Shown here one piece after another: positions 1 through 64,000 of a stretch of DNA of 64,000 nucleotides; the first letter of the stretch is position 1; every line of letters starts with the position of its first letter. Origin of the DNA: Ignavibacteria bacterium. GTDB taxonomy: Bacteria > Bacteroidota > Ignavibacteria > Ignavibacteriales > Ignavibacteriaceae. A model generated the notes under the pieces. That model was given only the letters and a program-made list of their open reading frames with translations. It was not told where the DNA came from and made no database searches. A program made the position numbers and the translations under genes. The DNA is taken from assembly GCA_030684555.1 (NCBI GenBank), contig JAUXVN010000040.1, forward strand, positions 62,001 through 126,000, in the 5' to 3' direction.

Positions 1-1
1 A

Positions 2-433
2 ACCTCCATGGCTATGTCGTGGGTGATGGCTTACGAGAATATTCCGCAAAGTGTTGCTGCCGCTTTGATTGGGCTATCTGATAGCAAGATAGTTATCTTC
101 TTGATTATTAATCTGATTTTACTATTTATCGGAACATTCATGGACATGACTCCGGCAGTACTAATTTTTACTCCGATATTTTTACCTGTAGCAATACAAT
201 TGGGTGTTGATCCAATTCATTTCGGAATAATAATGGTTATGAATTTAAGTATTGGTTTATGTACGCCGCCGGTAGGGAGTGTCCTTTTTGTCGGATGTTC
301 AGTTGCGGGTTTGCCAATTACCAAAGTTATTCGCCCCCTTATTCCATTTTTTATCGCAATGATTATAACGCTTATTCTGATTACATATATACCCGAAATA
401 TCAATGGTAGTCCCTAAATATCTTGGTTATTAA
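2..433 (+). CDS. TRAP transporter large permease (DctM), C-terminal part
   Basis: The reading frame is open to the left edge of the window, so only the last ~143 residues are present. The fragment has several hydrophobic segments and a stretch with DMTPAVLIFTPIFLPVA followed by GIIMVMNLSIGLCTPPVGSV. This pattern is characteristic of the C-terminal half of DctM-type permeases of tripartite ATP-independent periplasmic transporters. The family imports organic acids, including uronates, using a Na+ or H+ gradient and a periplasmic binding protein. Because it stands directly before uronate catabolic genes, uptake of galacturonate or a pectin-derived uronate is the likely job; the substrate is inferred from context only. 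The small permease and the binding protein would lie outside the window. Confidence 0.9.
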   Translation, partial: TSMAMSWVMAYENIPQSVAAALIGLSDSKIVIFLIINLILLFIGTFMDMTPAVLIFTPIFLPVAIQLGVDPIHFGIIMVMNLSIGLCTPPVGSVLFVGCSVAGLPITKVIRPLIPFFIAMIITLILITYIPEISMVVPKYLGY

Positions 434-463
434 AACTGCATCAATATAAATCAACTAAATAAC

Positions 464-1307
464 TTGATCCTTCTATCAATTCTTTTCATAATTCTTCAAC
501 TCAATATTTTTGGGCAAGAAAATCCGATTACAATATTTATGATCGGTAATTCTACCATGGCGAATAAAGCATTTAGAGGAGGTCATCCAGAAACAGGCTG
601 GGGACAAACTTTATCGCTATATTTCAAAGAGGGAATTAAAATTGATAATCATGCAATGAATGGAAGAAGCACAAAAAGTTTTATCGATGAAGGGCGATGG
701 GAAGTCGTACTTAATAAAGGGCAACTCTAAAATCTTTATTTAGCTCTATTCGAAAATCCAGTTTGGCAGCATATACCTGTTATCCGTTAGTCGACGGATT
801 AGTTTTTAGAGGAGCCCTAAAATTAAATCCGGGGATTATGTCATTATTGAGTTCGGACATAATGATTCAAAAAAAGAAGACCCCAAAAAATTTGCAGATG
901 CAAATACCGATTATCGAATTAACTTTATCAAGTATGTAGATGAAACTCGTTCAAAAGGGGGAATCCCGATTCTTGCAACTCCGATAGTAAGAAGAAGATT
1001 TGATAAAGAAGGTAATTTCTATGATGTACATGGGGATTATCCGAAAGTAGTACGTGAAGTAGCATTAGAAAAAAATGCGATTCTTCTTGATCTTCATAAA
1101 AGTAGTGAAGAATTACTAAAAAAATATGGCGAAGAAAGATCAAAAAAATTATTTCTACATATTCAACCGGGAGAATATGATTCACTTCCGGAAGGATTAA
1201 AAGATGATACACATCTTTCTCCTTATGGTGCTTTCAGAATATGCGATTTAGCCATTCTCGAAATCAAAGAAAAAATCAATCAGCTTAAGCCTTTCATAAA
1301 AGAATAA
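464..1307 (+). pseudogene. rhamnogalacturonan acetylesterase-like SGNH hydrolase, broken by a small insertion
   Basis: The first part (TTG start at 464) has a signal-peptide-like N-terminus ending in IFGQ and the SGNH block I motif FMIGNSTMANK. The second part, downstream of position 821, continues in a different frame with block III (VIIEFGHNDSK) and ends with the catalytic pair DDTHLSPYGA, stopping at 1305-1307. A 99-bp element plus a 4-bp duplication separates them. If 719-821 is removed, the codons join in frame as ...VLNKIKSGDYVIIEFGHND, which is the expected family sequence. The intact protein would be a secreted CE12-like esterase removing acetyl groups from pectin backbone. As it stands the product is truncated after about 88 residues and lacks most catalytic residues. 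Confidence 0.85.
719..817. mobile_element. 99-bp MITE-like element inserted in the esterase gene
   Basis: The element begins GGGCaaCTCTAAAA and ends TTTTAGAGgaGCCC, an imperfect 14-bp terminal inverted repeat (12 of 14 pairs match). It is flanked by a 4-bp direct duplication TAAA (715-718 and 818-821). Precise removal of the element and one TAAA restores the esterase reading frame. It has no coding capacity and carries an internal short hairpin around 782-799 (ATCCGT/ACGGAT). These are the features of a non-autonomous miniature inverted-repeat element mobilised by a transposase encoded elsewhere. I cannot assign the IS family. Confidence 0.8.
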
Positions 1308-1338
1308 CTTTTTACTCATCAACATTCAATAAAATAAA

Positions 1339-2559
1339 ATGAAATTAATTAAGACTATTATAATAGTAGCACTCTTTTTGTCGTTAAGTACTGAAATACT
1401 TGGACAAGAGTCATCAACAATCACTGTAACAAATCCTACTGAAATGTATCTTAAAGATTCTTTCATTGAGATTGATGTGAAAAACCTTTCTGAATCTTTT
1501 TCTTTATTTAATGTAAAAGAAGAAATACCATATCAAATATTTTCAGATAATGGCAAAAGTAAACTTGGATTTGTGATTGATCTTCTGCCAGGTCAGAAAA
1601 TGGAACTTAATCTTTCTAAACAAAATCCCAACGTGAAAAAACAATTCCCACCGCGTACTTATGCTGAATTGGCAATGAAGCCAGGGAACATTCATATCGA
1701 TGGAAAGTTTCGAGGAAATAGTTTTCAAAACGTAACCAAAATAAAAGTCCCGGCAATTCATAAAGACCATGATGCCCTTTTCAAATATGAGGGACCAGGA
1801 TGGGAGTCTGAAAAAGTCGGTTATAGATTTTATCTTGATTGGCGTAATGCGACAGATATTTTCGGAAAGAAAGTAAACGAACTTATTCTAAATAAAGTTG
1901 GGGTTCATGATACAGTTGCAAAAGATGATTCATATCATCAGATGCAGGAATGGGGAATGGATATTTTCAAAGTAGGCAGCACTTTAGGTATTGGTTCTAT
2001 CGGCATCATGTCCGATGGAAAAGTAAATATGGTTTCTAAAACTGATAGTATTTATTGCGAAATATTTGAAAATGGTCCAATTAGATCAAAGATAAGAACT
2101 AATTATTTCGGGTGGTTAGTGGGTGATAAAAAATTTAATCTTCAAGCAGATCTTTCCATAACTGCCGGTAGCAGACTTACAAAAACAGAATTATTGGTTG
2201 ATGGAAATCCCGATAATATTGTCACCGGATTAGCAAAATATAAAGGAACAAACTTCATAAAAAGTCATGCTGAAGGAGAATGGAAATATATCGCTCTCTA
2301 CGGAAATCAAACACTTGTGAATGAAAATGATAAACTCGGAATAGCTCTTTTTTATAAATCATCTGCAGCAATAAGTTTATCAGAAGATCAAATAAATCAT
2401 ATTGTCCAACTCAAACCAATTAATGGGAAAATTGAATATTACTTTTGTGCCGCATGGGAACAAGAACCTGAAGGCATTAAAAGTGAAACAGAATTTGTTA
2501 ATTACATTAACCAAACTTTACATCTCTTAAATAATCCTATCAAAACTCAAATCAAATAA
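1339..2559 (+). CDS. DUF4861 domain protein, secreted
   Basis: The 406-residue protein has an N-terminal signal peptide (hydrophobic run to about residue 22, ending ILGQ) followed by one long domain matching DUF4861. Recognisable stretches are YEGPGWESEKVGYRFYLDWR near residues 150-170 and the DDSYHQMQEWGMDIFKVG block. The family is found in polysaccharide utilisation clusters for pectin, ulvan or alginate and is assumed to act on (unsaturated) uronate-containing saccharides. A precise reaction is not claimed here. It is 31 bp downstream of the disrupted esterase and 14 bp upstream of uxaC, consistent with one transcription unit. Confidence 0.8.
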   Translation: MKLIKTIIIVALFLSLSTEILGQESSTITVTNPTEMYLKDSFIEIDVKNLSESFSLFNVKEEIPYQIFSDNGKSKLGFVIDLLPGQKMELNLSKQNPNVKKQFPPRTYAELAMKPGNIHIDGKFRGNSFQNVTKIKVPAIHKDHDALFKYEGPGWESEKVGYRFYLDWRNATDIFGKKVNELILNKVGVHDTVAKDDSYHQMQEWGMDIFKVGSTLGIGSIGIMSDGKVNMVSKTDSIYCEIFENGPIRSKIRTNYFGWLVGDKKFNLQADLSITAGSRLTKTELLVDGNPDNIVTGLAKYKGTNFIKSHAEGEWKYIALYGNQTLVNENDKLGIALFYKSSAAISLSEDQINHIVQLKPINGKIEYYFCAAWEQEPEGIKSETEFVNYINQTLHLLNNPIKTQIK

Positions 2560-2573
2560 AATCAGAGACTAAA

Positions 2574-3989
2574 ATGTCAAAATTAAAACTTCATCCGGAT
2601 AGATTTTTTGATCCAAATCCGGCAGTTAGAAAAATCGCCCGTGAAATTTATAATACTATAAAATCAATGCCGATTGTTAGTCCGCACGGGCATGTAGATC
2701 CATCAATCTTTGCGGAGAATAAACCGTTTCCGAACCCGACACAGCTTTTCCTTATTCCTGATCATTATATCTACAGAATGCTTTATTCACAAGGACTTGC
2801 GACTATTGAAGAGTTAGGAATACCGGATGTTAATGGAAATGTTTATGAATCAGATCCAAAAAAAATCTGGAAGATTTTCGCATCAAATTATTACTTGTTT
2901 AATGGAACACCTTCGGGTGTTTGGCTTGATTATGAGTTTAGTAAAGTATTTGGAATCAAAGAAAAACTAAACGAAAAGAATGCATTTAAGATTTATGATC
3001 AGCTTCAGGCAAAAATAAATTCAAAATCGTTTTTACCTCGAACGTTATTTGATAAATTTAACATCGAAGCTTTGACCACAACTGATGCGGCTTATGATAA
3101 CCTGGAACATCACAAAAGCATTAAAGATTCAGGTTGGAAAGGGAAAATAGTTCCTTGTTTCAGACCTGATGGAGTAACCGATCTTTCGAATCCAAAATGG
3201 AAAGAAAATTTAGTTCTACTGGAAAAATCAGTTGGATACAAAATAACCAATTACAAAAAATTCGTGCATGCACTTGAGGAACGGAGAGAATTTTTCAAAT
3301 CAATGGGGGCAACCTCAACTGATCATGGAGTTTTTTCACCCTACACACATGAACTAACTCTGAAAAAAGCTGAATCAATATTTCAGAATGCGCTTAAGAA
3401 TAAATCCACTGGCGAAGACGCTAAGTTATTTACAGCACACATGCTGATGGAAATGGCACGAATGAGTATTGATGATGGCTTAACGATGCAAATACATCCC
3501 GGCTCTTATAGAAATCATAATGAGATTATTTATAATAAATTCGGACTTGATAAAGGATGTGATATCCCTATGCAAACAGAATTTACATTTAATCTCAAAG
3601 AGCTATTGAACAAATACGGGAACAATAAAAATCTGACAGTCATCATTTTCACACTTGATGAAACTGCTTATTCACGTGAATTAGCACCTCTTGCAGGGCA
3701 TTATCCTGCAATGAAACTTGGACCCGCCTGGTGGTTTCACGATAGCATTGAAGGAATGACACGTTACAGACAGATGGTCACGGAGACAGCAGGTTTCTAT
3801 AATACAGTCGGATTTAATGATGATACTCGCGCATTCGTTTCTATTCCAGCGAGACATGATGTCGCACGAAGAGTTGATTCAAATTTCCTAGCGGGATTAG
3901 TCGCCAAACATATTATCAGCAAAAATGAAGCATTACTTCTGGCAAAAGAACTTACATATAACTTGGTAAAAAAAGCATACAAACTATAG
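2574..3989 (+). CDS. uxaC: uronate (glucuronate/galacturonate) isomerase
   Basis: The 471-residue product has the usual length of UxaC. The N-terminal SPHGHVDP motif provides the metal-binding HxH (His38 and His40), and the AWWFHDS segment around residues 383-389 is typical of this amidohydrolase-superfamily enzyme. It converts D-galacturonate to D-tagaturonate, and D-glucuronate to D-fructuronate, in the cytoplasm. The next gene is a tagaturonate epimerase, so galacturonate is the likely main substrate. Only 15 bp separate the two genes. Confidence 0.95.
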   Translation: MSKLKLHPDRFFDPNPAVRKIAREIYNTIKSMPIVSPHGHVDPSIFAENKPFPNPTQLFLIPDHYIYRMLYSQGLATIEELGIPDVNGNVYESDPKKIWKIFASNYYLFNGTPSGVWLDYEFSKVFGIKEKLNEKNAFKIYDQLQAKINSKSFLPRTLFDKFNIEALTTTDAAYDNLEHHKSIKDSGWKGKIVPCFRPDGVTDLSNPKWKENLVLLEKSVGYKITNYKKFVHALEERREFFKSMGATSTDHGVFSPYTHELTLKKAESIFQNALKNKSTGEDAKLFTAHMLMEMARMSIDDGLTMQIHPGSYRNHNEIIYNKFGLDKGCDIPMQTEFTFNLKELLNKYGNNKNLTVIIFTLDETAYSRELAPLAGHYPAMKLGPAWWFHDSIEGMTRYRQMVTETAGFYNTVGFNDDTRAFVSIPARHDVARRVDSNFLAGLVAKHIISKNEALLLAKELTYNLVKKAYKL

Positions 3990-4004
3990 AGAACAGATAA
4001 AACT

Positions 4005-5570
4005 ATGAAACAAGAACCACTACAAGACGAAGTACAATCAAATCACCCGATGGAAAAACTTTCTTTGAATAAAGATTTTTTTAAGAAATTCGGAATTGAA
4101 ATTTATCCTCAATCAATTAGATCCAAAGAAGGAACAACTTTTCTTATTGGGCGGAAGAAGTTAGATAAATATTTGTATCTCATTTCAAGCAAAAATGAAA
4201 CAGATATTTTAGAAAGATTTATTGGTGATTTATTGAATCCCGATAATGGAGCAGATCTTTTAATAAAAAGATGCTACTTGAATACACCAAATCGGATGTT
4301 GCTTCAAGTTTATTTTGAATTCACAAATCCAAAAGTACTTGGATTAAGTAACTCATTCGGATTTGGAGATCGAATTGGGTTAGCAAACGCAGGGCATATT
4401 CGCTCATTACAGGGAAGTGATTTCAAACCGATACTTGCCCAGCAATCAATAAGAGAACTCACACGCACAAACAGAAACCCTGAAGAGATATTGAATGCTG
4501 CTGTATGGGCTGTATTTCAAGAAGGATATGAAAACGGCTTCGGTGCAGATGCTGATCATTTAAAGACAACCGAAGATATTGGCTTAATGGTTCGTGCAGG
4601 TTTCACAATGTTCACTTTTGATCCGGGGGAATTTGTAATAAATGAAGCAGATATTCTTGATGAGAAAGACCTTGATGAAAAAATAAAATCAATAGATTGG
4701 AAAACTTTAAACTCAGATGTTGATGAATTGTCCTCTCTGTATCAAAAAGAAAATATTATTATTTCAGATACACTTACTCTTACACCAAGTTCACTCGACT
4801 TCAAGCGCGCAGTTGTTAAATACGGTAATGCAATTGCTCACATAAATAAGCTCTATGATCATCTGAAATCGATGTATCCGGACTATGAGTCTGAAGTTGA
4901 AATATCAGTCGATGAAACAGATTCTGTGACTTCACCATTTGAACATTTTTTCATTGCAGGGGAATTAAAACGATTGAATGTTCAATTAATAAGTTTAGCT
5001 CCACGTTTCGTCGGTGCTTTTGAAAAGGGGATTGATTATAGAGGTGATTTGAATTTATTCAAAGAAGAGTATCTCAAACATTTATCAATAATTAAATATT
5101 ATGGCAGTTATAAAATAAGCCTTCATTCCGGTAGCGATAAATTTTCAGTTTACAAGGTTATTGGTGAATTAAGTAATGCTTATACCCACGTAAAAACCGC
5201 CGGGACAAGTTATCTTGAAGCACTAAAAGTATCAGCATTAAAAAATCCATCGCTATTTCGGGAGATACTTGATTTTTCGAGAAGTATTTATGAATCAGAA
5301 AAAAAGACTTATCATGTCTCGGCTGATTTAAATAGTCTAAAACCAGCAAAAGAATATAATGATGAAGAATTACTCAATCTATTTACAAACGATGATTGTC
5401 GACAAATACTTCATGTCTGCTTTGGTAGAGTTTTAACAGATAAAGATAGTTTAGACAATTTAATCTTCAAAGAAAGATTAGTAAAGTGTCTTAATGAATT
5501 CGAAGAAACGCATTATGAAATTTTAATTAACCATTTTAAAAAACATTTAGAACCATTTCGACAATTATGA
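4005..5570 (+). CDS. uxaE: tagaturonate epimerase (UxaE type)
   Basis: The 521-residue protein carries the family's conserved blocks: FGFGDRIGLANAGHIRS, then AQQSIRELTRTNRNPEEI, then GFGADADHLKTTEDI (about residues 178-192), then TFDPGEFV. UxaE, first described in Thermotoga, epimerises D-tagaturonate to D-fructuronate. This gives a galacturonate route that bypasses UxaB/UxaA and joins the glucuronate branch. It is downstream of uxaC and overlaps the aldolase gene by 4 bp (ATGA), suggesting translational coupling. The N-terminal ~20 residues are poorly conserved in character, so a later start such as Met16 is possible. Confidence 0.88.
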   Translation: MKQEPLQDEVQSNHPMEKLSLNKDFFKKFGIEIYPQSIRSKEGTTFLIGRKKLDKYLYLISSKNETDILERFIGDLLNPDNGADLLIKRCYLNTPNRMLLQVYFEFTNPKVLGLSNSFGFGDRIGLANAGHIRSLQGSDFKPILAQQSIRELTRTNRNPEEILNAAVWAVFQEGYENGFGADADHLKTTEDIGLMVRAGFTMFTFDPGEFVINEADILDEKDLDEKIKSIDWKTLNSDVDELSSLYQKENIIISDTLTLTPSSLDFKRAVVKYGNAIAHINKLYDHLKSMYPDYESEVEISVDETDSVTSPFEHFFIAGELKRLNVQLISLAPRFVGAFEKGIDYRGDLNLFKEEYLKHLSIIKYYGSYKISLHSGSDKFSVYKVIGELSNAYTHVKTAGTSYLEALKVSALKNPSLFREILDFSRSIYESEKKTYHVSADLNSLKPAKEYNDEELLNLFTNDDCRQILHVCFGRVLTDKDSLDNLIFKERLVKCLNEFEETHYEILINHFKKHLEPFRQL

Positions 5571-6202
5571 ATAAAGAAAATATTTTAGCGGAAATCTTAA
5601 CACGAAAAGCTGTAGCTGTAATTAGAGCAAAAGATCCGGGCAAGCTTAAAAGAATTATCGAATCACTTGCAGAGGGTGGAATTACAGTTGCAGAAATAAC
5701 TATGACTGTTCCTAATGCTATTCAACTGATTGAAAAAATGTCAAATGAAGTTGACAAAAATATTATTATTGGTGTCGGGTCAGTGCTTAATCGAACCACA
5801 GCAATAGAGGCAATTAAAGCCGGTGCAAAATATGTTGTGAGTCCTATTATGAAAAAAGAAATTATTGAGGCAGTACATGAATACGATGTGCCTGTAATGC
5901 CCGGTTGTTTTACACCTACAGAAATTCAAACTGCGTATGAATACGGAGCTGATATTATAAAAGTATTTCCTGCCGATGCGTTAGGAATGAGTTTCTTCAA
6001 ATCTATACTTGCTCCAATGCCTCATCTTAGATTAATGCCTACAGGGGGTGTTACTCTTACAAATCCAGGTGATTGGATTAAAGCAGGAGCATGTGCAGTC
6101 GGACTCGGTTCAGCATTGCTTGATTCAAAAGCAATAAATGAAGAGAACTATTCAGTCTTAACTGCAAACGCAAAACAAGTTATGTTAAGTATTAATAAGT
6201 GA
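5567..6202 (+). CDS. eda: KDPG/KHG aldolase
   Basis: The 211-residue class I aldolase has the expected motifs: Glu43 in VAEITM, GVGSVL, MPGCFTPTEI, and Schiff-base Lys132 in IIKVFPAD. It cleaves 2-keto-3-deoxy-6-phosphogluconate to pyruvate and glyceraldehyde 3-phosphate, the last step of uronate degradation through KDG. The start overlaps the tagaturonate epimerase stop by 4 bp. Its substrate would have to be made by a KDG kinase, which I do not see in this window. Confidence 0.93.
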   Translation: MNKENILAEILTRKAVAVIRAKDPGKLKRIIESLAEGGITVAEITMTVPNAIQLIEKMSNEVDKNIIIGVGSVLNRTTAIEAIKAGAKYVVSPIMKKEIIEAVHEYDVPVMPGCFTPTEIQTAYEYGADIIKVFPADALGMSFFKSILAPMPHLRLMPTGGVTLTNPGDWIKAGACAVGLGSALLDSKAINEENYSVLTANAKQVMLSINK

Positions 6203-6216
6203 AGAAAGGATAATAA

Positions 6217-7062
6217 ATGTTAAAAGGTTTTGAAGATATAAAAGGGAAAGTGTGTGTTATTACAGGAGGTGGCGGGATTATCGGTACTTCTCTAGGTATG
6301 GGTTTAGCTGAAGCAGGCGCAAAAGTTGCAATAGTTGATTTTAATTTAGATAGAGCAAATGAAGTCGCAAAAGAAATTCGTGAAAAAACCAATGCCGAAG
6401 CAATTGGTGTCTTTGCGAATGTATTGGATAAAAGTTTGCTGATCGAAAGCAAAAAAGAGATTAACTACACTCTCGGGAAAATTAATGTATTAATTAATGG
6501 TGCCGGTGGTAATTCACCTAATGCTACGACCAAAGAAGAATTTGTTACGGAAAAAAGCATGAGCGATTTATCCGGTACACTGCTCGGTTTAGATATAGAA
6601 GCATTTAGAAAAATTTTCGACCTTAACTTCATGGGAACAGTACTCCCGACAATGGTTTATGCTGAGGATTTATTTGAAAAAGGTGGTTGTATAATTAATA
6701 TATCATCAATGAATGCTTTTAGACCATTAACAAAAATTCCGGCTTACTCAGCAGCTAAAGCAGGCATTAATAATTTAACAGAATGGTTAGCGGTTCATTT
6801 TTCGAAAGTAAATATTCGGGTTAATGCTATTGCTCCCGGCTTTTTTGTGACAGACCAAAATCGTTTTCTTCTTTATGATAAGGAGACCGGCGTATTAACT
6901 CCGCGTGGCGAGAAGATTTTATCAAACACACCAATGGGGCGATTCGGTGAGCCCGATGAACTTATAGGAACACTACTCTATTTGATTTCGGATTTATCAA
7001 AATTCGTAACAGGTATTGTTATCCCTGTGGATGGTGGATTTAATTCTTATAGTGGCGTATAG
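6217..7062 (+). CDS. SDR family D-mannonate oxidoreductase (fructuronate reductase)
   Basis: The 281-residue protein is a classical short-chain dehydrogenase: nucleotide-binding ITGGGGIIGTS (residues 16-26), NGAGG, and catalytic Tyr177-x-x-x-Lys181 in AYSAAK. It has the mid-length insertion (about residues 100-125) typical of the SDR-type UxuB enzymes known from Bacillus and Thermotoga, which reduce D-fructuronate to D-mannonate. This assignment rests largely on context, because it follows the uronate isomerase and tagaturonate epimerase that would supply fructuronate. A related sugar-acid dehydrogenase role cannot be excluded. A good ribosome site (AAGAAAGG) precedes the ATG. Confidence 0.8.
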   Translation: MLKGFEDIKGKVCVITGGGGIIGTSLGMGLAEAGAKVAIVDFNLDRANEVAKEIREKTNAEAIGVFANVLDKSLLIESKKEINYTLGKINVLINGAGGNSPNATTKEEFVTEKSMSDLSGTLLGLDIEAFRKIFDLNFMGTVLPTMVYAEDLFEKGGCIINISSMNAFRPLTKIPAYSAAKAGINNLTEWLAVHFSKVNIRVNAIAPGFFVTDQNRFLLYDKETGVLTPRGEKILSNTPMGRFGEPDELIGTLLYLISDLSKFVTGIVIPVDGGFNSYSGV

Positions 7063-7136
7063 TTTTAGTTTCGATTACAATTTTAAATTGCTCATCTCAG
7101 TAATTCATTTTTAGAAGATACTTTCAGGATAAATAA

Positions 7137-8417
7137 ATGATAAAAAATGTAATTGTCGCACAATCAGGCGGACCTTCACCTGTAATAAATAATTCTCTCC
7201 GTGGAATTATTGATACATGCAAAATGTTCCCTGAAAAATTTGGTAAAGTTTATGCAGGTTGGCATGGTATCGAGGGAGTATTAAAAGAAGAATTGTTAGA
7301 TCTTTCGGCACAATCAGAAGAAGAAATAGCTCTTTTAAGGACTACACCCGCTGCCGGTAGTATCGGAACATGCCGTTACAAACTTAAGGATAAACAACAA
7401 AAAGATTTCGAAAGAGTAATTGACATTTTCAAAGCACATAATGTCGGTTATTTTTTCTATATCGGTGGCAACGATTCACAGCATACAGCTTTCAAAGTAA
7501 GTGAACTTGCCAAAGAAAAAGGACTTGACCTTGTTGCTACCGGTGTTCCTAAAACAATTGATAATGATGTTGGTGATAGCGAATTCAAACTTATCGATCA
7601 TACTCCGGGTTATGGGAGTGTTGCAAGGTATTGGTCGAACATAGTTCAAAATGCAAATGAAGAAAATATGGGTTCATCCCCCGCAGACCCTGTTTTAGTA
7701 TTGCAGGCTATGGGAAGAAAAATAGGTTACATTCCTGCTGCTGCCAGATTAGCAGATCCAAAGCGAGAAATGCCTTTGCAAATTTATCTTACAGAATCAA
7801 AAGTTTCGTTAACCGAGTTAGCGGATAATGTTAATGATCAATTGCAAAAAGATGGTCGTTGTATTGTTGTGATCAGTGAAGGTTTTGATGTCGGCGAAAT
7901 TGGTGAAGTAAAAGATGCATTCGGGCATACATCTTTTGGCTCAAGTAAAATTTCGGTTTATCAATCGGTTGTAAATTATTTGAACGAAAAAGGAATTAAA
8001 GCAAAAGGAGCTGCTCGCGGGCAAGTTATGGGAACCGATCAACGCGACACTATGATTTATGCATCTACAGTCGATCTTGATGAAGCTTATAAAGTCGGGC
8101 AGAAAGCAGTTGAAATTGCAATGAACGACGGCAACGGTTGGATGGCTACAATATTGCGTCAACCGGGATTTATTTATAATGTTTATTACGATAAAGTTCC
8201 TCTTGAAAAAGTAGCTCTTTCAGAAAGATTTTTCCCGGAAAAATGGCTCTCACAAAATAGAATTGATGTAACTGATGAGTTCATCAATTATGTAAGACCA
8301 TTAATTGGTGAAGATTGGGTTTCAGTACCATTAATCAATGGAAGACAACGCTTTACACAATTCAAACCGATTTTCGCAGAACAAAAACTACCTGCTTACA
8401 CACCTGAAGCAAAATAA
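7137..8417 (+). CDS. 6-phosphofructokinase, probably diphosphate-dependent
   Basis: The 426-residue protein belongs to the phosphofructokinase superfamily (QSGGPSPVINNSLRG at the N-terminus). The diagnostic loop reads GGND at residues 110-113, where ATP enzymes have GGDG, and the catalytic loop is PKTIDND (138-144) with Lys139. An Asp at the second position together with this Lys is the established signature of PPi-dependent enzymes; MGRKIGYIPAAARL follows as expected. It would interconvert fructose 6-phosphate and fructose 1,6-bisphosphate. A 74-bp gap precedes it, so an internal promoter is possible. Its place in a uronate cluster fits pentose phosphate products re-entering glycolysis. Confidence 0.88.
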   Translation: MIKNVIVAQSGGPSPVINNSLRGIIDTCKMFPEKFGKVYAGWHGIEGVLKEELLDLSAQSEEEIALLRTTPAAGSIGTCRYKLKDKQQKDFERVIDIFKAHNVGYFFYIGGNDSQHTAFKVSELAKEKGLDLVATGVPKTIDNDVGDSEFKLIDHTPGYGSVARYWSNIVQNANEENMGSSPADPVLVLQAMGRKIGYIPAAARLADPKREMPLQIYLTESKVSLTELADNVNDQLQKDGRCIVVISEGFDVGEIGEVKDAFGHTSFGSSKISVYQSVVNYLNEKGIKAKGAARGQVMGTDQRDTMIYASTVDLDEAYKVGQKAVEIAMNDGNGWMATILRQPGFIYNVYYDKVPLEKVALSERFFPEKWLSQNRIDVTDEFINYVRPLIGEDWVSVPLINGRQRFTQFKPIFAEQKLPAYTPEAK

Positions 8418-8437
8418 AATTAAATAAGGAGAATTAT

Positions 8438-9328
8438 ATGATAGAAAATCCACATAAAATTTTAGAAGATATAAAAAAAGAAAAAGACTATTTCATCGGA
8501 ATCGATTCTGATGGCTGTGTTTTTGATACTATGGAGATTAAACAGAAAGAATGTTTCTGTCCGCAATTCATTAAGCACTATGGTTTGCAAAGAGTTTCAA
8601 AATATGCTCGTGAAACATGGGAGTTTGTAAATCTCTATTCTAAGACACGTGGTGTAAATCGTTTCAAAGCCCTATTACGAACAATGGAACTTCTTCAAGA
8701 AAGAAAAGAAGTTAAACTTCGAAATGCAAATATTCTTGATATGACATCTGTGATTGAATGGACGAAGAAAGAATCAAAACTCGGCAATCCAACTCTTGAA
8801 AAATATGCAATCGAAACAAACGATCCGATTATTAATCTAACATTAAAGTGGTCAAAAGAAGTTAATCAGAATATTGAAGAACTTGTGTTTGATATTCCTC
8901 CTTTTCCTTATGTTAAAGAGTCCCTTGTAAAAATTTTTGATAAAGCTGATTTATTAGTAGTCTCACAAACTCCTGTTGAAGCCCTTACACGCGAGTGGGA
9001 AGAACACAAAATTGAACATTTTGTGAAATTAATTGCCGGACAAGAATACGGAACTAAAGCTGAACATCTTAAATTTGCAGCTAAAGGAAAATATGCAGAT
9101 GATAAAATATTAATGATTGGTGATGCACCCGGTGACTTAAGTGCTGCTAAATCGAATGGCGTTTTATTCTATCCTATTAATCCTGGTCATGAAGATGATT
9201 CATGGAAGCGTTTCTATGACGAAGCTGTCGATAAATTCTTTGCCGGAACTTATAACGGCGAATATGAAGAAAACTTATTAAAAGAATTTGAAACTTATCT
9301 TCCAGAAAATCCAAAATGGAGTAACTAA
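8438..9328 (+). CDS. HAD superfamily hydrolase of unknown substrate
   Basis: The 296-residue protein has HAD motif I as GIDSDGCVFDT (nucleophile Asp23, acid/base Asp25), a large helical cap, motif II around LLVVSQTP, and motif IV as GDAPGDLSAA (Asp229, Asp233). It is therefore a competent phosphatase or phosphotransferase. It lies 21 bp after the phosphofructokinase with a strong AAGGAG site and just 2 bp before the LarA-like gene, so it is surely co-transcribed. A sugar-phosphate or sugar-acid-phosphate substrate is a guess from context. It may remove a dead-end metabolite or balance phosphorylated intermediates. Confidence 0.75.
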   Translation: MIENPHKILEDIKKEKDYFIGIDSDGCVFDTMEIKQKECFCPQFIKHYGLQRVSKYARETWEFVNLYSKTRGVNRFKALLRTMELLQERKEVKLRNANILDMTSVIEWTKKESKLGNPTLEKYAIETNDPIINLTLKWSKEVNQNIEELVFDIPPFPYVKESLVKIFDKADLLVVSQTPVEALTREWEEHKIEHFVKLIAGQEYGTKAEHLKFAAKGKYADDKILMIGDAPGDLSAAKSNGVLFYPINPGHEDDSWKRFYDEAVDKFFAGTYNGEYEENLLKEFETYLPENPKWSN

Positions 9329-9330
9329 AT

Positions 9331-10605
9331 TTGTTATTGTTTGCCAAAGGTTCTGAAGAAACTTCTTTATCGATTGATGAAATAAAAGAAGGCTTGTATT
9401 CAGCTTTCGATAAATTGGGTGTGAAACAAAAAGTTCTTGCTATACCTCCGGACTTTACACGCTATCATTCACAAGCGGGAATGCTTACTGATTTTACTTA
9501 TGACTATTACAAATCAAATTTAACTGATGTACTTCCGGCATTAGGAACTCATTATGCAATGACTGATAAAGAGCTGAATGTGATGTTCCCGAATGTTCCA
9601 AAAGATTTATTTCGTGTACACAACTGGAAACAGGATTTAACTACGCTCGGAATAGTTCCGTCTGATTTTCTTAAAGAAGTTTCAGAAGGAAGAGTAAATT
9701 ATGATTGGCCTGCTCAGGTAAATAAGTTACTTACAAACGGAGGATTTGATTTAATACTTTCAATCGGGCAAGTTGTTCCTCATGAAGTCGTTGGAATGGC
9801 AAACTACAATAAAAATATTTTTGTGGGAACAGGTGGAAGAGAAGGAATTAACAAGAGTCATTATCTCGGTGCTGTTTATGGTATGGAAAGAATGATGGGA
9901 CGAGCTGATACACCAGTACGTAAAGTATTAAATTATGCATCTGTCAACTTTGCCAAAGACCTTCCGATTATATATGTTTTAACCGTTATCGGAAAGAATG
10001 ACGCTAATCAACTTGTAATGAAAGGATTATTTATTGGTGATGATTTTGAATGCTTCAAACTTGCTGCAGAACTTTCGGTGAAAGTAAATTTTCAGATGCT
10101 TGAGGAACCATTGAAAAAAGTTGTTGTTTATCTTGATGAAGAAGAATTCAAAAGCACATGGCTTGGCAATAAAAGTATTTATAGAACTAGAATGGCAATC
10201 GCTGATGAAGGGGAGTTAATTATACTTGCCCCGGGCTTGCATAGCTTTGGTGAGGATAAAGAAATTGACAGACTGATAAGAAAATATGGATATGCAACAA
10301 CTCCCGAAATTCTAAAATTTGTAGATGATAACGAGGAGTTAAGAAATAACCTAAGTGCTGCGGCACATTTAATACATGGTTCATCGGAAAAAAGATTTAG
10401 CATAACCTATTGTCCCGGGAAACTTACAAGAGAAGAAATCGAGAGCGTAAATTTCAATTATGAAGATTTACGGATGATGTCCGAAAAGTATAACCCAAAG
10501 AAATTAATTGATGGCTTTAATACAATGCCCGATGGAGAAGAGATATTTTATATCTCAAATCCTGCGCTTGGCTTGTGGTCATCAAAAGAAAGATTTACGA
10601 ACTAA
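9331..10605 (+). CDS. LarA-family nickel-pincer enzyme (DUF2088), candidate mannonate/gluconate 2-epimerase
   Basis: The 424-residue protein shows the LarA N-terminal motif IPPDFTR (Asp41, Thr43, Arg44), the ALGTHYAMTDKEL block with the presumed catalytic His74, and VVPHEVVG with His151. It then has GGREGINKSHYLG containing Lys175 and His177, possible cofactor-attaching residues. The spacing differs from lactate racemase, where the Lys and His are 16 residues apart. LarA homologues racemise or epimerise 2-hydroxyacids using a nickel-pincer nucleotide. Because the SDR in this operon should yield D-mannonate and the next gene is 6-phosphogluconate dehydrogenase, C2 epimerisation of mannonate to gluconate is the best inference. 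The start is TTG with a TGGAG site 9 bases upstream. Confidence 0.78.
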   Translation: MLLFAKGSEETSLSIDEIKEGLYSAFDKLGVKQKVLAIPPDFTRYHSQAGMLTDFTYDYYKSNLTDVLPALGTHYAMTDKELNVMFPNVPKDLFRVHNWKQDLTTLGIVPSDFLKEVSEGRVNYDWPAQVNKLLTNGGFDLILSIGQVVPHEVVGMANYNKNIFVGTGGREGINKSHYLGAVYGMERMMGRADTPVRKVLNYASVNFAKDLPIIYVLTVIGKNDANQLVMKGLFIGDDFECFKLAAELSVKVNFQMLEEPLKKVVVYLDEEEFKSTWLGNKSIYRTRMAIADEGELIILAPGLHSFGEDKEIDRLIRKYGYATTPEILKFVDDNEELRNNLSAAAHLIHGSSEKRFSITYCPGKLTREEIESVNFNYEDLRMMSEKYNPKKLIDGFNTMPDGEEIFYISNPALGLWSSKERFTN

Positions 10606-10624
10606 TTATTTAGGAGATTTTTAA

Positions 10625-12076
10625 TTGAGTGTAGCAAACATTGCAATTATCGGTGTTGGAGTTATGGGTGAAAACCTTGCTCTTAATATGGAAAGCAAAA
10701 ATTATTCGGTTGTTGTATTTGATAAGGATACGGCAAAAGTTGATAAATTTATTAATGGCAGAGCAAAAGAGAAAAGAATTCAATCCGCATCATCACTCGA
10801 AGATCTTGCTTTAAAACTTGAATCACCAAGAAAAATTATGATTATGGTTCCGGCAGGTAAACCTGTTGATTCATTAATCGATGAGTTAATTCCGGTATTA
10901 ACTAAAGGTGATATCATTATTGATGGTGGCAATTCGCATTATCCCGATACAAATAGGCGTACAAAATATTTAGAAGAAAAGGGATTACTTTATATTGGTA
11001 CCGGAGTTTCCGGCGGTGAAGAAGGCGCGCTCAAAGGTCCTTCAATTATGCCGGGAGGCTCACCAAAAGCATGGGAACATGTTAAACCTATACTCCAAGA
11101 TATTTCCGCTAAAGTTGAAGGCGGAGTTCCTTGTTGTGATTGGGTTGGTGAAAACGGTGCCGGTCATTTTGTTAAAATGGTTCACAACGGTATTGAATAT
11201 GGTGATATGCAATTAATATGCGAAGCATATCAGATAATGAAAGAGCTTCTCGGTTTAAGCTATGAAGAAATGTATCAAATTTTTAAGAAATGGAATGAAG
11301 GAGAACTTCAAAGTTATCTCATAGAAATTACGCGTGATATCCTTGCATTTAATGAAGAAGATGGAACACCGCTTGTAGGAAAAATTTTGGATAAAGCTGG
11401 ACAAAAGGGAACAGGGAAATGGACAGTTATTGCTGCACTTGATTTAGGCGCACCACTAACACTTATTTCTGAAGCAGTCTTTGCAAGAACCTTATCATCA
11501 ATTAAAGATGAAAGGGTAAGTGCATCGAAAATTTTAAGCGGACCAATTCCGAAATTTGATGGGAAGAAAGAAGAGTTTATTGAAAACCTCGGTAAAGCAT
11601 TATATGCATCTAAAATAATTTCATATGCGCAAGGTTATGTTCTGCTTCGAAATGCAGCTGAAGAGTATGGATGGAATCTGAATTATGGGGGAATCGCATT
11701 GATGTGGCGCGGCGGTTGCATCATTCGTTCTGCATTCCTTGGGAAAATTAAAGAAGCATATGATAATAATCCGGCTTTAACTAATCTTCTTGTTGATCCT
11801 TTCTTTAAGGAGAAAATTGAATCCTCCCAGCAAGGTTGGAGAAGAGTTATTTCTGAATCAGTATTAAATGGAATATGGATTCCTGCTTTAACAACAGCAT
11901 TGAATTACTATGACGGGTTCAGAAACGAGAGATTACCTGCAAATCTTCTGCAAGCACAAAGAGATTATTTCGGTGCACATCAATATGAACGAACAGATAA
12001 ACCCCGCGGTGAGTTTTATCATACAAATTGGACCGGACACGGCGGTGATACAGCATCATCGACATATACACTTTAA
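10625..12076 (+). CDS. gnd: 6-phosphogluconate dehydrogenase, decarboxylating
   Basis: The 483-residue protein has an N-terminal NADP-binding fold (GVGVMGENLALN), the substrate signature GTGVSGGEEGALKGPS, the catalytic KMVHNGIEYGD segment and the C-terminal YERTDKPRGEFYHTNWTG tail. Length and motifs match the long, E. coli-like Gnd. It oxidatively decarboxylates 6-phosphogluconate to ribulose 5-phosphate with NADP+ reduction. The start is TTG with an AGGAG site 8-10 bases before it. Its position between a LarA-like enzyme and KduI is unusual and suggests gluconate is an intermediate of this operon's pathway. Confidence 0.96.
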   Translation: MSVANIAIIGVGVMGENLALNMESKNYSVVVFDKDTAKVDKFINGRAKEKRIQSASSLEDLALKLESPRKIMIMVPAGKPVDSLIDELIPVLTKGDIIIDGGNSHYPDTNRRTKYLEEKGLLYIGTGVSGGEEGALKGPSIMPGGSPKAWEHVKPILQDISAKVEGGVPCCDWVGENGAGHFVKMVHNGIEYGDMQLICEAYQIMKELLGLSYEEMYQIFKKWNEGELQSYLIEITRDILAFNEEDGTPLVGKILDKAGQKGTGKWTVIAALDLGAPLTLISEAVFARTLSSIKDERVSASKILSGPIPKFDGKKEEFIENLGKALYASKIISYAQGYVLLRNAAEEYGWNLNYGGIALMWRGGCIIRSAFLGKIKEAYDNNPALTNLLVDPFFKEKIESSQQGWRRVISESVLNGIWIPALTTALNYYDGFRNERLPANLLQAQRDYFGAHQYERTDKPRGEFYHTNWTGHGGDTASSTYTL

Positions 12077-12109
12077 TCTTTATAAATTATAGAAATAATT
12101 GAGGAGATA

Positions 12110-12943
12110 ATGGAAGTTAGATATTCGCCGGATAAAAACGGTTTCAGATTAATGACAACAGATGAACTTAGAAAATCTTTTTTAATAGATAATCTATTTC
12201 AAAAAAATAAAATTGAAATGGTCTATTCTGATATTGATAGATCAATAACAGGCTCTGCTGTTCCAATTGGAAAAGTATTAAAGCTAACCGCAACAAAGAA
12301 AGAGATGGCTACTGATTATTTTGCGGAGCGAAGGGAAATTGGTGTAATAAATATTGGCGGTAAAGGTATTGTTACGCTTGATGGTAAAATCCATCAGATG
12401 GAAAATTACGATGCTTTGTATATTGGACGAGGTGTCAAGAAAGTCGAATTCAAAAGTTCATCAGATAAAAAACTGGCAAAGTTTTATTTTGTAAGTTATC
12501 CGGCACATAAAGAATATCCTTCAAAAGTAATTAAATTTTCTGAAGCCACTCCGGTTAAACTTGGCTCACTTGCCGATTCAAATTCAAGAACGATTTATAA
12601 ATATATTCATCCCGGAACAATGGAAACATGCCAACTTGTAATGGGATTAACTATTCTTGATGAAGGCAGCGTCTGGAATACAATGCCACCGCATACGCAC
12701 CAACGACGCTCTGAGGTTTATATGTATTTTAATCTTTCACCCGATTCACTTGTGTTGCATCTTTTTGGTGAACCGCATGAAACCCGTCATGTTATAATCA
12801 GAAATGAACAAGCCGTACTCTCTACAAGCTGGTCAATGCATTCTGGTTGCGGGACAAAAAATTATTCTTTTATTTGGGCGATGGGGGGAGAAAATCAAGT
12901 GTTTGATGATATGGATTGGATTGCAATGAAAGATTTAAAGTAA
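12110..12943 (+). CDS. kduI: 5-dehydro-4-deoxy-D-glucuronate isomerase
   Basis: The 277-residue cupin has the zinc ligands at the expected places: His195, His197 and Glu202 in PPHTHQRRSEVYMYF, and His244 in SMHSGCGTKNY. KduI converts 4-deoxy-L-threo-5-hexosulose uronate, the product of pectate lyase-derived unsaturated uronates, to 2,5-diketo-3-deoxygluconate. The next gene encodes the matching reductase KduD, 24 bp downstream. A TGAGGAG ribosome site precedes the ATG. Confidence 0.96.
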   Translation: MEVRYSPDKNGFRLMTTDELRKSFLIDNLFQKNKIEMVYSDIDRSITGSAVPIGKVLKLTATKKEMATDYFAERREIGVINIGGKGIVTLDGKIHQMENYDALYIGRGVKKVEFKSSSDKKLAKFYFVSYPAHKEYPSKVIKFSEATPVKLGSLADSNSRTIYKYIHPGTMETCQLVMGLTILDEGSVWNTMPPHTHQRRSEVYMYFNLSPDSLVLHLFGEPHETRHVIIRNEQAVLSTSWSMHSGCGTKNYSFIWAMGGENQVFDDMDWIAMKDLK

Positions 12944-12967
12944 ATTATTGAGAAAGTATTAAAGAAT

Positions 12968-13729
12968 ATGATTTTAGAAAAATTTGATTTAAGCGGCAAA
13001 ACAGCTCTTGTTACAGGGGCTAATCGTGGTATCGGACAAAGTTATGCACTTGCACTCGCAGAATCAGGAGCCGATATAATAAGTGTATCATATGAAAAAG
13101 ATTCTTCGGAAACAGAAGCAATAATTAAAAATACCGGTAGAAATTTTTCGTCTTATGTGAGTGATTTTTCAGATAGAAGTTCTTTGTATGAATTCATCTA
13201 TCAAGTTAAAAAAGATTTTTCGTCAATTGATATTTTGATTAACAATGCCGGAACAATCCTAAGAAATCCCATCGTTGAACATTCTGATGAATATTGGGAT
13301 AAAGTAATCGAAGTCAATTTAACTTCGCAGTTTATCCTTACCCGTGAAATTGGAAAGGGAATGCTAGAGAGAGGATATGGTAAAGTTGTTTTTATTGCTT
13401 CACTTCTTTCTTTTCAAGGGGGAATATTAGTCCCCGGTTATGCTGCTTCAAAAGGGGGGATAAAACAAATTACAATGTCCTTCGCGAATGAATGGGCATC
13501 GAAAGGCGTTAATGTAAATGCTATCGCTCCCGGTTACATTGCAACTGACAATACCAAGGCTTTACGAGAAGATCCGATAAGGAATAAATCAATACTTGAC
13601 CGCATCCCTCAAGCAAGATGGGGAAAGCCTGAAGACCTAATGGGAACGGTAGTTTTCTTAAGTTCGGCTGCATCGGATTATCTGAATGGAACTGTTATTA
13701 CTGTCGATGGCGGTTGGATGGGAAGATAA
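12968..13729 (+). CDS. kduD: 2-dehydro-3-deoxy-D-gluconate 5-dehydrogenase
   Basis: The 253-residue classical SDR has TGANRGIG (about residues 17-24), NNAGT, catalytic Tyr158 and Lys162 in YAASKGG, and the NVNAIAPGYIATDNT block typical of KduD. It reduces 2,5-diketo-3-deoxygluconate to KDG. Together with KduI it processes unsaturated uronates from pectin lyases. KDG then needs a kinase before the Eda aldolase of this cluster. It is the last gene of the operon and is followed 23 bp later by a strong terminator. Confidence 0.93.
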   Translation: MILEKFDLSGKTALVTGANRGIGQSYALALAESGADIISVSYEKDSSETEAIIKNTGRNFSSYVSDFSDRSSLYEFIYQVKKDFSSIDILINNAGTILRNPIVEHSDEYWDKVIEVNLTSQFILTREIGKGMLERGYGKVVFIASLLSFQGGILVPGYAASKGGIKQITMSFANEWASKGVNVNAIAPGYIATDNTKALREDPIRNKSILDRIPQARWGKPEDLMGTVVFLSSAASDYLNGTVITVDGGWMGR

Positions 13730-13752
13730 AATATTCTCTTTTATTGAAATAA

Positions 13753-13786
13753 AAAAAGTCCGCAAGGTTTTACTTGTGGACTTTTT
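13753..13786. terminator. bidirectional Rho-independent terminator between kduD and clc gene
   Basis: The arms AAAAAGTCCgCAAG (13753-13766) and CTTGtGGACTTTTT (13773-13786) form a 14-bp stem with one G-T type mismatch and a 6-base loop. A-tracts and T-tracts on both sides let it end transcription from both convergent genes. Confidence 0.85.
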
Positions 13787-13826
13787 AGTTTTAAAGAACT
13801 TGGAACATTCTAAATGTCGTTTAACT

Positions 13827-15647
13827 TCACTCTTCAGAAAAATTACTTCGAAGATGTTGGCGATAATGAGCGAATATTCCGGATTTAGAAACAAAACCTA
13901 CATAAACTCCTTTGCTCAAGACAGGAAGATTCCACTTACCTGTATCTTCAAATTTTTTCATAACAGATTCAAGTGATTCAAATTCTTCAACAATAGCAGT
14001 CGGCTGGCTCATTAATTCGACAGCAAGTATATCTGAATAAGTTTCTAATTCAAATAACATTTTTCGTATTTCATCTAAAATGATAATCCCGAGAAGTTTA
14101 TTCTCACCATCAATTACCGGAAAAATACTTCGTTTTGAATTAGCAATAATAGTCGTCAGGTCGCTAAGTTTTGCAGTCATCGGAACAGGTGTATAATCTT
14201 TTTCGATCAGCTCTGACAGATGCAAAAGCGACAAAATATTTTTGTCTTTATTCCCGGTTAAAAGTTGTCCCTTTTTAGCAAGCTCACGTTTGTCCAATGA
14301 AAATGGCTCAAAGTGTTTTACCAAAACAAATGTTATTGATGAAACTAGAAGGAGAGGAATCATCAGTTCGTAACCGCCTGTAATTTCTGCTATTAGGAAT
14401 ACTGCAGTGAGTGGAGTATGCATTACACCGCAAAGAATTCCGGCCATTCCGACTATTGTAAAATTTCCAACCGGAATGGCTGAATTGAAACCAAGATTAA
14501 AAAATTTCGCAAAAGAATAACCGGTAAATGCACCAACAAATAGTGATGGAGCAAAATTCCCGCCATTACCACCACTTCCGATTGTAATTGATGCGGCAAT
14601 AACTTTGAGTAATCCTATCACAAAAATTAAAAACAGAAGTGCCCATTCGTTTGTAAAAAATTGTGAGATTAAACTGTTTTTAAAGAGAAGTTGAGGGGTA
14701 TCATTTGCTAATTGTTTTATACCTATATATCCTTCACTAAAGAGAGGAGGGAAAAGCAAGATTAGTAAACCTAAAAGGGCACCACCTAACGCACCTCTTA
14801 AGAAGCGGCGTTTTTCCAATGGTTTAAAGAGTTGTTCGATTTTACTGAATGAACGAATATAGTAAATTGAAACTATCCCTGTTAGGATTCCAAGTCCAAT
14901 ATAGAATGGTACATAATTGTAATCAAATGGTTGACGAAGACTAAAATATAAAAGAATATTTTCATTCAAAATCATTTTAGAAAGTAACGCACCTGTTGTG
15001 GAAGCAATAATAAGAGGGATAAATGATGAAATTGACATATCAATTAACAATACTTCTACTGCAAACATTACACCCGCTATTGGGGCATTAAAAACAGCAG
15101 CAATTCCTGCCGCTGCACCACTTGCCAAAAGAATTGTTCTGTCTCGATAAGAAAAATTAAAAACTCTTCCAAAGTTTGAACCAATTGCAGAGCCTGTTAC
15201 TACGATCGGGGCTTCCAATCCTGCGGAGCCTCCAAACCCAACAGTTAACGCACTTGTAACAAGATGTGAGTATGTCATACTGCTGTCCACGTTACTAGCT
15301 TTTTTTGCTATTGTATAAATGATATGTGCTGATCCTTTACCAAAACGATTCTTTAAAAAAAATCTTATAAAAAATATCGTTAGAAGAATACCCACAAGTG
15401 GGAATAACAAATAAATATAATCCAAAACCATTTTCGGTGGGGTTTTAGTAAGAAAATTATGGATGTAATAAACCGATCCTTTTAATGATATTGCGGCAAT
15501 ACCGGAAACAAAGCCCACTATAGCACTCGCAATCAACAAAGCTTGATTGGCACTGATTTTTGATCGAAAGGAATCTAAGTAAGAATAAAAACTCACAATT
15601 AATTCAAATAATATTGTTGTTGAATATGAATATCCAAAAATAAACAT
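13827..15647 (-). CDS. CLC chloride channel/antiporter with CBS pair
   Basis: The 606-residue membrane protein carries the three CLC selectivity segments: GKGSAHI (about 104), GGSAGLEAPIV (gating Glu145) and GSGGNGGNFAPSLFVG (about 365-380). The last ~130 residues form two CBS domains (around YTPVPMTAKLSDLTTII and VAVELMSQPTAIVEEF), likely binding a nucleotide. The retained gating glutamate is compatible with H+/Cl- exchange. The first ~30 residues are atypical, and a start at a later codon is possible. It faces kduD across a shared terminator and has its own promoter region to the right. Confidence 0.93.
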   Translation of the reverse strand: MFIFGYSYSTTILFELIVSFYSYLDSFRSKISANQALLIASAIVGFVSGIAAISLKGSVYYIHNFLTKTPPKMVLDYIYLLFPLVGILLTIFFIRFFLKNRFGKGSAHIIYTIAKKASNVDSSMTYSHLVTSALTVGFGGSAGLEAPIVVTGSAIGSNFGRVFNFSYRDRTILLASGAAAGIAAVFNAPIAGVMFAVEVLLIDMSISSFIPLIIASTTGALLSKMILNENILLYFSLRQPFDYNYVPFYIGLGILTGIVSIYYIRSFSKIEQLFKPLEKRRFLRGALGGALLGLLILLFPPLFSEGYIGIKQLANDTPQLLFKNSLISQFFTNEWALLFLIFVIGLLKVIAASITIGSGGNGGNFAPSLFVGAFTGYSFAKFFNLGFNSAIPVGNFTIVGMAGILCGVMHTPLTAVFLIAEITGGYELMIPLLLVSSITFVLVKHFEPFSLDKRELAKKGQLLTGNKDKNILSLLHLSELIEKDYTPVPMTAKLSDLTTIIANSKRSIFPVIDGENKLLGIIILDEIRKMLFELETYSDILAVELMSQPTAIVEEFESLESVMKKFEDTGKWNLPVLSKGVYVGFVSKSGIFAHYRQHLRSNFSEE

Positions 15648-15969
15648 TTCTTCCGAATATTGACTGTAATAATTAAATAAAAACCCTGAATTATCATGGC
15701 ATAAATCAGCACATTGCTAAACAATGATTACAAATTAGAACACGTGACTTTTTCGATCTGTTCGCTAATTGATTACTGCTTGCGGCAGATACTTGATCAA
15801 TTTCAACAGCAACTAATTGATTACGGTGATTAATCCTAATTAATAAAAAGTGAAACCTAAAATGTAAATTCCATTTTGAAGACTTGAATTAACTTAAAAT
15901 ATACTTAATATTGCAAGTGAAAATTCCCATTAAATTTCGAAACAAAAAAAATCCCGGTTTGAGTTAAGT
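15648..15969. other. 322-bp divergent intergenic region
   Basis: It lies between the leftward CLC gene and the rightward deformylase gene and should hold both promoters. I see no coding frame or RNA gene. A 12-bp direct repeat CTAATTGATTAC occurs at about 15763 and 15808, 45 bp apart, with further TGATTA-rich sequence after it. This could be a pair of regulator sites. Confidence 0.4.
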
Positions 15970-16584
15970 ATGAAAAAAATGTTTGTTATAATTTTATTAT
16001 TAATTGCTGCAGGCTGTACTTCGGTTGAGAAGATTAATCGAAATAACTTGTCGTCACAATCGTTTTCAAAAGATCAAATAAGTCTTGTAATGGCAGCTGA
16101 TTCTTTAACACCAATGAGGGTGTTAAGTATTAATAATAATGTGGATTCGCTTATACTTAGATCACAATCACTTGATGTAGTGGTTAATCCATCTGATCCC
16201 GTACTTCAGAATTTAGTGAAAAGACTATATGCTACGGTTAACGACAGTTTAACTGCCGGAGTTGGTATTGCTGCGCCCCAAGTAGGAATTCTTAAAAACA
16301 TCATCTGGGTTCAGCGATATGATAAACCCGGTTTCCCGTTTGAAGTTTACCTTAATCCCAAAATTAAACAATACACAAAAAAGAAATTGAACTGGTTAGA
16401 AGGATGCCTTTCAATACCGGGAAGAAGTGATACAACTAAAACACGTTCATTTGCTATTTTATTAGAGTATGATCAGCTCGATAAGTCACATCAGATCGAA
16501 ATGGTTGAGGGATTTACTGCAATCATCTTTCAACATGAAATTGATCATCTAAATGGAATTCTTTATTTAGATAGATTAAAGTGA
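15970..16584 (+). CDS. peptide deformylase-like lipoprotein
   Basis: The 204-residue protein has all three deformylase motifs: GVGIAAPQVG (97-106), EGCLSIPG (Cys146) and FQHEIDHLNG (metal ligands His189 and His193, Glu190 catalytic). It also has a lipoprotein signal with lipobox IAAGC, Cys16 as the lipidated residue, and a ~75-residue linker before the domain. Ordinary deformylases act on nascent chains in the cytoplasm, so a membrane-anchored, exported one is unexpected. The catalytic set is intact, so an envelope-localised metallo-amidase or formyl-peptide hydrolase is plausible. It probably forms an operon with the ATP-grasp gene 33 bp downstream. Confidence 0.85.
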   Translation: MKKMFVIILLLIAAGCTSVEKINRNNLSSQSFSKDQISLVMAADSLTPMRVLSINNNVDSLILRSQSLDVVVNPSDPVLQNLVKRLYATVNDSLTAGVGIAAPQVGILKNIIWVQRYDKPGFPFEVYLNPKIKQYTKKKLNWLEGCLSIPGRSDTTKTRSFAILLEYDQLDKSHQIEMVEGFTAIIFQHEIDHLNGILYLDRLK

Positions 16585-16617
16585 ATTAAATTTAACAACG
16601 ACTCCGGAAGAAAATTA

Positions 16618-17778
16618 ATGTTCATCACCGATAAACCTTATATATCACATTTATTACAAAGCACTATTGAGAGTAACGGCTATAAAGTTCTAAAGAATGA
16701 GTTTGCTGAAGCACACGGTTTTAATAAAACTGAACTCTTATTAAATGAAGATGACTTTATAGAATTATTCAAAAAAAATGAAAAATTATGTACTAATTCC
16801 GAAAATTGTATAGAATGGATTAACAAGAATTTATCTTTTTCTGAACTTCCAAAACTCATAAATGTATTTAAGGATAAAGTCAAATTTAGAGATTTGGTAA
16901 AACACCTTTATCCAAATTTTTATTATCGTGAATTGGTATTTAATGAATTAAAGAGTTTTGATATCAAGTCAATCAACATGCCTTTTGTGGTTAAACCTTC
17001 AATTGGCTTTTTAAGTCTCGGAGTTTATAAAATCAGCAATGAAGTAGATTGGATAAAAACTCTAACTTTGATTGATGAGGATCTTTTAAAATTCAAATCT
17101 ATGTTTCCTAAGGCGGTTCTCAATACAACGAATTATATTATAGAAGAGTATATTGAAGGAACTGAATATGCCTTTGATGCCTACTTTAATGATGTGGGAG
17201 AACCTGTAATACTAAATATTATGAGGCACATTTTTGCTTCTGAAACGGATACGAGTGACAGACTTTATATAACATCCCAAAAAATTATTGAAGAGAATGA
17301 GCCGGTTTTCAAAAATTTTCTAAAAGAAATCGGGGACATTCTAAAAATTAAAAATTTTCCGCTACATGTAGAGGTAAGAATTAATAATTCTAAAATTATT
17401 CCGATTGAAATAAATCCTATGCGATTTGCCGGATGGGGAACAACCGATATCGCTTACTATGCTTATGGTATTAATTCATACGAATATTTTTTGGAAAATA
17501 AAAAACCGGATTGGGAAATTATTTCTGCTGAAAAAGAAGGTTTGATTTACAGCATAATAGTGCTTGATAAACCAAACGTTATTCCAACTGAAGTTATTAA
17601 AAGTTTTGATTATGAAAAATTAAAGTCAAGATTTGAACACGTACTTGAACTCCGTGAAACAGATATTAAAAAATATCCGATTTTCGGATTCGTTTTTACC
17701 GAAACAAGAGAAGAAAATTTTTCTGAATTGGATGCTATTTTGAAGAGTGATCTAACTGAGTTTATTACTACTTTTTAA
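16618..17778 (+). CDS. ATP-grasp domain protein, function unknown
   Basis: The 386-residue protein shows the ATP-grasp pattern: MPFVVKPSIGFLSLGV (about residue 120, nucleotide-binding Lys), YIIEEYIEGTEYAFDAYF (about 171-188) and PIEINPMRFAGWG (about 261-273, metal-binding Glu and Asn). This fold joins a carboxylate to an amine or thiol using ATP. The N-terminal third is not clearly related to a named family, and the ~90-residue C-terminal extension is also unassigned. No natural-product genes flank it. Pairing with an exported deformylase-like protein gives no clear role. Confidence 0.7.
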   Translation: MFITDKPYISHLLQSTIESNGYKVLKNEFAEAHGFNKTELLLNEDDFIELFKKNEKLCTNSENCIEWINKNLSFSELPKLINVFKDKVKFRDLVKHLYPNFYYRELVFNELKSFDIKSINMPFVVKPSIGFLSLGVYKISNEVDWIKTLTLIDEDLLKFKSMFPKAVLNTTNYIIEEYIEGTEYAFDAYFNDVGEPVILNIMRHIFASETDTSDRLYITSQKIIEENEPVFKNFLKEIGDILKIKNFPLHVEVRINNSKIIPIEINPMRFAGWGTTDIAYYAYGINSYEYFLENKKPDWEIISAEKEGLIYSIIVLDKPNVIPTEVIKSFDYEKLKSRFEHVLELRETDIKKYPIFGFVFTETREENFSELDAILKSDLTEFITTF

Positions 17779-18026
17779 TCCAACTCCGGGACAATATAAC
17801 GAGTCAGTGAAACTCTACATCAGTTTACCATATACCAAATTGCTAACTGATATTTCTGAAATGCCAAGATGTAAATCAAATGATAGTTGCTGATTTTAAT
17901 TGAAATTCAATTTAATCTCCCTTATCTTTAAAACAAGAATTTTCAAAAGGGGATAGTAAATGGACAGATGTTCCAATTGCTATGTTCATTTATCCTCTTC
18001 TTTTATCAAATAAGAAAGGGAATAAA

Positions 18027-19211
18027 ATGAAAACTCGATTCATACTTCTTTTTACACTACTTCTAACAATTCTTAACATTAATCTTCACACACAACAAAA
18101 AGCACAAATTGCAGTTGATAAAAATGCTGCCAAAATAAGTTTTGATCAAATATCAGATTTTAGTGAAGGGTTAGCCTCAGTAAGAAAAGGAAATGTTTGG
18201 GGGTTTATTGATGAAAACGGTAAAGTTGTTGTCGAACCTCAATATCATGCTGTAGTTGATTATCCCAGATTTATGAACGGTCTTGCTTTAGTAATAAAAC
18301 CGGGAGACGAAGGTTTAAGAGGTTTTATTGATAAAACCGGAAAAGTAGCCATACCGTTCAAATATTATATGGCAATGCATTTTTATGATGATATAACAAC
18401 TACCTATTCTCCCGCTGCCTCTGACGGTAGTTCTCAACTAAAGTGGAGTATTATTGATAAAGAAGGAAAAGTTTTAGTTGATGCATTTCCAAATCATCAT
18501 TCATACGAAACATATTTTGTAGAGGGATTAGCTAGTAATCAAATTGAATTTAATGTCGGGTATATTGATAGAACCGGTAAAAATGTGATTGAAGCAAAGT
18601 TTATAGAAAATCGCAATTTCTCTGATGGGATGGCAGCGGTAAAAGGTGAAACTCCAACGGGTGAATATAAATGGGGTTTTATAAATAAAAATGGAAAACT
18701 TGTAATTGATTACAATTATTCAAACGAACCTAAACCATTCAGCAACGGACGTGCTTTTGTTCTCTCGAATGATTTCAAATGGGGAATAATTGATAAAGAA
18801 GGAAAATTAATAGTTGAACCAAAATTCAAACAGGTATTTCCATTTTCAGAAAATCTCGCAGTAGTGAATGAGTATGATCAAAAAAATTATTTTGAAGAAT
18901 GGAAAATTATTGATGTTAATGGAAAGGTAATAAAGAGTTATCCCAAACCGAAAAAAGATGATGAGAGAATTACTTTCTGGTCAGGATTTAACGAAGGATT
19001 GGCAATTGTCCATAAAGGTTATGGAATGAAACATTGTGCCGTGGATAAAAGCGGTAAAGAAGTTTTCAAACCTATATATCGCAAAATCAATTCTTTCAAC
19101 AGTGGAAGAGCTTATGCGGAATTCTATGATGATAAAACAAGAAAAATAACTTACGGTTATATTGATAAAAAAGGGAACTTCGTTATTATTAATGAAGCCC
19201 CACAATTTTAA
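18027..19211 (+). CDS. exported WG-repeat protein
   Basis: The 394-residue protein has a signal peptide (MKTRFILLFTLLLTILNINL) followed by about seven KWGfIDknGKvVIePkF-type WG repeats, for example VWGFIDENGKVVVEPQY and FKWGIIDKEGKLIVEPKF. WG repeats form beta-rich modules of unclear ligand in cell-surface or periplasmic proteins. I chose the ATG at 18027 because AAGAAAGGG lies just upstream and it begins the signal peptide. The frame is open 15 codons further, to 17982. It stands alone with a terminator after it. Confidence 0.85.
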   Translation: MKTRFILLFTLLLTILNINLHTQQKAQIAVDKNAAKISFDQISDFSEGLASVRKGNVWGFIDENGKVVVEPQYHAVVDYPRFMNGLALVIKPGDEGLRGFIDKTGKVAIPFKYYMAMHFYDDITTTYSPAASDGSSQLKWSIIDKEGKVLVDAFPNHHSYETYFVEGLASNQIEFNVGYIDRTGKNVIEAKFIENRNFSDGMAAVKGETPTGEYKWGFINKNGKLVIDYNYSNEPKPFSNGRAFVLSNDFKWGIIDKEGKLIVEPKFKQVFPFSENLAVVNEYDQKNYFEEWKIIDVNGKVIKSYPKPKKDDERITFWSGFNEGLAIVHKGYGMKHCAVDKSGKEVFKPIYRKINSFNSGRAYAEFYDDKTRKITYGYIDKKGNFVIINEAPQF

Positions 19212-19241
19212 TTCTTAGTTGATTTTTAGTTATCGTTTTGA

Positions 19242-19264
19242 TGCCGGACTCGTTCCGGCATTTT
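19242..19264 (+). terminator. terminator after WG-repeat gene
   Basis: TGCCGGA and TCCGGCA form a 7-bp stem (19242-19248/19254-19260) followed by TTTT. It lies 30 bp after the stop and is nearly identical to the hairpin at 19617. Confidence 0.75.
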
Positions 19265-19284
19265 ATTCCTGACTTCTGAGTTGC

Positions 19285-19312
19285 AAATACCGCTCAAATT
19301 TTCAGAACTCAG
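19285..19312. repeat. direct repeat, copy 1
   Basis: AAATACCGCTCAAATT-type 28-bp sequence, ending CAGAACTCAG, recurs at 19569-19596 with two differences. Each copy lies beside one of the two TGCCGGA terminators. Confidence 0.6.
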
Positions 19313-19368
19313 GAATTGATCCTCCTTTTAGAGGATAAAGTGTGGGTTTTAAAATTCTGAGTTTAAAA

Positions 19369-19473
19369 CTCTGTGAAACTTTTTTTTATTTACTCAGCGA
19401 AACTCTGCGGTTAGCCCTTTGCATATTGTAGAAAACATTTAACCGCAGAGTACCACTGAGTTTTTCACAGAGT
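19369..19473. repeat. large imperfect inverted repeat
   Basis: The left arm (19369-19413, ACTCTGTGAAAC...CTCTGCGGTTA) pairs with the right arm (19440-19473, TAACCGCAGAG...CACAGAGT). The CTCTGCGGTTA core resembles a dispersed intergenic repeat seen in many Bacteroidetes-group genomes. It sits in the 471-bp gap between the WG-repeat gene and tyrA, which has no coding frame I can support. Confidence 0.6.
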
Positions 19474-19568
19474 CACGAAGAGGCATAATCACTCTTGGGT
19501 TATGAAAAATAAGAAAATGCTCTCTGTAAGTGGTTGAATTATAAAGTGTTAATTTTTTTGTTTGTTGA

Positions 19569-19596
19569 AAATACCGCACAAATTATCAGAACTCAG
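19569..19596. repeat. direct repeat, copy 2
   Basis: Second copy of the 28-bp sequence at 19285, here placed before the second terminator hairpin. Confidence 0.6.
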
Positions 19597-19616
19597 TATC
19601 TGTAGTTTAATTTTAA

Positions 19617-19643
19617 TGCCGGACTTGTTCCGGCATTTTTTTT
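19617..19643. terminator. second TGCCGGA terminator
   Basis: TGCCGGActtgtTCCGGCA (19617-19635) followed by eight T. It is the near-copy of the hairpin at 19242 and lies 40 bp beyond the leftward tyrA stop, so it probably terminates rightward read-through or was duplicated with its flank. Confidence 0.7.
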
Positions 19644-19682
19644 AGCTCGGAAATTATGTTGTGTGTGATCGGCGGAATTTCG

Positions 19683-20753
19683 CTAATCAAAAATAAACCC
19701 ATTCTCTTCCAATAGTTTTTTTGCAAGTTCAACAGCAGTTTCTGATTCAAAAGAAAGACGGAAAGTTCCTTTCGCTCCTTCTCTAATTTTTAATAACTCC
19801 ATATCTTTTATGTTGATGTTGTTATTGTATAAAAGAGTTGTCAGTTTGCTTAAAACACCCGGCTCATCTTTGACAGAAACGTATAAGTCAAAGACAGGAT
19901 TTAGAAAACCTTTGTTCTGTCTTGGTATAGCATCGCGCATATATCGTGCTGAATTAAACAAATCCTCAATTTGATTAGAGTCTTCTTCAAGTAGTAATTC
20001 CTTAAATTCATTTAAATGAAGAATTATTTCATCTATCGAATCGAGAATATTTTCTTTGTTGTTAAATAATATCGGTTTCCAAATGCCAAAAGGACTTGAG
20101 GCAATTCTCGTCATATCACGAAAACCTCCTGCGGAAAATTCTATTGATTCATTATTGTTATTACCACCGGTTATTGCGTTTACTAATGCAACAGCAACTA
20201 TTTGAGGAAGGTGACTAACTTTCGCAGTAATTTTATCGTGAATTTCTGCACTTAGAAACTTAACTTTTGCTCCGATTGAATATAGGAGTTTCAAAAATTC
20301 TTTTGATGCAGATGAATCTTCCAATTCACCGCATAAAATATAAACTGCGTTTTCAAAAAGAAGCGGGTCGGAATTTTCATAACCCGATTTTTCTTTCCCT
20401 GTCATCGGATGCCCGCCGATAAAATATCCTTTTGATGATAGTGATTTCCATGTCTCCTCAAAAATCCCTTTAACACTGCAGACATCAGAAATAATGCAGT
20501 CGGTTTTTACAAACGGTGCAATTTGTTTTAGTGCATCTAAAGAATCTGAAATAGGAAGTGCAATGAAAATAATATCAGCTTCAGCCAATTCTGTAAGTGA
20601 AAAAATACCTTTATCAATTATCTTTTGATCAAGTGCCGATTCAATTGTATCTTTTCGATCATAAGCTGTTATAGTAAGATTTTTGTTAAACGACTTAAAC
20701 GCTTTAGCCAGTGATCCACCGATAAGTCCAAGTCCGATTATTGTAATGTTCAT
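19683..20753 (-). CDS. tyrA: prephenate dehydrogenase with ACT domain
   Basis: The 356-residue protein starts with the NAD-binding motif IGLGLIGGSLAKAFK. It has the conserved SDVCSVK and GGHPMTGKEKSGYENS blocks of prephenate/arogenate dehydrogenases, and a C-terminal ACT domain from about residue 282 (VSVKDEPGVLSKLTTLLYNN). It makes 4-hydroxyphenylpyruvate for tyrosine synthesis, and the ACT domain suggests feedback control. A DAHP synthase gene lies about 6 kb away on the same strand but not in the same operon. Confidence 0.93.
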   Translation of the reverse strand: MNITIIGLGLIGGSLAKAFKSFNKNLTITAYDRKDTIESALDQKIIDKGIFSLTELAEADIIFIALPISDSLDALKQIAPFVKTDCIISDVCSVKGIFEETWKSLSSKGYFIGGHPMTGKEKSGYENSDPLLFENAVYILCGELEDSSASKEFLKLLYSIGAKVKFLSAEIHDKITAKVSHLPQIVAVALVNAITGGNNNNESIEFSAGGFRDMTRIASSPFGIWKPILFNNKENILDSIDEIILHLNEFKELLLEEDSNQIEDLFNSARYMRDAIPRQNKGFLNPVFDLYVSVKDEPGVLSKLTTLLYNNNINIKDMELLKIREGAKGTFRLSFESETAVELAKKLLEENGFIFD

Positions 20754-20931
20754 TAGTCCACAAATAATTTTGAAAAGTTAAATTGTAAAATAATACAGAA
20801 TTTTGAATCCCTTAATAAATAGTTTTAAAATTGAAACAAATCTGCGTAATCATTTGGTAAAGAGAGAACCAAACGGAGAAAATAATTATTCTGAATGTGT
20901 TATATTTCTGAAAGTCATTCACAACTTTTAA

Positions 20932-21507
20932 ATGATGAAGGAATTCATTAAAACATATCTTAAACCATTCTTTTATAATAGTCTACTAATCGGACTGCTA
21001 TTATTGATTCTATTCCATTCGGAATTTTATATGATAATGTTTAAAGGTCTCGAAGTAAAGTACAAACGCGAAATCAAACAACAAATAAAAAATGGAATCT
21101 CCGAAGAAAATCTTGTAATATTTACCTTTGGGAAGAATATTTTAAACGAAAAATCAGAGGATTTCATATGGATGAAGAAAAATGAATTTCGTTACAAAGG
21201 CGAAATGTATGATATTATTAAAACAGAGTACAAGGGTGATTCTATTGTTTATCACGTCTTCCACGACTTGAAAGAGTCGGCTCTTTTCAGCAATCTGGAT
21301 AAGCATATACTTGATTTTTTATCATCAAATCGCGAAAAAGGGAATGAACTTTTAAGTATCACAAATAATTTTTGCAAATATTATTTAACTCCAGTTATAA
21401 ATAATAATCAAACTTTAAATCCTAAAGTTGAAAACCTCAACACACAATATTCTCAAAATATTATTTTATTATCTCCACGCATTTTTGATCCGCCGCCTGA
21501 AGTATAA
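20932..21507 (+). CDS. membrane-anchored protein of unknown function
   Basis: The 191-residue protein has one strong N-terminal membrane segment (about residues 14-35, NSLLIGLLLLILFHSEFYM) and a soluble remainder rich in charged residues, ending in DPPPEV. I recognise no family. It is 77 bp upstream of the TonB receptor gene on the same strand, so a role in the same uptake process is possible. The start could be either of two adjacent ATG codons (20932, 20935). No ribosome site is obvious. Confidence 0.65.
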   Translation: MMKEFIKTYLKPFFYNSLLIGLLLLILFHSEFYMIMFKGLEVKYKREIKQQIKNGISEENLVIFTFGKNILNEKSEDFIWMKKNEFRYKGEMYDIIKTEYKGDSIVYHVFHDLKESALFSNLDKHILDFLSSNREKGNELLSITNNFCKYYLTPVINNNQTLNPKVENLNTQYSQNIILLSPRIFDPPPEV

Positions 21508-21584
21508 TCCTTGTTTCATATATCTAATTACGATGCGGAAAATTTTTCCGTACTTCTTTCTTTGAAAATTTTGCAAGGAATATC

Positions 21585-23987
21585 ATGAATAAATTTTTTA
21601 TTGCAGTTTTATTTCTTTCATTGCAGTTGTATGCTCAAACTGTAATTGTGAAAGATGCAAAAACTGAAAAACCATTGGAATTAGTTTCTGTTTACAGTGG
21701 TGATAAAAATAGAGCTTTAATAACTGATACTCGAGGTAGGGTTGATATTTCTTCATTTAGAAATAGTGAAGAACTAGTTTTCCGATTGCTTGGTTATGAA
21801 ATTCTGAAAGTAAGTTATAACGAATTATCCCAACAAAACTATTCAGTTCTCTTAAAAGAACAGCCAATAGCAATTGGAAACGTTGTAGTTTCTTCAAATC
21901 GTTGGGTGGAAGATCGCTCGGAAATTGCACAGACGATAGAACTTATAACTCCAAAAGATGTTGAGTTTATGACTCCCCAAACTATTGCTGACATGTTAAG
22001 CATGACCGGAAATGTTTTCGTTCAAAAAAGTCAACTTGGCGGTGGAAGCCCTATGATTAGAGGGTTTGCTACTAATCGTGTTTTAATTGTAGTTGATAAC
22101 GTCAGGATGAACACCGCAATTTTTAGAAGCGGTAATATTCAAAATGTTATTTCACTTGATGCTAATTCACTCTCGAATGCACAAGTAATATTCGGTCCCG
22201 GTTCGGTAATTTTTGGGAGTGATGCTATTGGTGGTGTGATGGAATTCAATACGCTCGTTCCTCAATATTCATACAGCGCAGAGCCGTTATTCAAATCTAA
22301 TTTTATGACCCGATACTCTTCTGCAAATAATGAAAGAACCGGAAATTTGAACTTTAGTATTGGATTGCAAAATTGGGGATTTCTTTCTGCTGTAACCTAT
22401 TCAAAATTTGATGATTTGAAAATGGGTTCAGACGGTCCTGTAGAATATTTAAGAAATGAATATCAGGAAAGGATTAGTGGAAAAGATTCTGTTTTAGTTA
22501 ATTTCGATCCGAAAATTCAAAAGTCATCAGGCTACTCACAAATTAATCTTATGCAAAAAATCAGATTTAAACCGGATGATGAATGGGAATTCAACTATGG
22601 ATTTCATTATTCTACTACTTCTGACGTGCCACGTTACGACAGACTTATTGAATATAGAAATAATAAATTACGCTCGGCAGAATGGTATTATGGACCTCAA
22701 AAATGGTTGATGAATACAATCTCGGCAACAAATTTTTCGAACAACTCATTCTATGATTTATCGAAAATAATATTTGCCCATCAATGGTTTGAAGAAAGCA
22801 GACATGACAGAAACTTCAACAACAATAATAAAAATAACCGAGTTGATGAAGTGAAGGCTCTTTCTTTAAATGTCGATTTGTTAAAAGAATTAACCGGAGC
22901 ATCACAAATAAATTACGGTGCCGAAGTAATTTTAAATACAGTAGGTTCAACGGGAGAAGGAGAAAATATTGCCACAGGAATCACGAAACCAATAAGCACC
23001 CGTTACCCTGATGGTTCTGTATGGAATTCATACAGCTTATATGCCAGTTACAAAAACAAGTTCAGTGAAAAATGGATTTTACAAACAGCTTTAAGATATA
23101 CGTTTATTCATACCGCATCGGAATATGATACAACATTTTTCCCTTTCCCGTTTACAACTTCTAAGTTGAATACAGGAGCTTTGACAGGAAGTGCCGGGTT
23201 AGTCTGGCATCCCGAAAAAGATCTACAACTAAATTTAAGTTTATCGACAGGATTTCGCGCTCCAAACATTGATGACATCGGGAAAGTATTTGATTCTTCA
23301 CCGGGAAGTGTAGTAGTTCCAAATGCCAATTTAAAACCTGAATACATTTCAAGTACTGAAGTAGGTTTAATAAAACTTTTTTCAGATAATTTTAAATTCG
23401 AATTGTCAGCATACTACTCATACCTTAATGATGCCCTTGTGAGACGTGACTTTCAACTAAATGGTATGGACAGCATTTTTTATGATGGAACAACAAGCCG
23501 GGTTCAAGCAATTCAAAATGCTGCATATGCATCTATCTGGGGAATTCAATCCGGTTTAGAATTTAAATTTCTTAATCATTTTGGATTTACTGCAAAATTT
23601 AGTTATCAAAACGGGAAAGAGGAAGATGATTCCGGTGCGGAAGTTCCACTACGACATGCTCCGCCATATTACGGAACATTTAGGTTCTCTTATGAAAACT
23701 CAGGATTTAATCTAATGTTATACACTGATTATAATGGAGAAGTCAGTTATAAAGATTTAGCTCCAACTGAAAGGGAAAAACCAGCCATTTATGCTAAAGA
23801 TGTAAATGGAAAACCATATTCACCCGGTTGGTTCACTCTAAATCTAAAAGGGGGTTATCAAATCAACGATTATATTCAACTGAATGCCGGAATTGAAAAT
23901 ATTTTAGATAAGGGATACAGAACTTATTCTTCAGGAATCGTTGCCCCGGGAAGAAATTTTATTGGTTCTCTAAGAGTTAAGTTTTAA
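21585..23987 (+). CDS. TonB-dependent receptor, heme/hemoglobin-receptor-like
   Basis: The 800-residue outer-membrane receptor has a signal peptide (to LQLYAQ), a CarboxypepD_reg-like domain (about 19-90), a plug with SPMIRGFATNRVLIVVDNVRMN and a GVMEF segment (about 105-215), and a beta-barrel ending in the aromatic strand GSLRVKF. The NRVL-VDNVRMN pattern resembles hemoglobin/transferrin-type receptors more than SusC. The ligand is not determined by the sequence. It is followed by a terminator and preceded by the unknown membrane-anchored gene. Confidence 0.88.
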   Translation: MNKFFIAVLFLSLQLYAQTVIVKDAKTEKPLELVSVYSGDKNRALITDTRGRVDISSFRNSEELVFRLLGYEILKVSYNELSQQNYSVLLKEQPIAIGNVVVSSNRWVEDRSEIAQTIELITPKDVEFMTPQTIADMLSMTGNVFVQKSQLGGGSPMIRGFATNRVLIVVDNVRMNTAIFRSGNIQNVISLDANSLSNAQVIFGPGSVIFGSDAIGGVMEFNTLVPQYSYSAEPLFKSNFMTRYSSANNERTGNLNFSIGLQNWGFLSAVTYSKFDDLKMGSDGPVEYLRNEYQERISGKDSVLVNFDPKIQKSSGYSQINLMQKIRFKPDDEWEFNYGFHYSTTSDVPRYDRLIEYRNNKLRSAEWYYGPQKWLMNTISATNFSNNSFYDLSKIIFAHQWFEESRHDRNFNNNNKNNRVDEVKALSLNVDLLKELTGASQINYGAEVILNTVGSTGEGENIATGITKPISTRYPDGSVWNSYSLYASYKNKFSEKWILQTALRYTFIHTASEYDTTFFPFPFTTSKLNTGALTGSAGLVWHPEKDLQLNLSLSTGFRAPNIDDIGKVFDSSPGSVVVPNANLKPEYISSTEVGLIKLFSDNFKFELSAYYSYLNDALVRRDFQLNGMDSIFYDGTTSRVQAIQNAAYASIWGIQSGLEFKFLNHFGFTAKFSYQNGKEEDDSGAEVPLRHAPPYYGTFRFSYENSGFNLMLYTDYNGEVSYKDLAPTEREKPAIYAKDVNGKPYSPGWFTLNLKGGYQINDYIQLNAGIENILDKGYRTYSSGIVAPGRNFIGSLRVKF

Positions 23988-24000
23988 CAATTTTTCTGAG

Positions 24001-24034
24001 GCTGTTTCCAGAGTTTTGAGACAGCTTTGTTTTA
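24001..24034 (+). terminator. terminator after TonB receptor
   Basis: GCTGTTTC (24001-24008) pairs with GAGACAGC (24018-24025), one G-T pair, followed by TTTGTTTTAT. It begins 13 bp after the receptor stop. Confidence 0.7.
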
Positions 24035-24072
24035 TAAAGTAATAAAATAAAACCAAAAAAAATCATTTTGAG

Positions 24073-24105
24073 TTTGCTATTAAATAAAAAAAATAGCTAC
24101 TTTTC
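24073..24105 (+). promoter_or_regulatory. possible Bacteroidetes-type promoter
   Basis: TTTG at 24073-24076 and TACTTTTC at 24098-24105, 21 bases apart, resemble the TTTG / TAnnTTTG (-33/-7) consensus of Bacteroidetes, with the last base off. It precedes a T9SS protein gene that also has a strong AAGGAGG ribosome site. Whether this lineage uses that consensus is an assumption. Confidence 0.3.
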
Positions 24106-24167
24106 GGTGAGATTTTTATAAATCTAACTAATACATATCAATCATTACTTCTTTAAGGAGGCTCAAT

Positions 24168-25493
24168 ATGAAAAAATCGCTTCATATTCTTTTACTTCTG
24201 GGTGTTCTGGTTCTGTTTAATTCGCAAGTATCGGCGCAGGATTCTAAATCACTTGATATTGACCCAAATCCTGTTATCGTAACTACTGATGCCACTCCTA
24301 CTGTAAGTTCACCAGCAGAAGTGCTTTTCTCTGATGGATTTGAAACCTATACTGCTGGACAATTATTAGCATGCCAGGCTCCAACATTATGGACTACCTG
24401 GAGCAATGCTGCTTGCGGTGGAGAAGATGCTTTAGTTTCTTCAGATTTCGCTTATGCAGGAACAAATTCTGTTAAAGTTATCACTGATGATGATCTTATT
24501 AAGAAATTTGGTGCAACTGCTTATACTTCAGGTAAATATAAAATTAGTATGTATGTTTATATACCTACAGGTAAAGCAGGTTATCTAAATACTCTTGCTA
24601 CATTTGCTGGTAATTCAAGTGCCTGGGCACTCGAAGTTTATTTTGATGCAACAGGCGGTGGTCGTGTTAATCCCGGTGGTGTTGTTCCTGCAACATTTCA
24701 ATGGACACCAAATACCTGGCACAAAGTTGAACATTTTGTTGACTTAGATAACAACATATCTATGTTCGCTTTCAATAATACAGTTATTCATCAACAACAA
24801 TATACACTTGGTGCTTCAACCGTTATTCCAAAAACACTTGATGCAGTTGATTTTTATGGCGCTACAGCTAATGATGTTATGTATTTTGACAACTTCCAAA
24901 TTGAAACTATTTCAGTTGTTCCTGTTGAAATGACTTCTTTTGCTGCAACTCAAGCTGGAAGTAAAATTACATTAAATTGGACTACCGCTACTGAAGTTAA
25001 CAATCGTGGTTTCGAAGTTGAAAGAAAAATTGCTGAATCTAATGAATGGACAGTTATCGGATTCAAACAAGGTTTTGGAACAACAACCGAAGCAAAATCA
25101 TATTCATTTGTTGATGATATTAGTTTAATCAATGCTAATGCAGTTTCTTATCGTCTAAAACAAATTGATTATGATGGTAGATATGAATACAGCAATGAAA
25201 TTTTAGTTGATAACATCGTTCCAATTGAGTTCAGTGTTGCACAAAATTATCCAAATCCGTTCAATCCTGTTACAAGTATTAAATATCAAATTCCTTCTGA
25301 AAAATTCGTTACCTTAAAAGTTTTTAACTCTTTAGGTGAAGAAGTCAGAACATTGGTAAATGATATTGTAAAAGCAGGTTCACATGAAATTAGCTTTAAT
25401 GCTGAAGGATTATCCAGCGGCGTTTATTTCTATATTTTACGTGCCGGACAAGATGAATTTGTTCAAACAATGAAAATGATCTTAATGAAGTAA
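24168..25493 (+). CDS. secreted protein with T9SS type A sorting domain
   Basis: The 441-residue protein has a signal peptide (to VSAQ) and a lectin/LamG-like beta-sandwich region (about 45-250, opening LFSDGFETYTAGQL). A fibronectin-like spacer follows (VPVEMTSFAATQAGSKITLNWTT-type, typical of this lineage). A C-terminal sorting domain from about residue 355 begins AQNYPNPFNPVTSIKYQIP and ends KMILMK. The C-terminal domain directs export by the type IX system and attachment or release at the surface. A sugar-binding role of the central part is a guess. A very strong AAGGAGG ribosome site suggests high expression. Confidence 0.85.
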   Translation: MKKSLHILLLLGVLVLFNSQVSAQDSKSLDIDPNPVIVTTDATPTVSSPAEVLFSDGFETYTAGQLLACQAPTLWTTWSNAACGGEDALVSSDFAYAGTNSVKVITDDDLIKKFGATAYTSGKYKISMYVYIPTGKAGYLNTLATFAGNSSAWALEVYFDATGGGRVNPGGVVPATFQWTPNTWHKVEHFVDLDNNISMFAFNNTVIHQQQYTLGASTVIPKTLDAVDFYGATANDVMYFDNFQIETISVVPVEMTSFAATQAGSKITLNWTTATEVNNRGFEVERKIAESNEWTVIGFKQGFGTTTEAKSYSFVDDISLINANAVSYRLKQIDYDGRYEYSNEILVDNIVPIEFSVAQNYPNPFNPVTSIKYQIPSEKFVTLKVFNSLGEEVRTLVNDIVKAGSHEISFNAEGLSSGVYFYILRAGQDEFVQTMKMILMK

Positions 25494-25507
25494 CAACTTC
25501 TTTAATC

Positions 25508-25541
25508 AAAAAAGCCCGGGAGATTTTTTCCGGGCTTTTTT
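25508..25541 (+). terminator. strong terminator after T9SS gene
   Basis: AAAAAAGCCCGG (25508-25519) and CCGGGCTTTTTT (25530-25541) form a perfect 12-bp stem with a T-tract, 15 bp after the stop. Confidence 0.92.
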
Positions 25542-25635
25542 ATTTTAAACTTACCACAATCAATAAATACTGTAATTGTTTCAGATGGGAAATATTTTTA
25601 GTTATTTTTAGAAACGTATTTTTACACAATCTAAA

Positions 25636-26670
25636 ATGGAACTTATGCTTTTTCATAAAATCCTCTCGTTCGTAATTATTATTTCATTCGGGTTAATGAA
25701 TCTCTCATACTCCCGGTACCAAAAATCGCAAGAAAACATCCACATTGACTTAAACAAAATCATGAGTAAAAAGAAAATTACAATTATTGTTACTGATTCC
25801 GGATTGGGCGGTATGTCTGTCTGTGCCGGAATTGAAGAAAAATTAAATGAAGAAAAATCATTTGAAGAAGTAAATTTGATTTACTTCAATTCCCATGCAG
25901 AAAAAGGCTCGGGCTACAATTCAATGCCTAATATGGAGCGGAAAGCTGAGGTTTTTAATGATGCATTGCTTAGTATGGAAGAAAAATATTCTCCCGATTT
26001 AATTTTGATTGCATGCAATACTTTGTCTGTGGTTTACCCTTTTACGGAGTTTAAGGAGAAGTCTCAAACTCCGGTTCTAGGAATTGTCGATTATGGTGTT
26101 GATTTGATTCTGTCTGAATATAATAAAAATAAAAACAGTGAAATTATTTTGATGGGAACTGAAACGACAATCAGTTCCGGGACACACAAAAATAAGTTGA
26201 TGAATGCCGGAGTAAGTGAAAACAATATTATCTCACAAGCCTGCCCGGGATTAGAATCAGCAATTCAAAATGGACCTACAACGGAAAAAACAATAGAATA
26301 CATTAACAAGTTTGTAAACCTTTCGGTTAATCAATTAAAAGATTCCAATGAACCAGTGTTTGCAGCGTTTTGTTGTACTCATTATGGATTTTCTACAGAG
26401 TTAATTCAAGCTTCATTTAATGACGCTACGAAAAGGGAAGTTAAAATTCTCAATCCGAATAGTGCAATGATTGAGGTTATAATTTCAAAAGAAAAGAAGG
26501 AAATTTATAAAGATTTCAAAATGAATGTGAAAGTGGTTTCCCGTGCAGAAATTACAGATACAGAAAAAATGGCTATTAGTGAAATCATTAAACCATTTGC
26601 TCCTCTATCAGCAGAAGCTTTAATGAATTATGAACATAATTTAGAGTTGTTTAAGTTTGTAAAACAGTAA
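25636..26670 (+). CDS. aspartate/glutamate racemase-family protein with a signal-like N-terminus
   Basis: The 344-residue protein has MurI-type landmarks: TDSGLGGMSV (Asp54, Ser55), ACNTLS (Cys127) and CCTHYGF (Cys246 or Cys247, His249). So both catalytic cysteines of a glutamate racemase are present. Unlike MurI it begins with a hydrophobic signal-like segment (residues 4-26) and a short linker. An internal ATG at 25762 (MSKKKITIIV) would give a cytoplasmic ~302-residue form. Housekeeping glutamate racemase activity is possible but unproven. A terminator-like hairpin follows. Confidence 0.75.
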   Translation: MELMLFHKILSFVIIISFGLMNLSYSRYQKSQENIHIDLNKIMSKKKITIIVTDSGLGGMSVCAGIEEKLNEEKSFEEVNLIYFNSHAEKGSGYNSMPNMERKAEVFNDALLSMEEKYSPDLILIACNTLSVVYPFTEFKEKSQTPVLGIVDYGVDLILSEYNKNKNSEIILMGTETTISSGTHKNKLMNAGVSENNIISQACPGLESAIQNGPTTEKTIEYINKFVNLSVNQLKDSNEPVFAAFCCTHYGFSTELIQASFNDATKREVKILNPNSAMIEVIISKEKKEIYKDFKMNVKVVSRAEITDTEKMAISEIIKPFAPLSAEALMNYEHNLELFKFVKQ

Positions 26671-26693
26671 CCAAACAAGTATGAATAAATATT

Positions 26694-26724
26694 ATCGTGT
26701 GTTATTTATAAAATAACACACGAT
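26694..26724. terminator. perfect hairpin between convergent genes
   Basis: ATCGTGTGTTATTT (26694-26707) pairs exactly with AAATAACACACGAT (26711-26724) around a 3-base loop. It lies between the racemase-like gene and the leftward DAHP synthase gene and could end transcription from both sides, although no long T-tract follows. Confidence 0.65.
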
Positions 26725-26747
26725 GAGAATTCCCCCACTAAAAACCT

Positions 26748-27761
26748 CTAAATCTTTCTCCCAATCACTTCAGCAATAAGTTTTACTTGCTTCATGAGTT
26801 CAATGAATTGATGCGGCAACAAAGCCTGTGGTCCGTCTGATAAAGCTTTTTCGGGGTCATGGTGAACTTCAATCATTAATCCATCAGTACCGGCGGCAAC
26901 CGCGGCTAATGCTAACGGCATTACTTTATCACGTAAACCAACTGCATGTGAAGGATCGGCAATAACGGGTAAATGACTTTTCTTATGAACTACCGGAATA
27001 GCAGAAATATCAAATGTGTTTCTGGTGTATGTTTCAAAAGTTCTGATGCCCCTTTCACAAAGCATTACATCTTTATTTCCGTTTGATAAAATATACTCGG
27101 CTGACATTAACCATTCTTCAATTGTGGCTGCAAGTCCGCGTTTTAACATTACCGGTTTACTTGTTTTGCCAAGTTCTTTTAATAACGGAAAGTTCTGCAT
27201 ATTACGCGCGCCAACCTGGTATATGTCGGTATATTTTCCGATTAAATCAATTTGAGCAGCTTCAAGTATTTCTGTAACTACAAGCAGATTATTTGCATCA
27301 GCGGCATTTCGGATAAGTTTTAATCCTTCTTCACCCAGCCCTTGAAAAGCATAAGGAGAGGTGCGTGGTTTGAACGCTCCGCCGCGAAGTATTTTTGCTC
27401 CTGCTTTTGCAACAATTTCGGCTATCGTAAACATCTGATGTTCATTCTCAACAGAACATGGACCAGCAAATACTATAATTTCATTTCCACCAATACAGAC
27501 ATCATTAATCTTAATTTTAGTGTCTTCTTTTTTGAAACTTCTGCTTGCAAGTTTGAACGGTTCGGTTATTCGGTAAACCTCAGAAACACCATCGAGTATT
27601 TTTACTTTCCGAATATCGAAATCCGGTTTCACACCAATCGCACCAAGAACAATCTGTTCAACGCCCGTTGATTTATGTACAGCGAAACCGAAATCTTCTA
27701 GATGTTTTATTATATCTTCAACAAGTTTTTCATTTATATTTTTTTCAAGAACAACAACCAC
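26748..27761 (-). CDS. aroF: 3-deoxy-7-phosphoheptulonate (DAHP) synthase, type I-beta
   Basis: The 337-residue protein has a ~70-residue N-terminal ferredoxin/ACT-like regulatory domain (VVVLEKNINEKLVEDIIKHL). A KDO8P/DAHP synthase barrel follows, with FAGPCSVEN, RGGAFKPRTSPYAFQG, VGARNMQNF, LCERGIRTFE and DPSHAVG. It condenses PEP and erythrose 4-phosphate, the first step of aromatic amino acid synthesis. The domain layout is that of the Thermotoga-like enzymes inhibited by tyrosine or phenylalanine. It lies 18 bp downstream of the DUF1684 gene in the same direction, probably in one unit with it and mutS. Confidence 0.95.
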   Translation of the reverse strand: MVVVLEKNINEKLVEDIIKHLEDFGFAVHKSTGVEQIVLGAIGVKPDFDIRKVKILDGVSEVYRITEPFKLASRSFKKEDTKIKINDVCIGGNEIIVFAGPCSVENEHQMFTIAEIVAKAGAKILRGGAFKPRTSPYAFQGLGEEGLKLIRNAADANNLLVVTEILEAAQIDLIGKYTDIYQVGARNMQNFPLLKELGKTSKPVMLKRGLAATIEEWLMSAEYILSNGNKDVMLCERGIRTFETYTRNTFDISAIPVVHKKSHLPVIADPSHAVGLRDKVMPLALAAVAAGTDGLMIEVHHDPEKALSDGPQALLPHQFIELMKQVKLIAEVIGRKI

Positions 27762-27779
27762 GTTTTACTCCGTAATCAA

Positions 27780-28409
27780 TTAGTGATGAAATTTCTTTTC
27801 TCCAGCCTTTATTTCAAGGGAGAGAAAATCTTCTTTAGTCGGTATTGCACACGAATATTTTGGACTATATGCGCAATATGGATTATATGCTTTATTAAAA
27901 TCTATTGTGTAAATGTATCCTTTATCGGGGTTTAATTCAAAATCAAGATAACGACCGACTCCATATGTTTCTTCGTTTGTAGTAAGATCTGTAAACCAGA
28001 GACTATGATATGTTTGTCCGCTTTTACTTGTCCCTTCATAAACATTCATGGTAAAATTTTTATTATCATAAATGAATTTCACAAAACCATATTTTAAGAC
28101 TTTTCGTTCTTCTCCTTTTGTTCCGGAGATAATAATTGTATCCTTAGTCTCAAATTCGGTTAATTTACTTTTAAAGACAAAAGAAGGATTAACATCATAA
28201 TATTTAAGAGGTTCAAAACTTACTTTAGGTTCTTGATTGAATGGTGAATAAGGATCATTCTTCATATACTCATCTTTATCAGTTCGCTCTGATTCTATAA
28301 GGGTCATATATTCCTTCTCTTCGGCTGTATAATTATTACATCCGCTGAACAGAGTACTTAGAGAAAGTATTGTCATTATAAGAAGTGACTTAATTAAAAC
28401 TGATTTCAT
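27780..28409 (-). CDS. DUF1684 lipoprotein
   Basis: The 209-residue protein has a lipoprotein signal with Cys24 in LFSGC. The DUF1684 core follows: YGVGRYLDFELNPDKGYIY, DFNKAYNPYCAYSPKYSC and IPTKEDFLSLEIKAGEK. The family is common and has no established function. Its start overlaps the mutS stop by 4 bp, so it is translationally coupled to mutS, although no functional link is known. Confidence 0.85.
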   Translation of the reverse strand: MKSVLIKSLLIMTILSLSTLFSGCNNYTAEEKEYMTLIESERTDKDEYMKNDPYSPFNQEPKVSFEPLKYYDVNPSFVFKSKLTEFETKDTIIISGTKGEERKVLKYGFVKFIYDNKNFTMNVYEGTSKSGQTYHSLWFTDLTTNEETYGVGRYLDFELNPDKGYIYTIDFNKAYNPYCAYSPKYSCAIPTKEDFLSLEIKAGEKKFHH

Positions 28410-31015
28410 TTTGTATCGGCTACTTTCTTTTTTAATTCATTCAGTTTATTTAGTGCATCAATTGGTGTAAGAGAATTAATTTCAATATCTTCAATTTCAT
28501 TTCGAAGCGAATCATCTTTAACTTCAAATAGATTGAATTGATCAACCTTAGGTTGTTTCAACTTGGAAAGTCTTTCTTTCTTTAATTCGTAAGGTGTAAG
28601 CTCTTTTCCTTCGAGATTGAATAAAATTTCTTTAGCGCGATCTGTAATGTATTTTGGCAGACCAGCCATTTGAGCTACTTGTATTCCGTAACTGTGATCA
28701 GCCTTACCCGGATTTACTTTATGCAGAAATATCACTTTGTCATCATATTCACGTACTTCAACTTTATAGTTTTTAATTCGCGGGAAAATATCAGACATTT
28801 CATTTAGTTCATGATAGTGAGTTGCGAATAATGTTTTTGCTGCAATCTCCGGATTTTCATGCAAAAATTCTGTAATTGACCAGGCAATCGAAAGTCCGTC
28901 GAACGTACTTGTTCCGCGTCCTATTTCATCTAACAAAACTAAACTTCTCGAAGTTGCATTGTTTATAATATTTGCTGCTTCCTGCATCTCGACAAGAAAG
29001 GTGCTTTCACCTGCACTGATATTATCGCTTGCACCGACTCTTGTAAATATTCTATCTATCAATCCGACAGTAGCTTCTTTAGCCGGAACGAATGAACCGA
29101 TTTGTGCTAATAAAACAATTAGTCCGATCTGGCGCAAGAATACTGATTTTCCCGCCATATTGGGACCTGTCAAAATTATTATTTGATCTTCATTATTATC
29201 AAGTAGGCAATTGTTCGGAGTATATTTTTCGCCCGGAGTTAATATCCTTTCAACAACAGGATGTCTGCCATCTTTAATATCAAGTATATCCGAATTATTT
29301 ACAATTGGTTTAACATAATTATATTCATCGGCGCAAACTGCAAATGAGACATAACAATCAAGCATTGCAATCATTCTGGCATTACTTTGAATAGTTTCAG
29401 CTTCAGACGCTGCTAATAAACGAAGTTCATTAAAAAGTTGTGACTCCAATTCATAAATTTTTTCTTCTGCATTAAGTACTTTTTCCTCATAATCTTTTAA
29501 CTCGGGAGTAATGAAACGTTCCGAATTAACTAATGTTTGTTTTCGTATGTAATCAGATGGAACTTTATCTTTGTTTGCATGACTGATTTCGATGTAATAA
29601 CCGAATATTTTATTATAACTAACTTTAAGTGATGAAATCCCCGAACGTTCGCGCTCTGTTTTTTGAAGTTTTGCAATCCAGTCTTTTCCATTAAATGAAA
29701 TATCCCGGATTTCATCAAGTTCAGGACTGAATCCATTCCTGATTACACCTCCATCAGTTAGATTTAACGGGGGATTATCAACAAGGGCAATCTCAAGTTT
29801 GTTAACTAACTGTTCAAGCGGATTTATCTTATTCATTAAGGCTGTGAGCGGTTCAGCAGAACTTTTCTCAAGCAATGAAATAATAGCCGGGAGTTTTTTT
29901 ATTGAACTTTTTAGAAAAGTTAATTCACGTGGATTAGCTCTACCTGTACAAATTTTCGAAATCAATCTTTCAAGATCTCCGATTTCATTCAGAGCTTCAA
30001 ATAATTTTCTTCTAATATCTTTTTTATTAAATAATTCCTCTACTGCCGTTTGTCTTGTCAAAATCGGTTCGAGCCTTTTGAGTGGTGCTGAAATCCATTT
30101 TTTTAATAATCTGCCACCCATTGCCGTTTGGGTTTTATCCAAAATTCCGAACAGAGTTCCGTCTCTGCTTCCATCTTGCATGGAGAAGATTATCTCAAGA
30201 TTTCTTTTAGTAGCGAAATCAAGAGCCATAAAATCTGACGGATTATAGACTGAAACTTTATTGAGGTGAGTAAGATTAGCTTTTTGTGTTTCCTGTAAAT
30301 AATGAAGAATGGAACCGGCTGCAATCATTCCCGCAAAAAACTTATCAACACCGAAACCTTTTAGATTAACGGTTTTAAAATGATTCAATAATAATTCACG
30401 GGCATATTCTGGATTAAAAACCCAATCATCAATTTTAGTAATTCGTATTTGATTAACCGAATTACCGAACATTAGATTAAATTCATCTTTATGTTTTTTC
30501 TGAATTAAAATTTCAGCTGGAGAAATAAGTTCAATCTGTTGTTTAAGATTTTTTGAAGGGACTTCATAAACCGAAAATTCACCGGTGGAAATATCACAAA
30601 ATGATATTCCAGCAACTTCCTCTTTTAAGACAATTGACAGGAGATAATTATTCTTTTTGTGGTCAAGAAGTTTATCCGAAAAGGCTACTCCCGGAGTAAC
30701 AACCTCCACTACTTCACGCTTTACTATTCCTTTAGCAAACTTCGGATTTTCAACTTGCTCGCAGATTGCCACTCTAAAACCGGCACGAACTAATTTCGGC
30801 AAATAAGTATCAATAGCATGATGCGGAAATCCCGCAAGAGGAACTTCTCCGGCTGCACCATTTGACCTTTTAGTTAAAGTAATCCCGAGAACTTTTGAAG
30901 CAGTTTTTGCATCTTCATCAAAAGTTTCAAAAAAATCGCCAACCCTGAATAATAATATAGTATCAGGATGTGACTCCTTAATCTTAAAGTATTGAGTCAT
31001 TAAGGGAGTTTGCAT
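28406..31015 (-). CDS. mutS: DNA mismatch repair protein MutS
   Basis: The 869-residue protein has the mismatch-reading motif GDFFETF (Phe28-x-Glu30), the connector, lever and clamp regions, and a C-terminal ATPase. The ATPase has Walker A GPNMAGKSVF (near residue 620), the DEIGRGTSTFDGLS signature and the switch TLFATHYHEL. Length and motifs fit MutS1. The initiation codon is followed by MQTPLMTQYFKIK, as usual. It heads a leftward group with the DUF1684 gene and DAHP synthase and is divergent from the P450 gene. Confidence 0.97.
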   Translation of the reverse strand: MQTPLMTQYFKIKESHPDTILLFRVGDFFETFDEDAKTASKVLGITLTKRSNGAAGEVPLAGFPHHAIDTYLPKLVRAGFRVAICEQVENPKFAKGIVKREVVEVVTPGVAFSDKLLDHKKNNYLLSIVLKEEVAGISFCDISTGEFSVYEVPSKNLKQQIELISPAEILIQKKHKDEFNLMFGNSVNQIRITKIDDWVFNPEYARELLLNHFKTVNLKGFGVDKFFAGMIAAGSILHYLQETQKANLTHLNKVSVYNPSDFMALDFATKRNLEIIFSMQDGSRDGTLFGILDKTQTAMGGRLLKKWISAPLKRLEPILTRQTAVEELFNKKDIRRKLFEALNEIGDLERLISKICTGRANPRELTFLKSSIKKLPAIISLLEKSSAEPLTALMNKINPLEQLVNKLEIALVDNPPLNLTDGGVIRNGFSPELDEIRDISFNGKDWIAKLQKTERERSGISSLKVSYNKIFGYYIEISHANKDKVPSDYIRKQTLVNSERFITPELKDYEEKVLNAEEKIYELESQLFNELRLLAASEAETIQSNARMIAMLDCYVSFAVCADEYNYVKPIVNNSDILDIKDGRHPVVERILTPGEKYTPNNCLLDNNEDQIIILTGPNMAGKSVFLRQIGLIVLLAQIGSFVPAKEATVGLIDRIFTRVGASDNISAGESTFLVEMQEAANIINNATSRSLVLLDEIGRGTSTFDGLSIAWSITEFLHENPEIAAKTLFATHYHELNEMSDIFPRIKNYKVEVREYDDKVIFLHKVNPGKADHSYGIQVAQMAGLPKYITDRAKEILFNLEGKELTPYELKKERLSKLKQPKVDQFNLFEVKDDSLRNEIEDIEINSLTPIDALNKLNELKKKVADTK

Positions 31016-31161
31016 ATCAGACTAAAAAAATGAAAAACTAAAATAGTTCAATAATGAAAGAATAACAATTAATCACAATCTCGTAAAGGCATATTGTATT
31101 ATGGTGCGGATTTAAATATTTTGTACGATAATTATTTCGCTATTACAATACTTTTTTCTAA

Positions 31162-32511
31162 ATGAAAAATAAAATCAAGACAATTTCAAATTTTAGCACA
31201 CTGCGGTATCTTTACGGTATCACCTTCACACCAATGAAAACTTTTCGGCAACTTGCTGAAGATTTTGGAGATGTAATTTGTCTCAAGTTTTGGGATGAAT
31301 CAGTCTATTTTGTTAACGAACCGGAAATTATTAAACACATCTTAAAAACCAACTATGAAAATTATCCGAGGGGAAAATCTATTGCCGATTTGAAACCGTT
31401 ATTAGGAAATGGACTATTTTTATCTGAAGGAGAACTCTGGAAATCACAACATAAACTTTTACAGCCTGCATTCCATAATTCAAAAATGGAAAGATTCTAT
31501 GCGATGTTCGATGATGAAGTTAACAAGACAATCAATAAATTGGAGAAAGAAAGTACTGAAAACAATAAAATTGATCTTGAGCATGAATTAAAACTGCTTC
31601 TTTTTTCACTCACGGCAAAGCATCTAATCTCAAATGAAGTAAAATTGAATAATGAAGAATTGATACAAGGACTTTCTTATATACTGGAACACACCAGTAA
31701 TAAACGGCATAATATGAGACTTGTGACGAGTTTATTTCTAAGAAGAAATGTCAAGATATTTGATTCTACAAAACCAAAAGCAGGATTGAAAGATATTCAT
31801 TCAGTTGTCGATCAACTTTTTCATGATATTGTGAATGGAAAATTAGTTCCCGGTAATTTTGTTAAAATTCTAATCGATGAATTTAATTCTGGTAGAATTC
31901 CGGCTCAACAAGTTAAAGATGAAATGCAAACAATTCTTTTTGCTGGTTATGATACTGTTGCTGAAGGAATTTTATGGTTAGTCTATTTTTTATCGATGAA
32001 TAAAATGTGGAGTGAAGAAGTCGAAAAGGAAATAACGAAATTAGGTGACAATTATGATGAATCAAAAATCAGTCTGAATGATACACCGTTTCTACATGCA
32101 TGTATTAAAGAAACACTCAGATTATTGCCGCCTGCCTGGTCGTTTTATCGGACTGTTAAAGAAAATGATGAAATAGATGGTTACTATTTTCCTAAAAATG
32201 CGTTAATTATGATTTCACCCTATATACTTCACCGGAATAAAAAATATTGGGAGTCTGTAGATGAATTTAATCCTAACCGCTTTCTTGGAGAAACAGAAAT
32301 AAATCCGTTTCACTACTTACCGTTTGGGCAGGGTCCGCATATATGTGTTGGCAACCGCCTTGCTATGATTGAGATACAATTAATAACAATAAGGTTACTG
32401 AGAAAGTTTAGGTTCAAATTTGTATCGCCAAAAAAATCAATTCCGGATGTAACTCCGGCAGCAATTATTTCATCTAAAAAACCTGTCCGAGTTTTAATTG
32501 AAAAAAGATGA
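31162..32511 (+). CDS. cytochrome P450
   Basis: The 449-residue soluble P450 has the I-helix oxygen-binding motif AGYDT (about 261-265), the ETLR K-helix motif (about 316-319) and the heme loop FGQGPHICVG with thiolate Cys395. It resembles bacterial fatty-acid or lipid hydroxylases of the CYP102/CYP4-like type in sequence character. No ferredoxin or reductase gene lies beside it. The next gene overlaps it by 14 bp and is a cyclopropane-synthase-type methyltransferase, pointing to a shared lipid substrate. Confidence 0.93.
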   Translation: MKNKIKTISNFSTLRYLYGITFTPMKTFRQLAEDFGDVICLKFWDESVYFVNEPEIIKHILKTNYENYPRGKSIADLKPLLGNGLFLSEGELWKSQHKLLQPAFHNSKMERFYAMFDDEVNKTINKLEKESTENNKIDLEHELKLLLFSLTAKHLISNEVKLNNEELIQGLSYILEHTSNKRHNMRLVTSLFLRRNVKIFDSTKPKAGLKDIHSVVDQLFHDIVNGKLVPGNFVKILIDEFNSGRIPAQQVKDEMQTILFAGYDTVAEGILWLVYFLSMNKMWSEEVEKEITKLGDNYDESKISLNDTPFLHACIKETLRLLPPAWSFYRTVKENDEIDGYYFPKNALIMISPYILHRNKKYWESVDEFNPNRFLGETEINPFHYLPFGQGPHICVGNRLAMIEIQLITIRLLRKFRFKFVSPKKSIPDVTPAAIISSKKPVRVLIEKR

Positions 32512-33793
32512 GACAAATAAAAATATAAGTTCAGAAACCACTCTCACTTTTCTGAATTATTTATTCAATGGGTATAAGGGGGACAATTTCACAATCCAAC
32601 TTTGGGATGGTTTTTCAATTAATTCTAAACAAGAAGGTGAAATCAAATTTATTGTTAGAATAAATGATCCTGGAGTTATTAGAGATATTTTTTTACCCCC
32701 GGGAGAATTGAAAATAACAGAAAGTTTTTTTTTCGAACGAATGGACATAATTGGTGATTTGATTTGTGCAATTGAGTCAGCACAGGCAATCATTCTTCCA
32801 AAGTTAAATGTAAGGGCTATGTCCCGCCTTTTAAGAATGTTAATAGCTTTACCAAAAACAAAATTTGTAAATACCGGAACGAAGTATATTGCCACTCAGC
32901 AAGGGAAAGAACATTCGCTCGCACGTGATAAAGTTAGCGTTTCATTTCATTATGATGTATCAAATGAATTTTACAAAATTTGGCTTGATCATAATTTAGT
33001 CTACTCCGGCGGTTATTTTGAAAATCACAAAACAGACTTAGATAAAGCACAACTTGATAAGCTCGAGCAGATCTGTCGTCCCCTTGAACTAAAAGAAGGG
33101 GAAGAGCTGTTAGATATTGGTTGCGGATGGGGTTCGTTAATTATTTATGCTGCTAAAAACTATGGCGTAAAGTGTACCGGAATTACATTGAGTAAAGAAC
33201 AGGCTGAACTTGCCAATTGTAGAATTTCTGAAGCCGGACTCTCTGAAACTTGTAAAGTAATGGTTAAAGATTATCGGGAATTAGATTCTAACTATAAATA
33301 TGATAAAATATCAAGTATAGAAATGCTTCATCACGTAGGGGGAAACAACCTTCAAAACTTTTTTGAAATTGTGCATAGACTATTAAAAAATGATGGGAAA
33401 TGTTTTATAATTGCAATTACCAAAAAAGAGGGAAGTCGTTTTAAAAATCCTTCCTTTGCAAAAAAATATTTTATGCCTGATTATCATCTTGTTTCTATTG
33501 GAGAATTAATTCGTTTAGCCGAAATAGAAAAATTTGAAATAACCGATTTAGAATCACTTCGAGAACACTACTATTTAACTGCAAAACATTGGATACATAA
33601 TTTAGAAGAACACCACGAAGAAACACTCAAGTACGTTAATGAAGTAATACATAGAGTTTGGCGTTTAAGTTTTGCATTAATGGCTTACGGGTTCAAATCG
33701 GGATTATTAAATTTCTATAGATTTGTTCTAATCAAAAATAATTCGAAGCAGTTCAATAATAATCTTACAAGAAAACATCTATATTCTGAATAA
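32498..33793 (+). CDS. cyclopropane-fatty-acyl-phospholipid synthase-family methyltransferase
   Basis: The 431-residue protein has an N-terminal lipid-binding-type region and the SAM fold with LDIGCGWGSLIIYAAKNYGV (about 204-223) and GITLSKEQ. The usual SIEMLHHVG and YFMPDYHLVS blocks follow. It should transfer a methylene or methyl group from SAM to an unsaturated acyl chain. The start is a TTG inside the 3' end of the P450 gene; the nearby ATG at 32508 is out of frame and soon stops. Overlap implies coupled translation with the P450. Confidence 0.88.
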   Translation: MKKDETNKNISSETTLTFLNYLFNGYKGDNFTIQLWDGFSINSKQEGEIKFIVRINDPGVIRDIFLPPGELKITESFFFERMDIIGDLICAIESAQAIILPKLNVRAMSRLLRMLIALPKTKFVNTGTKYIATQQGKEHSLARDKVSVSFHYDVSNEFYKIWLDHNLVYSGGYFENHKTDLDKAQLDKLEQICRPLELKEGEELLDIGCGWGSLIIYAAKNYGVKCTGITLSKEQAELANCRISEAGLSETCKVMVKDYRELDSNYKYDKISSIEMLHHVGGNNLQNFFEIVHRLLKNDGKCFIIAITKKEGSRFKNPSFAKKYFMPDYHLVSIGELIRLAEIEKFEITDLESLREHYYLTAKHWIHNLEEHHEETLKYVNEVIHRVWRLSFALMAYGFKSGLLNFYRFVLIKNNSKQFNNNLTRKHLYSE

Positions 33794-33808
33794 TTATTGG
33801 GAGAAAAC

Positions 33809-34645
33809 ATGGCATTCATAATTAGAAATATGAAACCCGAAGAGATGAAAATTGCAGTGGACTGGGCTGCAAAAGAAGGATGGAACCCGGGTTTATCTGA
33901 TGGTAATGTTTTTTATAATAGTGATCCGGAAGGTTTTTTTGTTGCTGAACTTGATGGTGAAATTATCGGGGTTAAATCAGCAGTCAACTATAACAATGAA
34001 TTCGGATTCATGGGTTTTTATATTATCAAACCTGAATTTCGTGGCAAAGGTTACGGATATGATTTATGGAAACATGCTTTCAACCGTGTTAAATCAATAC
34101 TGTCAGGCATGGATGGAGTTGTTGAACAACAGAATAACTATATGAAATCCGGTTATAAACTTTTCTACCGTCAAATGCGGTATGAGGGGATGAATATAAA
34201 AGGGGAAGAGACAGAAAATGTAATTAATATCAGTCCCGATTTATTTGAACAGATAGTAAGTTATGATTCAAAAGTATTTCCTTCAGAAAGAAGGAAGTTT
34301 TTATCTTTATGGTTAAATCAAAAAGAAATTTCTTCAAAGGTATTAATTGAAGATGGGGATATTAAAGGGTATGGTGTAATTCGACCGTGTGTAAAGGGTT
34401 TTAAGATTGGACCTCTGTTTGCAGATGACTTTGATTCAGCGGAAAAACTGTTTCTATCTTTGGTAATATTTGCTGAAGGAAAGGAAGTTTATCTTGATAT
34501 TCCGCAAGTTAATGAAGATGCAAATAGACTCATCAAAAAATATGGAATGAATTATGTTTTTGAAACAGCGCGAATGTATAACAATGGTTCGCCCAAAACC
34601 GGGACAGATAAAGTGTTTGGTGTTACCACCTTCGAATTAGGATGA
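33809..34645 (+). CDS. GNAT acetyltransferase with C-terminal acetyltransf_18-like domain
   Basis: The 278-residue protein starts MAFIIRNMKPEE, with TTGGGAG upstream as the ribosome site; the frame is open to 33797. The acetyl-CoA loop reads FRGKGYGYDLW (about 80-90). The second half (about 140-278) resembles the YitH-type C-terminal domain found in two-domain GNAT proteins. The substrate is unknown. It lies 15 bp after the cyclopropane-synthase gene, so it is probably part of the same operon. Confidence 0.82.
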   Translation: MAFIIRNMKPEEMKIAVDWAAKEGWNPGLSDGNVFYNSDPEGFFVAELDGEIIGVKSAVNYNNEFGFMGFYIIKPEFRGKGYGYDLWKHAFNRVKSILSGMDGVVEQQNNYMKSGYKLFYRQMRYEGMNIKGEETENVINISPDLFEQIVSYDSKVFPSERRKFLSLWLNQKEISSKVLIEDGDIKGYGVIRPCVKGFKIGPLFADDFDSAEKLFLSLVIFAEGKEVYLDIPQVNEDANRLIKKYGMNYVFETARMYNNGSPKTGTDKVFGVTTFELG

Positions 34646-34675
34646 TATTAAATTATTTAAACTCAAATATCATCC
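34640..34675 (+). terminator. hairpin overlapping the GNAT stop codon
   Basis: GGATGATATT (34640-34649, containing the TGA stop) pairs with AATATCATCC (34666-34675). No clear T-tract follows, so this could be a terminator or an mRNA-stabilising hairpin. Confidence 0.4.
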
Positions 34676-34747
34676 AGTGAATAAATAAATTATTACATTT
34701 AACATATGTTTTAAAAATGTTTCTACTCAAAACGAAAGACTTTTACT

Positions 34748-35941
34748 GTGGAATGGATTCTAATCATTATTTGGCTCTCTATTATCAATGGGGGACTCGG
34801 CGGTCAGTATGTTCTTAACTGGATGGCAAACCAGCCCCAATATACAGGCGGAAGTAAAATAGATGTTTCTCCGGGTGTAATGACCTGGTGGCGTGAACTA
34901 TCAAAACTTGCATGGGTCGTAGTAGCTGTAGTTATTGAAGTGTCACGTGGGAAAAAGATAAAATATTTATGGCCGGGATCGCTTTCTCTCGCTACAATTA
35001 TTATTTGTGCATTTACTGGAGTTATCGAAAATATCGGGTTCTTTTATCTCCCTCGTTATTATTCCCCGCACATTTTTGCCCCTTATTTGAACATTTATTT
35101 AGCCTTTCTTCCATTCTTCGGAAAATTTATGTTTAATGCTCAAATAAGAAAAGAGCACTGGATTGGTATATCACTTGTAATTTCTGGACTTGCTGTTCCT
35201 CACTTCCCATGGTTGTTTGGGTTTGCAGACAATAATCCCAACGCACTTGATTTTAATGCAATCATCTGGATTGTTATAATTAATTCATGTCTTCTCTCTC
35301 AACAAGTGCTTAATAATAAAACAGTGCAAACTGCAAAAGAGGGTGTCGGTCCTAACGCATTAGTATTGTGGCGTGAAATATGGAAAATGATTTTTATTTC
35401 ATCTGCAATATTCATTATTCCGTTAGTTGGAAGTTATTTAAATGTGAATGTCCCCGAAAAAATTAGTTCGGCTGATTTTGAGCAAAGAATAGTCGCTAAA
35501 ACAACGGATGATAATATCGAATATCTAAACAAATTTTATGCAAAATCGGGAGATGAGCTTGTCTTAAGCGAAAATGTTTCGGATGAAGATAAAGCAAATA
35601 TTAAGGAAATTATTCAATCGGTCGATTATAACAGGTTTTTTTCTTTATTTGATGGAAGCATTATTCCAAACAATTGGCTGCCGATACTTTTTGTTATTGC
35701 TGCAGGATTAACGGGATATATTTACAGTTTCGGGTTTTTCAAACTTTCGAGATTTGCTGCACATTTCTGGGTGCCTTATACAAATGTTTATCTCGCATTT
35801 CTTCCTTTTATTATGTTATTGTTCGGGAAAGATGTAACCATCTATCAAATTGGGGGTGCGGTGGTTGTTACCGCAGGTCTAATGGTAGGAGTAATGGATT
35901 ACAGTAAACATAAAGTGGAAGCAATAGAAAAGAAGAATTGA
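34748..35941 (+). CDS. multi-pass membrane protein with internal duplication, DMT/EamA-like
   Basis: The 397-residue protein has about ten predicted membrane segments in two similar halves. IINGGLGGQYVLN (half 1) matches IINSCLLSQQVLN (half 2), WWRELSKLAW matches LWREIWKM, and PYLNIYLAFLPFFG matches PYTNVYLAFLPFIM. This two-fold repeat is the architecture of drug/metabolite transporters, but the halves are separated by a ~75-residue soluble insertion and I cannot name the family. The start is GTG at 34748. Substrate and direction are unknown. Confidence 0.7.
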   Translation: MEWILIIIWLSIINGGLGGQYVLNWMANQPQYTGGSKIDVSPGVMTWWRELSKLAWVVVAVVIEVSRGKKIKYLWPGSLSLATIIICAFTGVIENIGFFYLPRYYSPHIFAPYLNIYLAFLPFFGKFMFNAQIRKEHWIGISLVISGLAVPHFPWLFGFADNNPNALDFNAIIWIVIINSCLLSQQVLNNKTVQTAKEGVGPNALVLWREIWKMIFISSAIFIIPLVGSYLNVNVPEKISSADFEQRIVAKTTDDNIEYLNKFYAKSGDELVLSENVSDEDKANIKEIIQSVDYNRFFSLFDGSIIPNNWLPILFVIAAGLTGYIYSFGFFKLSRFAAHFWVPYTNVYLAFLPFIMLLFGKDVTIYQIGGAVVVTAGLMVGVMDYSKHKVEAIEKKN

Positions 35942-36001
35942 TAATTTCGGTAGTACATTGCCGGAGTAATATTTTATCATTAACTGAGAAATATCCATTT
36001 T

Positions 36002-36031
36002 TGTAGGGAACGATCGCGACCGTTCCCTACA
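36002..36031. repeat. 30-bp hairpin, TGTAGGGAACG arms
   Basis: TGTAGGGAACG and CGTTCCCTACA are exact reverse complements around ATCGCGAC, followed by TTTT. It may be the terminator of the membrane-protein gene ending at 35941, or a REP-like element. Similar GTAGGG...CCCTAC palindromes are dispersed in other bacterial genomes. Confidence 0.6.
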
Positions 36032-36069
36032 TTTTAGAAATTGGACATTCTATAGAAAGTTGCCCACGG

Positions 36070-36093
36070 CTGTCGAGAACCACTTCTCGACAG
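36070..36093. repeat. GTCGAGAACC hairpin repeat, copy a
   Basis: Perfect 10-bp stem CTGTCGAGAA/TTCTCGACAG with loop CCAC. First of nine copies in 36.0-45.7 kb. Confidence 0.85.
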
Positions 36094-36261
36094 ACAGAAA
36101 AGTGTAATCCACCTGAGACAAAAAAATAAGATTTTGAAATAGACTGAGTTTTTTCTCAGGTTTGTAAATGATATGCAAACTTTTTCCTTTTAATGTGAAT
36201 TTGATATTTATTTTATCTAAGTTACATACACACTTATGATTAGTTAAGAATGGGGTCAAAG

Positions 36262-37746
36262 ATGAGATATTTAATTACTTTTTCTCTTTTTATAATTCTT
36301 TTTATTGGTTGTAAAAAAGAAGATAATAATCCCGTAACACCGGCACCAGATACACCCACCGTCAAAATAGTTACCCCTGTTAATAACCAGAATATTCTGG
36401 ATTCTATAACTATTCAAATTGAAGCATTCGACCCCAAAGGCGTAACGAAAGTTGAACTTTTTATACAAAATATTAAGGTTACAGAGTTTGCAATAAAACC
36501 GTATATTTATTTTTGGGATGTAAAAAACCTAATCGATAGTTCTAAGTATTCCATTTATGCCAAAGCATACAACAGCGATGATAAAGTCACCGGTTCTGAA
36601 GTTCTTGAAGTTTTAATAAACAAATTAAGCCCTTCTAATCTTGAAATACTATTACTAACAAAAGATACTGTTCAGCTTAAATGGAAGGACAATTCCATCA
36701 TTGAAGAATCATATGTAATCCAAGTAAGTACCGATAGCGTTAATTTTAATACAATTGTAGAATTACCTGCAAATACAACCGAAGCAAGTATTAATCACTC
36801 ATTTAGTTTTGGAGTCGAATACTATTTCCGTGTTGGCGCAAAGAAAAGCAATAATGTATTGTATTCATCAGTATTATCTGGGGGAGCAAAACCTGATTTA
36901 CCGATATTATTGTCCCCAGAAAACAATGCGACAGATGTTTCAAAAAATGTTACTTTTACCTGGAGTGCAAGTGCCGGTGCAGAAAGCTATTTATTGCAAG
37001 TATCGACAAACAGAAATTTTACAAGCTATCTGTATAATCAAAACGTCGGAAACACAAGTCAACCAATAAGTGGACTTGATTTCTTTAAGAAATACTACTG
37101 GAGAGTTAGAGCCAATAATAGCTCTGGATATTCAAACTGGACAACTATACTAAGTTTTACAACGACTAATGGTTCTTGTGTAGGTACTCCGACTGTTACA
37201 TATTCTGGCAAAACCTATAACACTATACAGATAGGGAGTCAATGTTGGTTGAAAGAGAATTTGAATGTTGGAACGATGATGAATGGAGGCAGTAACCAAA
37301 CAAACAATAGCACAATAGAGAAATATTGCTATAGTGAGACAAATTGTAATACTTATGGTGGATTGTACCAATGGAATGAAGCAATGGGTTATGTAACCAC
37401 ACCGGGAGCGCAAGGGATATGCCCACCGGGTTGGCACATTCCAACTTTTGCAGAGTTTCAAGCTTTATCAAGCATTGTAGGTGGAAATAGTAACGCACTC
37501 AAAGCAGTAGGACAAGGGAGCGGAGACGGAGCCGGTACAAACACAAGCGGTTTTTCCGCTCTATTGGCGGGTTATCGCATGGATACTGGTGGCTTCGGTT
37601 CATTTAGAGACGCTTACTTCTGGAGTTCTTCGGAGAGCAACACAGCAAATGCAATCAGCCTCTACTTGCTCAACAGTGATAGTGATATCTCCTTATTCAA
37701 TTTCAAGAAGAGTCACGGTTTTAGTGTTCGGTGCATTCAGGATTAG
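36262..37746 (+). CDS. FISUMP-domain lipoprotein with Ig-like and fibronectin III domains
   Basis: The protein starts MRYLITFSLF and has a lipobox LFIGC with Cys17 (494 residues; an ATG four codons earlier is also possible). Domain order: bacterial Ig-like (about 35-115), two fibronectin III modules (about 120-205 and 210-300, for example FTWSASAGAESYLLQVST), then a Fibrobacter-type major paralogous (FISUMP) domain. The last has TYNTIQIGSQCWLKENLNVG, GICPPGWHIPT, FWSSSESN and the closing GFSVRCIQD. FISUMP proteins are surface-exposed and vary greatly in number among genomes; function is unknown. It stands alone and is followed by a hairpin repeat. Confidence 0.9.
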   Translation: MRYLITFSLFIILFIGCKKEDNNPVTPAPDTPTVKIVTPVNNQNILDSITIQIEAFDPKGVTKVELFIQNIKVTEFAIKPYIYFWDVKNLIDSSKYSIYAKAYNSDDKVTGSEVLEVLINKLSPSNLEILLLTKDTVQLKWKDNSIIEESYVIQVSTDSVNFNTIVELPANTTEASINHSFSFGVEYYFRVGAKKSNNVLYSSVLSGGAKPDLPILLSPENNATDVSKNVTFTWSASAGAESYLLQVSTNRNFTSYLYNQNVGNTSQPISGLDFFKKYYWRVRANNSSGYSNWTTILSFTTTNGSCVGTPTVTYSGKTYNTIQIGSQCWLKENLNVGTMMNGGSNQTNNSTIEKYCYSETNCNTYGGLYQWNEAMGYVTTPGAQGICPPGWHIPTFAEFQALSSIVGGNSNALKAVGQGSGDGAGTNTSGFSALLAGYRMDTGGFGSFRDAYFWSSSESNTANAISLYLLNSDSDISLFNFKKSHGFSVRCIQD

Positions 37747-37758
37747 GATATCCCAAGG

Positions 37759-37782
37759 TTGTCGAAAACCATTTCTCGACAG
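37759..37782. repeat. GTCGAGAACC hairpin repeat, copy b
   Basis: Variant TTGTCGAaAA/TTCTCGACAG with loop CCAT, 12 bp after the FISUMP gene. The following GTAAAACCAAAACA is shared with the right flanks of copies c and g. Confidence 0.75.
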
Positions 37783-37923
37783 CGGCTCGGGTGGTGTAAA
37801 ACCAAAACAGATAGTTTTTGTCAAACTGTAGATAATGACTAAGTTTGGATTGGTAACATGATATTTTTTGTTACCTGATAAATAACTTTAATTAAAGCAG
37901 GATATACGGAATGTGGGTACTCT

Positions 37924-37940
37924 GGTGTTAGGCGTAACTA
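37924..37940. other. attC-like core motif before the HEPN-like gene
   Basis: GTGTTAGGCGTAACT contains GTTAGGC, matching the GTTRRRY core of integron attC sites, 20 bp before the next start codon, as in gene cassettes. I did not find the paired RYYYAAC core needed for a full attC, so this is only a hint. Confidence 0.25.
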
Positions 37941-37959
37941 TAAAAAACAGACGCGACGA

Positions 37960-38889
37960 ATGATATTTAAAGACAAGCTAATAGAAAAAGATCAGATAAT
38001 AAGCCCTGAAATTGACAGGTTGCTTGACATTGCCAAGAACAAACAAGCTCACGTTGGTGACTTGCTACTGTTTTATATAAATGGTTTTTACCAAGAAAAC
38101 AATTTGATATGGAACGAAAATAATCCTGAAAAAAAATTTAACCCTCACGTAATTGGACCAGGTTCAGAAGGACATTCAGAACAAGTACATTATTCTTTTA
38201 TTCATAAATACAGAACAACAAATATTTCAAACCTGACTTCTCCAGAATATTTAAAGCTTCACGAACGGACTCAAGAGAGAAGTAAAGAAATTGATAAACT
38301 CGTAGACATTGAAGAAACCACTATTCAATTTGAAATGCTTATTTATCTCAAATTTTGGGAAGCTGATATGATTATTAAGAAACTATACCAGTTCGCGAGA
38401 GCATTAAATGGAGAATTTTATGATTGGTATTTCAAAGTTTCTGAATCTAATCGTGACAAAACAAGCACTGGAACTCGACAAGACATCATAAGAAATAGCA
38501 TTAGAGATAAAATCAAACCACATTCGGAAAAACTATATCAAGTCATTAAAGACACATATAAAACTCAAATCCGAAATTCAATTGCTCACTCAAACTATTT
38601 TTTCCTTGGTAGACACATTCAACTAAACAATCATATAAAGGACTACCCACACACAAAAATAAGAGCATTGAGTTTTGACGAATGGATTGATATGCTCCAT
38701 AACACACTTGTATTGCACAATGAATATATTAGAATGAACAATTTAATAAATGACCATTATGCTGAACTTGCGAGTAAACACGATAATACAATGGAAATTT
38801 TAGTGACAGAAAAGGACGGAAAGCAATATCCACTTTTCGTAGAATATAGACCTGAATGGAATGATTGGGTATTCAATAGGAACGACTAA
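37960..38889 (+). CDS. hypothetical protein with HEPN-like RX4H motif
   Basis: The 309-residue, mostly helical protein matches no family I can name. Around residues 202-214 it reads TQIRNSIAHSNYF, where Arg205-x4-His210 fits the R-x(4-6)-H signature of HEPN-fold RNases used in defence and toxin systems. It follows an isolated cassette-like boundary and lies in a repeat-rich island, without co-transcribed neighbours. A ribonuclease or abortive-infection role is an inference from one motif and from context. No signal peptide or membrane segment is present. Confidence 0.65.
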   Translation: MIFKDKLIEKDQIISPEIDRLLDIAKNKQAHVGDLLLFYINGFYQENNLIWNENNPEKKFNPHVIGPGSEGHSEQVHYSFIHKYRTTNISNLTSPEYLKLHERTQERSKEIDKLVDIEETTIQFEMLIYLKFWEADMIIKKLYQFARALNGEFYDWYFKVSESNRDKTSTGTRQDIIRNSIRDKIKPHSEKLYQVIKDTYKTQIRNSIAHSNYFFLGRHIQLNNHIKDYPHTKIRALSFDEWIDMLHNTLVLHNEYIRMNNLINDHYAELASKHDNTMEILVTEKDGKQYPLFVEYRPEWNDWVFNRND

Positions 38890-39030
38890 AAAGAGCTACT
38901 TCCAATACACGTTGGGGCAATGAGGGCTGATGTGATTAATTGAAGGTTCGTACTTCTACCGAAGTTTGTGCTTTGCTCGGCTTGGTTGGCAGTGAAGTGC
39001 TTCGACATCGTCTCCTGCGAGTAGCTACAA

Positions 39031-39047
39031 AACGTTAGCCGCATGCC
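39031..39047. other. attC-like motif after the HEPN-like gene
   Basis: ACGTTAGCCGCATGCC resembles a cassette boundary (GTTAGCC) and follows the gene by about 140 bp, mirroring GTTAGGC on its left side. GTTAGCC only partly fits GTTRRRY, and the dyad partner was not found. Confidence 0.2.
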
Positions 39048-39086
39048 TAAATGACATTCAGAAATAATGGCGGAATGGAAGCAAGG

Positions 39087-39110
39087 CTGTCGAGAACCAC
39101 TTCTCGACAG
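39087..39110. repeat. GTCGAGAACC hairpin repeat, copy c
   Basis: Perfect copy (10-bp stem, loop CCAC), forming the left boundary of the first ~434-bp direct repeat. Confidence 0.85.
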
Positions 39111-39251
39111 AGGAAGCAGTAAAACCAAAACACAAATAGTAAGCAGAACACTTATGCAGAAAACAAAAATATAACATTGTGCCGTTGAGATTATCTAAAA
39201 TTACTCCGATGGAGAAATGATTCTTGACCTCTTTGGAAAAAGTATCCCCAA

Positions 39252-39475
39252 CCTCTAAATTTTATAAGGCAACCTATTAAAAAATATCACCACCCATAAA
39301 TTTTATAGGAAATGTTATAAAAAAATAACGGTATCGATAAAAAAATAAAGGGGAGCCTATAAAAAAACATCTTTAACCTATAATTTTTATAGATTGACCC
39401 TTAAAAAAATAAGCCAATCCTATTATTTAGATAGGTACTCCCATTAAATTTAAAGGAGAACCTATTCAGAAATAG
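39252..39475. repeat. array of eleven AT-rich palindromes phased at ~20.8 bp, copy 1
   Basis: Eleven near-palindromic units follow one another, most with CCTAT/ATAGG-like ends and an A/T core. Examples are CCCATAAATTTTATAGG (39293-39309), GTTATAAAAAAATAAC (39314-39329), CTATAATTTTTATAG (39378-39392), CTTAAAAAAATAAG (39400-39413) and CCTATTATTTAGATAGG (39419-39435). By my count their centres fall near 260.5, 281, 301, 321.5, 342.5, 364, 385, 406.5, 427, 448 and 468.5 (plus 39,000), a mean spacing of 20.8 bp. Linkers are only about 4-6 bp. All unit centres therefore lie on one face of the helix. Confidence 0.85.
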
Positions 39476-39496
39476 AAAATCAACTAAATTCCCCGG

Positions 39497-39520
39497 CTGT
39501 CGAGAACCACTTCTTGACGG
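39497..39520. repeat. GTCGAGAACC hairpin repeat, copy d
   Basis: CTGTCGAGAA/TTCTTGACGG, with two changes in the right arm; right boundary of direct repeat copy 1. Confidence 0.8.
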
Positions 39521-39587
39521 CGGATGTATAAGGCTCATTATTGTTCTGAGGTGTCGGTTGGCAACTTCCTCTTTACTTGTTGTTGAT

Positions 39588-39740
39588 TTATTTTTGTTCA
39601 ACTGAGTGACTGATTCGAAAACCAATAAGAACTCCTAACATGAGAATGGTAAAGATGGATGGCCATGAATGTTTTTCAATTTCGGTGTTTGGAGTATCGA
39701 TGTAAATTTGCTCCAGTGTTGACCCGCTAGTGATATTGCT
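39588..39740 (-). pseudogene. possible C-terminal remnant of a membrane protein
   Basis: On the minus strand a frame of about 50 codons without ATG reads ...LEQIYIDTPNTEIEKHS, then WPSIFTILMLGVLIGFRIS, then HSVEQK and stop at 39588-39590. The hydrophobic stretch is a convincing membrane helix, and the frame is closed by a stop just upstream. It looks like the tail of a gene cut by rearrangement, with a hairpin repeat just beyond. No parent family is recognised. Confidence 0.3.
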
Positions 39741-39790
39741 TTAGACTACTTAAAGGGCTACATTGTAGTCGCAAAATGAAAGGGAATAAG

Positions 39791-40093
39791 ATGAAATATA
39801 GTGAAGATGTAAAACCAATCAGCTATCTAAAAACTCATGCCTCCGAGGTTGTCCGGGATGTTGTGGAAAATCGGAAAACTTTAATTATTACTCATAATGG
39901 TGAAGCAAAAGTTATTCTTCAAGATGTTAAAGTGTATGAGAATACACAAGAAAGTATTGCCCTGTTAAAAATACTTGCATTAAGTGGAAGAGAAATCAAA
40001 AAGGGGAATTATAAAACAATTGAAAAGTCGTTTGAAAATGTTCGAAATCGGATAAATGAATTTAAGCAGGGACAACGTGAAGTTCAAAGTTAA
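39791..40093 (+). CDS. type II antitoxin, Phd/YefM family
   Basis: The 100-residue protein has the Phd/YefM N-terminus (VKPISYLKTHASEVVRDVVENRKTLIITHNGEAKVIL), which binds DNA and represses its operon, and a C-terminal helix for toxin binding. The ATG at 39791 is preferred because AAAGGGA sits 6 bases before it; the frame is open to 39776. It overlaps the downstream ParE/RelE-type toxin, a normal arrangement for this module. Confidence 0.9.
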   Translation: MKYSEDVKPISYLKTHASEVVRDVVENRKTLIITHNGEAKVILQDVKVYENTQESIALLKILALSGREIKKGNYKTIEKSFENVRNRINEFKQGQREVQS

Positions 40094-40403
40094 TATTGTT
40101 TCTGCTGCTGAAGAAGATTTGTTTGAAATCTATCAATATGTCTTCTTTAATGATTCAGAAGAAAAAGCTGAAAAATTATACTCAAAGTTGCATGAGAAAT
40201 GTTTATCTCTTCAAGAATATCCCAATCGTGGTCATGTCCCTTCAGAATTAAGCCTACTTGGTATAGATGATTTCTTAGAACTTACATATAAACCATATCG
40301 TATTATTTATCAAATTATAGAGAAAGTAGTTTTTGTTCATTCTGTTTTAGATGGCCGCAGAGATATGCAAAAACTGTTACAAGAAAGATTAATGAGGGAA
40401 TAA
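40077..40403 (+). CDS. type II toxin, RelE/ParE family
   Basis: The 108-residue protein begins VKFKVNIVSAAEEDLFEIYQYV and ends with the family's SVLDGRRDMQKLLQERL. Together with LTYKPYRIIYQI this is the RelE/ParE fold of gyrase- or ribosome-directed toxins; the VLDGRRD ending favours ParE. I chose the GTG at 40077 (AGCAGGGA just upstream). An ATG at 40056 in the same frame would add seven residues. It overlaps the antitoxin gene by 17 bp, giving coupled translation. The gene appears intact. Confidence 0.88.
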   Translation: MKFKVNIVSAAEEDLFEIYQYVFFNDSEEKAEKLYSKLHEKCLSLQEYPNRGHVPSELSLLGIDDFLELTYKPYRIIYQIIEKVVFVHSVLDGRRDMQKLLQERLMRE

Positions 40404-40462
40404 AGTAAATTTTATCACACCGTTCGACAAGGATAGCCTGTATGGTTGTCAAACTGTTTCCC

Positions 40463-40486
40463 CTGTCGAGAACCATTTCTCGACAG
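40463..40486. repeat. GTCGAGAACC hairpin repeat, copy e
   Basis: CTGTCGAGAA/TTCTCGACAG with loop CCAT, perfect stem, downstream of the toxin gene. Confidence 0.85.
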
Positions 40487-40608
40487 CGGATATAAGAAGT
40501 GAACAAAAGTGGTGTTACCAAACAAAGCGAAACCACGGCTTCTCCAAAAGGGGAGGAATTGTGTGAAGGATTTATGAGGGGTGATATGATGCAGTCAACG
40601 TTAAATTT

Positions 40609-40624
40609 TAAGAAAATTTTCTTA
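40609..40624. promoter_or_regulatory. 16-bp perfect palindrome, possible operator
   Basis: TAAGAAAATTTTCTTA, about 155 bp before the DUF5678-like gene. An operator role is a guess. Confidence 0.3.
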
Positions 40625-40780
40625 TACTAATAGCAAAAAAATTTTAAAATCTGTAATTATCAAATGGATAAAAACTTTGCGATAGTAAATAAATAGGTAA
40701 GTGCATGCGTCTAATATTAAACAACAGATAATTAGGTGTCGGGAAAAGGTTTGTTTGTTTGTTTGGATGGAGTTAAATTT

Positions 40781-41044
40781 ATGGTAACAAAAAACACAAA
40801 AAAGAAGATGTTAAAAAAAGAATTCGAATATTATATAGCTAACCAAGATAAGTTTGTCTCCGAATATAAGGGAAAGTTTTTAGTAATAAAGGAACAATTA
40901 ATCATTGGAATTTACGATACCGAAATTGAAGCTTATAATGAGAGTATCAAAGAGCATGCTTTAGGTACATTCTTAATACAGGAATGCCAGCCCGGTGAAG
41001 AAAATTATACTCAGACATTTCGAACACGAGTAATCTTCCGATAA
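40781..41044 (+). CDS. DUF5678-like small protein
   Basis: The 87-residue protein has the pattern FEYYIANQDKFVSEYKGKFLVIKEQ, then IIGIYDTEIEAYNESIKEHALGTFLIQ, matching what I know as DUF5678, and ends in TQTFRTRVIF. This is a small alpha/beta domain of unknown function. The ATG at 40781 is preferred, with GGATGGAG upstream; the frame is open to a TTG at 40736. Its stop overlaps the start of the retropepsin gene by one base (TAATG), so the two are translationally coupled. The pairing of these two families recurs in other bacteria, to my recollection. Confidence 0.75.
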   Translation: MVTKNTKKKMLKKEFEYYIANQDKFVSEYKGKFLVIKEQLIIGIYDTEIEAYNESIKEHALGTFLIQECQPGEENYTQTFRTRVIFR

Positions 41045-41613
41045 TGAATACCCCCAGTTTTTCAGCATTCACAGTCAATAACAATGGCAGGCTTAGAGAA
41101 ATTATTACCGATATTGGTATCTCAGTTCCAATTACAGATCAAGAAATTAAATTTGATGACCCCCGCATATACAGAACAAGTGCATTATGGGATACAGGTG
41201 CGACTAATTGTGTCGTAACTAAAAGTACGGCAAACAGTATGGGACTTATTCCCATTGGACTGACAAATGTTTTTCATGCTGATGGAAATAATACAGCGAA
41301 TGTTTATTTGGTAAATATATACCTCCCGAATAATATTGTTATTTCCGGAGTAAAAGTTACTGAGTGCTCAGATGCTGCAGGAGCATTTGGAGTGATAATC
41401 GGAATGGATGTAATTACAATGGGTGATTTTGCAATCACCAATCTGAGCGGCAATACATCCATGTCGTTTCGTATCCCATCTTTGGAGAAGATAGACTATG
41501 TGGAGCAGGCACAAAGATTAAATAAAAATCATTTTAAAGGTTTACCGCGTAATTCGCTGTGTCCATGCGGCAGTGGGATGAAAGTTAAAAACTGTCATGG
41601 GAAAAATCTATGA
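41044..41613 (+). CDS. retropepsin-like aspartic protease with C-terminal SEC-C zinc motif
   Basis: The 189-residue protein has the retroviral-type aspartic protease signature ALWDTGATNCVV (catalytic Asp50) and the matching hydrophobic-Gly motif VIIGMDVI (about residue 120). One DTG per chain means it must act as a dimer. The last 17 residues, CPCGSGMKVKNCHGKNL, form a SEC-C zinc-binding motif (Cys173, Cys175, Cys184, His185) of the kind that mediates protein contacts in SecA. It has no signal peptide, so it acts in the cytoplasm. Its start is fused to the preceding stop (TAATG). The substrate is unknown; the partner protein or a shared target is the natural candidate. Confidence 0.83.
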   Translation: MNTPSFSAFTVNNNGRLREIITDIGISVPITDQEIKFDDPRIYRTSALWDTGATNCVVTKSTANSMGLIPIGLTNVFHADGNNTANVYLVNIYLPNNIVISGVKVTECSDAAGAFGVIIGMDVITMGDFAITNLSGNTSMSFRIPSLEKIDYVEQAQRLNKNHFKGLPRNSLCPCGSGMKVKNCHGKNL

Positions 41614-41646
41614 GAGAGAGTTATTAATTAATCTTAGGTACAATCA

Positions 41647-41874
41647 ATGAAGAAATGGATTGATACGGTATCCCCGGAGATTAAAGCTTCGGCTGCTAAG
41701 TTCATTGAAGAATTGGAAAGCGGTAAATTCCGAAGAGATTATCTGCCATTCGCAGATGTTAAATTTGATGCTAATTTATCTGCAAAAAGTTTTGAATCTT
41801 TCGTCGAGGCTAATAAAGATATTTTAATCAATTATTCACACCATAATACAAATAATTCTCAACAAAAAAATTAA
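41647..41874 (+). CDS. small hypothetical protein
   Basis: The 75-residue product (MKKWIDTVSPEIKASAAKF...) is hydrophilic, apparently helical, with a low-complexity Asn/Gln/His tail. It begins 33 bp after the retropepsin stop, with a poor ribosome site (TTAGGTAC). It may be the third gene of that unit or a degraded fragment. No family is recognised. Confidence 0.45.
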   Translation: MKKWIDTVSPEIKASAAKFIEELESGKFRRDYLPFADVKFDANLSAKSFESFVEANKDILINYSHHNTNNSQQKN

Positions 41875-41987
41875 TTCAAAGTCAGCAACACCCAAATATA
41901 CCGATACTCAAAACTGGTTAGAGGTCGAATGTCTTCCAAGAACCACTTCACCACAAAGAATATAAAAGACTCATAATTATTTCCCGG

Positions 41988-42011
41988 CTGTCGAGAACCA
42001 TTCCTCGACAG
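41988..42011. repeat. GTCGAGAACC hairpin repeat, copy f
   Basis: CTGTCGAGAA/TTCCTCGACAG-type variant, left boundary of direct repeat copy 2. A more degraded relative lies just before it near 41930-41950. Confidence 0.8.
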
Positions 42012-42152
42012 AGGAAGCAGTAAAACCAAAACACAAATAGTAAGCAGAACACTTATACAGAAAACAAAAATATAACATTGTGGAGTTGAAATTATCTAAA
42101 ATTACTCCGATTGAGAAATGATTCTTGACCTCTTTGGAAAAAGTATCCCCAA

Positions 42153-42375
42153 CCTCTAAATTTTATAAGTCAGACAATAAAAAAGTATCACCAACCAATG
42201 AATTTTGTAGGAAATGTTATGAAAACATATCGGTATCGAAAAAAATTAAAGGGGAGCCTATAAAAAACATCTTTAACCTATAATTTTTATAGATTGACCC
42301 TTAAAAAAATAAGCCAATCCTATTATTTAGATAGGTCCTCCCATTAAATTTAAAGGAGAACCTATTCAGAAATAG
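42153..42375. repeat. phased palindrome array, copy 2
   Basis: The distance from first to last unit is 208 bp, against 209 bp in copy 1, although the sequence differs by several single-base gains and losses. Some units changed (for example GTTATAAAAAAATAAC became GTTATGAAAACATATC, still a near-palindrome), so phase and dyad character are kept. Confidence 0.8.
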
Positions 42376-42395
42376 AAAATCAACTAAAATTCCAC

Positions 42396-42420
42396 AGGGG
42401 TCGAGAACTACTTCTCACCT
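42396..42420. repeat. GTCGAGAAC hairpin repeat, copy g (degenerate)
   Basis: AGGGGTCGAGAACTACTTCT-type sequence with only the GAGAA/TTCTC core and AGG/CCT ends pairing. Right boundary of direct repeat copy 2. Confidence 0.65.
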
Positions 42421-42526
42421 CTAGCGATTTTTTAGATTTCACAGAAATCGTTCTTTTCTCATCATGATGAAAATATCTCAACAAACGGGAAGGCTCCGGA
42501 ATACCGGAACCCGCCTCGCACCAATT

Positions 42527-45250
42527 TTATTTGAGAAGTATCATCTTTTTCGTCAGTATAAAATTATTTTTGTTTGTTTCTGCTGAAGCAATTATTCTGT
42601 ACAAATAGATCCCAGATACCAAACTATTTTCCGAAGAGTTTAATAGTAAAGAATAATAGCCTGCTTCCTGCAGATCATTGACAAGAACAGCAACTCTTTC
42701 CCCGGTAATGGAATAAAGCTCTACCGTAACTTTAGAATCGTACGGAATCTGGTAATCTATCTGTGTAGTAGGATTAAAAGGGTTCGGATAGTTCTGACTT
42801 AAAGAATAAGTCTTTGGCAATTCCACTTCGACTTCAACTATATTGCTGTAAGAGTATGTGCCGTCATTGTCAATTTGTTTTAATCTGTATGAATATTTTC
42901 CGGTTGAAAGATTTATATCCGTATAAACATATTCCTTAACTGAATTACTGTTTCCGTGTCCTTCAACAAATCCTATTTTCTCCCAGCTTTCTTCTGAAAG
43001 CTGTTCGCTGAACGCTGAACCTGTGCTGAGTTTTGTCGAAGCACGCTGTACCTCAAATCCATAGTTCATTACCTCAGTTGCAGTTGACCAATTTATATTA
43101 ACATCTCTTCCTTTTACTGTTGCAGTAAATAAAGATAACTCTACCGGCAGCGGAATATTTCCTTCATCAGCACCCATATAAGGAAATGTGGCGTCTCTTA
43201 CTTCATCATCTATATCAGTTGTAATTCCTACAATCGGGACACCGGCTAAATCAAGATCACCAACCGAAGCACCGGTTAAATGTAAATCACCAACTGCAAC
43301 GTCATCGTAAAAAACTTGCTTTGAAATTGAATTTGATTCATTTGGTGATAAAAGAGTTTGCATAGCAATCAAAGTCTCAGCGGTATTTGTACCATCTGAA
43401 AAGAGTACTCGATTTGCCGCTGTAGTTCCGACATAAAAATTATTGTAATCCGAAGCATCATTATAGTTTGCAAGATTCACATTGCTTCTTCTGTAAGCAG
43501 TAGTCAATCCGCTTGTAGCACCGGGAGTGGAAAGATTTATGATCAGATTATTATTCATCGTAAGATTTCCGGTTGTACCTGTTGCATTGCCTGTTACGGA
43601 AATTCCGGATGAACCAAAAGTAGTACCACCTGAAGCGTTTAGATAAATTGAATTGTAATACAAACTGAGTGTGCTATTTGTTGATGGAACGGAAGAGTTA
43701 ATTCCGATAACTGCATTTGTATTTCCCGAGTTCGGTGCTTTCAGGTCAGAAATGAAATTATTATAAACGTAAACCTCCGTCCCGCTGCCAATTGTAATCC
43801 CTGAACAATAAGGTGTAGTCGTTAATGCTGTTGTTGTTGTAATATCATAAATATTATTTCCATAAACATGTACTAAAACGCCTGCTCCAGTATTAATTCC
43901 ATAGACATCATCACCCCCGGTGTTATTATAAATTGTATTTCCATAAATCATTTTTGTTGGAGCGGTAACTTCATTAGAATACAGGCAGAATAGATCTCCC
44001 GTAGCAGCACCGTTTGTATTACCATGAATTGTGTTATTGTATATATTCGCAAAACCATTTATTCCTGTCGAATTATTATATAACAGATACATGGCTCCTA
44101 ACGTCCCGGGTTTGGAATTATTTCTAACTATATTTCCATAAATATTAACATTAAATGCAGAAGCCGAGTTATAAACGAGGTACATTCCACCCGTAGTTGC
44201 AGTAGGATAGGTGCAATTCTCAACAATGTTGTCATAAATATTAACAGTATTGTTAGTGCCTGTAGCCCCCATACCATTATTGATAGCATAGATTGTAGAT
44301 CCCAAACCACCACCTTCAATTGTCACAGTATTATTATTGATGTCCACATTCGAATTTGTGCCTGCGGAGGTGGCAATCCCGTAAAGTGTCGTTGTTGTGC
44401 CATTTCCCCCATTGATTGTATTGTTGGCAATCTTCAGGTCGTTGGCATAAATAGAGTAAATTGCATAGACCGTTGTCGAACCGCCACCGAAATCGGTTAT
44501 CGTGTTTGCTCCGTCAACACCAATTTCAATGTTCTGATCATATAAATCAAATGGAGTAGCAGCAAGAAAACCTCTTAATTGAATTCCACCATAAACATTC
44601 GAGATATTATTATTAAAAATTTTAATATTCTCACTTCTTCCGCCTACAGAAGTTACCGTTACACTTGTTGTTCCTACAAAATTGGAGACATAGATTCCCC
44701 ACGAATATCGTGTAACCTTATCAAGAGTAATCGTGCAATTTTTTATTGTTACATTCTTACAGGCATCATCACCCGAAGCTTTTTTAAGAAAATATCCAAA
44801 TTCCATCTTTTCATTACCAGCTGCAACCGGATTTTCCTGTAGATCAATACCGTCAAAAGTAATATAATCCCCCCCCTCAATAATAATTATTCCATCACCA
44901 AATGCTGTAATTGTAGTTGAAGAGGCATTTGTTCCCAACCCGGATGTAATTAATGGATTAACTCCAACACCCGATTTCTGAAAAATAATCGGATTGAGAT
45001 CTGTTCCGGATGCTGTAATTGATCCGGCTAACGGAGAAGAAAATGTCTCACTATGACCTGCGGCAACATTAAATGTAACACCGCCGGGTCCTACGCCCAT
45101 TAAGTTTATGTCAGCTATTGCGGCAGCAATAGTTGGATAACCACCGGGAATCGAAATCGTGCCCGAAAGCTGCGCGTTTACATTTGTATTAAGAAGAATG
45201 AATAAAATAATAAACCAAAGACAGTTTACTATAGTTAAAAAGAACTTCAT
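42527..45250 (-). CDS. secreted parallel beta-helix protein with T9SS sorting domain
   Basis: The 907-residue protein has a signal peptide (to NVNAQ). A long region of right-handed beta-helix turns with repeated IYNN.I.N and IANNTINGG-like strands covers about residues 30-650. A fibronectin-like spacer (LPVELSLFTATVKGRDVNINWSTATE-type) follows, then a C-terminal sorting domain starting SQNYPNPFNPTTQIDYQIP and ending KMILLK. It should be exported by the type IX system to the cell surface. Polysaccharide binding or adhesion is the usual guess for such helices. A strong AAAGGAGG ribosome site precedes the start. Confidence 0.88.
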   Translation of the reverse strand: MKFFLTIVNCLWFIILFILLNTNVNAQLSGTISIPGGYPTIAAAIADINLMGVGPGGVTFNVAAGHSETFSSPLAGSITASGTDLNPIIFQKSGVGVNPLITSGLGTNASSTTITAFGDGIIIIEGGDYITFDGIDLQENPVAAGNEKMEFGYFLKKASGDDACKNVTIKNCTITLDKVTRYSWGIYVSNFVGTTSVTVTSVGGRSENIKIFNNNISNVYGGIQLRGFLAATPFDLYDQNIEIGVDGANTITDFGGGSTTVYAIYSIYANDLKIANNTINGGNGTTTTLYGIATSAGTNSNVDINNNTVTIEGGGLGSTIYAINNGMGATGTNNTVNIYDNIVENCTYPTATTGGMYLVYNSASAFNVNIYGNIVRNNSKPGTLGAMYLLYNNSTGINGFANIYNNTIHGNTNGAATGDLFCLYSNEVTAPTKMIYGNTIYNNTGGDDVYGINTGAGVLVHVYGNNIYDITTTTALTTTPYCSGITIGSGTEVYVYNNFISDLKAPNSGNTNAVIGINSSVPSTNSTLSLYYNSIYLNASGGTTFGSSGISVTGNATGTTGNLTMNNNLIINLSTPGATSGLTTAYRRSNVNLANYNDASDYNNFYVGTTAANRVLFSDGTNTAETLIAMQTLLSPNESNSISKQVFYDDVAVGDLHLTGASVGDLDLAGVPIVGITTDIDDEVRDATFPYMGADEGNIPLPVELSLFTATVKGRDVNINWSTATEVMNYGFEVQRASTKLSTGSAFSEQLSEESWEKIGFVEGHGNSNSVKEYVYTDINLSTGKYSYRLKQIDNDGTYSYSNIVEVEVELPKTYSLSQNYPNPFNPTTQIDYQIPYDSKVTVELYSITGERVAVLVNDLQEAGYYSLLLNSSENSLVSGIYLYRIIASAETNKNNFILTKKMILLK

Positions 45251-45778
45251 CAGTTCCTCCTTTTATTGTATAGATCGGTGTATTAATATTTTGACTTCAT
45301 AACTGTTACTAGTCTTAATATTAAAATTGACTTAGAAAAATTAACACACTGATAAAAGCAGCCGAAACTATCGCTAAAGAAGAAGCAATTAATAAAACTT
45401 TATTAATCTTTTTTCTCTTTATTACCCGGCTATGGTTTTTATATTGCCATCTTTTGGAAAGGTAAAATCAACTAAAATCCGGTGCCCAATTACTGTACTT
45501 AAAAAACTAAAATAAAAAACGGTGTAAGTCATTTATTTTCATAGTGTTATAGTATAAAATCAACCAACAAACACCACATTCCAGAAAAAAATATAAACAA
45601 AAAATCGAATAAAAAAAAGACTGTTAAACCGACCGGGTACGCACTTTTCCACGGCTGTCGAGAACTACTTCTCTAACCCCATAGGATCAGTTGAATAATT
45701 TTGTAAATTTAATCTTGAGAATGCATACTTAATTACGTACGTTGGAATTCAAAATCACAAAGAAAGCATAATGTTAAA
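45251..45778. other. 528-bp intergenic region between divergent genes
   Basis: It should hold the promoter of the beta-helix gene and that of the antitoxin gene, and carries hairpin copy h. On the minus strand, around 45345-45480, a frame without ATG encodes a membrane-helix-like peptide (VIKRKKINKVLLIASSLAIV...). This may be a gene remnant, but I cannot support a start. Confidence 0.4.
45655..45677. repeat. GTCGAGAAC hairpin repeat, copy h (degenerate)
   Basis: CTGTCGAGAACTACTTCTCT, right arm decayed after TTCTC. Rightmost copy seen in the window. Confidence 0.65.
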
Positions 45779-46021
45779 ATGAAATTGATAACTGCAACGG
45801 AAGCAAGAGCAAATTTATACAAGCTAATCGATGAAGTCTCAATGATAAACGAGCCAATTCATATATCCGGGAAAAGGAAAAATGCCGTGCTCATATCGGC
45901 TGAAGATTGGAGCGCAATTCAAGAAACACTCTACTTGTTATCAATCCCCAATATGGGAGAATCAATAAGAAAAGGTTTAAAGACACTGGTTGAAAAATGT
46001 TCCAATAAATTAAATTGGTAA
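45779..46021 (+). CDS. type II antitoxin, Phd/YefM family (orphan)
   Basis: The 80-residue protein reads MKLITATEARANLYKLIDEV, with HISGKRKNAVLISAEDWSAIQETLYLL following, the typical YefM sequence. It appears intact. The toxin gene that normally follows is reduced to its first 18 codons, so the antitoxin may persist as a repressor or as an anti-addiction factor. No distinct ribosome site is visible. Confidence 0.9.
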   Translation: MKLITATEARANLYKLIDEVSMINEPIHISGKRKNAVLISAEDWSAIQETLYLLSIPNMGESIRKGLKTLVEKCSNKLNW

Positions 46022-46032
46022 AACGCTTGTTT

Positions 46033-46089
46033 ATGGAAAAATGGAAAATCGTTTTTACAAAACAGGCGCAAAAAGATGCAACGAAATAA
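46033..46089 (+). pseudogene. YoeB/Txe-type toxin remnant
   Basis: Twelve bases after the antitoxin stop, an 18-codon frame reads MEKWKIVFTKQAQKDATK, then TAA. This is the conserved start of YoeB/Txe-like RelE-family RNases. The following bases (FCKILES in another reading) vaguely continue the family but the rest of the gene is absent, and the CDF transporter gene starts at 46163. The toxin is therefore inactive. Confidence 0.75.
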
Positions 46090-46162
46090 AGTTTTTGTAA
46101 AATATTGGAATCATGTTTAAGTTTATTCTCAAAAAAACAGATTCATAACAATTTTAATTTAA

Positions 46163-47080
46163 ATGCACACACATCATCATGACCATATAGAAAAACTGAG
46201 TAAGAATCTTATAATCGCAATTCTGCTTAATGCTGTAATCGTTATAGGCGAAATTGCAGGTGGAATAATCGGCAACAGTCTCGCACTCCTTTCGGATGCA
46301 CTTCATAATTTAGGTGATTTACTTGCGCTAATACTTAGTTTAGTCGCATCAAAAATGGCTTTGAAAAAAGCAAATTCCAAAAGCAGTTTCGGATATATCC
46401 GCTCGGAGATAATAGTATCGTTCATCAATTCTTCCGCACTATTGTTGATTGGCGTATATATAATAGTTGAGGGATTTGTAAGAATTCAAGAACCTCAAGA
46501 AGTGCATGGAACATTATTGATAATTGTTGCCGGAATAAGTTTCTTCGCTAATGCTTATTCATCATACCTTTTGCATTCTCAATCGAAAAAAGACCTCAAC
46601 GCCAAAAGTTCATATCTTCATTTGATGTATGATGCTGTTCATTCGCTCGCAATAGTTGTTGTGGGAGTATTAATATTATTTTTCAACTGGACAATTTTTG
46701 ATGCCCTCTCTTCAATCATTATCGGTCTTTTAATGATTAAAAGCAGTTGGTCGGTTATAACAGAATCGGCAAATATTTTGAATGAGGGAACTCCAAAAGA
46801 AATAAATCATGATGAAGTTCAAAAGTATTTAGAATCGTTTCCCGAAATAAAAGGGATTCATCACCTTCACATCTGGAAATTATCATCAACATTTATTGCA
46901 TTAAGCGTTCACATTACAGTGCAAGATCAAATGGTAAGTCAGGCGTATCTTATTATTGATAAAATTGAAAAAGCTCTGGAAGAAAAATTTGGAATAAATC
47001 ATCCGACAGTTCAACTCGAAGCTGAGTTTGTAAACTGCAACGGCAAACCGTTGAAGATCGAATTTGATAACGGTGATTGA
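46163..47080 (+). CDS. cation diffusion facilitator (zinc/heavy-metal efflux)
   Basis: The 305-residue protein has six membrane segments and a His-rich start (MHTHHHDH). The TM2 site is SDALHNLGD, the TM5 site LHLMYD keeps the HxxxD pair, and the cytoplasmic C-terminal domain has GIHHLHIWKLSS. It exchanges Zn2+ or a related divalent metal for protons across the inner membrane. It resembles CzcD more than YiiP. It lies immediately right of the accessory island. Confidence 0.92.
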   Translation: MHTHHHDHIEKLSKNLIIAILLNAVIVIGEIAGGIIGNSLALLSDALHNLGDLLALILSLVASKMALKKANSKSSFGYIRSEIIVSFINSSALLLIGVYIIVEGFVRIQEPQEVHGTLLIIVAGISFFANAYSSYLLHSQSKKDLNAKSSYLHLMYDAVHSLAIVVVGVLILFFNWTIFDALSSIIIGLLMIKSSWSVITESANILNEGTPKEINHDEVQKYLESFPEIKGIHHLHIWKLSSTFIALSVHITVQDQMVSQAYLIIDKIEKALEEKFGINHPTVQLEAEFVNCNGKPLKIEFDNGD

Positions 47081-47191
47081 GGTTATATATTTTCAATTTC
47101 GATTTTCTGATAGACTAAATCAATTTGGTTAAAAGTATATTTTGATGAATATTGAATGAGTTAATTTTATTCTTATCCCCAAAAAAAAGAG

Positions 47192-47614
47192 ATGAAATTG
47201 GAGAATGATTTAAAAACTGTAGAAATGCCGCAACTTTATCGTTATTTCTATCTTATAAGCGGATTCCTTTTAGTCGGTATCGGAATTCTCGGGATATTTC
47301 TTCCCCTTCTACCTACAACGATTTTTCTGATTCTTGCCTCCGCCTGTTTTATGAAAAGTTCACCACGTGCAAATGAATGGTTAAAGAATAATAAATATCT
47401 TGGTCCTTACGTGAAAAACTATCAAGAGAAAACGGGACTCACAAAAACTACTAAAATTATTAACATAATTATTTTATGGATTTCAATTTCATTGTCGGCA
47501 TTTTATCTGACAGAAGAATTTTACATAAGAGTATTGCTCGCAATTATTGCGGTTGGTGTAACTATTCATTTATTAATGATAAAAACGAAAAAAGAATCTA
47601 AAACGATCAGCTGA
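47192..47614 (+). CDS. DUF454 (YbaN-like) inner-membrane protein
   Basis: The 140-residue protein reads GFLLVGIGILGIFLPLLPTT, then FLILASACFMKSSPRANEWL and YLGPYVKNYQEKTG, which is the DUF454 signature, with four predicted membrane segments. Function is unknown across the family. It stands alone between the CDF transporter and the PTS-like gene. Confidence 0.88.
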   Translation: MKLENDLKTVEMPQLYRYFYLISGFLLVGIGILGIFLPLLPTTIFLILASACFMKSSPRANEWLKNNKYLGPYVKNYQEKTGLTKTTKIINIIILWISISLSAFYLTEEFYIRVLLAIIAVGVTIHLLMIKTKKESKTIS

Positions 47615-47748
47615 GGCTGACAGATTTACATTTTGAAATATTACTTGCCATTTTGAAAAATAGTTGAAATCTTTCCCCTCTGCATTGAAATCCTGATTGA
47701 ACTTTCTTAAGTTAGCCTATCTATTTATTTACTATATATTAAAATCGT

Positions 47749-48219
47749 ATGAAATTATCAGATCTTTTAACAGATAAATTTGTAATTAATGATCTTGTAG
47801 GGGAATCAAAAGAAGAAATTATTGATGAACTTATTAATCTTTTTAAAGATGACCCAAGAGTTGTTGATTTAGAAAAAGTTAGACATGCTGTTCACGAGCG
47901 TGAAAAAATAATGTCAACCGGTGTCGGTAAAAACTTTGCAATCCCGCATGGTAAAACTGATGCTGTAAAAGAGATTCTTTGTGCATTTGCAAAAAGCAAT
48001 AAACCTATTGATTATCAAGCCCTTGACGGTGAACCTGTTCATTTATTCTTCTTGCTTATCGGTAAAGATAACCTTGTAAGTCTTCATATTAAATTGCTAA
48101 GTAGAATTTCACGAATGATGACAAAAGATCATTTCCGCGAAAAATTACTTGCGGCTTCAACCAAAGACGAAATCATTGAATTATTTAAAGAGGAAGAAAA
48201 TTCCTACTTCGAATTGTAA
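47749..48219 (+). CDS. PTS EIIA (PtsN/fructose type) domain protein
   Basis: The 156-residue protein has the EIIA-fructose/mannitol fold with the phosphorylatable His in NFAIPHGKTDAVKEI (about residue 66). There is no permease partner here, so it is likely a regulatory EIIA like PtsN. It is 11 bp upstream of hisS and heads a co-directional group of housekeeping genes through rlmB. Confidence 0.88.
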   Translation: MKLSDLLTDKFVINDLVGESKEEIIDELINLFKDDPRVVDLEKVRHAVHEREKIMSTGVGKNFAIPHGKTDAVKEILCAFAKSNKPIDYQALDGEPVHLFFLLIGKDNLVSLHIKLLSRISRMMTKDHFREKLLAASTKDEIIELFKEEENSYFEL

Positions 48220-48230
48220 ATAAGAAATTT

Positions 48231-49496
48231 ATGATTAAAGCTGTTACCGGTGCTAAAGATATTCTGCCAAATGATATTCCGAAATGGTATTTTATTGAAG
48301 AGTTGATTAGGAATTTCTTTTCGAATTATAACTACAAAGAAATCCGTACTCCTATATTCGAAGAAACAGCAGTATTTTCACGTGCGATTGGTGAAGAAAC
48401 CGATATAGTTTCAAAGGAAATGTATACTTTCGTAGATCGTAGTGAAACATCGATTACATTAAAACCCGAGATGACTGCTGCAGTTGTACGTGCTTATATT
48501 GAGCATTCACTTGGAAACTTACAATCCTTAAACAAATTGTTTTATATCTCACCGATGTTCAGACAGGAAAGACCACAAGCCGGCAGGCTGCGGCAATTCC
48601 ATCAATTCGGAGCTGAAGCAATAGGCGGTTTATCCCCTTTACTCGATGCTGAAATTATTATTATTGCTTATTCGATAATTCAAAAACTTGGATTGAAAGA
48701 ATTCGTTTTAAAAATAAATTCGTTGGGGATACCCGAATCACGTGAAAAATATAAGGTGATTCTCGGCGACTACTTAAAAAATCATTTTGATGAACTTTCA
48801 GAAGAGAGTAAAAAACGATTTCATAAAAATATTTTAAGAATATTCGACAGTAAAAGTCCCGAAGATCAAGAAATTCTGAAAAATGCTCCATATTTGATTA
48901 ATCACCTTGATGAAAACAGTATAGAACATTTTAATATCGTTAAAACTATTCTTGACAATAATAAAATTCCGTATGAAGTTGATCCCGCTCTTGTTAGAGG
49001 GCTTGATTACTATACACATACAACATTCGAAATTGTAAGCGGAAGTGTCGGTTCACAAAGTGCACTCTGCGGTGGAGGTAGATATGATAATCTGATTGAA
49101 CAGCTCGGCGGTAAACCAACACCGGGTGTCGGTTTTGCTGCGGGAATTGAACGTTTGATTTTAGCTATGGAGAATGAGGCAGTACCGTTTAATGAACCCT
49201 CACCGCTTGATGTCTTTTTTGTTCTACTTGATAAAGATAAATATTTGTTGATTCCAAAATTTGCAAATCTGCTTCGAAATGTTGGACTTAAAGTGGAGCA
49301 TGATTATCTGCAAAGAAGTATCAAAGCACAAATGCGTGAAGCGAATCGTGAAAAAACGAAATTTGTAGTTTTTGTCGGTGGAGATGAATTCACAAGAAAT
49401 TTATTTACGGTAAAAAATATGTCAGACGGAGTTCAAACAGAAATTCCGATTGAAGATTCATTGAGTTCATTAATAACTATGATTAAAGGCAATTAA
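48231..49496 (+). CDS. hisS: histidyl-tRNA synthetase
   Basis: The 421-residue class II synthetase begins KAVTGAKDILPND. Motif 2 is MFRQERPQAGRLRQFHQFGAEA-like (around residues 111-130), LVRGLDYYTHTTFEI is the histidine A block, and GGRYDNLIEQLGG follows. The C-terminal domain binds the anticodon. It charges tRNA-His. The stop is separated from the next start by a single base. Confidence 0.97.
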   Translation: MIKAVTGAKDILPNDIPKWYFIEELIRNFFSNYNYKEIRTPIFEETAVFSRAIGEETDIVSKEMYTFVDRSETSITLKPEMTAAVVRAYIEHSLGNLQSLNKLFYISPMFRQERPQAGRLRQFHQFGAEAIGGLSPLLDAEIIIIAYSIIQKLGLKEFVLKINSLGIPESREKYKVILGDYLKNHFDELSEESKKRFHKNILRIFDSKSPEDQEILKNAPYLINHLDENSIEHFNIVKTILDNNKIPYEVDPALVRGLDYYTHTTFEIVSGSVGSQSALCGGGRYDNLIEQLGGKPTPGVGFAAGIERLILAMENEAVPFNEPSPLDVFFVLLDKDKYLLIPKFANLLRNVGLKVEHDYLQRSIKAQMREANREKTKFVVFVGGDEFTRNLFTVKNMSDGVQTEIPIEDSLSSLITMIKGN

Positions 49497-49497
49497 A

Positions 49498-50013
49498 ATG
49501 CCGTTACGCAAACCTGATGAAGTTCCGAAAATTCCTAAATCGAGAAAAAAATCGATTGAAAGTCTGAAAAATGCTACCCCCGGGAAAAAAGAAGGCGAGC
49601 CTGAATATCGAACTATTGTTTATTTTAAATACGATAAATTGCAGAAGAAACAGTTTTATGTAATCTCAATTGAGACGGTTAAAGAATTTTCAGCGCTCAA
49701 CTATGAGATTTCCGTTGATGTAAATAAAAGCAAAGATACAATTGATATTAGTCTGCGCGGACTAAATACAAGAATGAGTTATATCGTAAAACCGCAGCCT
49801 GCTCATACCGATTTATTCTTTGAAGAGCTTTTCGGAAAGTATACAATTAATATTATCAAACAAGACGGAAGTATTAATGCCGGACTTTTTGAATTCAACA
49901 TATTTAAAAAAGAAATTACGTTACTTCGTGAAGTTATCATGAAGAAAAAGAATAATCGTAAATTCTGCACATTTTCAACCGCTCCGGATTTATATTCTTT
50001 TAAGGAAGATTAA
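49498..50013 (+). CDS. conserved hypothetical protein between hisS and lgt
   Basis: The 171-residue protein starts MPLRKPDEVPKIPKSRKKS, a Lys/Pro-rich, probably disordered N-terminus. A beta-rich domain follows (EYRTIVYFKYDKLQKKQFYVISIETVKEF...). I recognise no family. It is packed between hisS (1 bp) and lgt (1 bp), so it is certainly translated in the operon. It may be a lineage-specific housekeeping protein. Confidence 0.75.
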   Translation: MPLRKPDEVPKIPKSRKKSIESLKNATPGKKEGEPEYRTIVYFKYDKLQKKQFYVISIETVKEFSALNYEISVDVNKSKDTIDISLRGLNTRMSYIVKPQPAHTDLFFEELFGKYTINIIKQDGSINAGLFEFNIFKKEITLLREVIMKKKNNRKFCTFSTAPDLYSFKED

Positions 50014-50014
50014 A

Positions 50015-50881
50015 ATGTTTCCAGAAATTGTTACAATAGGGCCATTCACAGTTTACAGTTACGGTTTAATGCTCGGTATCGCATTTATTACCGCGAGCAT
50101 GATTCTTTCAAAAGAATTTGAGAGGAAAAACTTAACCTCAAATTTTGCAACAGAAATTACTCTACTTGCAATGATATTCGGGGTTGTGGGGAGTAAATTA
50201 TTCCATCTTTTTGAAAATTGGTCTGAATTTTTAAGTGATCCAATTGGGATGGCTTTTTCTGCGGGAGGATTAACTTTCTACGGTGGATTAATAGTAGCAG
50301 CACTCAGTATTTACATCTATTCAAAAAAGAAAAAAATATCATTCCTTTATGTTGCTGATGCTGCATCACCTTCATTAGCAATTGCATATGGGATTGGGAG
50401 AATCGGCTGCCATTTAGCAGGTGATGGTGATTATGGAATTCCTACAACACTTCCTTGGGGAACAAATTATGAGAATGGAATTGTAAAACCTTCGAGGATG
50501 TTTCAAGGAAGTGAATATGCGGTTGGTTTTCCGGATGGAATAATGCCCGATAATACACCACTTCATCCAACACCGATATATGAATTTTTAGTTGCACTCT
50601 TAATATTTTCCATCTTATGGAAATTGAGAAAAAGTGATTGGGTTCAGGGAAGATTATTTATGGTATATTTAATCCTTTCAGGAATAGCACGTTTGTTAGT
50701 AGAATTCATTCGATTAAATCCGAGACTTATATTTGGGCTTTCGGAAGCGCAATTGATTTCTGTTGGATTGATATTACTCGGCGTTGTTGCATCAGTTTAC
50801 TATTGGAAACATCCTGCACTGAAAAAATTTGTTCCAATCCCGATAAAAAATCAGAATGATAAAAAGAAGAAATCCCCTTGA
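50015..50881 (+). CDS. lgt: prolipoprotein diacylglyceryl transferase
   Basis: The 288-residue, seven-span membrane enzyme has GGLTFYGGLI, the family signature GRIGCHLAGDGDYG (about 129-142), and HPTPIYEFL. It transfers diacylglycerol from phosphatidylglycerol to the lipobox cysteine of prolipoproteins, needed for the lipoproteins of this window such as the deformylase-like, DUF1684 and FISUMP proteins. It overlaps the rlmB start by 4 bp. Confidence 0.95.
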   Translation: MFPEIVTIGPFTVYSYGLMLGIAFITASMILSKEFERKNLTSNFATEITLLAMIFGVVGSKLFHLFENWSEFLSDPIGMAFSAGGLTFYGGLIVAALSIYIYSKKKKISFLYVADAASPSLAIAYGIGRIGCHLAGDGDYGIPTTLPWGTNYENGIVKPSRMFQGSEYAVGFPDGIMPDNTPLHPTPIYEFLVALLIFSILWKLRKSDWVQGRLFMVYLILSGIARLLVEFIRLNPRLIFGLSEAQLISVGLILLGVVASVYYWKHPALKKFVPIPIKNQNDKKKKSP

Positions 50882-51618
50882 GAAATCTGATTATCGGAAG
50901 AAAGCCTGTACTGGAAGCCCTCAATGCCGGTGAGAAATTAGATGCAGTTCATATTCTTTATGGACAAACAGGCGGAGTAATTAATGCAATCCAAATCGCT
51001 GCAAAAAAAAATAGCATCAGATGTGTAATAACATCGCCGGACAAATTTAAATTGCTCACAACAGACCCGAATACTCAAGGGGTGATAGCGGTTAAGCAAA
51101 ACTTTAGATACTACACAATTGCAGAAATACTTGATTCAATTCCCGAAAGTGAAACCCCCTTTTTACTGATATTAGATTCAATTCAAGATCCACATAACCT
51201 CGGTGCAATTTTACGAACAGCAGAGTGTTCAGGTGTTCATGGAGTTTTGATAACTAAACATAATTCCGCTCCGTTAAATGAGACTGCTGTAAAAGTTGCT
51301 GCAGGGGCAACGAGTCTTTTAAAGATTTGTATGATAAATAATTTGGCTCAATCGATTAAAGAATTGAAAGAAAACGGTATTTGGATTGCAGGATCAACTC
51401 TCGAAAATGCAAAAAATCTTTATGAATTCGATTCCAAGCTACCGCTTGCAGTAATTGTCGGGAATGAAGAAAAAGGTATAAGAAAATTAACAGCCGATAA
51501 TTGTGATTTTCTGATTAAAATTCCGATGACTGGAAAACTGCAATCATTAAATGTATCTGTCGCCACGGGAATTATCCTATTCGAACTACAGCGTAAAAAA
51601 CTTCACTCCGGTTTATAG
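50878..51618 (+). CDS. rlmB: 23S rRNA guanosine 2'-O-methyltransferase (RlmB/TrmH family)
   Basis: The 246-residue SPOUT methyltransferase has a substrate-binding N-terminal domain (IIGRKPVLEAL) and the three knot motifs LDSIQDPHNLGAILRTAE, IVGNEEKGI and IPMTGKLQSLNVSVATGI. It methylates the ribose of a 23S rRNA guanosine (G2251 in E. coli). The start is a TTG overlapping the lgt stop (TTGA), giving MRNLIIGRK in register with the family start. Confidence 0.93.
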   Translation: MRNLIIGRKPVLEALNAGEKLDAVHILYGQTGGVINAIQIAAKKNSIRCVITSPDKFKLLTTDPNTQGVIAVKQNFRYYTIAEILDSIPESETPFLLILDSIQDPHNLGAILRTAECSGVHGVLITKHNSAPLNETAVKVAAGATSLLKICMINNLAQSIKELKENGIWIAGSTLENAKNLYEFDSKLPLAVIVGNEEKGIRKLTADNCDFLIKIPMTGKLQSLNVSVATGIILFELQRKKLHSGL

Positions 51619-51686
51619 CGCATTTTTTTGAAAGTCTCGTTCAAAAGGTTTAATTTTATTAACACATTAAATTATTTTTTAGGTAG

Positions 51687-52901
51687 ATGATGAACAATCT
51701 TAAAGAAATTATCCCCGCAATTAGAACAGAAAATATTACATACGCTGTTCGTGATATTGTAGTTTTAGCAAATGAAGTAGCAAAGTCCGGTAAAGAAATG
51801 TTATATCTCAACATCGGCGATCCCAATATATATGATTTTGAACCGCCGAAACATTTAGTTGAAGCAACTTATAAAGCAATGCTCGAAAACAGAAACGGTT
51901 ATTCCCCCTCATCAGGTATTAAAGAGGCTGTTGACGCAATAGAAAGAGAAGCGAACAGAAAAGGAATCGATAATGTACTCGATATTTTTGTTACAACCGG
52001 TGCAAGCGAAGCAATTGATATATGTCTTACAGCCCTTGTAAATGAAGGGGAAAACGTATTAACACCAACACCCGGTTACCCGCTTTATACAGCAATTCAA
52101 AGCAAACTCCAAGCGTATGAAAATCCGTATTATCTTGATGAAGCAAACGGTTGGCAGCCCGATATCGAAGATATTAAAAGTAAAATTAACGAAAAAACAA
52201 AAGCTATAGTTTTAATTAATCCGAACAATCCGACCGGTTCACTTTATTCAAAAGAAATTTTACAGCAGATAATTGATTTAGCGCTTGAACACAATCTTGT
52301 AATTTTTGCTGATGAGATTTATGATAAATTATTATTCGATGGAAAAAAACATATCTCGATTGGCTCGATGAATAAAGATGTTTCGTGTATTACATTCGGC
52401 GGACTCTCAAAAAATTACATGGTCCCCGGTTTCAGAATTGGTTGGGGAATTGTAAGTGGACGAAGAGAAATTCTTAAAAATTATATCGAAGCAATAAACA
52501 AAATTTTAAGAGCCAGGCTTTCTGCAAATCACCCTGAGCAGTACGGAATAAAAATCTCACTTGAAGGAGATCAAAGCCATCTTACCGAAGCGATGAAAAA
52601 ATTAGAAAAAAGAAGAGATATAACGGTTGAAATGCTAAATGCAATTCCCGGAATTTCGTGTGTTAAACCTGAAGGAGCATTTTATGCGTTCCCACGGCTT
52701 CACATGGAGCACGAGGATAATAAATTTGTAGCAGAATTAATTCGCGAAACAGGTGTAGTTGTTGTACCTGGAAGTGGATTTGGTCAAGTTCCTGGGACCC
52801 ATCATTTTAGAGTAGTATTTCTTCCAAATGAGCAAATTTTAACTAAAGCTTATAATAATATTGCTGCATTTTATGCCATGTATCTTGAAAAAATGAAATA
52901 A
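51687..52901 (+). CDS. class I/II aminotransferase, alanine-transaminase-like
   Basis: The 404-residue PLP enzyme has NIGDPNIYDFEPP, SPSSGIKEAVDAIERE, LINPNNPTGSLYS, DEIYDKLLFDG and the PLP lysine in FGGLSKNYMVPGFRIGWG (about residue 242). The sequence type matches the AlaA/AlaT group that interconverts pyruvate and alanine with glutamate. A terminator follows 13 bp after the stop. The ribosome site is a weak GGTAG. Confidence 0.88.
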   Translation: MMNNLKEIIPAIRTENITYAVRDIVVLANEVAKSGKEMLYLNIGDPNIYDFEPPKHLVEATYKAMLENRNGYSPSSGIKEAVDAIEREANRKGIDNVLDIFVTTGASEAIDICLTALVNEGENVLTPTPGYPLYTAIQSKLQAYENPYYLDEANGWQPDIEDIKSKINEKTKAIVLINPNNPTGSLYSKEILQQIIDLALEHNLVIFADEIYDKLLFDGKKHISIGSMNKDVSCITFGGLSKNYMVPGFRIGWGIVSGRREILKNYIEAINKILRARLSANHPEQYGIKISLEGDQSHLTEAMKKLEKRRDITVEMLNAIPGISCVKPEGAFYAFPRLHMEHEDNKFVAELIRETGVVVVPGSGFGQVPGTHHFRVVFLPNEQILTKAYNNIAAFYAMYLEKMK

Positions 52902-52914
52902 TAATTCATCTTTT

Positions 52915-52950
52915 AATGACTGTCTGATTTCAGTTCAGACAGTCATTTTC
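52915..52950 (+). terminator. terminator after aminotransferase
   Basis: AATGACTGTCTGA (52915-52927) pairs with TCAGACAGTCATT (52935-52947), a perfect 13-bp stem followed by TTC. Strong hairpin with a short T-run. Confidence 0.85.
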
Positions 52951-53052
52951 ACCTCAAAATTAGTCATCCTCAAAAAACTACTTTCCTTGATTAGCTATAT
53001 CACTTTATCTATATTTACAAGTTAAAATTTTGAAAGTAGGATATTAAAGCTA

Positions 53053-54300
53053 TTGAGTGAAATACGAATTACAGAGTTAGAGAACGGAATTAGAATTGTT
53101 ACCGAGAGAATTCCATATTTGCAATCTTTTTCGTTGGGATTTTGGTTCAACGTTGGGACCCGCGATGAAAATTTGCATAATAATGGTATTTCTCATTTTA
53201 TTGAACACATGTTATTTAAAGGAACTCATAGAAGAACAGCTAAACAAATATCCGATTCGATTGAGGCTTACGGCGGTTATTTAAATGCTTTCACTTCAAA
53301 AGAACATACTTGTTTTTACGGACGCGGACTTGCTAAAAATATAGAAAGAACTTTCGATGTTATTTCTGATATGGTACAAAATCCATTATTCAAAGAAGGT
53401 CATATTAAAAAAGAAGCCGGTGTTGTCGTAGATGAATTACTCGATATATATGATAACCCTGAAGAATTGATCTTTGATAAATTTGAAGAAATTTTATTTA
53501 AAGGGTCAACTCTATCTTACCCTGTTATCGGTAAAGAGAGCAATATAAAAAGATTTAACTCAACCGAATTGCATGATTTTCATAATAAGTATTATGGAAA
53601 TAAAAATCTTCTTATTTCCTGTTCCGGTGCTGTTGATCATGATAAAATAGTTGAACTGACAAAAAAATATGTTGTGAAAAATCGTGATTCAAAAGGGAAA
53701 AGAAAATTTCAGAATATTGAACCTCAAACTTTTGTAAAAGTTATTGAGAAAGAAATTCAGCAGGTCCATTGTATAATCGGAAGAACATCCTACGGTTATA
53801 AAGATGAGGAAAGATTAATCTTAAATATGCTCTCCAACTTGATTGGAGACGGAAGCAGTTCACGATTATTCCAGGCAGTGAGAGAAAAATTAGGAATTAC
53901 TTATCAGATTAATTCTTTTGTTAATTCTTATTTTGATACTTCAGCATTTGGCGTCTATTTTTCTACAAGTGAAAAATATGTTGAAAAAGTTATATCGATA
54001 GTCGCAAAAGAATTGAAAAAATTGACTGAAATGAAAGTTTCAGATAAGGAACTTAAAAGAGTTAAAGAATACTTAAAAGGGAGTATGCTGCTAAGTTTAG
54101 AGAATACTTCAAACAGAATGATTCGTATTGCTAATTCAATGCTCTACTTCAATAAAGTCATTACTGTTGACGAATTAGTTGAACGAATTGATTCAGTTAC
54201 ATCAGAGCAGCTCTTACAATTAAGTTCTCAATTATTAAAAGAAGATGAATTAGCCAGATTAATAATCCGGGCAAAAAATAATAATACAAAAGCAGCATAG
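53053..54300 (+). CDS. M16 family zinc metallopeptidase
   Basis: The 415-residue protein has the inverted zinc motif HFIEH (His48, Glu51, His52) and the distal ligand Glu near residue 128 (VVVDELLDIYDNPEE). The C-terminal half is the inactive M16 repeat. This is the processing-peptidase/PqqL-like group, acting on unfolded or small peptides. The TTG start (53053) gives MSEIRITELENG, the usual family start. It is 21 bp upstream of nuoG in the same direction. Confidence 0.92.
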   Translation: MSEIRITELENGIRIVTERIPYLQSFSLGFWFNVGTRDENLHNNGISHFIEHMLFKGTHRRTAKQISDSIEAYGGYLNAFTSKEHTCFYGRGLAKNIERTFDVISDMVQNPLFKEGHIKKEAGVVVDELLDIYDNPEELIFDKFEEILFKGSTLSYPVIGKESNIKRFNSTELHDFHNKYYGNKNLLISCSGAVDHDKIVELTKKYVVKNRDSKGKRKFQNIEPQTFVKVIEKEIQQVHCIIGRTSYGYKDEERLILNMLSNLIGDGSSSRLFQAVREKLGITYQINSFVNSYFDTSAFGVYFSTSEKYVEKVISIVAKELKKLTEMKVSDKELKRVKEYLKGSMLLSLENTSNRMIRIANSMLYFNKVITVDELVERIDSVTSEQLLQLSSQLLKEDELARLIIRAKNNNTKAA

Positions 54301-54321
54301 TTAAAACTATAGGATACAGAT

Positions 54322-56001
54322 ATGCCTAAAATAATTATTGACGGAAAAGAGATTGAATTCCAGCATGGACAAACCATTATTCAAGCCGCTAAAGATAACG
54401 GAATAGATATCCCACATTTCTGCTGGCATCCTTCATTATCAGTCTCGGGGAACTGCCGTGTTTGTTTAGTTGAAGTAGAAAAAATGCCGAAGCTGGTGAT
54501 TGCTTGTGCAACTATCGCCGCTGATGGTATGGTAGTTCATACTCAATCAGAAAAAACTTTGAGTGCAAGAAATGCTGTTATGGAATTTATTCTGATTAAC
54601 CATCCACTTGATTGTCCAATCTGTGATGAAGCGGGCGAGTGTAAACTTCAAGATTATACTTATCAACACAGCGTTGGCGAAAGTCGATTTACAGAAACGA
54701 AGCAACAGAAAGATAAGCGGGTTGAGCTAGGTCCGCATGTTATGTTCGACGGTGATAGATGTATTTCGTGTTCACGCTGTATCCGTTTTTGCGATGAAAT
54801 AGCAGGTGAAAATCAATTAACTTTTATCAAAAGAGGAGATCGTGTAACGATTGTAACTTTCCCCGGAAAGCAGCTTGATAACCCTTATTCTCTAAACGTG
54901 ACAGATATTTGTCCTGTTGGTGCTTTAACCAATCGTGATTTTAGATTTAAATCGCGTGTATGGGAGATGTCTTCAACAAAAACGATTTGCCCGGGATGTG
55001 CCCGTGGTTGTAATATCGAAATGTGGGTAAGAAGTAATGAAATCCTTCGTCTTACACCGCGTCAGAATGATAATGTAAATAGTTATTGGATGTGTGATAC
55101 CGGAAGATTAGAAACCTTTAAGTTTGTCAATGATGAAAGCCGTGTGAATGGTTCTCACATTCGTAGAGAAGGTAAATTAACCAAAGTTGGCTGGGATGAA
55201 GTTTTTGCTGCATCAGTTTCGGAATTAAAGTCTTTTAATAAAGATGAAGTAGCTTTTATAGGTTCTGCCTATTCAACAGTTGAAGATAATTTCTTATTAA
55301 CCAAATTTGCTAAATCAGTTTTTGGTTCAAAACATCTTGATTTTCCAAGACAAATTATTTCTGGTTCGGGAGATGATATTTTAATTCGAGAAGATAAAAG
55401 ACCAAACTCATTGGGTTCAGAATTAGTAGGAGTTAAACCATCAAGTAACGGATTGGATTTCGATCAAATAATGGAAGCCATTGATGAAGGGAAAATAAAA
55501 GCTCTTTATGTTGTTGAAGAAGATCTTATCAAACTTAATCCTGAGCTTGAAAATATAATAGCAAAACTTGATTTATTAATCGTTCATGCTTCTAATTTTA
55601 ACAACATGACCAAATTTGCAAATATTGTATTCCCTGCTTCTACTTATGCTGAAAAGAATGGAACCTGGGTAAACTTTGAAGGTCGGGTTCAAAGAATTCG
55701 TCCGGCAGTATCTACATTTGACATTGATAGAAGTTTGGATGGAATGTCAATGAGCAGATTAGATAAATTCGGAACTGAATATGATAGATGGGGTAAAGTT
55801 AAGAAAACTGAGGCACGTTCTACATGGCGGATTTTATCGGGATTGGCAAATGCATTCGGCACAAAATACAAATACTCAATGGCTGAGGATGTATTTACAG
55901 ATTTAGCTAAATCTATTGATTCATTTAAAGATTTAGATTATGATGTTATCGGTGAACTTGGTGCTCAATTAAAAATTAAAACTCATACAGCAAAAGTCTA
56001 A
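54322..56001 (+). CDS. nuoG: NADH-quinone oxidoreductase subunit G, short form
   Basis: The 559-residue protein has the N-terminal 2Fe-2S domain (IPHFCWHPSLSVSGNCRVC), the His-Cys3 cluster (HPLDCPICDEAGEC), a 4Fe-4S pair (CISCSRCIRFC with DICPVGAL) and the N7-type motif CPGCARGC-x27-C, intact. The molybdopterin-type C-terminal domain is much shorter than in 700-900-residue NuoG proteins, ending soon after FPASTYAEKNGTWVNFEGR. It relays electrons from NADH to the membrane arm of complex I. NuoH and NuoI follow, but A-F and J-N are not in the window. Confidence 0.93.
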   Translation: MPKIIIDGKEIEFQHGQTIIQAAKDNGIDIPHFCWHPSLSVSGNCRVCLVEVEKMPKLVIACATIAADGMVVHTQSEKTLSARNAVMEFILINHPLDCPICDEAGECKLQDYTYQHSVGESRFTETKQQKDKRVELGPHVMFDGDRCISCSRCIRFCDEIAGENQLTFIKRGDRVTIVTFPGKQLDNPYSLNVTDICPVGALTNRDFRFKSRVWEMSSTKTICPGCARGCNIEMWVRSNEILRLTPRQNDNVNSYWMCDTGRLETFKFVNDESRVNGSHIRREGKLTKVGWDEVFAASVSELKSFNKDEVAFIGSAYSTVEDNFLLTKFAKSVFGSKHLDFPRQIISGSGDDILIREDKRPNSLGSELVGVKPSSNGLDFDQIMEAIDEGKIKALYVVEEDLIKLNPELENIIAKLDLLIVHASNFNNMTKFANIVFPASTYAEKNGTWVNFEGRVQRIRPAVSTFDIDRSLDGMSMSRLDKFGTEYDRWGKVKKTEARSTWRILSGLANAFGTKYKYSMAEDVFTDLAKSIDSFKDLDYDVIGELGAQLKIKTHTAKV

Positions 56002-56015
56002 GGGGATATTTGAAA

Positions 56016-57044
56016 ATGGGTATATTAGAAATTATTATAATCACTTTTGTAAAAATACTTATCATTGTAACCATGATGTTACTATCAGTTTCATATCTGG
56101 TTTACTTTGAAAGAAAAATTAGTGCGTGGACGCAAAATCGTGTAGGTCCGAATAGAGTAGGATATGCTGGACTATTGCAGCCTTTTGCAGATGTGTTCAA
56201 ACTTTTGCTGAAAGAAGATATTGTTCCCGATGCGGCAAATAAACCGATACACACATTAGCCCCAATTATGGCGCTTGTTATAGCTTTCGGAACTTATGCG
56301 GTAATCCCGATAGGACCGGCTGTTGAACTTTTTGGATACAACATTCAATTAGTTGTAGCAGATGTTAACATCGGAATTTTATATGTGTTAGCGTTAACTT
56401 CAATCGGTGTGTATGCAATAACATTTTCTGGCTGGTCATCAGGAAGCAAATATTCATTACTTGGCGGAGTTCGTTCTTCTGCACAAATGATTTCGTATGA
56501 AATTTCGATGGGCTTTTCCGTTGCCGGAGTTTTACTTTTTTCAGAATCGTTAAGACCACTTGATATAGTTGCTTCTCAAAGTGGTTGGATGTGGAATGCG
56601 ATTGTTCAACCTATCGGATTTATTACATTTGTAGTTTCAGCTTTTGCTGAAACAAACAGACTACCTTTCGATCTTCCTGAAGCTGAACCTGAATTAGTAG
56701 GTGGTTATCATACTGAATACAGTAGTATGAAGTTTGCTGCATTTTTCCTTGCTGAATATGCAAATATGATTATTGCAAGTGCACTGATTGTAACGCTATA
56801 TTTAGGAGGATGGCAAGTCCCTTATATTGAAATGGCTGGGTTGTCTGCTGGATTGACAGCACTGATTCAAGTCGGAGCATTTTTTGTAAAAATGGGAGCT
56901 TTATTATTCTTCTTTATTTGGGTGCGTTGGAGTTTACCGAGATTTCGTTATGATCAACTGATGAGTCTTGGTTGGAAAGTAATGTTCCCGCTTTCGTTAG
57001 TTAATTTGATTTGGGTCGCAGTTTTAGTAATGTTATTTAATTAA
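56016..57044 (+). CDS. nuoH: NADH-quinone oxidoreductase subunit H
   Basis: The ~342-residue membrane protein has eight predicted spans and the conserved FERKISAWTQNRVGPNRVGY and FAETNRLPFDLPEAEPELVGG loops, which frame the quinone site. I chose the ATG at 56016, about 9 bases after AGGGG; a TTG at 56010 in the same frame is possible. It is 14 bp downstream of nuoG and 13 bp upstream of nuoI. Confidence 0.95.
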   Translation: MGILEIIIITFVKILIIVTMMLLSVSYLVYFERKISAWTQNRVGPNRVGYAGLLQPFADVFKLLLKEDIVPDAANKPIHTLAPIMALVIAFGTYAVIPIGPAVELFGYNIQLVVADVNIGILYVLALTSIGVYAITFSGWSSGSKYSLLGGVRSSAQMISYEISMGFSVAGVLLFSESLRPLDIVASQSGWMWNAIVQPIGFITFVVSAFAETNRLPFDLPEAEPELVGGYHTEYSSMKFAAFFLAEYANMIIASALIVTLYLGGWQVPYIEMAGLSAGLTALIQVGAFFVKMGALLFFFIWVRWSLPRFRYDQLMSLGWKVMFPLSLVNLIWVAVLVMLFN

Positions 57045-57057
57045 AGCCGGGGTTACG

Positions 57058-57552
57058 ATGATTCAGAAGAAGAGATTAAAAGATTTAACATTATTGGAAA
57101 AATTATATATTCCTGAAATTGTTAAAGGGATGTCTTTAACATTTCAAAATATGTTTCGTCCCGCTTTTACAATGGAATACCCGGAAGTAAAATTTGTTCC
57201 CCCTGCATCTTATAGAGGAAGACCTGTTTTAGCTCTCGAAGAAAATGGGGAAGAACGTTGTGTTGCATGTGGACTTTGCGCCAGAATTTGTCCTGCTCTT
57301 GCAATAGAAGTTCAAGCTGCTGAAACAGATAGAGAGAAAGAACGTTATCCGGAAAAATTTGAAATAAATATGTTACGCTGCATCTTTTGTGGATTTTGTG
57401 AAGATGTTTGTCCGGAAGAAGCTATTTTAATGAGTAAAGATTATGAACTTGCTTTTTCAAACCGTGAAGATGCTATTTTTGGAAAAGATAAATTACTCAC
57501 ACCGGTCAGCAAATTAAAAGACCGTATTGAGTTTTTGCGCTTATATAAATAG
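57058..57552 (+). CDS. nuoI: NADH-quinone oxidoreductase subunit I
   Basis: The 164-residue protein contains two 4Fe-4S motifs, CVACGLCARICP and CIFCGFCEDVCP, as in all NuoI, plus YRGRPVLA before them. These are clusters N6a/N6b on the peripheral arm. The next gene (57590) is an unrelated T9SS protein, so the nuo genes end here. Confidence 0.96.
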   Translation: MIQKKRLKDLTLLEKLYIPEIVKGMSLTFQNMFRPAFTMEYPEVKFVPPASYRGRPVLALEENGEERCVACGLCARICPALAIEVQAAETDREKERYPEKFEINMLRCIFCGFCEDVCPEEAILMSKDYELAFSNREDAIFGKDKLLTPVSKLKDRIEFLRLYK

Positions 57553-57589
57553 TTGCACACTAAGTTAATTAGGTTTATCTTATAGTTAG

Positions 57590-59263
57590 ATGAAAATCTA
57601 TTTCTACATAATGCTCGTAATTTCAGCTTTTAGTAATCTAAAGGCACAAGAAGTTACGAGTTTTTCGCTTTTTACTCCAAAGTCCATTAATCAATCTTCA
57701 CCTTTCGAAATAGTGCTGCTGGCAGAAATTAATGATGATTCCCTTAATTCATTTGAAATTAATTTTGGTTTTGACCAGCCGGTTAATTTTCTCGAAGCTA
57801 AAATTATTTCTTCAAACAAAAGAATAAAAATCCCATTTATCAAAAATCAACTTATTGAACCAACAGGGAATTGGTTTACATCAAATATCAATCTGAAAGA
57901 TTTTGAACTTAAAAAAGGCTCGACATTTCAGATTATAACTTCGGTAACAACATCAGCAATTGAACTATTAACTGTAAAATCAAATCTGATAATTCTAAAA
58001 AACAATAATAAAAAAGTAAGATTTCCGGAAATTTCAAGAAATGAAATTAACAGAAGCAAAAATTTTCTTTCAGAAGAAATTGTTATAAACAAAAATTCAA
58101 AAAAGGGGATGAAAGCAGTATCTCTCGCGAAAAATAGTTTTCTCAACCAGTCTGTGATTCCTAAAAGCAATCGAGTTTTTATTGTTGACTTCTGGTTAAA
58201 GTTTATTGATTTCAAAGAAACTTTTCTAAATATTTCTAATGGAGAAGATAAATCTGAAATTATCTCTCTCGGAGTAAATGAAAACCGATTTTTAACTTTT
58301 TATGATAATCTTCGTCATCTTCAGTTTTTCAAAAAAGGATTTGTATCGCAGAAAGTCTGGAGCCATTTTATTTTCGAATTAAATGTGAATGAGAAAATAT
58401 TAAACTACTATTTAAACGGTGAAAAGGTTGCTCAAAGTAAAATCAACTTCTCATTTCAAAGTAAAGAATTAACATTTGAATTTGTGAATAATTTAAGTGG
58501 TTCTTTTTTAATCGAAAATTTACGTTTAACCGAAAGCAGAGAAACGAATTCATTTTTAACAATCTTTAAGAATAGAAATTGCGATTATGCACGTTTGGAT
58601 AGTATCAATATAATAGGATTTAATAATTTTGATAATTCAACCATTGAAGAAACTGAACGTGTAAAATATAAATCTTCTAATCTTATGTTCGTAAGGTCGG
58701 ATGCTCCGATTTATTCAGTAGTTCCCGAGTTCAATGTTACATTGACTAACGCGGGTTGCAAATTAGATTGGACAGCCGGGGATATTAGTTATATAAACTA
58801 TTTCCAGGTTGAAAAATCTGTGAGCGGAAATGATTATAAACCTATCGCTCAAGTTTTAGCAGATCAAACAACCGAGCAGTATAGTTATTATGATGATGAT
58901 GGTAGTAATTCAACAACAATTCATTATCGAATAAAACAAGTTAACCATGATGGTTCATTTGTCTACTCTGCAAGCAGCAAAGTTGGTAAGGGAAATGTTC
59001 AAACATTTATGCTTGCCCCCAACTACCCAAATCCGTTTAATCCGAAAACAGTTATTAAAATATCTGTATATGAGGATACACAAGTTCGGGTGGTTGTTTA
59101 CTCTTTAGAAGGAAAAGAAGTTCAGCGATTACATGAGGGGGATTTAAAGAAAGGGGAGTATCAGTTTGAATTTGATGGCTCACTATTGCCTTCGGGAATT
59201 TATTTGTATACGGTAAATACTCCATTTTTCAGTCAAACCAAAAAAATGATTCTGGCGAAATAG
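57590..59263 (+). CDS. secreted T9SS sorting-domain protein, function unknown
   Basis: The 557-residue protein has a signal peptide (to LKAQ) and a beta-rich N-terminal domain. A LamG-like stretch follows (about 165-310, with SVIPKSNRVFIVDFWLKF), then a fibronectin-like spacer. The C-terminal sorting domain reads APNYPNPFNPKTVIKISVY and ends KMILAK. It should be exported by the type IX system. No enzymatic motif is seen. It follows nuoI by 37 bp but is unlikely to be functionally linked. Confidence 0.85.
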   Translation: MKIYFYIMLVISAFSNLKAQEVTSFSLFTPKSINQSSPFEIVLLAEINDDSLNSFEINFGFDQPVNFLEAKIISSNKRIKIPFIKNQLIEPTGNWFTSNINLKDFELKKGSTFQIITSVTTSAIELLTVKSNLIILKNNNKKVRFPEISRNEINRSKNFLSEEIVINKNSKKGMKAVSLAKNSFLNQSVIPKSNRVFIVDFWLKFIDFKETFLNISNGEDKSEIISLGVNENRFLTFYDNLRHLQFFKKGFVSQKVWSHFIFELNVNEKILNYYLNGEKVAQSKINFSFQSKELTFEFVNNLSGSFLIENLRLTESRETNSFLTIFKNRNCDYARLDSINIIGFNNFDNSTIEETERVKYKSSNLMFVRSDAPIYSVVPEFNVTLTNAGCKLDWTAGDISYINYFQVEKSVSGNDYKPIAQVLADQTTEQYSYYDDDGSNSTTIHYRIKQVNHDGSFVYSASSKVGKGNVQTFMLAPNYPNPFNPKTVIKISVYEDTQVRVVVYSLEGKEVQRLHEGDLKKGEYQFEFDGSLLPSGIYLYTVNTPFFSQTKKMILAK

Positions 59264-59318
59264 TTAATTATTTCCTTTAATCTAAAATTGTTAAGCAAAA
59301 CTCAAGCGAAAGAATAAT

Positions 59319-60857
59319 ATGATTTCTAAAATATTATCCAGTGCAACTTTCGGTATTGATGCCAACATTATTGAAGTTGAAACCAATGTTGAAAAAGCAA
59401 TTCCCGGATTTATTATTGTTGGTCTGCCGGATAATGCAGTAAAAGAAAGCCGCGAAAGAGTTTCTGCAGCGATTAAAAATAGCAGTTATAAATTTCCCAT
59501 TCAAAAAATCACCGTAAATCTTGCCCCTGCCGATATTAGAAAAGAAGGAAGTTCGTTTGATCTGCCGATCGCGATAGGCATTTTAGCCGCAACAGATCTG
59601 GTTAATAATGATAAACTTGAAGACTCAATTTTATTAGGTGAATTATCACTTGACGGAGTTTTACGTCCAATCAAAGGGGCACTCCCAATCACGGTTGAAG
59701 CAAAGAAAAACGGAATAAAAAGAATACTCTTACCCAATGATTCAACTAAAGAAGCCTCAATAGTTGAAGGGATTGAAGTTTATGGATTTGAAAACCTTAC
59801 TCAAGTTGTTGATTTCTTAAATGGTGATTCCGATATAAAACCTGTTTTTACTGATAGAGATGAAATATTTTCAGTTGAGAATTCATACCACCTTGATTTT
59901 AGTGATGTAAAAGGACAAGAGAATGTCAAACGAGCATTAGAAGTAGCTGCTGCAGGCGGTCATAATATTTTAATGATTGGTCCTCCCGGTTCAGGAAAAA
60001 CGATGCTTGCAAAAAGATTACCGTCAATTTTGCCTCCGCTCAGTTTTGAAGAAGCACTTGAAACAACCAAGATTCATTCAGTCGCCGGTATTTTATCAAA
60101 AGATCAGGCTCTAATCGTTGAACGCCCTTTTAGAAGCCCGCACCATACAGTTTCCGATGCGGCTTTAGTTGGAGGTGGATCATTCCCGCGCCCGGGGGAA
60201 GTTTCTTATGCTCATCACGGAGTTTTATTTTTAGATGAACTTCCTGAGTTTAAGAAAAATGTTCTTGAGGTTATGCGTCAGCCGTTAGAAGATGGTCGTG
60301 TAACGGTAAGTCGATCTAAAATGTCATTGGAGTTTCCGGCAAATTTTATGCTTGCCGCTGCGATGAACCCTTGCCCATGCGGGTTTTTTACTGATCCAAA
60401 TCGTGAATGTTCTTGTGCTCCGCCTCAAATTCAAAGATATATGTCAAAAATATCGGGACCCCTTTTAGATAGAATTGATATTCATATTGAAGTCCCTGCC
60501 GTTAAGTACAAAGAGCTTTCATCAGAAATGAAAAGCGAGAGTTCAAGTGATATTAGGAAAAGGGTTATCAATGCAAGAATGATTCAACATAAACGGTTTG
60601 AAAATCATTCACACATATTTAACAATGCAGATATGGGGTCAAAAGAAGTTCGCCATTATTGCAAATTGGATAGTGCAGGCATGGAACTTCTAAAAATGGC
60701 AATGACAAAATTGGGATTATCTGCCCGTGCTTATGATCGAATACTTAAAGTAAGCAGAACAATTGCAGATCTTGAGTCAGCGGAAAATATTTTGCCTCAA
60801 CATATAAGTGAGGCAATTCAATATAGAAGTCTTGACAGAGAACTTTGGAAATCCTAA
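59319..60857 (+). CDS. comM: YifB/ComM-family Mg-chelatase-like AAA+ ATPase
   Basis: The 512-residue protein has the N-terminal Lon-S5-like domain ([18 protein letters not shown]), Walker A GPPGSGKT (about 222-229), Walker [27 protein letters not shown], and the C-terminal domain with [20 protein letters not shown]. ComM is a hexameric helicase that promotes branch migration when divergent DNA is integrated during natural transformation. It converges on the DUF5916 gene with a 9-bp gap. Confidence 0.93.
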
Positions 60858-60866
60858 ACAATAAAT

Positions 60867-63044
60867 TTAGAAGTAGTACAAATATTTGATTTTAACAATC
60901 GCGGCACGATTTACTAATTCCAATTTATCTAAATAAGTAGATCCATTTACTAATACGGAATTACGAACGTTCCCTTCACTATAGGCAAAGTATATCCAGC
61001 TTTTTGCCGAAAAATTATATGAGAATAAAAACCCGATCAATAGACGTTGAAGTTGATCCGAAGAATGTGTAAAAACATTATCAACATAGATACGCATGTT
61101 TAAATCATTAACCGGTGTAATTGAGATAAAAGGACGGCTGTTGTATGTTATATCTTCTAAATCACCGTTCGGTTTTTCTTCAACTATCATATTGAATTCA
61201 TTGCCGATACCAATTGTTGGAATAATTTTCCAACTGAAATAGTTTCCGAACCAATAATCATTTGCTAAATAATCTCTGTAGAAATTATAAGATCGTTCAT
61301 AACCACCCCAAATATTTAAATTCCAATCCGGTTTAGGGTTTATCCATGAGCTAAGGTTAACATCATAAGCAGAATATTCAACTGACAAATCTTTCTTTTT
61401 ACCATAGCTGCCATTGAATTCAAAACCCCAATTTGAGCGGAAATTCATATTGAAACCTGCAACCCAAACTTTATCAATATAATCATCAACCTTTGTCCAA
61501 TCCCAACCGGGACCTGTATATGAAGTAATCTGTTTAAGTTCCCCGGAATCAAAATACCACATTGGACCGATGAGAATCATTCCATTTGAATTTCCCTTCC
61601 ATGGTACATAACCGACATCCCGAATGTTAAAATTTTCTCCGATGTGTCGAGCTCTTGCAAGAACTAACCAATTTTTTGTAACCATGTTAAAACCGGTTGA
61701 GAATGCAAAGTCAGTTTTATCGCTGCTGATAGAATGAGCGAGTTGATATGCAAGCTGCCAATCGGAATCACGAATAGCTCCATCAATATCAATTACACCA
61801 TTAACACCGGAATTGGTATGTTTCCCGGCATATAAAACTCCTATGGAAGAATTTTCAAAGATTTGTTTTTTTACTCTGAATGAAGTGAAATATGCTTCAG
61901 GTTCAACATTAGTTACATCTTCTTCTAAATATTCGGTGCGACCGGTTTTAGCAACGAATCCACCATACTCCCAATCGTTAGTTCTGCCAAAAACCTTTGA
62001 ACCAATTTGAAGTGGAACAGCGTTTCCATCAGGAAGACTTTTTCCGATTCTTCGCGAATAAAAAAGTTCAAGAGGTCTATAAAATCCCGAATTACGTTCA
62101 CGTCCGGAAGCCATAAAAACTTCATTCCCTTCCGTGAAGAAAGGTCGTCTCTCAGAAAAATAATTTTCGTAACGGCTTAAATTGAAACTGTAAGGGTCTG
62201 CTTCGATTTGTGCAAAATCTGGATTTGCGGTAAACTGAAGTGTAAGTTTTTGCGATGGATTATAGAATACATCAATGCCTGCTTCGGGATCTACTTTATA
62301 TTTATTGTTGGAAGTTAATGTAACCTTCGAAATTGCTACAGGATAAATTTCTAAATTTAATCCTTTAACCGATGGCTTGAAATCATTAAAAATTAATTTC
62401 CCGAATTTAGAAATTCTTTGTCCTTCATTTTCTTTGTAAGAACAGAGATAGATATCTTCATTTTTTGCGGGTATCCATCTATCAATATCTAAACCCCATT
62501 CAAAAAGGTTTTCATCATATTGAATAGACTTATAAGGAATTTCAATTTCAATTACATAACCCCACTCATAGATTTTTGCTTGAGAAGACCAAATCCCGTC
62601 CCAACTGTAGTCTCGATTTCTACCATCATCGAGTAAACGGGAATCCATTCGAACACCTGATGCACTCACAGCAAATTTATAAGCAGTTTTTTTATCTCCA
62701 AAAGTGTCGAGCATTAATGAAATAACGTCACCGGTAAATTGATCATGAGTACCTCTATTAGCCTGAATTGGTGAAAATTGAGAGTAACAGATCATCAAAT
62801 AATAGAGCGAATTTGAATTAGTTAAAATTTTTGCCACCGTTCTTTCTGATGGGGCTTCATTATTATACGGAGCGAATTGTATGAAAGAATCAACGGAATC
62901 TGCTGAATTCCATATGTCATCAATAATACCGTCTATATTTACAGACTCATTTATGAACCGTGCATTTAGTACCTTTTCACTATTTTGAGAAAAGGATAAA
63001 GAAAAAGTTATAAAGAATAGCAGAATCAAGTAAAAATATTTCAT
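60867..63044 (-). CDS. DUF5916 protein with N-terminal CBM9-like domain
   Basis: The ~725-residue protein has a signal peptide (MKYFYLILLFFITFSLSFSQ) and a carbohydrate-binding-family-9-like domain (about 25-210, VNIDGIIDDIWNSADSVDSF). The DUF5916 region has NPDFAQIEADPYSFNLSRYE and FFTEGNEVF, followed by many beta-strands suggestive of an outer-membrane barrel. The family is common in Bacteroidetes-group genomes, with no proven role. A start ten codons further upstream (63074) is in frame, but the chosen Met begins the signal peptide. Confidence 0.87.
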   Translation of the reverse strand: MKYFYLILLFFITFSLSFSQNSEKVLNARFINESVNIDGIIDDIWNSADSVDSFIQFAPYNNEAPSERTVAKILTNSNSLYYLMICYSQFSPIQANRGTHDQFTGDVISLMLDTFGDKKTAYKFAVSASGVRMDSRLLDDGRNRDYSWDGIWSSQAKIYEWGYVIEIEIPYKSIQYDENLFEWGLDIDRWIPAKNEDIYLCSYKENEGQRISKFGKLIFNDFKPSVKGLNLEIYPVAISKVTLTSNNKYKVDPEAGIDVFYNPSQKLTLQFTANPDFAQIEADPYSFNLSRYENYFSERRPFFTEGNEVFMASGRERNSGFYRPLELFYSRRIGKSLPDGNAVPLQIGSKVFGRTNDWEYGGFVAKTGRTEYLEEDVTNVEPEAYFTSFRVKKQIFENSSIGVLYAGKHTNSGVNGVIDIDGAIRDSDWQLAYQLAHSISSDKTDFAFSTGFNMVTKNWLVLARARHIGENFNIRDVGYVPWKGNSNGMILIGPMWYFDSGELKQITSYTGPGWDWTKVDDYIDKVWVAGFNMNFRSNWGFEFNGSYGKKKDLSVEYSAYDVNLSSWINPKPDWNLNIWGGYERSYNFYRDYLANDYWFGNYFSWKIIPTIGIGNEFNMIVEEKPNGDLEDITYNSRPFISITPVNDLNMRIYVDNVFTHSSDQLQRLLIGFLFSYNFSAKSWIYFAYSEGNVRNSVLVNGSTYLDKLELVNRAAIVKIKYLYYF

Positions 63045-63237
63045 ACGCTCAAATGGTTGTGTTGAAAATTTCATTAATATTTATTTGCAAAATAATCAAT
63101 TAAATCCGAAGCATGACTAATTATGGATGAGCGGTTGTTTTTTGTAAGTGATGGGAAAATTGTGTGATGAAGGAGAGGTATAATTATTTCATTTATTGAA
63201 GTGAAATGTTCATTTATAAATTGTTATTCACTTTCAT

Positions 63238-64000
63238 TTATTTTTTATTCATAAAATATTTATCTAATTCATCCAGAAACCTTTCATCTGACACCCCTGT
63301 CCGATTAAACATTACTACACTGCCGATTCCAATTTCAGGATAAATTCTGATTTCGCAATAATAACCACCACCGCCCCCCGCGTGCGCAAAATATTGTTCG
63401 CCGTTCAATTTTCCATTAAACCAGGAAAAGCACATTCCGGTTTGCTTATTGTCATTTGTATAATTTTCTGTAAAAAGAATTTTTTTGTATTCGTCTGATA
63501 TTAGTTTACTGTTGGGTTGCAATAGTTCCTGAATGTATTTTACAAAGGCATTTGATGTCCCGATTAAACCACCATATGAAACCCCATTAACATAAAAAGG
63601 TTTAAACGAATTCCATTTCCCTTCAGTTATATCAACATATTTTCCCTTGTCAATAAGAAATCCCAAGATCAAATTTATAAAGCTTAATCGTTTTTGGTAA
63701 CCTTTTGCATGTTGTTCAATGTCGTTAATTTCAAAATCTAATTCGGTTGGGTCTAATTCTAAAGGCTTTAAAATATTTTCCCTAATGTAGTTTTCATAAC
63801 TTAAACCGGAAACTTTCTCTATGACCTGACCTAATAAAACGTAACCAAGATTTGAATAAGCATATTTTTCATTCGGTAATGAATTAGTTTTATTATTTTC
63901 AATGAAGATTTCGGCGAAAAAATTTCTACCGTCAAAAGAGTTGTGTTCATCTGCCAAATGAATCCAGCTTAAAGGAATCGGATTTGGAATGCCGGAAGAA
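63238..64000 (-). CDS. beta-lactamase-family serine hydrolase, C-terminal part
   Basis: The frame is open to the right edge, so the N-terminal part with the SxxK nucleophile lies outside the window. The visible 253 residues start SSGIPNPIPLSWIHLADEHN and contain the YSN motif (KYAYSNLGYVLLGQVIEKVSG), the typical block ILKPLELDPTE and the third motif region HAGGGGGYYCEIRIYPE. This is the class C beta-lactamase/DD-peptidase/esterase fold, and the substrate cannot be told. A TTG at 63957 is not the true start. Confidence 0.88.
   Translation of the reverse strand, partial: SSGIPNPIPLSWIHLADEHNSFDGRNFFAEIFIENNKTNSLPNEKYAYSNLGYVLLGQVIEKVSGLSYENYIRENILKPLELDPTELDFEINDIEQHAKGYQKRLSFINLILGFLIDKGKYVDITEGKWNSFKPFYVNGVSYGGLIGTSNAFVKYIQELLQPNSKLISDEYKKILFTENYTNDNKQTGMCFSWFNGKLNGEQYFAHAGGGGGYYCEIRIYPEIGIGSVVMFNRTGVSDERFLDELDKYFMNKK

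Follow-up and report, generated by a model that had tools for sequence, protein, structure and literature searches.

A predicted exported peptide deformylase in Ignavibacteria and its relatives among the Bacteroidota

The locus and its product

The stretch of DNA analysed here (the window) comprises 64,000 nucleotides from an Ignavibacteria bacterium (GenBank assembly GCA_030684555.1, contig JAUXVN010000040.1, positions 62,001 to 126,000 of the forward strand). Table 1 presents an overview of the gene under study, the features of its product and two further genes of the window. By profile search, residues 61-204 of the product match the peptide deformylase (PDF) family PF01327 with an E-value of 3e-32 and 111.8 bits against a cut-off of 22.8. 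The original prediction that all three deformylase motifs are intact holds, and the family patterns GxGxAAxQ, EGCxS and QHExDHLxG are all present. Its score lies below the curated cut-off of all six matching NCBIfam models, for example TIGR00079 (97.6 versus 103.95) and NF001159 (101.4 versus 125).

Table 1. Positions in the window of the PDF gene, its features and two other genes
Feature	Position	Strand	Basis
Exported peptide deformylase gene (predicted), 204 aa + stop	15970..16584	+	ATG-start ORF, PF01327 match
Predicted lipoprotein signal peptide, residues 1-15	15970..16014	+	lipobox pattern, relatives
Cys16 codon, predicted lipidation site	16015..16017	+	lipobox pattern
Linker, residues 17-48	16018..16113	+	alignment, AlphaFold model
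Met49 ATG, possible internal start under a rival reading	16114..16116	+	ORF reading, alignment
Peptide deformylase domain	16114..16581	+	PF01327, AlphaFold model, Foldseek
Motif I GVGIAAPQ, residues 97-104	16258..16281	+	sequence, alignments
Clade signature IWVQRYDK, residues 112-119	16303..16326	+	alignments
Motif II EGCLS, residues 144-148; metal ligand Cys146	16399..16413	+	sequence, alignments
Motif III QHEIDHLNG, residues 188-196; metal ligands His189, His193; catalytic Glu190	16531..16557	+	sequence, alignments
ATP-grasp gene, just after the PDF gene	16618-17778	+	PF13535
Sole Lgt match of the genome	50021-50797	+	PF01790

The closest sequences in the PDB are peptide deformylases, led by the Leptospira entries 1szz and 1sv2. 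An AlphaFold model of the protein has a mean pLDDT of 84.9, with values below 50 at residues 17-27, and all 50 of the 50 Foldseek matches listed for this model are PDFs; the TM-score of the top match, 6jf7, is 0.87 relative to the target and 0.66 relative to the query. Cysteine occurs twice in the protein, as Cys16 and as the metal ligand Cys146, and the GC content of its gene (0.341) is close to that of the window (0.343).

A housekeeping Def works in the cytoplasm in association with the ribosome, has no leader and carries a C-terminal extension. The window PDF begins with a lipobox leader and extends 11 residues beyond the last histidine of motif III, compared with 42 in the Def of the same genome. 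Since the C-terminal part of E. coli PDF serves in ribosome binding, the short C-terminus fits a loss of that interaction.

Export signal and start codon

The N-terminus of the window PDF, MKKMFVIILLLIAAGC, fits a lipoprotein signal with Cys16 as the lipidated residue. It combines a basic N-region, a hydrophobic stretch and the lipobox. A lipobox pattern of the PROSITE type, applied by script, matches 8 of the 18 proteins in alignment A1, namely the window PDF and each of the seven Ignavibacteria-type relatives. In these eight the cysteine lies between positions 16 and 18 and the lipobox occupies the same aligned place. The lipobox, originally predicted at Cys16, is a common property of this group. 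The pattern matches none of the ten remaining A1 proteins and none of 52 other, mostly housekeeping PDFs, even with any start codon allowed. Elsewhere its specificity can be gauged from the window itself, where 3 of 48 ATG-started ORFs of at least 100 aa match, the window PDF among them, and from shuffling residues 2-40 of the protein, which gave 116 chance matches in 20,000 trials. The genome encodes both Lgt (PF01790) and LspA (PF01252), each by one match above cut-off; the Lgt gene happens to lie in the same window.

The start codon deserves scrutiny. Met49 is a Met in the window PDF and in all seven Ignavibacteria-type relatives, and it aligns with canonical PDF starts. Most other clade members do not have it, and these carry leaders. 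Upstream of the PDF domain pN/pS is 0.57 versus 0.19 within it, values that are only indicative as synonymous sites are near saturation. With the lipobox aligned in the window PDF and its seven relatives, and the pattern matching none of the 52 other PDFs, it is improbable that the export signal results from a wrongly assigned start codon. Translation from downstream of the signal, which would undo the original prediction, is disfavoured by the conservation of signal and lipobox among relatives, although Met49 is conserved too.

In Bacteroidota, an acidic run after the lipoprotein cysteine is a signal for surface export. Position +2 of the window PDF is Thr and no acidic run was seen after Cys16, from which we would guess that the anchor faces the periplasm.

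A second deformylase gene in addition to the housekeeping def

The genome (99.97% complete) has two matches to PF01327, the window gene at 114 bits and a gene on contig C11 at 174 bits. The latter encodes a canonical Def of 184 aa and is directly followed by fmt: the formyltransferase gene, with both Fmt domains (PF00551 and PF02911), starts at the base after the def stop codon. A housekeeping def is therefore found elsewhere in the genome. Together with the conserved signal, this separate canonical gene gives good support, by sequence alone, to the original proposal that the window PDF is an exported protein and not the cytoplasmic housekeeping deformylase.

Copy numbers in related genomes follow the same arrangement. 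Seven genomes with the exported PDF (G000, G001, G007, G023, G032, G042 and G044) have at least two PDF matches each, the nine such genomes of the phylum sample have two or three PDFs each, and in family f27 all 84 genomes with the exported PDF have at least two. Among the 64 genomes of f27 without it, 61 have one PDF, one has two and two have none. Wherever copy number was checked, a count that leaves out the genome of L007 and those of L010-L019, the exported PDF gene accompanies at least one other PDF. As a separate observation, G448 of family f27 (99% complete, 2.4 Mb, 50 contigs) has zero PF01327 matches, although def is regarded as essential; the gene may truly have been lost or may fall in a gap of the assembly.

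Clade, distribution and leader types

A scan of genome contigs identified 17 relatives. Genome searches covered the phylum of the window and placed the exported PDF gene in 8 of 164 genomes of its order (E <= 1e-40), in 9 of 395 genomes drawn from the phylum, counted with our own cut at 170 bits (the ninth match scores 174 and the next 112), and in 84 of 148 genomes of family f27, which may be Weeksellaceae-like. In a tree of 91 PDF domains, the 26 proteins labelled as exported fall on one side of a branch with support of 100/99. The label had been assigned from search matches before the tree was built; the other domains were 55 further PDFs and 10 of 21 viral loci, with the duplicates L002, L050-L058, L080-L083, L086 and L088 and the other 11 viral loci left out. 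The window PDF lies inside this supported clade and has both the IWVQRYDK-type signature and an N-terminal export leader.

Leader hydropathy reaches at least 2.0 in 55 of 58 distinct clade members, and the other three, at 1.62 to 1.95, are signal-peptide-like too. None of 25 scorable PDF ORFs outside the clade reaches 2.0 (25 of 73 such ORFs were usable, the other 48 lacking a start 60 or more residues before motif I). In the clade member L121 a leader is present only if translation begins at a non-ATG codon.

The kind of leader differs by branch. The lipobox leader is confined to the Ignavibacteria-type branch, ordinary signal peptides occur in the PDFs of Emticicia (L010), L011 and family f27, and in L012-L014 a Cys lies close to the leader without fitting the lipobox pattern. 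Five Bacteroidales-type PDFs (L015-L019) form the C-terminal end of longer exported proteins, behind about 330 aa. Since lipobox, ordinary signal peptide and C-terminal placement vary in this way, the trait shared by the clade is export, not lipidation. The original description as an exported lipoprotein thus applies to the whole clade in its first part, whereas the lipobox is limited to one branch.

Two kinds of fusion occur in the clade. Proteins of the L015-L019 type contain an internal stretch resembling PF18962, the C-terminal sorting domain of the T9SS (L017, 26.6 bits; L016, 20 bits; both under the cut-off of 27), which is oddly placed for such a domain, as in L017:4029-5582 (+). The predicted structure of the Bacteroidales fusion was poor, with a mean pLDDT of 38.9. 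L089 (genome G388, minus strand, 3917-5182) joins a DUF1684 domain (PF07920, E 5.6e-44) to an exported PDF that follows it, and this fusion is a possible clue to the role of DUF1684.

Genomic context

Gene neighbours were considered as a clue to function and set aside, as the locus comparison found none common to the main branches of the clade. Within branches there is some agreement: L009 shares WG-repeat and TyrA-like neighbours with the window, and some neighbour genes are common to L012 and L013, to L015 and L016, and to L017-L019. A gene of 136-138 aa precedes the exported PDF on the same strand in L155, L156, L162, L163 and L165, five loci of one family; it was tested in L155, where it proved to be DoxX (PF07681), and in both L155 and L156 its end shares 4 bases with the PDF gene. 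The ATP-grasp gene that follows the window PDF, with a GC content of 0.291 versus 0.343 for the window, was rejected as a partner: the syntenic locus L009 lacks it and has the WG-repeat gene directly after the PDF.

A mobile or phage origin was likewise rejected, given that plasmid and viral matches are distant, the viral loci tested fall outside the clade and the GC content equals that of the window. A tblastn search with P0001 matched 130 plasmid records, all below 60% identity and at 29.5-39.2% among the matches listed (the best 25 of 130). In a Nonomuraea H2 plasmid record 93% of P0001 was covered, the matching stretch being without annotation. The 21 viral loci are weaker matches, and the 10 of them placed in the tree all lie outside the exported clade.

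Active site, pocket and the Asp sub-branch

Residues G97, V98, G99, Q104, R116, D118, G145, L147 and S148, as well as I186, Q188, H189, E190, H193 and G196, do not vary among the 58 clade members. The signature IWVQRYDK is invariant across the 18 rows of A1 and looser among all 58 members, with Leu at residue 113 in 13 of them and, at residue 117, Tyr in 19 and Phe in 37.

The metal ligand at position 146 is Cys in 37 of 58 members, the window PDF included, and Asp in 21, where EGDLS replaces EGCLS. A single branch of modest support (SH-aLRT 86, quick tree) separates the Asp-type PDFs (L135-L147, L090-L096 and further loci of family f27) from the rest, which makes this one change on the tree. 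All 21 have a cysteine-free domain, compared with one to five cysteines in each of 58 housekeeping-like domains. Since the remaining catalytic residues are kept, we read the Asp type as a working two-His, one-Asp site and not as decay. For Salmonella Def, Cys90 is reported to be needed for activity and to be S-nitrosylated by NO, and the iron form to be H2O2-sensitive (PMC7683392); given these sensitivities, it would make chemical sense for an exported branch to give up the thiol. No report of Cys-to-Asp PDF variants was found among the papers listed by the literature search.

The positions that we take to be equivalent to E. coli I86, E87, R97 and L125 are W, L, S and F in the window PDF. With these changed, the binding of Met-peptides may differ. 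In the clade the pocket is hydrophobic at the equivalents of L125 (F or Y) and C129 (I).

Proposed function and alternatives

Deformylation is understood as a cytoplasmic, co-translational step. Our preferred reading, which we hold to be somewhat more probable than its opposite, is that the window PDF is an envelope-anchored peptide deformylase acting on N-formyl-Met ends missed by the ribosome-bound enzyme. The protein would be exported, cut by signal peptidase II and lipidated at Cys16, and a flexible linker would hold it on the membrane, probably facing the periplasm. There the metal site of Cys146, His189 and His193, with Glu190 as general base, would take the formyl group off N-formyl-Met ends. 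Likely targets would be membrane proteins of N-out topology and fragments of signal peptides, both made under SRP and never reached by the ribosome-bound enzyme. Once deformylated, these N-termini would become open to aminopeptidases and turnover. As aminopeptidases are blocked by formylated N-terminal ends, the benefit could be turnover or recycling of envelope proteins and signal peptides.

The fold, intact motifs, export signal, conserved clade and separate canonical def are shown by the sequence, and beyond it we infer location, activity, substrate and benefit. The reading is favoured by the intact motifs and fold, by catalytic residues (Gln, Glu and the two His) that are the same in every one of the 58 members, by the conserved lipobox, by the encoded Lgt and LspA and by the exported clade at 100/99, with strongly hydrophobic leaders in 55 of its 58 members. 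A canonical def beside fmt, the additional PDF in all 84 genomes of f27 that have the gene, the short C-terminus and the block that SRP imposes on deformylation also support it. On the last point, Ranjan et al. 2017 (PMC5454389) report that SRP bound to a signal sequence prevents deformylation, argue that N-out membrane proteins stay formylated and out of reach of PDF, and add that freed signal peptides may escape deformylation too. Counted against the reading are the scores below six NCBIfam cut-offs, the changed pocket positions, the sparseness of the gene (8/164), the conserved Met49, the non-ATG leader of L121 and the lack of a neighbour common to the main branches that would back a pathway.

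Several alternatives bear on the same evidence; the original proposal had named formylated secreted peptides or another envelope amide as possible substrates. The altered equivalents of I86, E87, R97 and L125, the scores under all six NCBIfam models, the clade's own signature between motifs I and II and the DUF1684 fusion in one relative would each suit an exported metalloamidase that cuts some other small envelope amide, such as a short peptide or a sugar with an N-formyl or N-acyl group, in place of N-formyl-Met ends. We regard this as unlikely, for the motif residues are kept in 58/58 except for the Cys/Asp ligand and the pocket remains hydrophobic at the L125 and C129 equivalents. More doubtful still is that the enzyme deformylates formyl-peptides outside the cell, either as food or so that receptors of a host or predator do not detect the cell's own peptides. 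Secreted, non-lipidated versions and fusions do exist, and bacterial formyl-peptides are known immune signals (PMC5454389); this idea is conceivable for the secreted branches. The Ignavibacteria type, however, looks membrane-anchored, its records are environmental MAGs by title, and no transport or peptidase neighbour common to branches was found.

We give very little credence to the remaining two. A cytoplasmic accessory PDF that truly starts at Met49, with the upstream frame irrelevant, would explain why this residue is shared among the Ignavibacteria-type proteins at the canonical start, but the upstream frame is open, with the pN/pS noted above and the lipobox kept in 8/8, leaders occur where Met49 is absent, and in five relatives the PDF is the C-terminal portion of a longer exported protein. 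Just as improbable is a decoy that binds natural PDF inhibitors such as actinonin outside the cell. Accessory PDFs are reported to lower actinonin susceptibility in Vibrio (PMC12690207), yet positions that contact actinonin are changed in the window PDF (R97>S, I86>W, E87>L, L125>F); in that same paper R97Y strongly raised the actinonin MIC in Vibrio, with no or intermediate effect for E87Q and L125F. A decoy, moreover, would not need the catalytic Glu, and Glu190 is invariant in 58/58.

Taking the envelope deformylase reading to the level of the clade, it is conceivable, if on balance doubtful, that N-terminal protein processing in Bacteroidota and Ignavibacteria includes a branch dedicated to the envelope, in which exported deformylases remove formyl-Met caps outside the cytoplasm. 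In part of this branch the near-universal Cys ligand would have become Asp and all domain cysteines would have been shed, leaving a centre of two His and one Asp that would suit an oxidising compartment. Signal sequences are shielded from deformylation by SRP, and an exported deformylase makes the resulting question testable by a one-gene deletion in a culturable member. The Asp sub-branch, in turn, offers a natural experiment on the reasons for an oxidation-sensitive Fe-Cys site in PDFs.

Comparison with known systems

No description of an exported, secreted or periplasmic PDF was found among the titles and abstract starts of the literature covered, most subscription papers being beyond that coverage, and none of the papers listed on Weeksellaceae and secretomes mentions peptide deformylase. 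Of two earlier papers, one describes a PDF from an outer-membrane fraction, classed as cytoplasmic, and the other reports a def product in a fraction S3. The accessible text of a 2025 survey of 5,042 genomes (PMC12690207) does not describe exported PDFs: the terms 'lipoprotein', 'extracellular' and 'bacteroid' occur 0 times in it, and 'signal peptide' once, concerning substrates.

The nearest known system is housekeeping Def (PF01327), represented in this genome by the def beside fmt. It shares with the window PDF the fold, the three motifs and the metal site of HExxH plus Cys; the window PDF differs in its export leader and lipobox, the IWVQRYDK signature, the changed pocket positions, the short C-terminus and its separate clade. 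Second PDF copies also occur in related genomes of the window's order (L084, L085 and L087). Unlike the window PDF, these show no leader, have DDC or DEC for EGC in motif II and form a long separate branch of their own; we presume them to be second cytoplasmic PDFs, probably of type III. With lipoproteins processed by Lgt and LspA, the window PDF shares the basic N-region, the hydrophobic stretch and the lipobox with its cysteine at position 16, but its cargo, an N-terminal-processing enzyme, sets it apart from the usual ones. Turning to accessory PDFs such as V. cholerae Def2 and integron-borne PDFs (PMC12690207), these too are extra copies with substitutions at positions 86, 97 and 125, the last being Phe in both the accessory PDFs and the window PDF. 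In contrast to them, the window PDF is predicted to be exported, is chromosomal and has no close plasmid relative.
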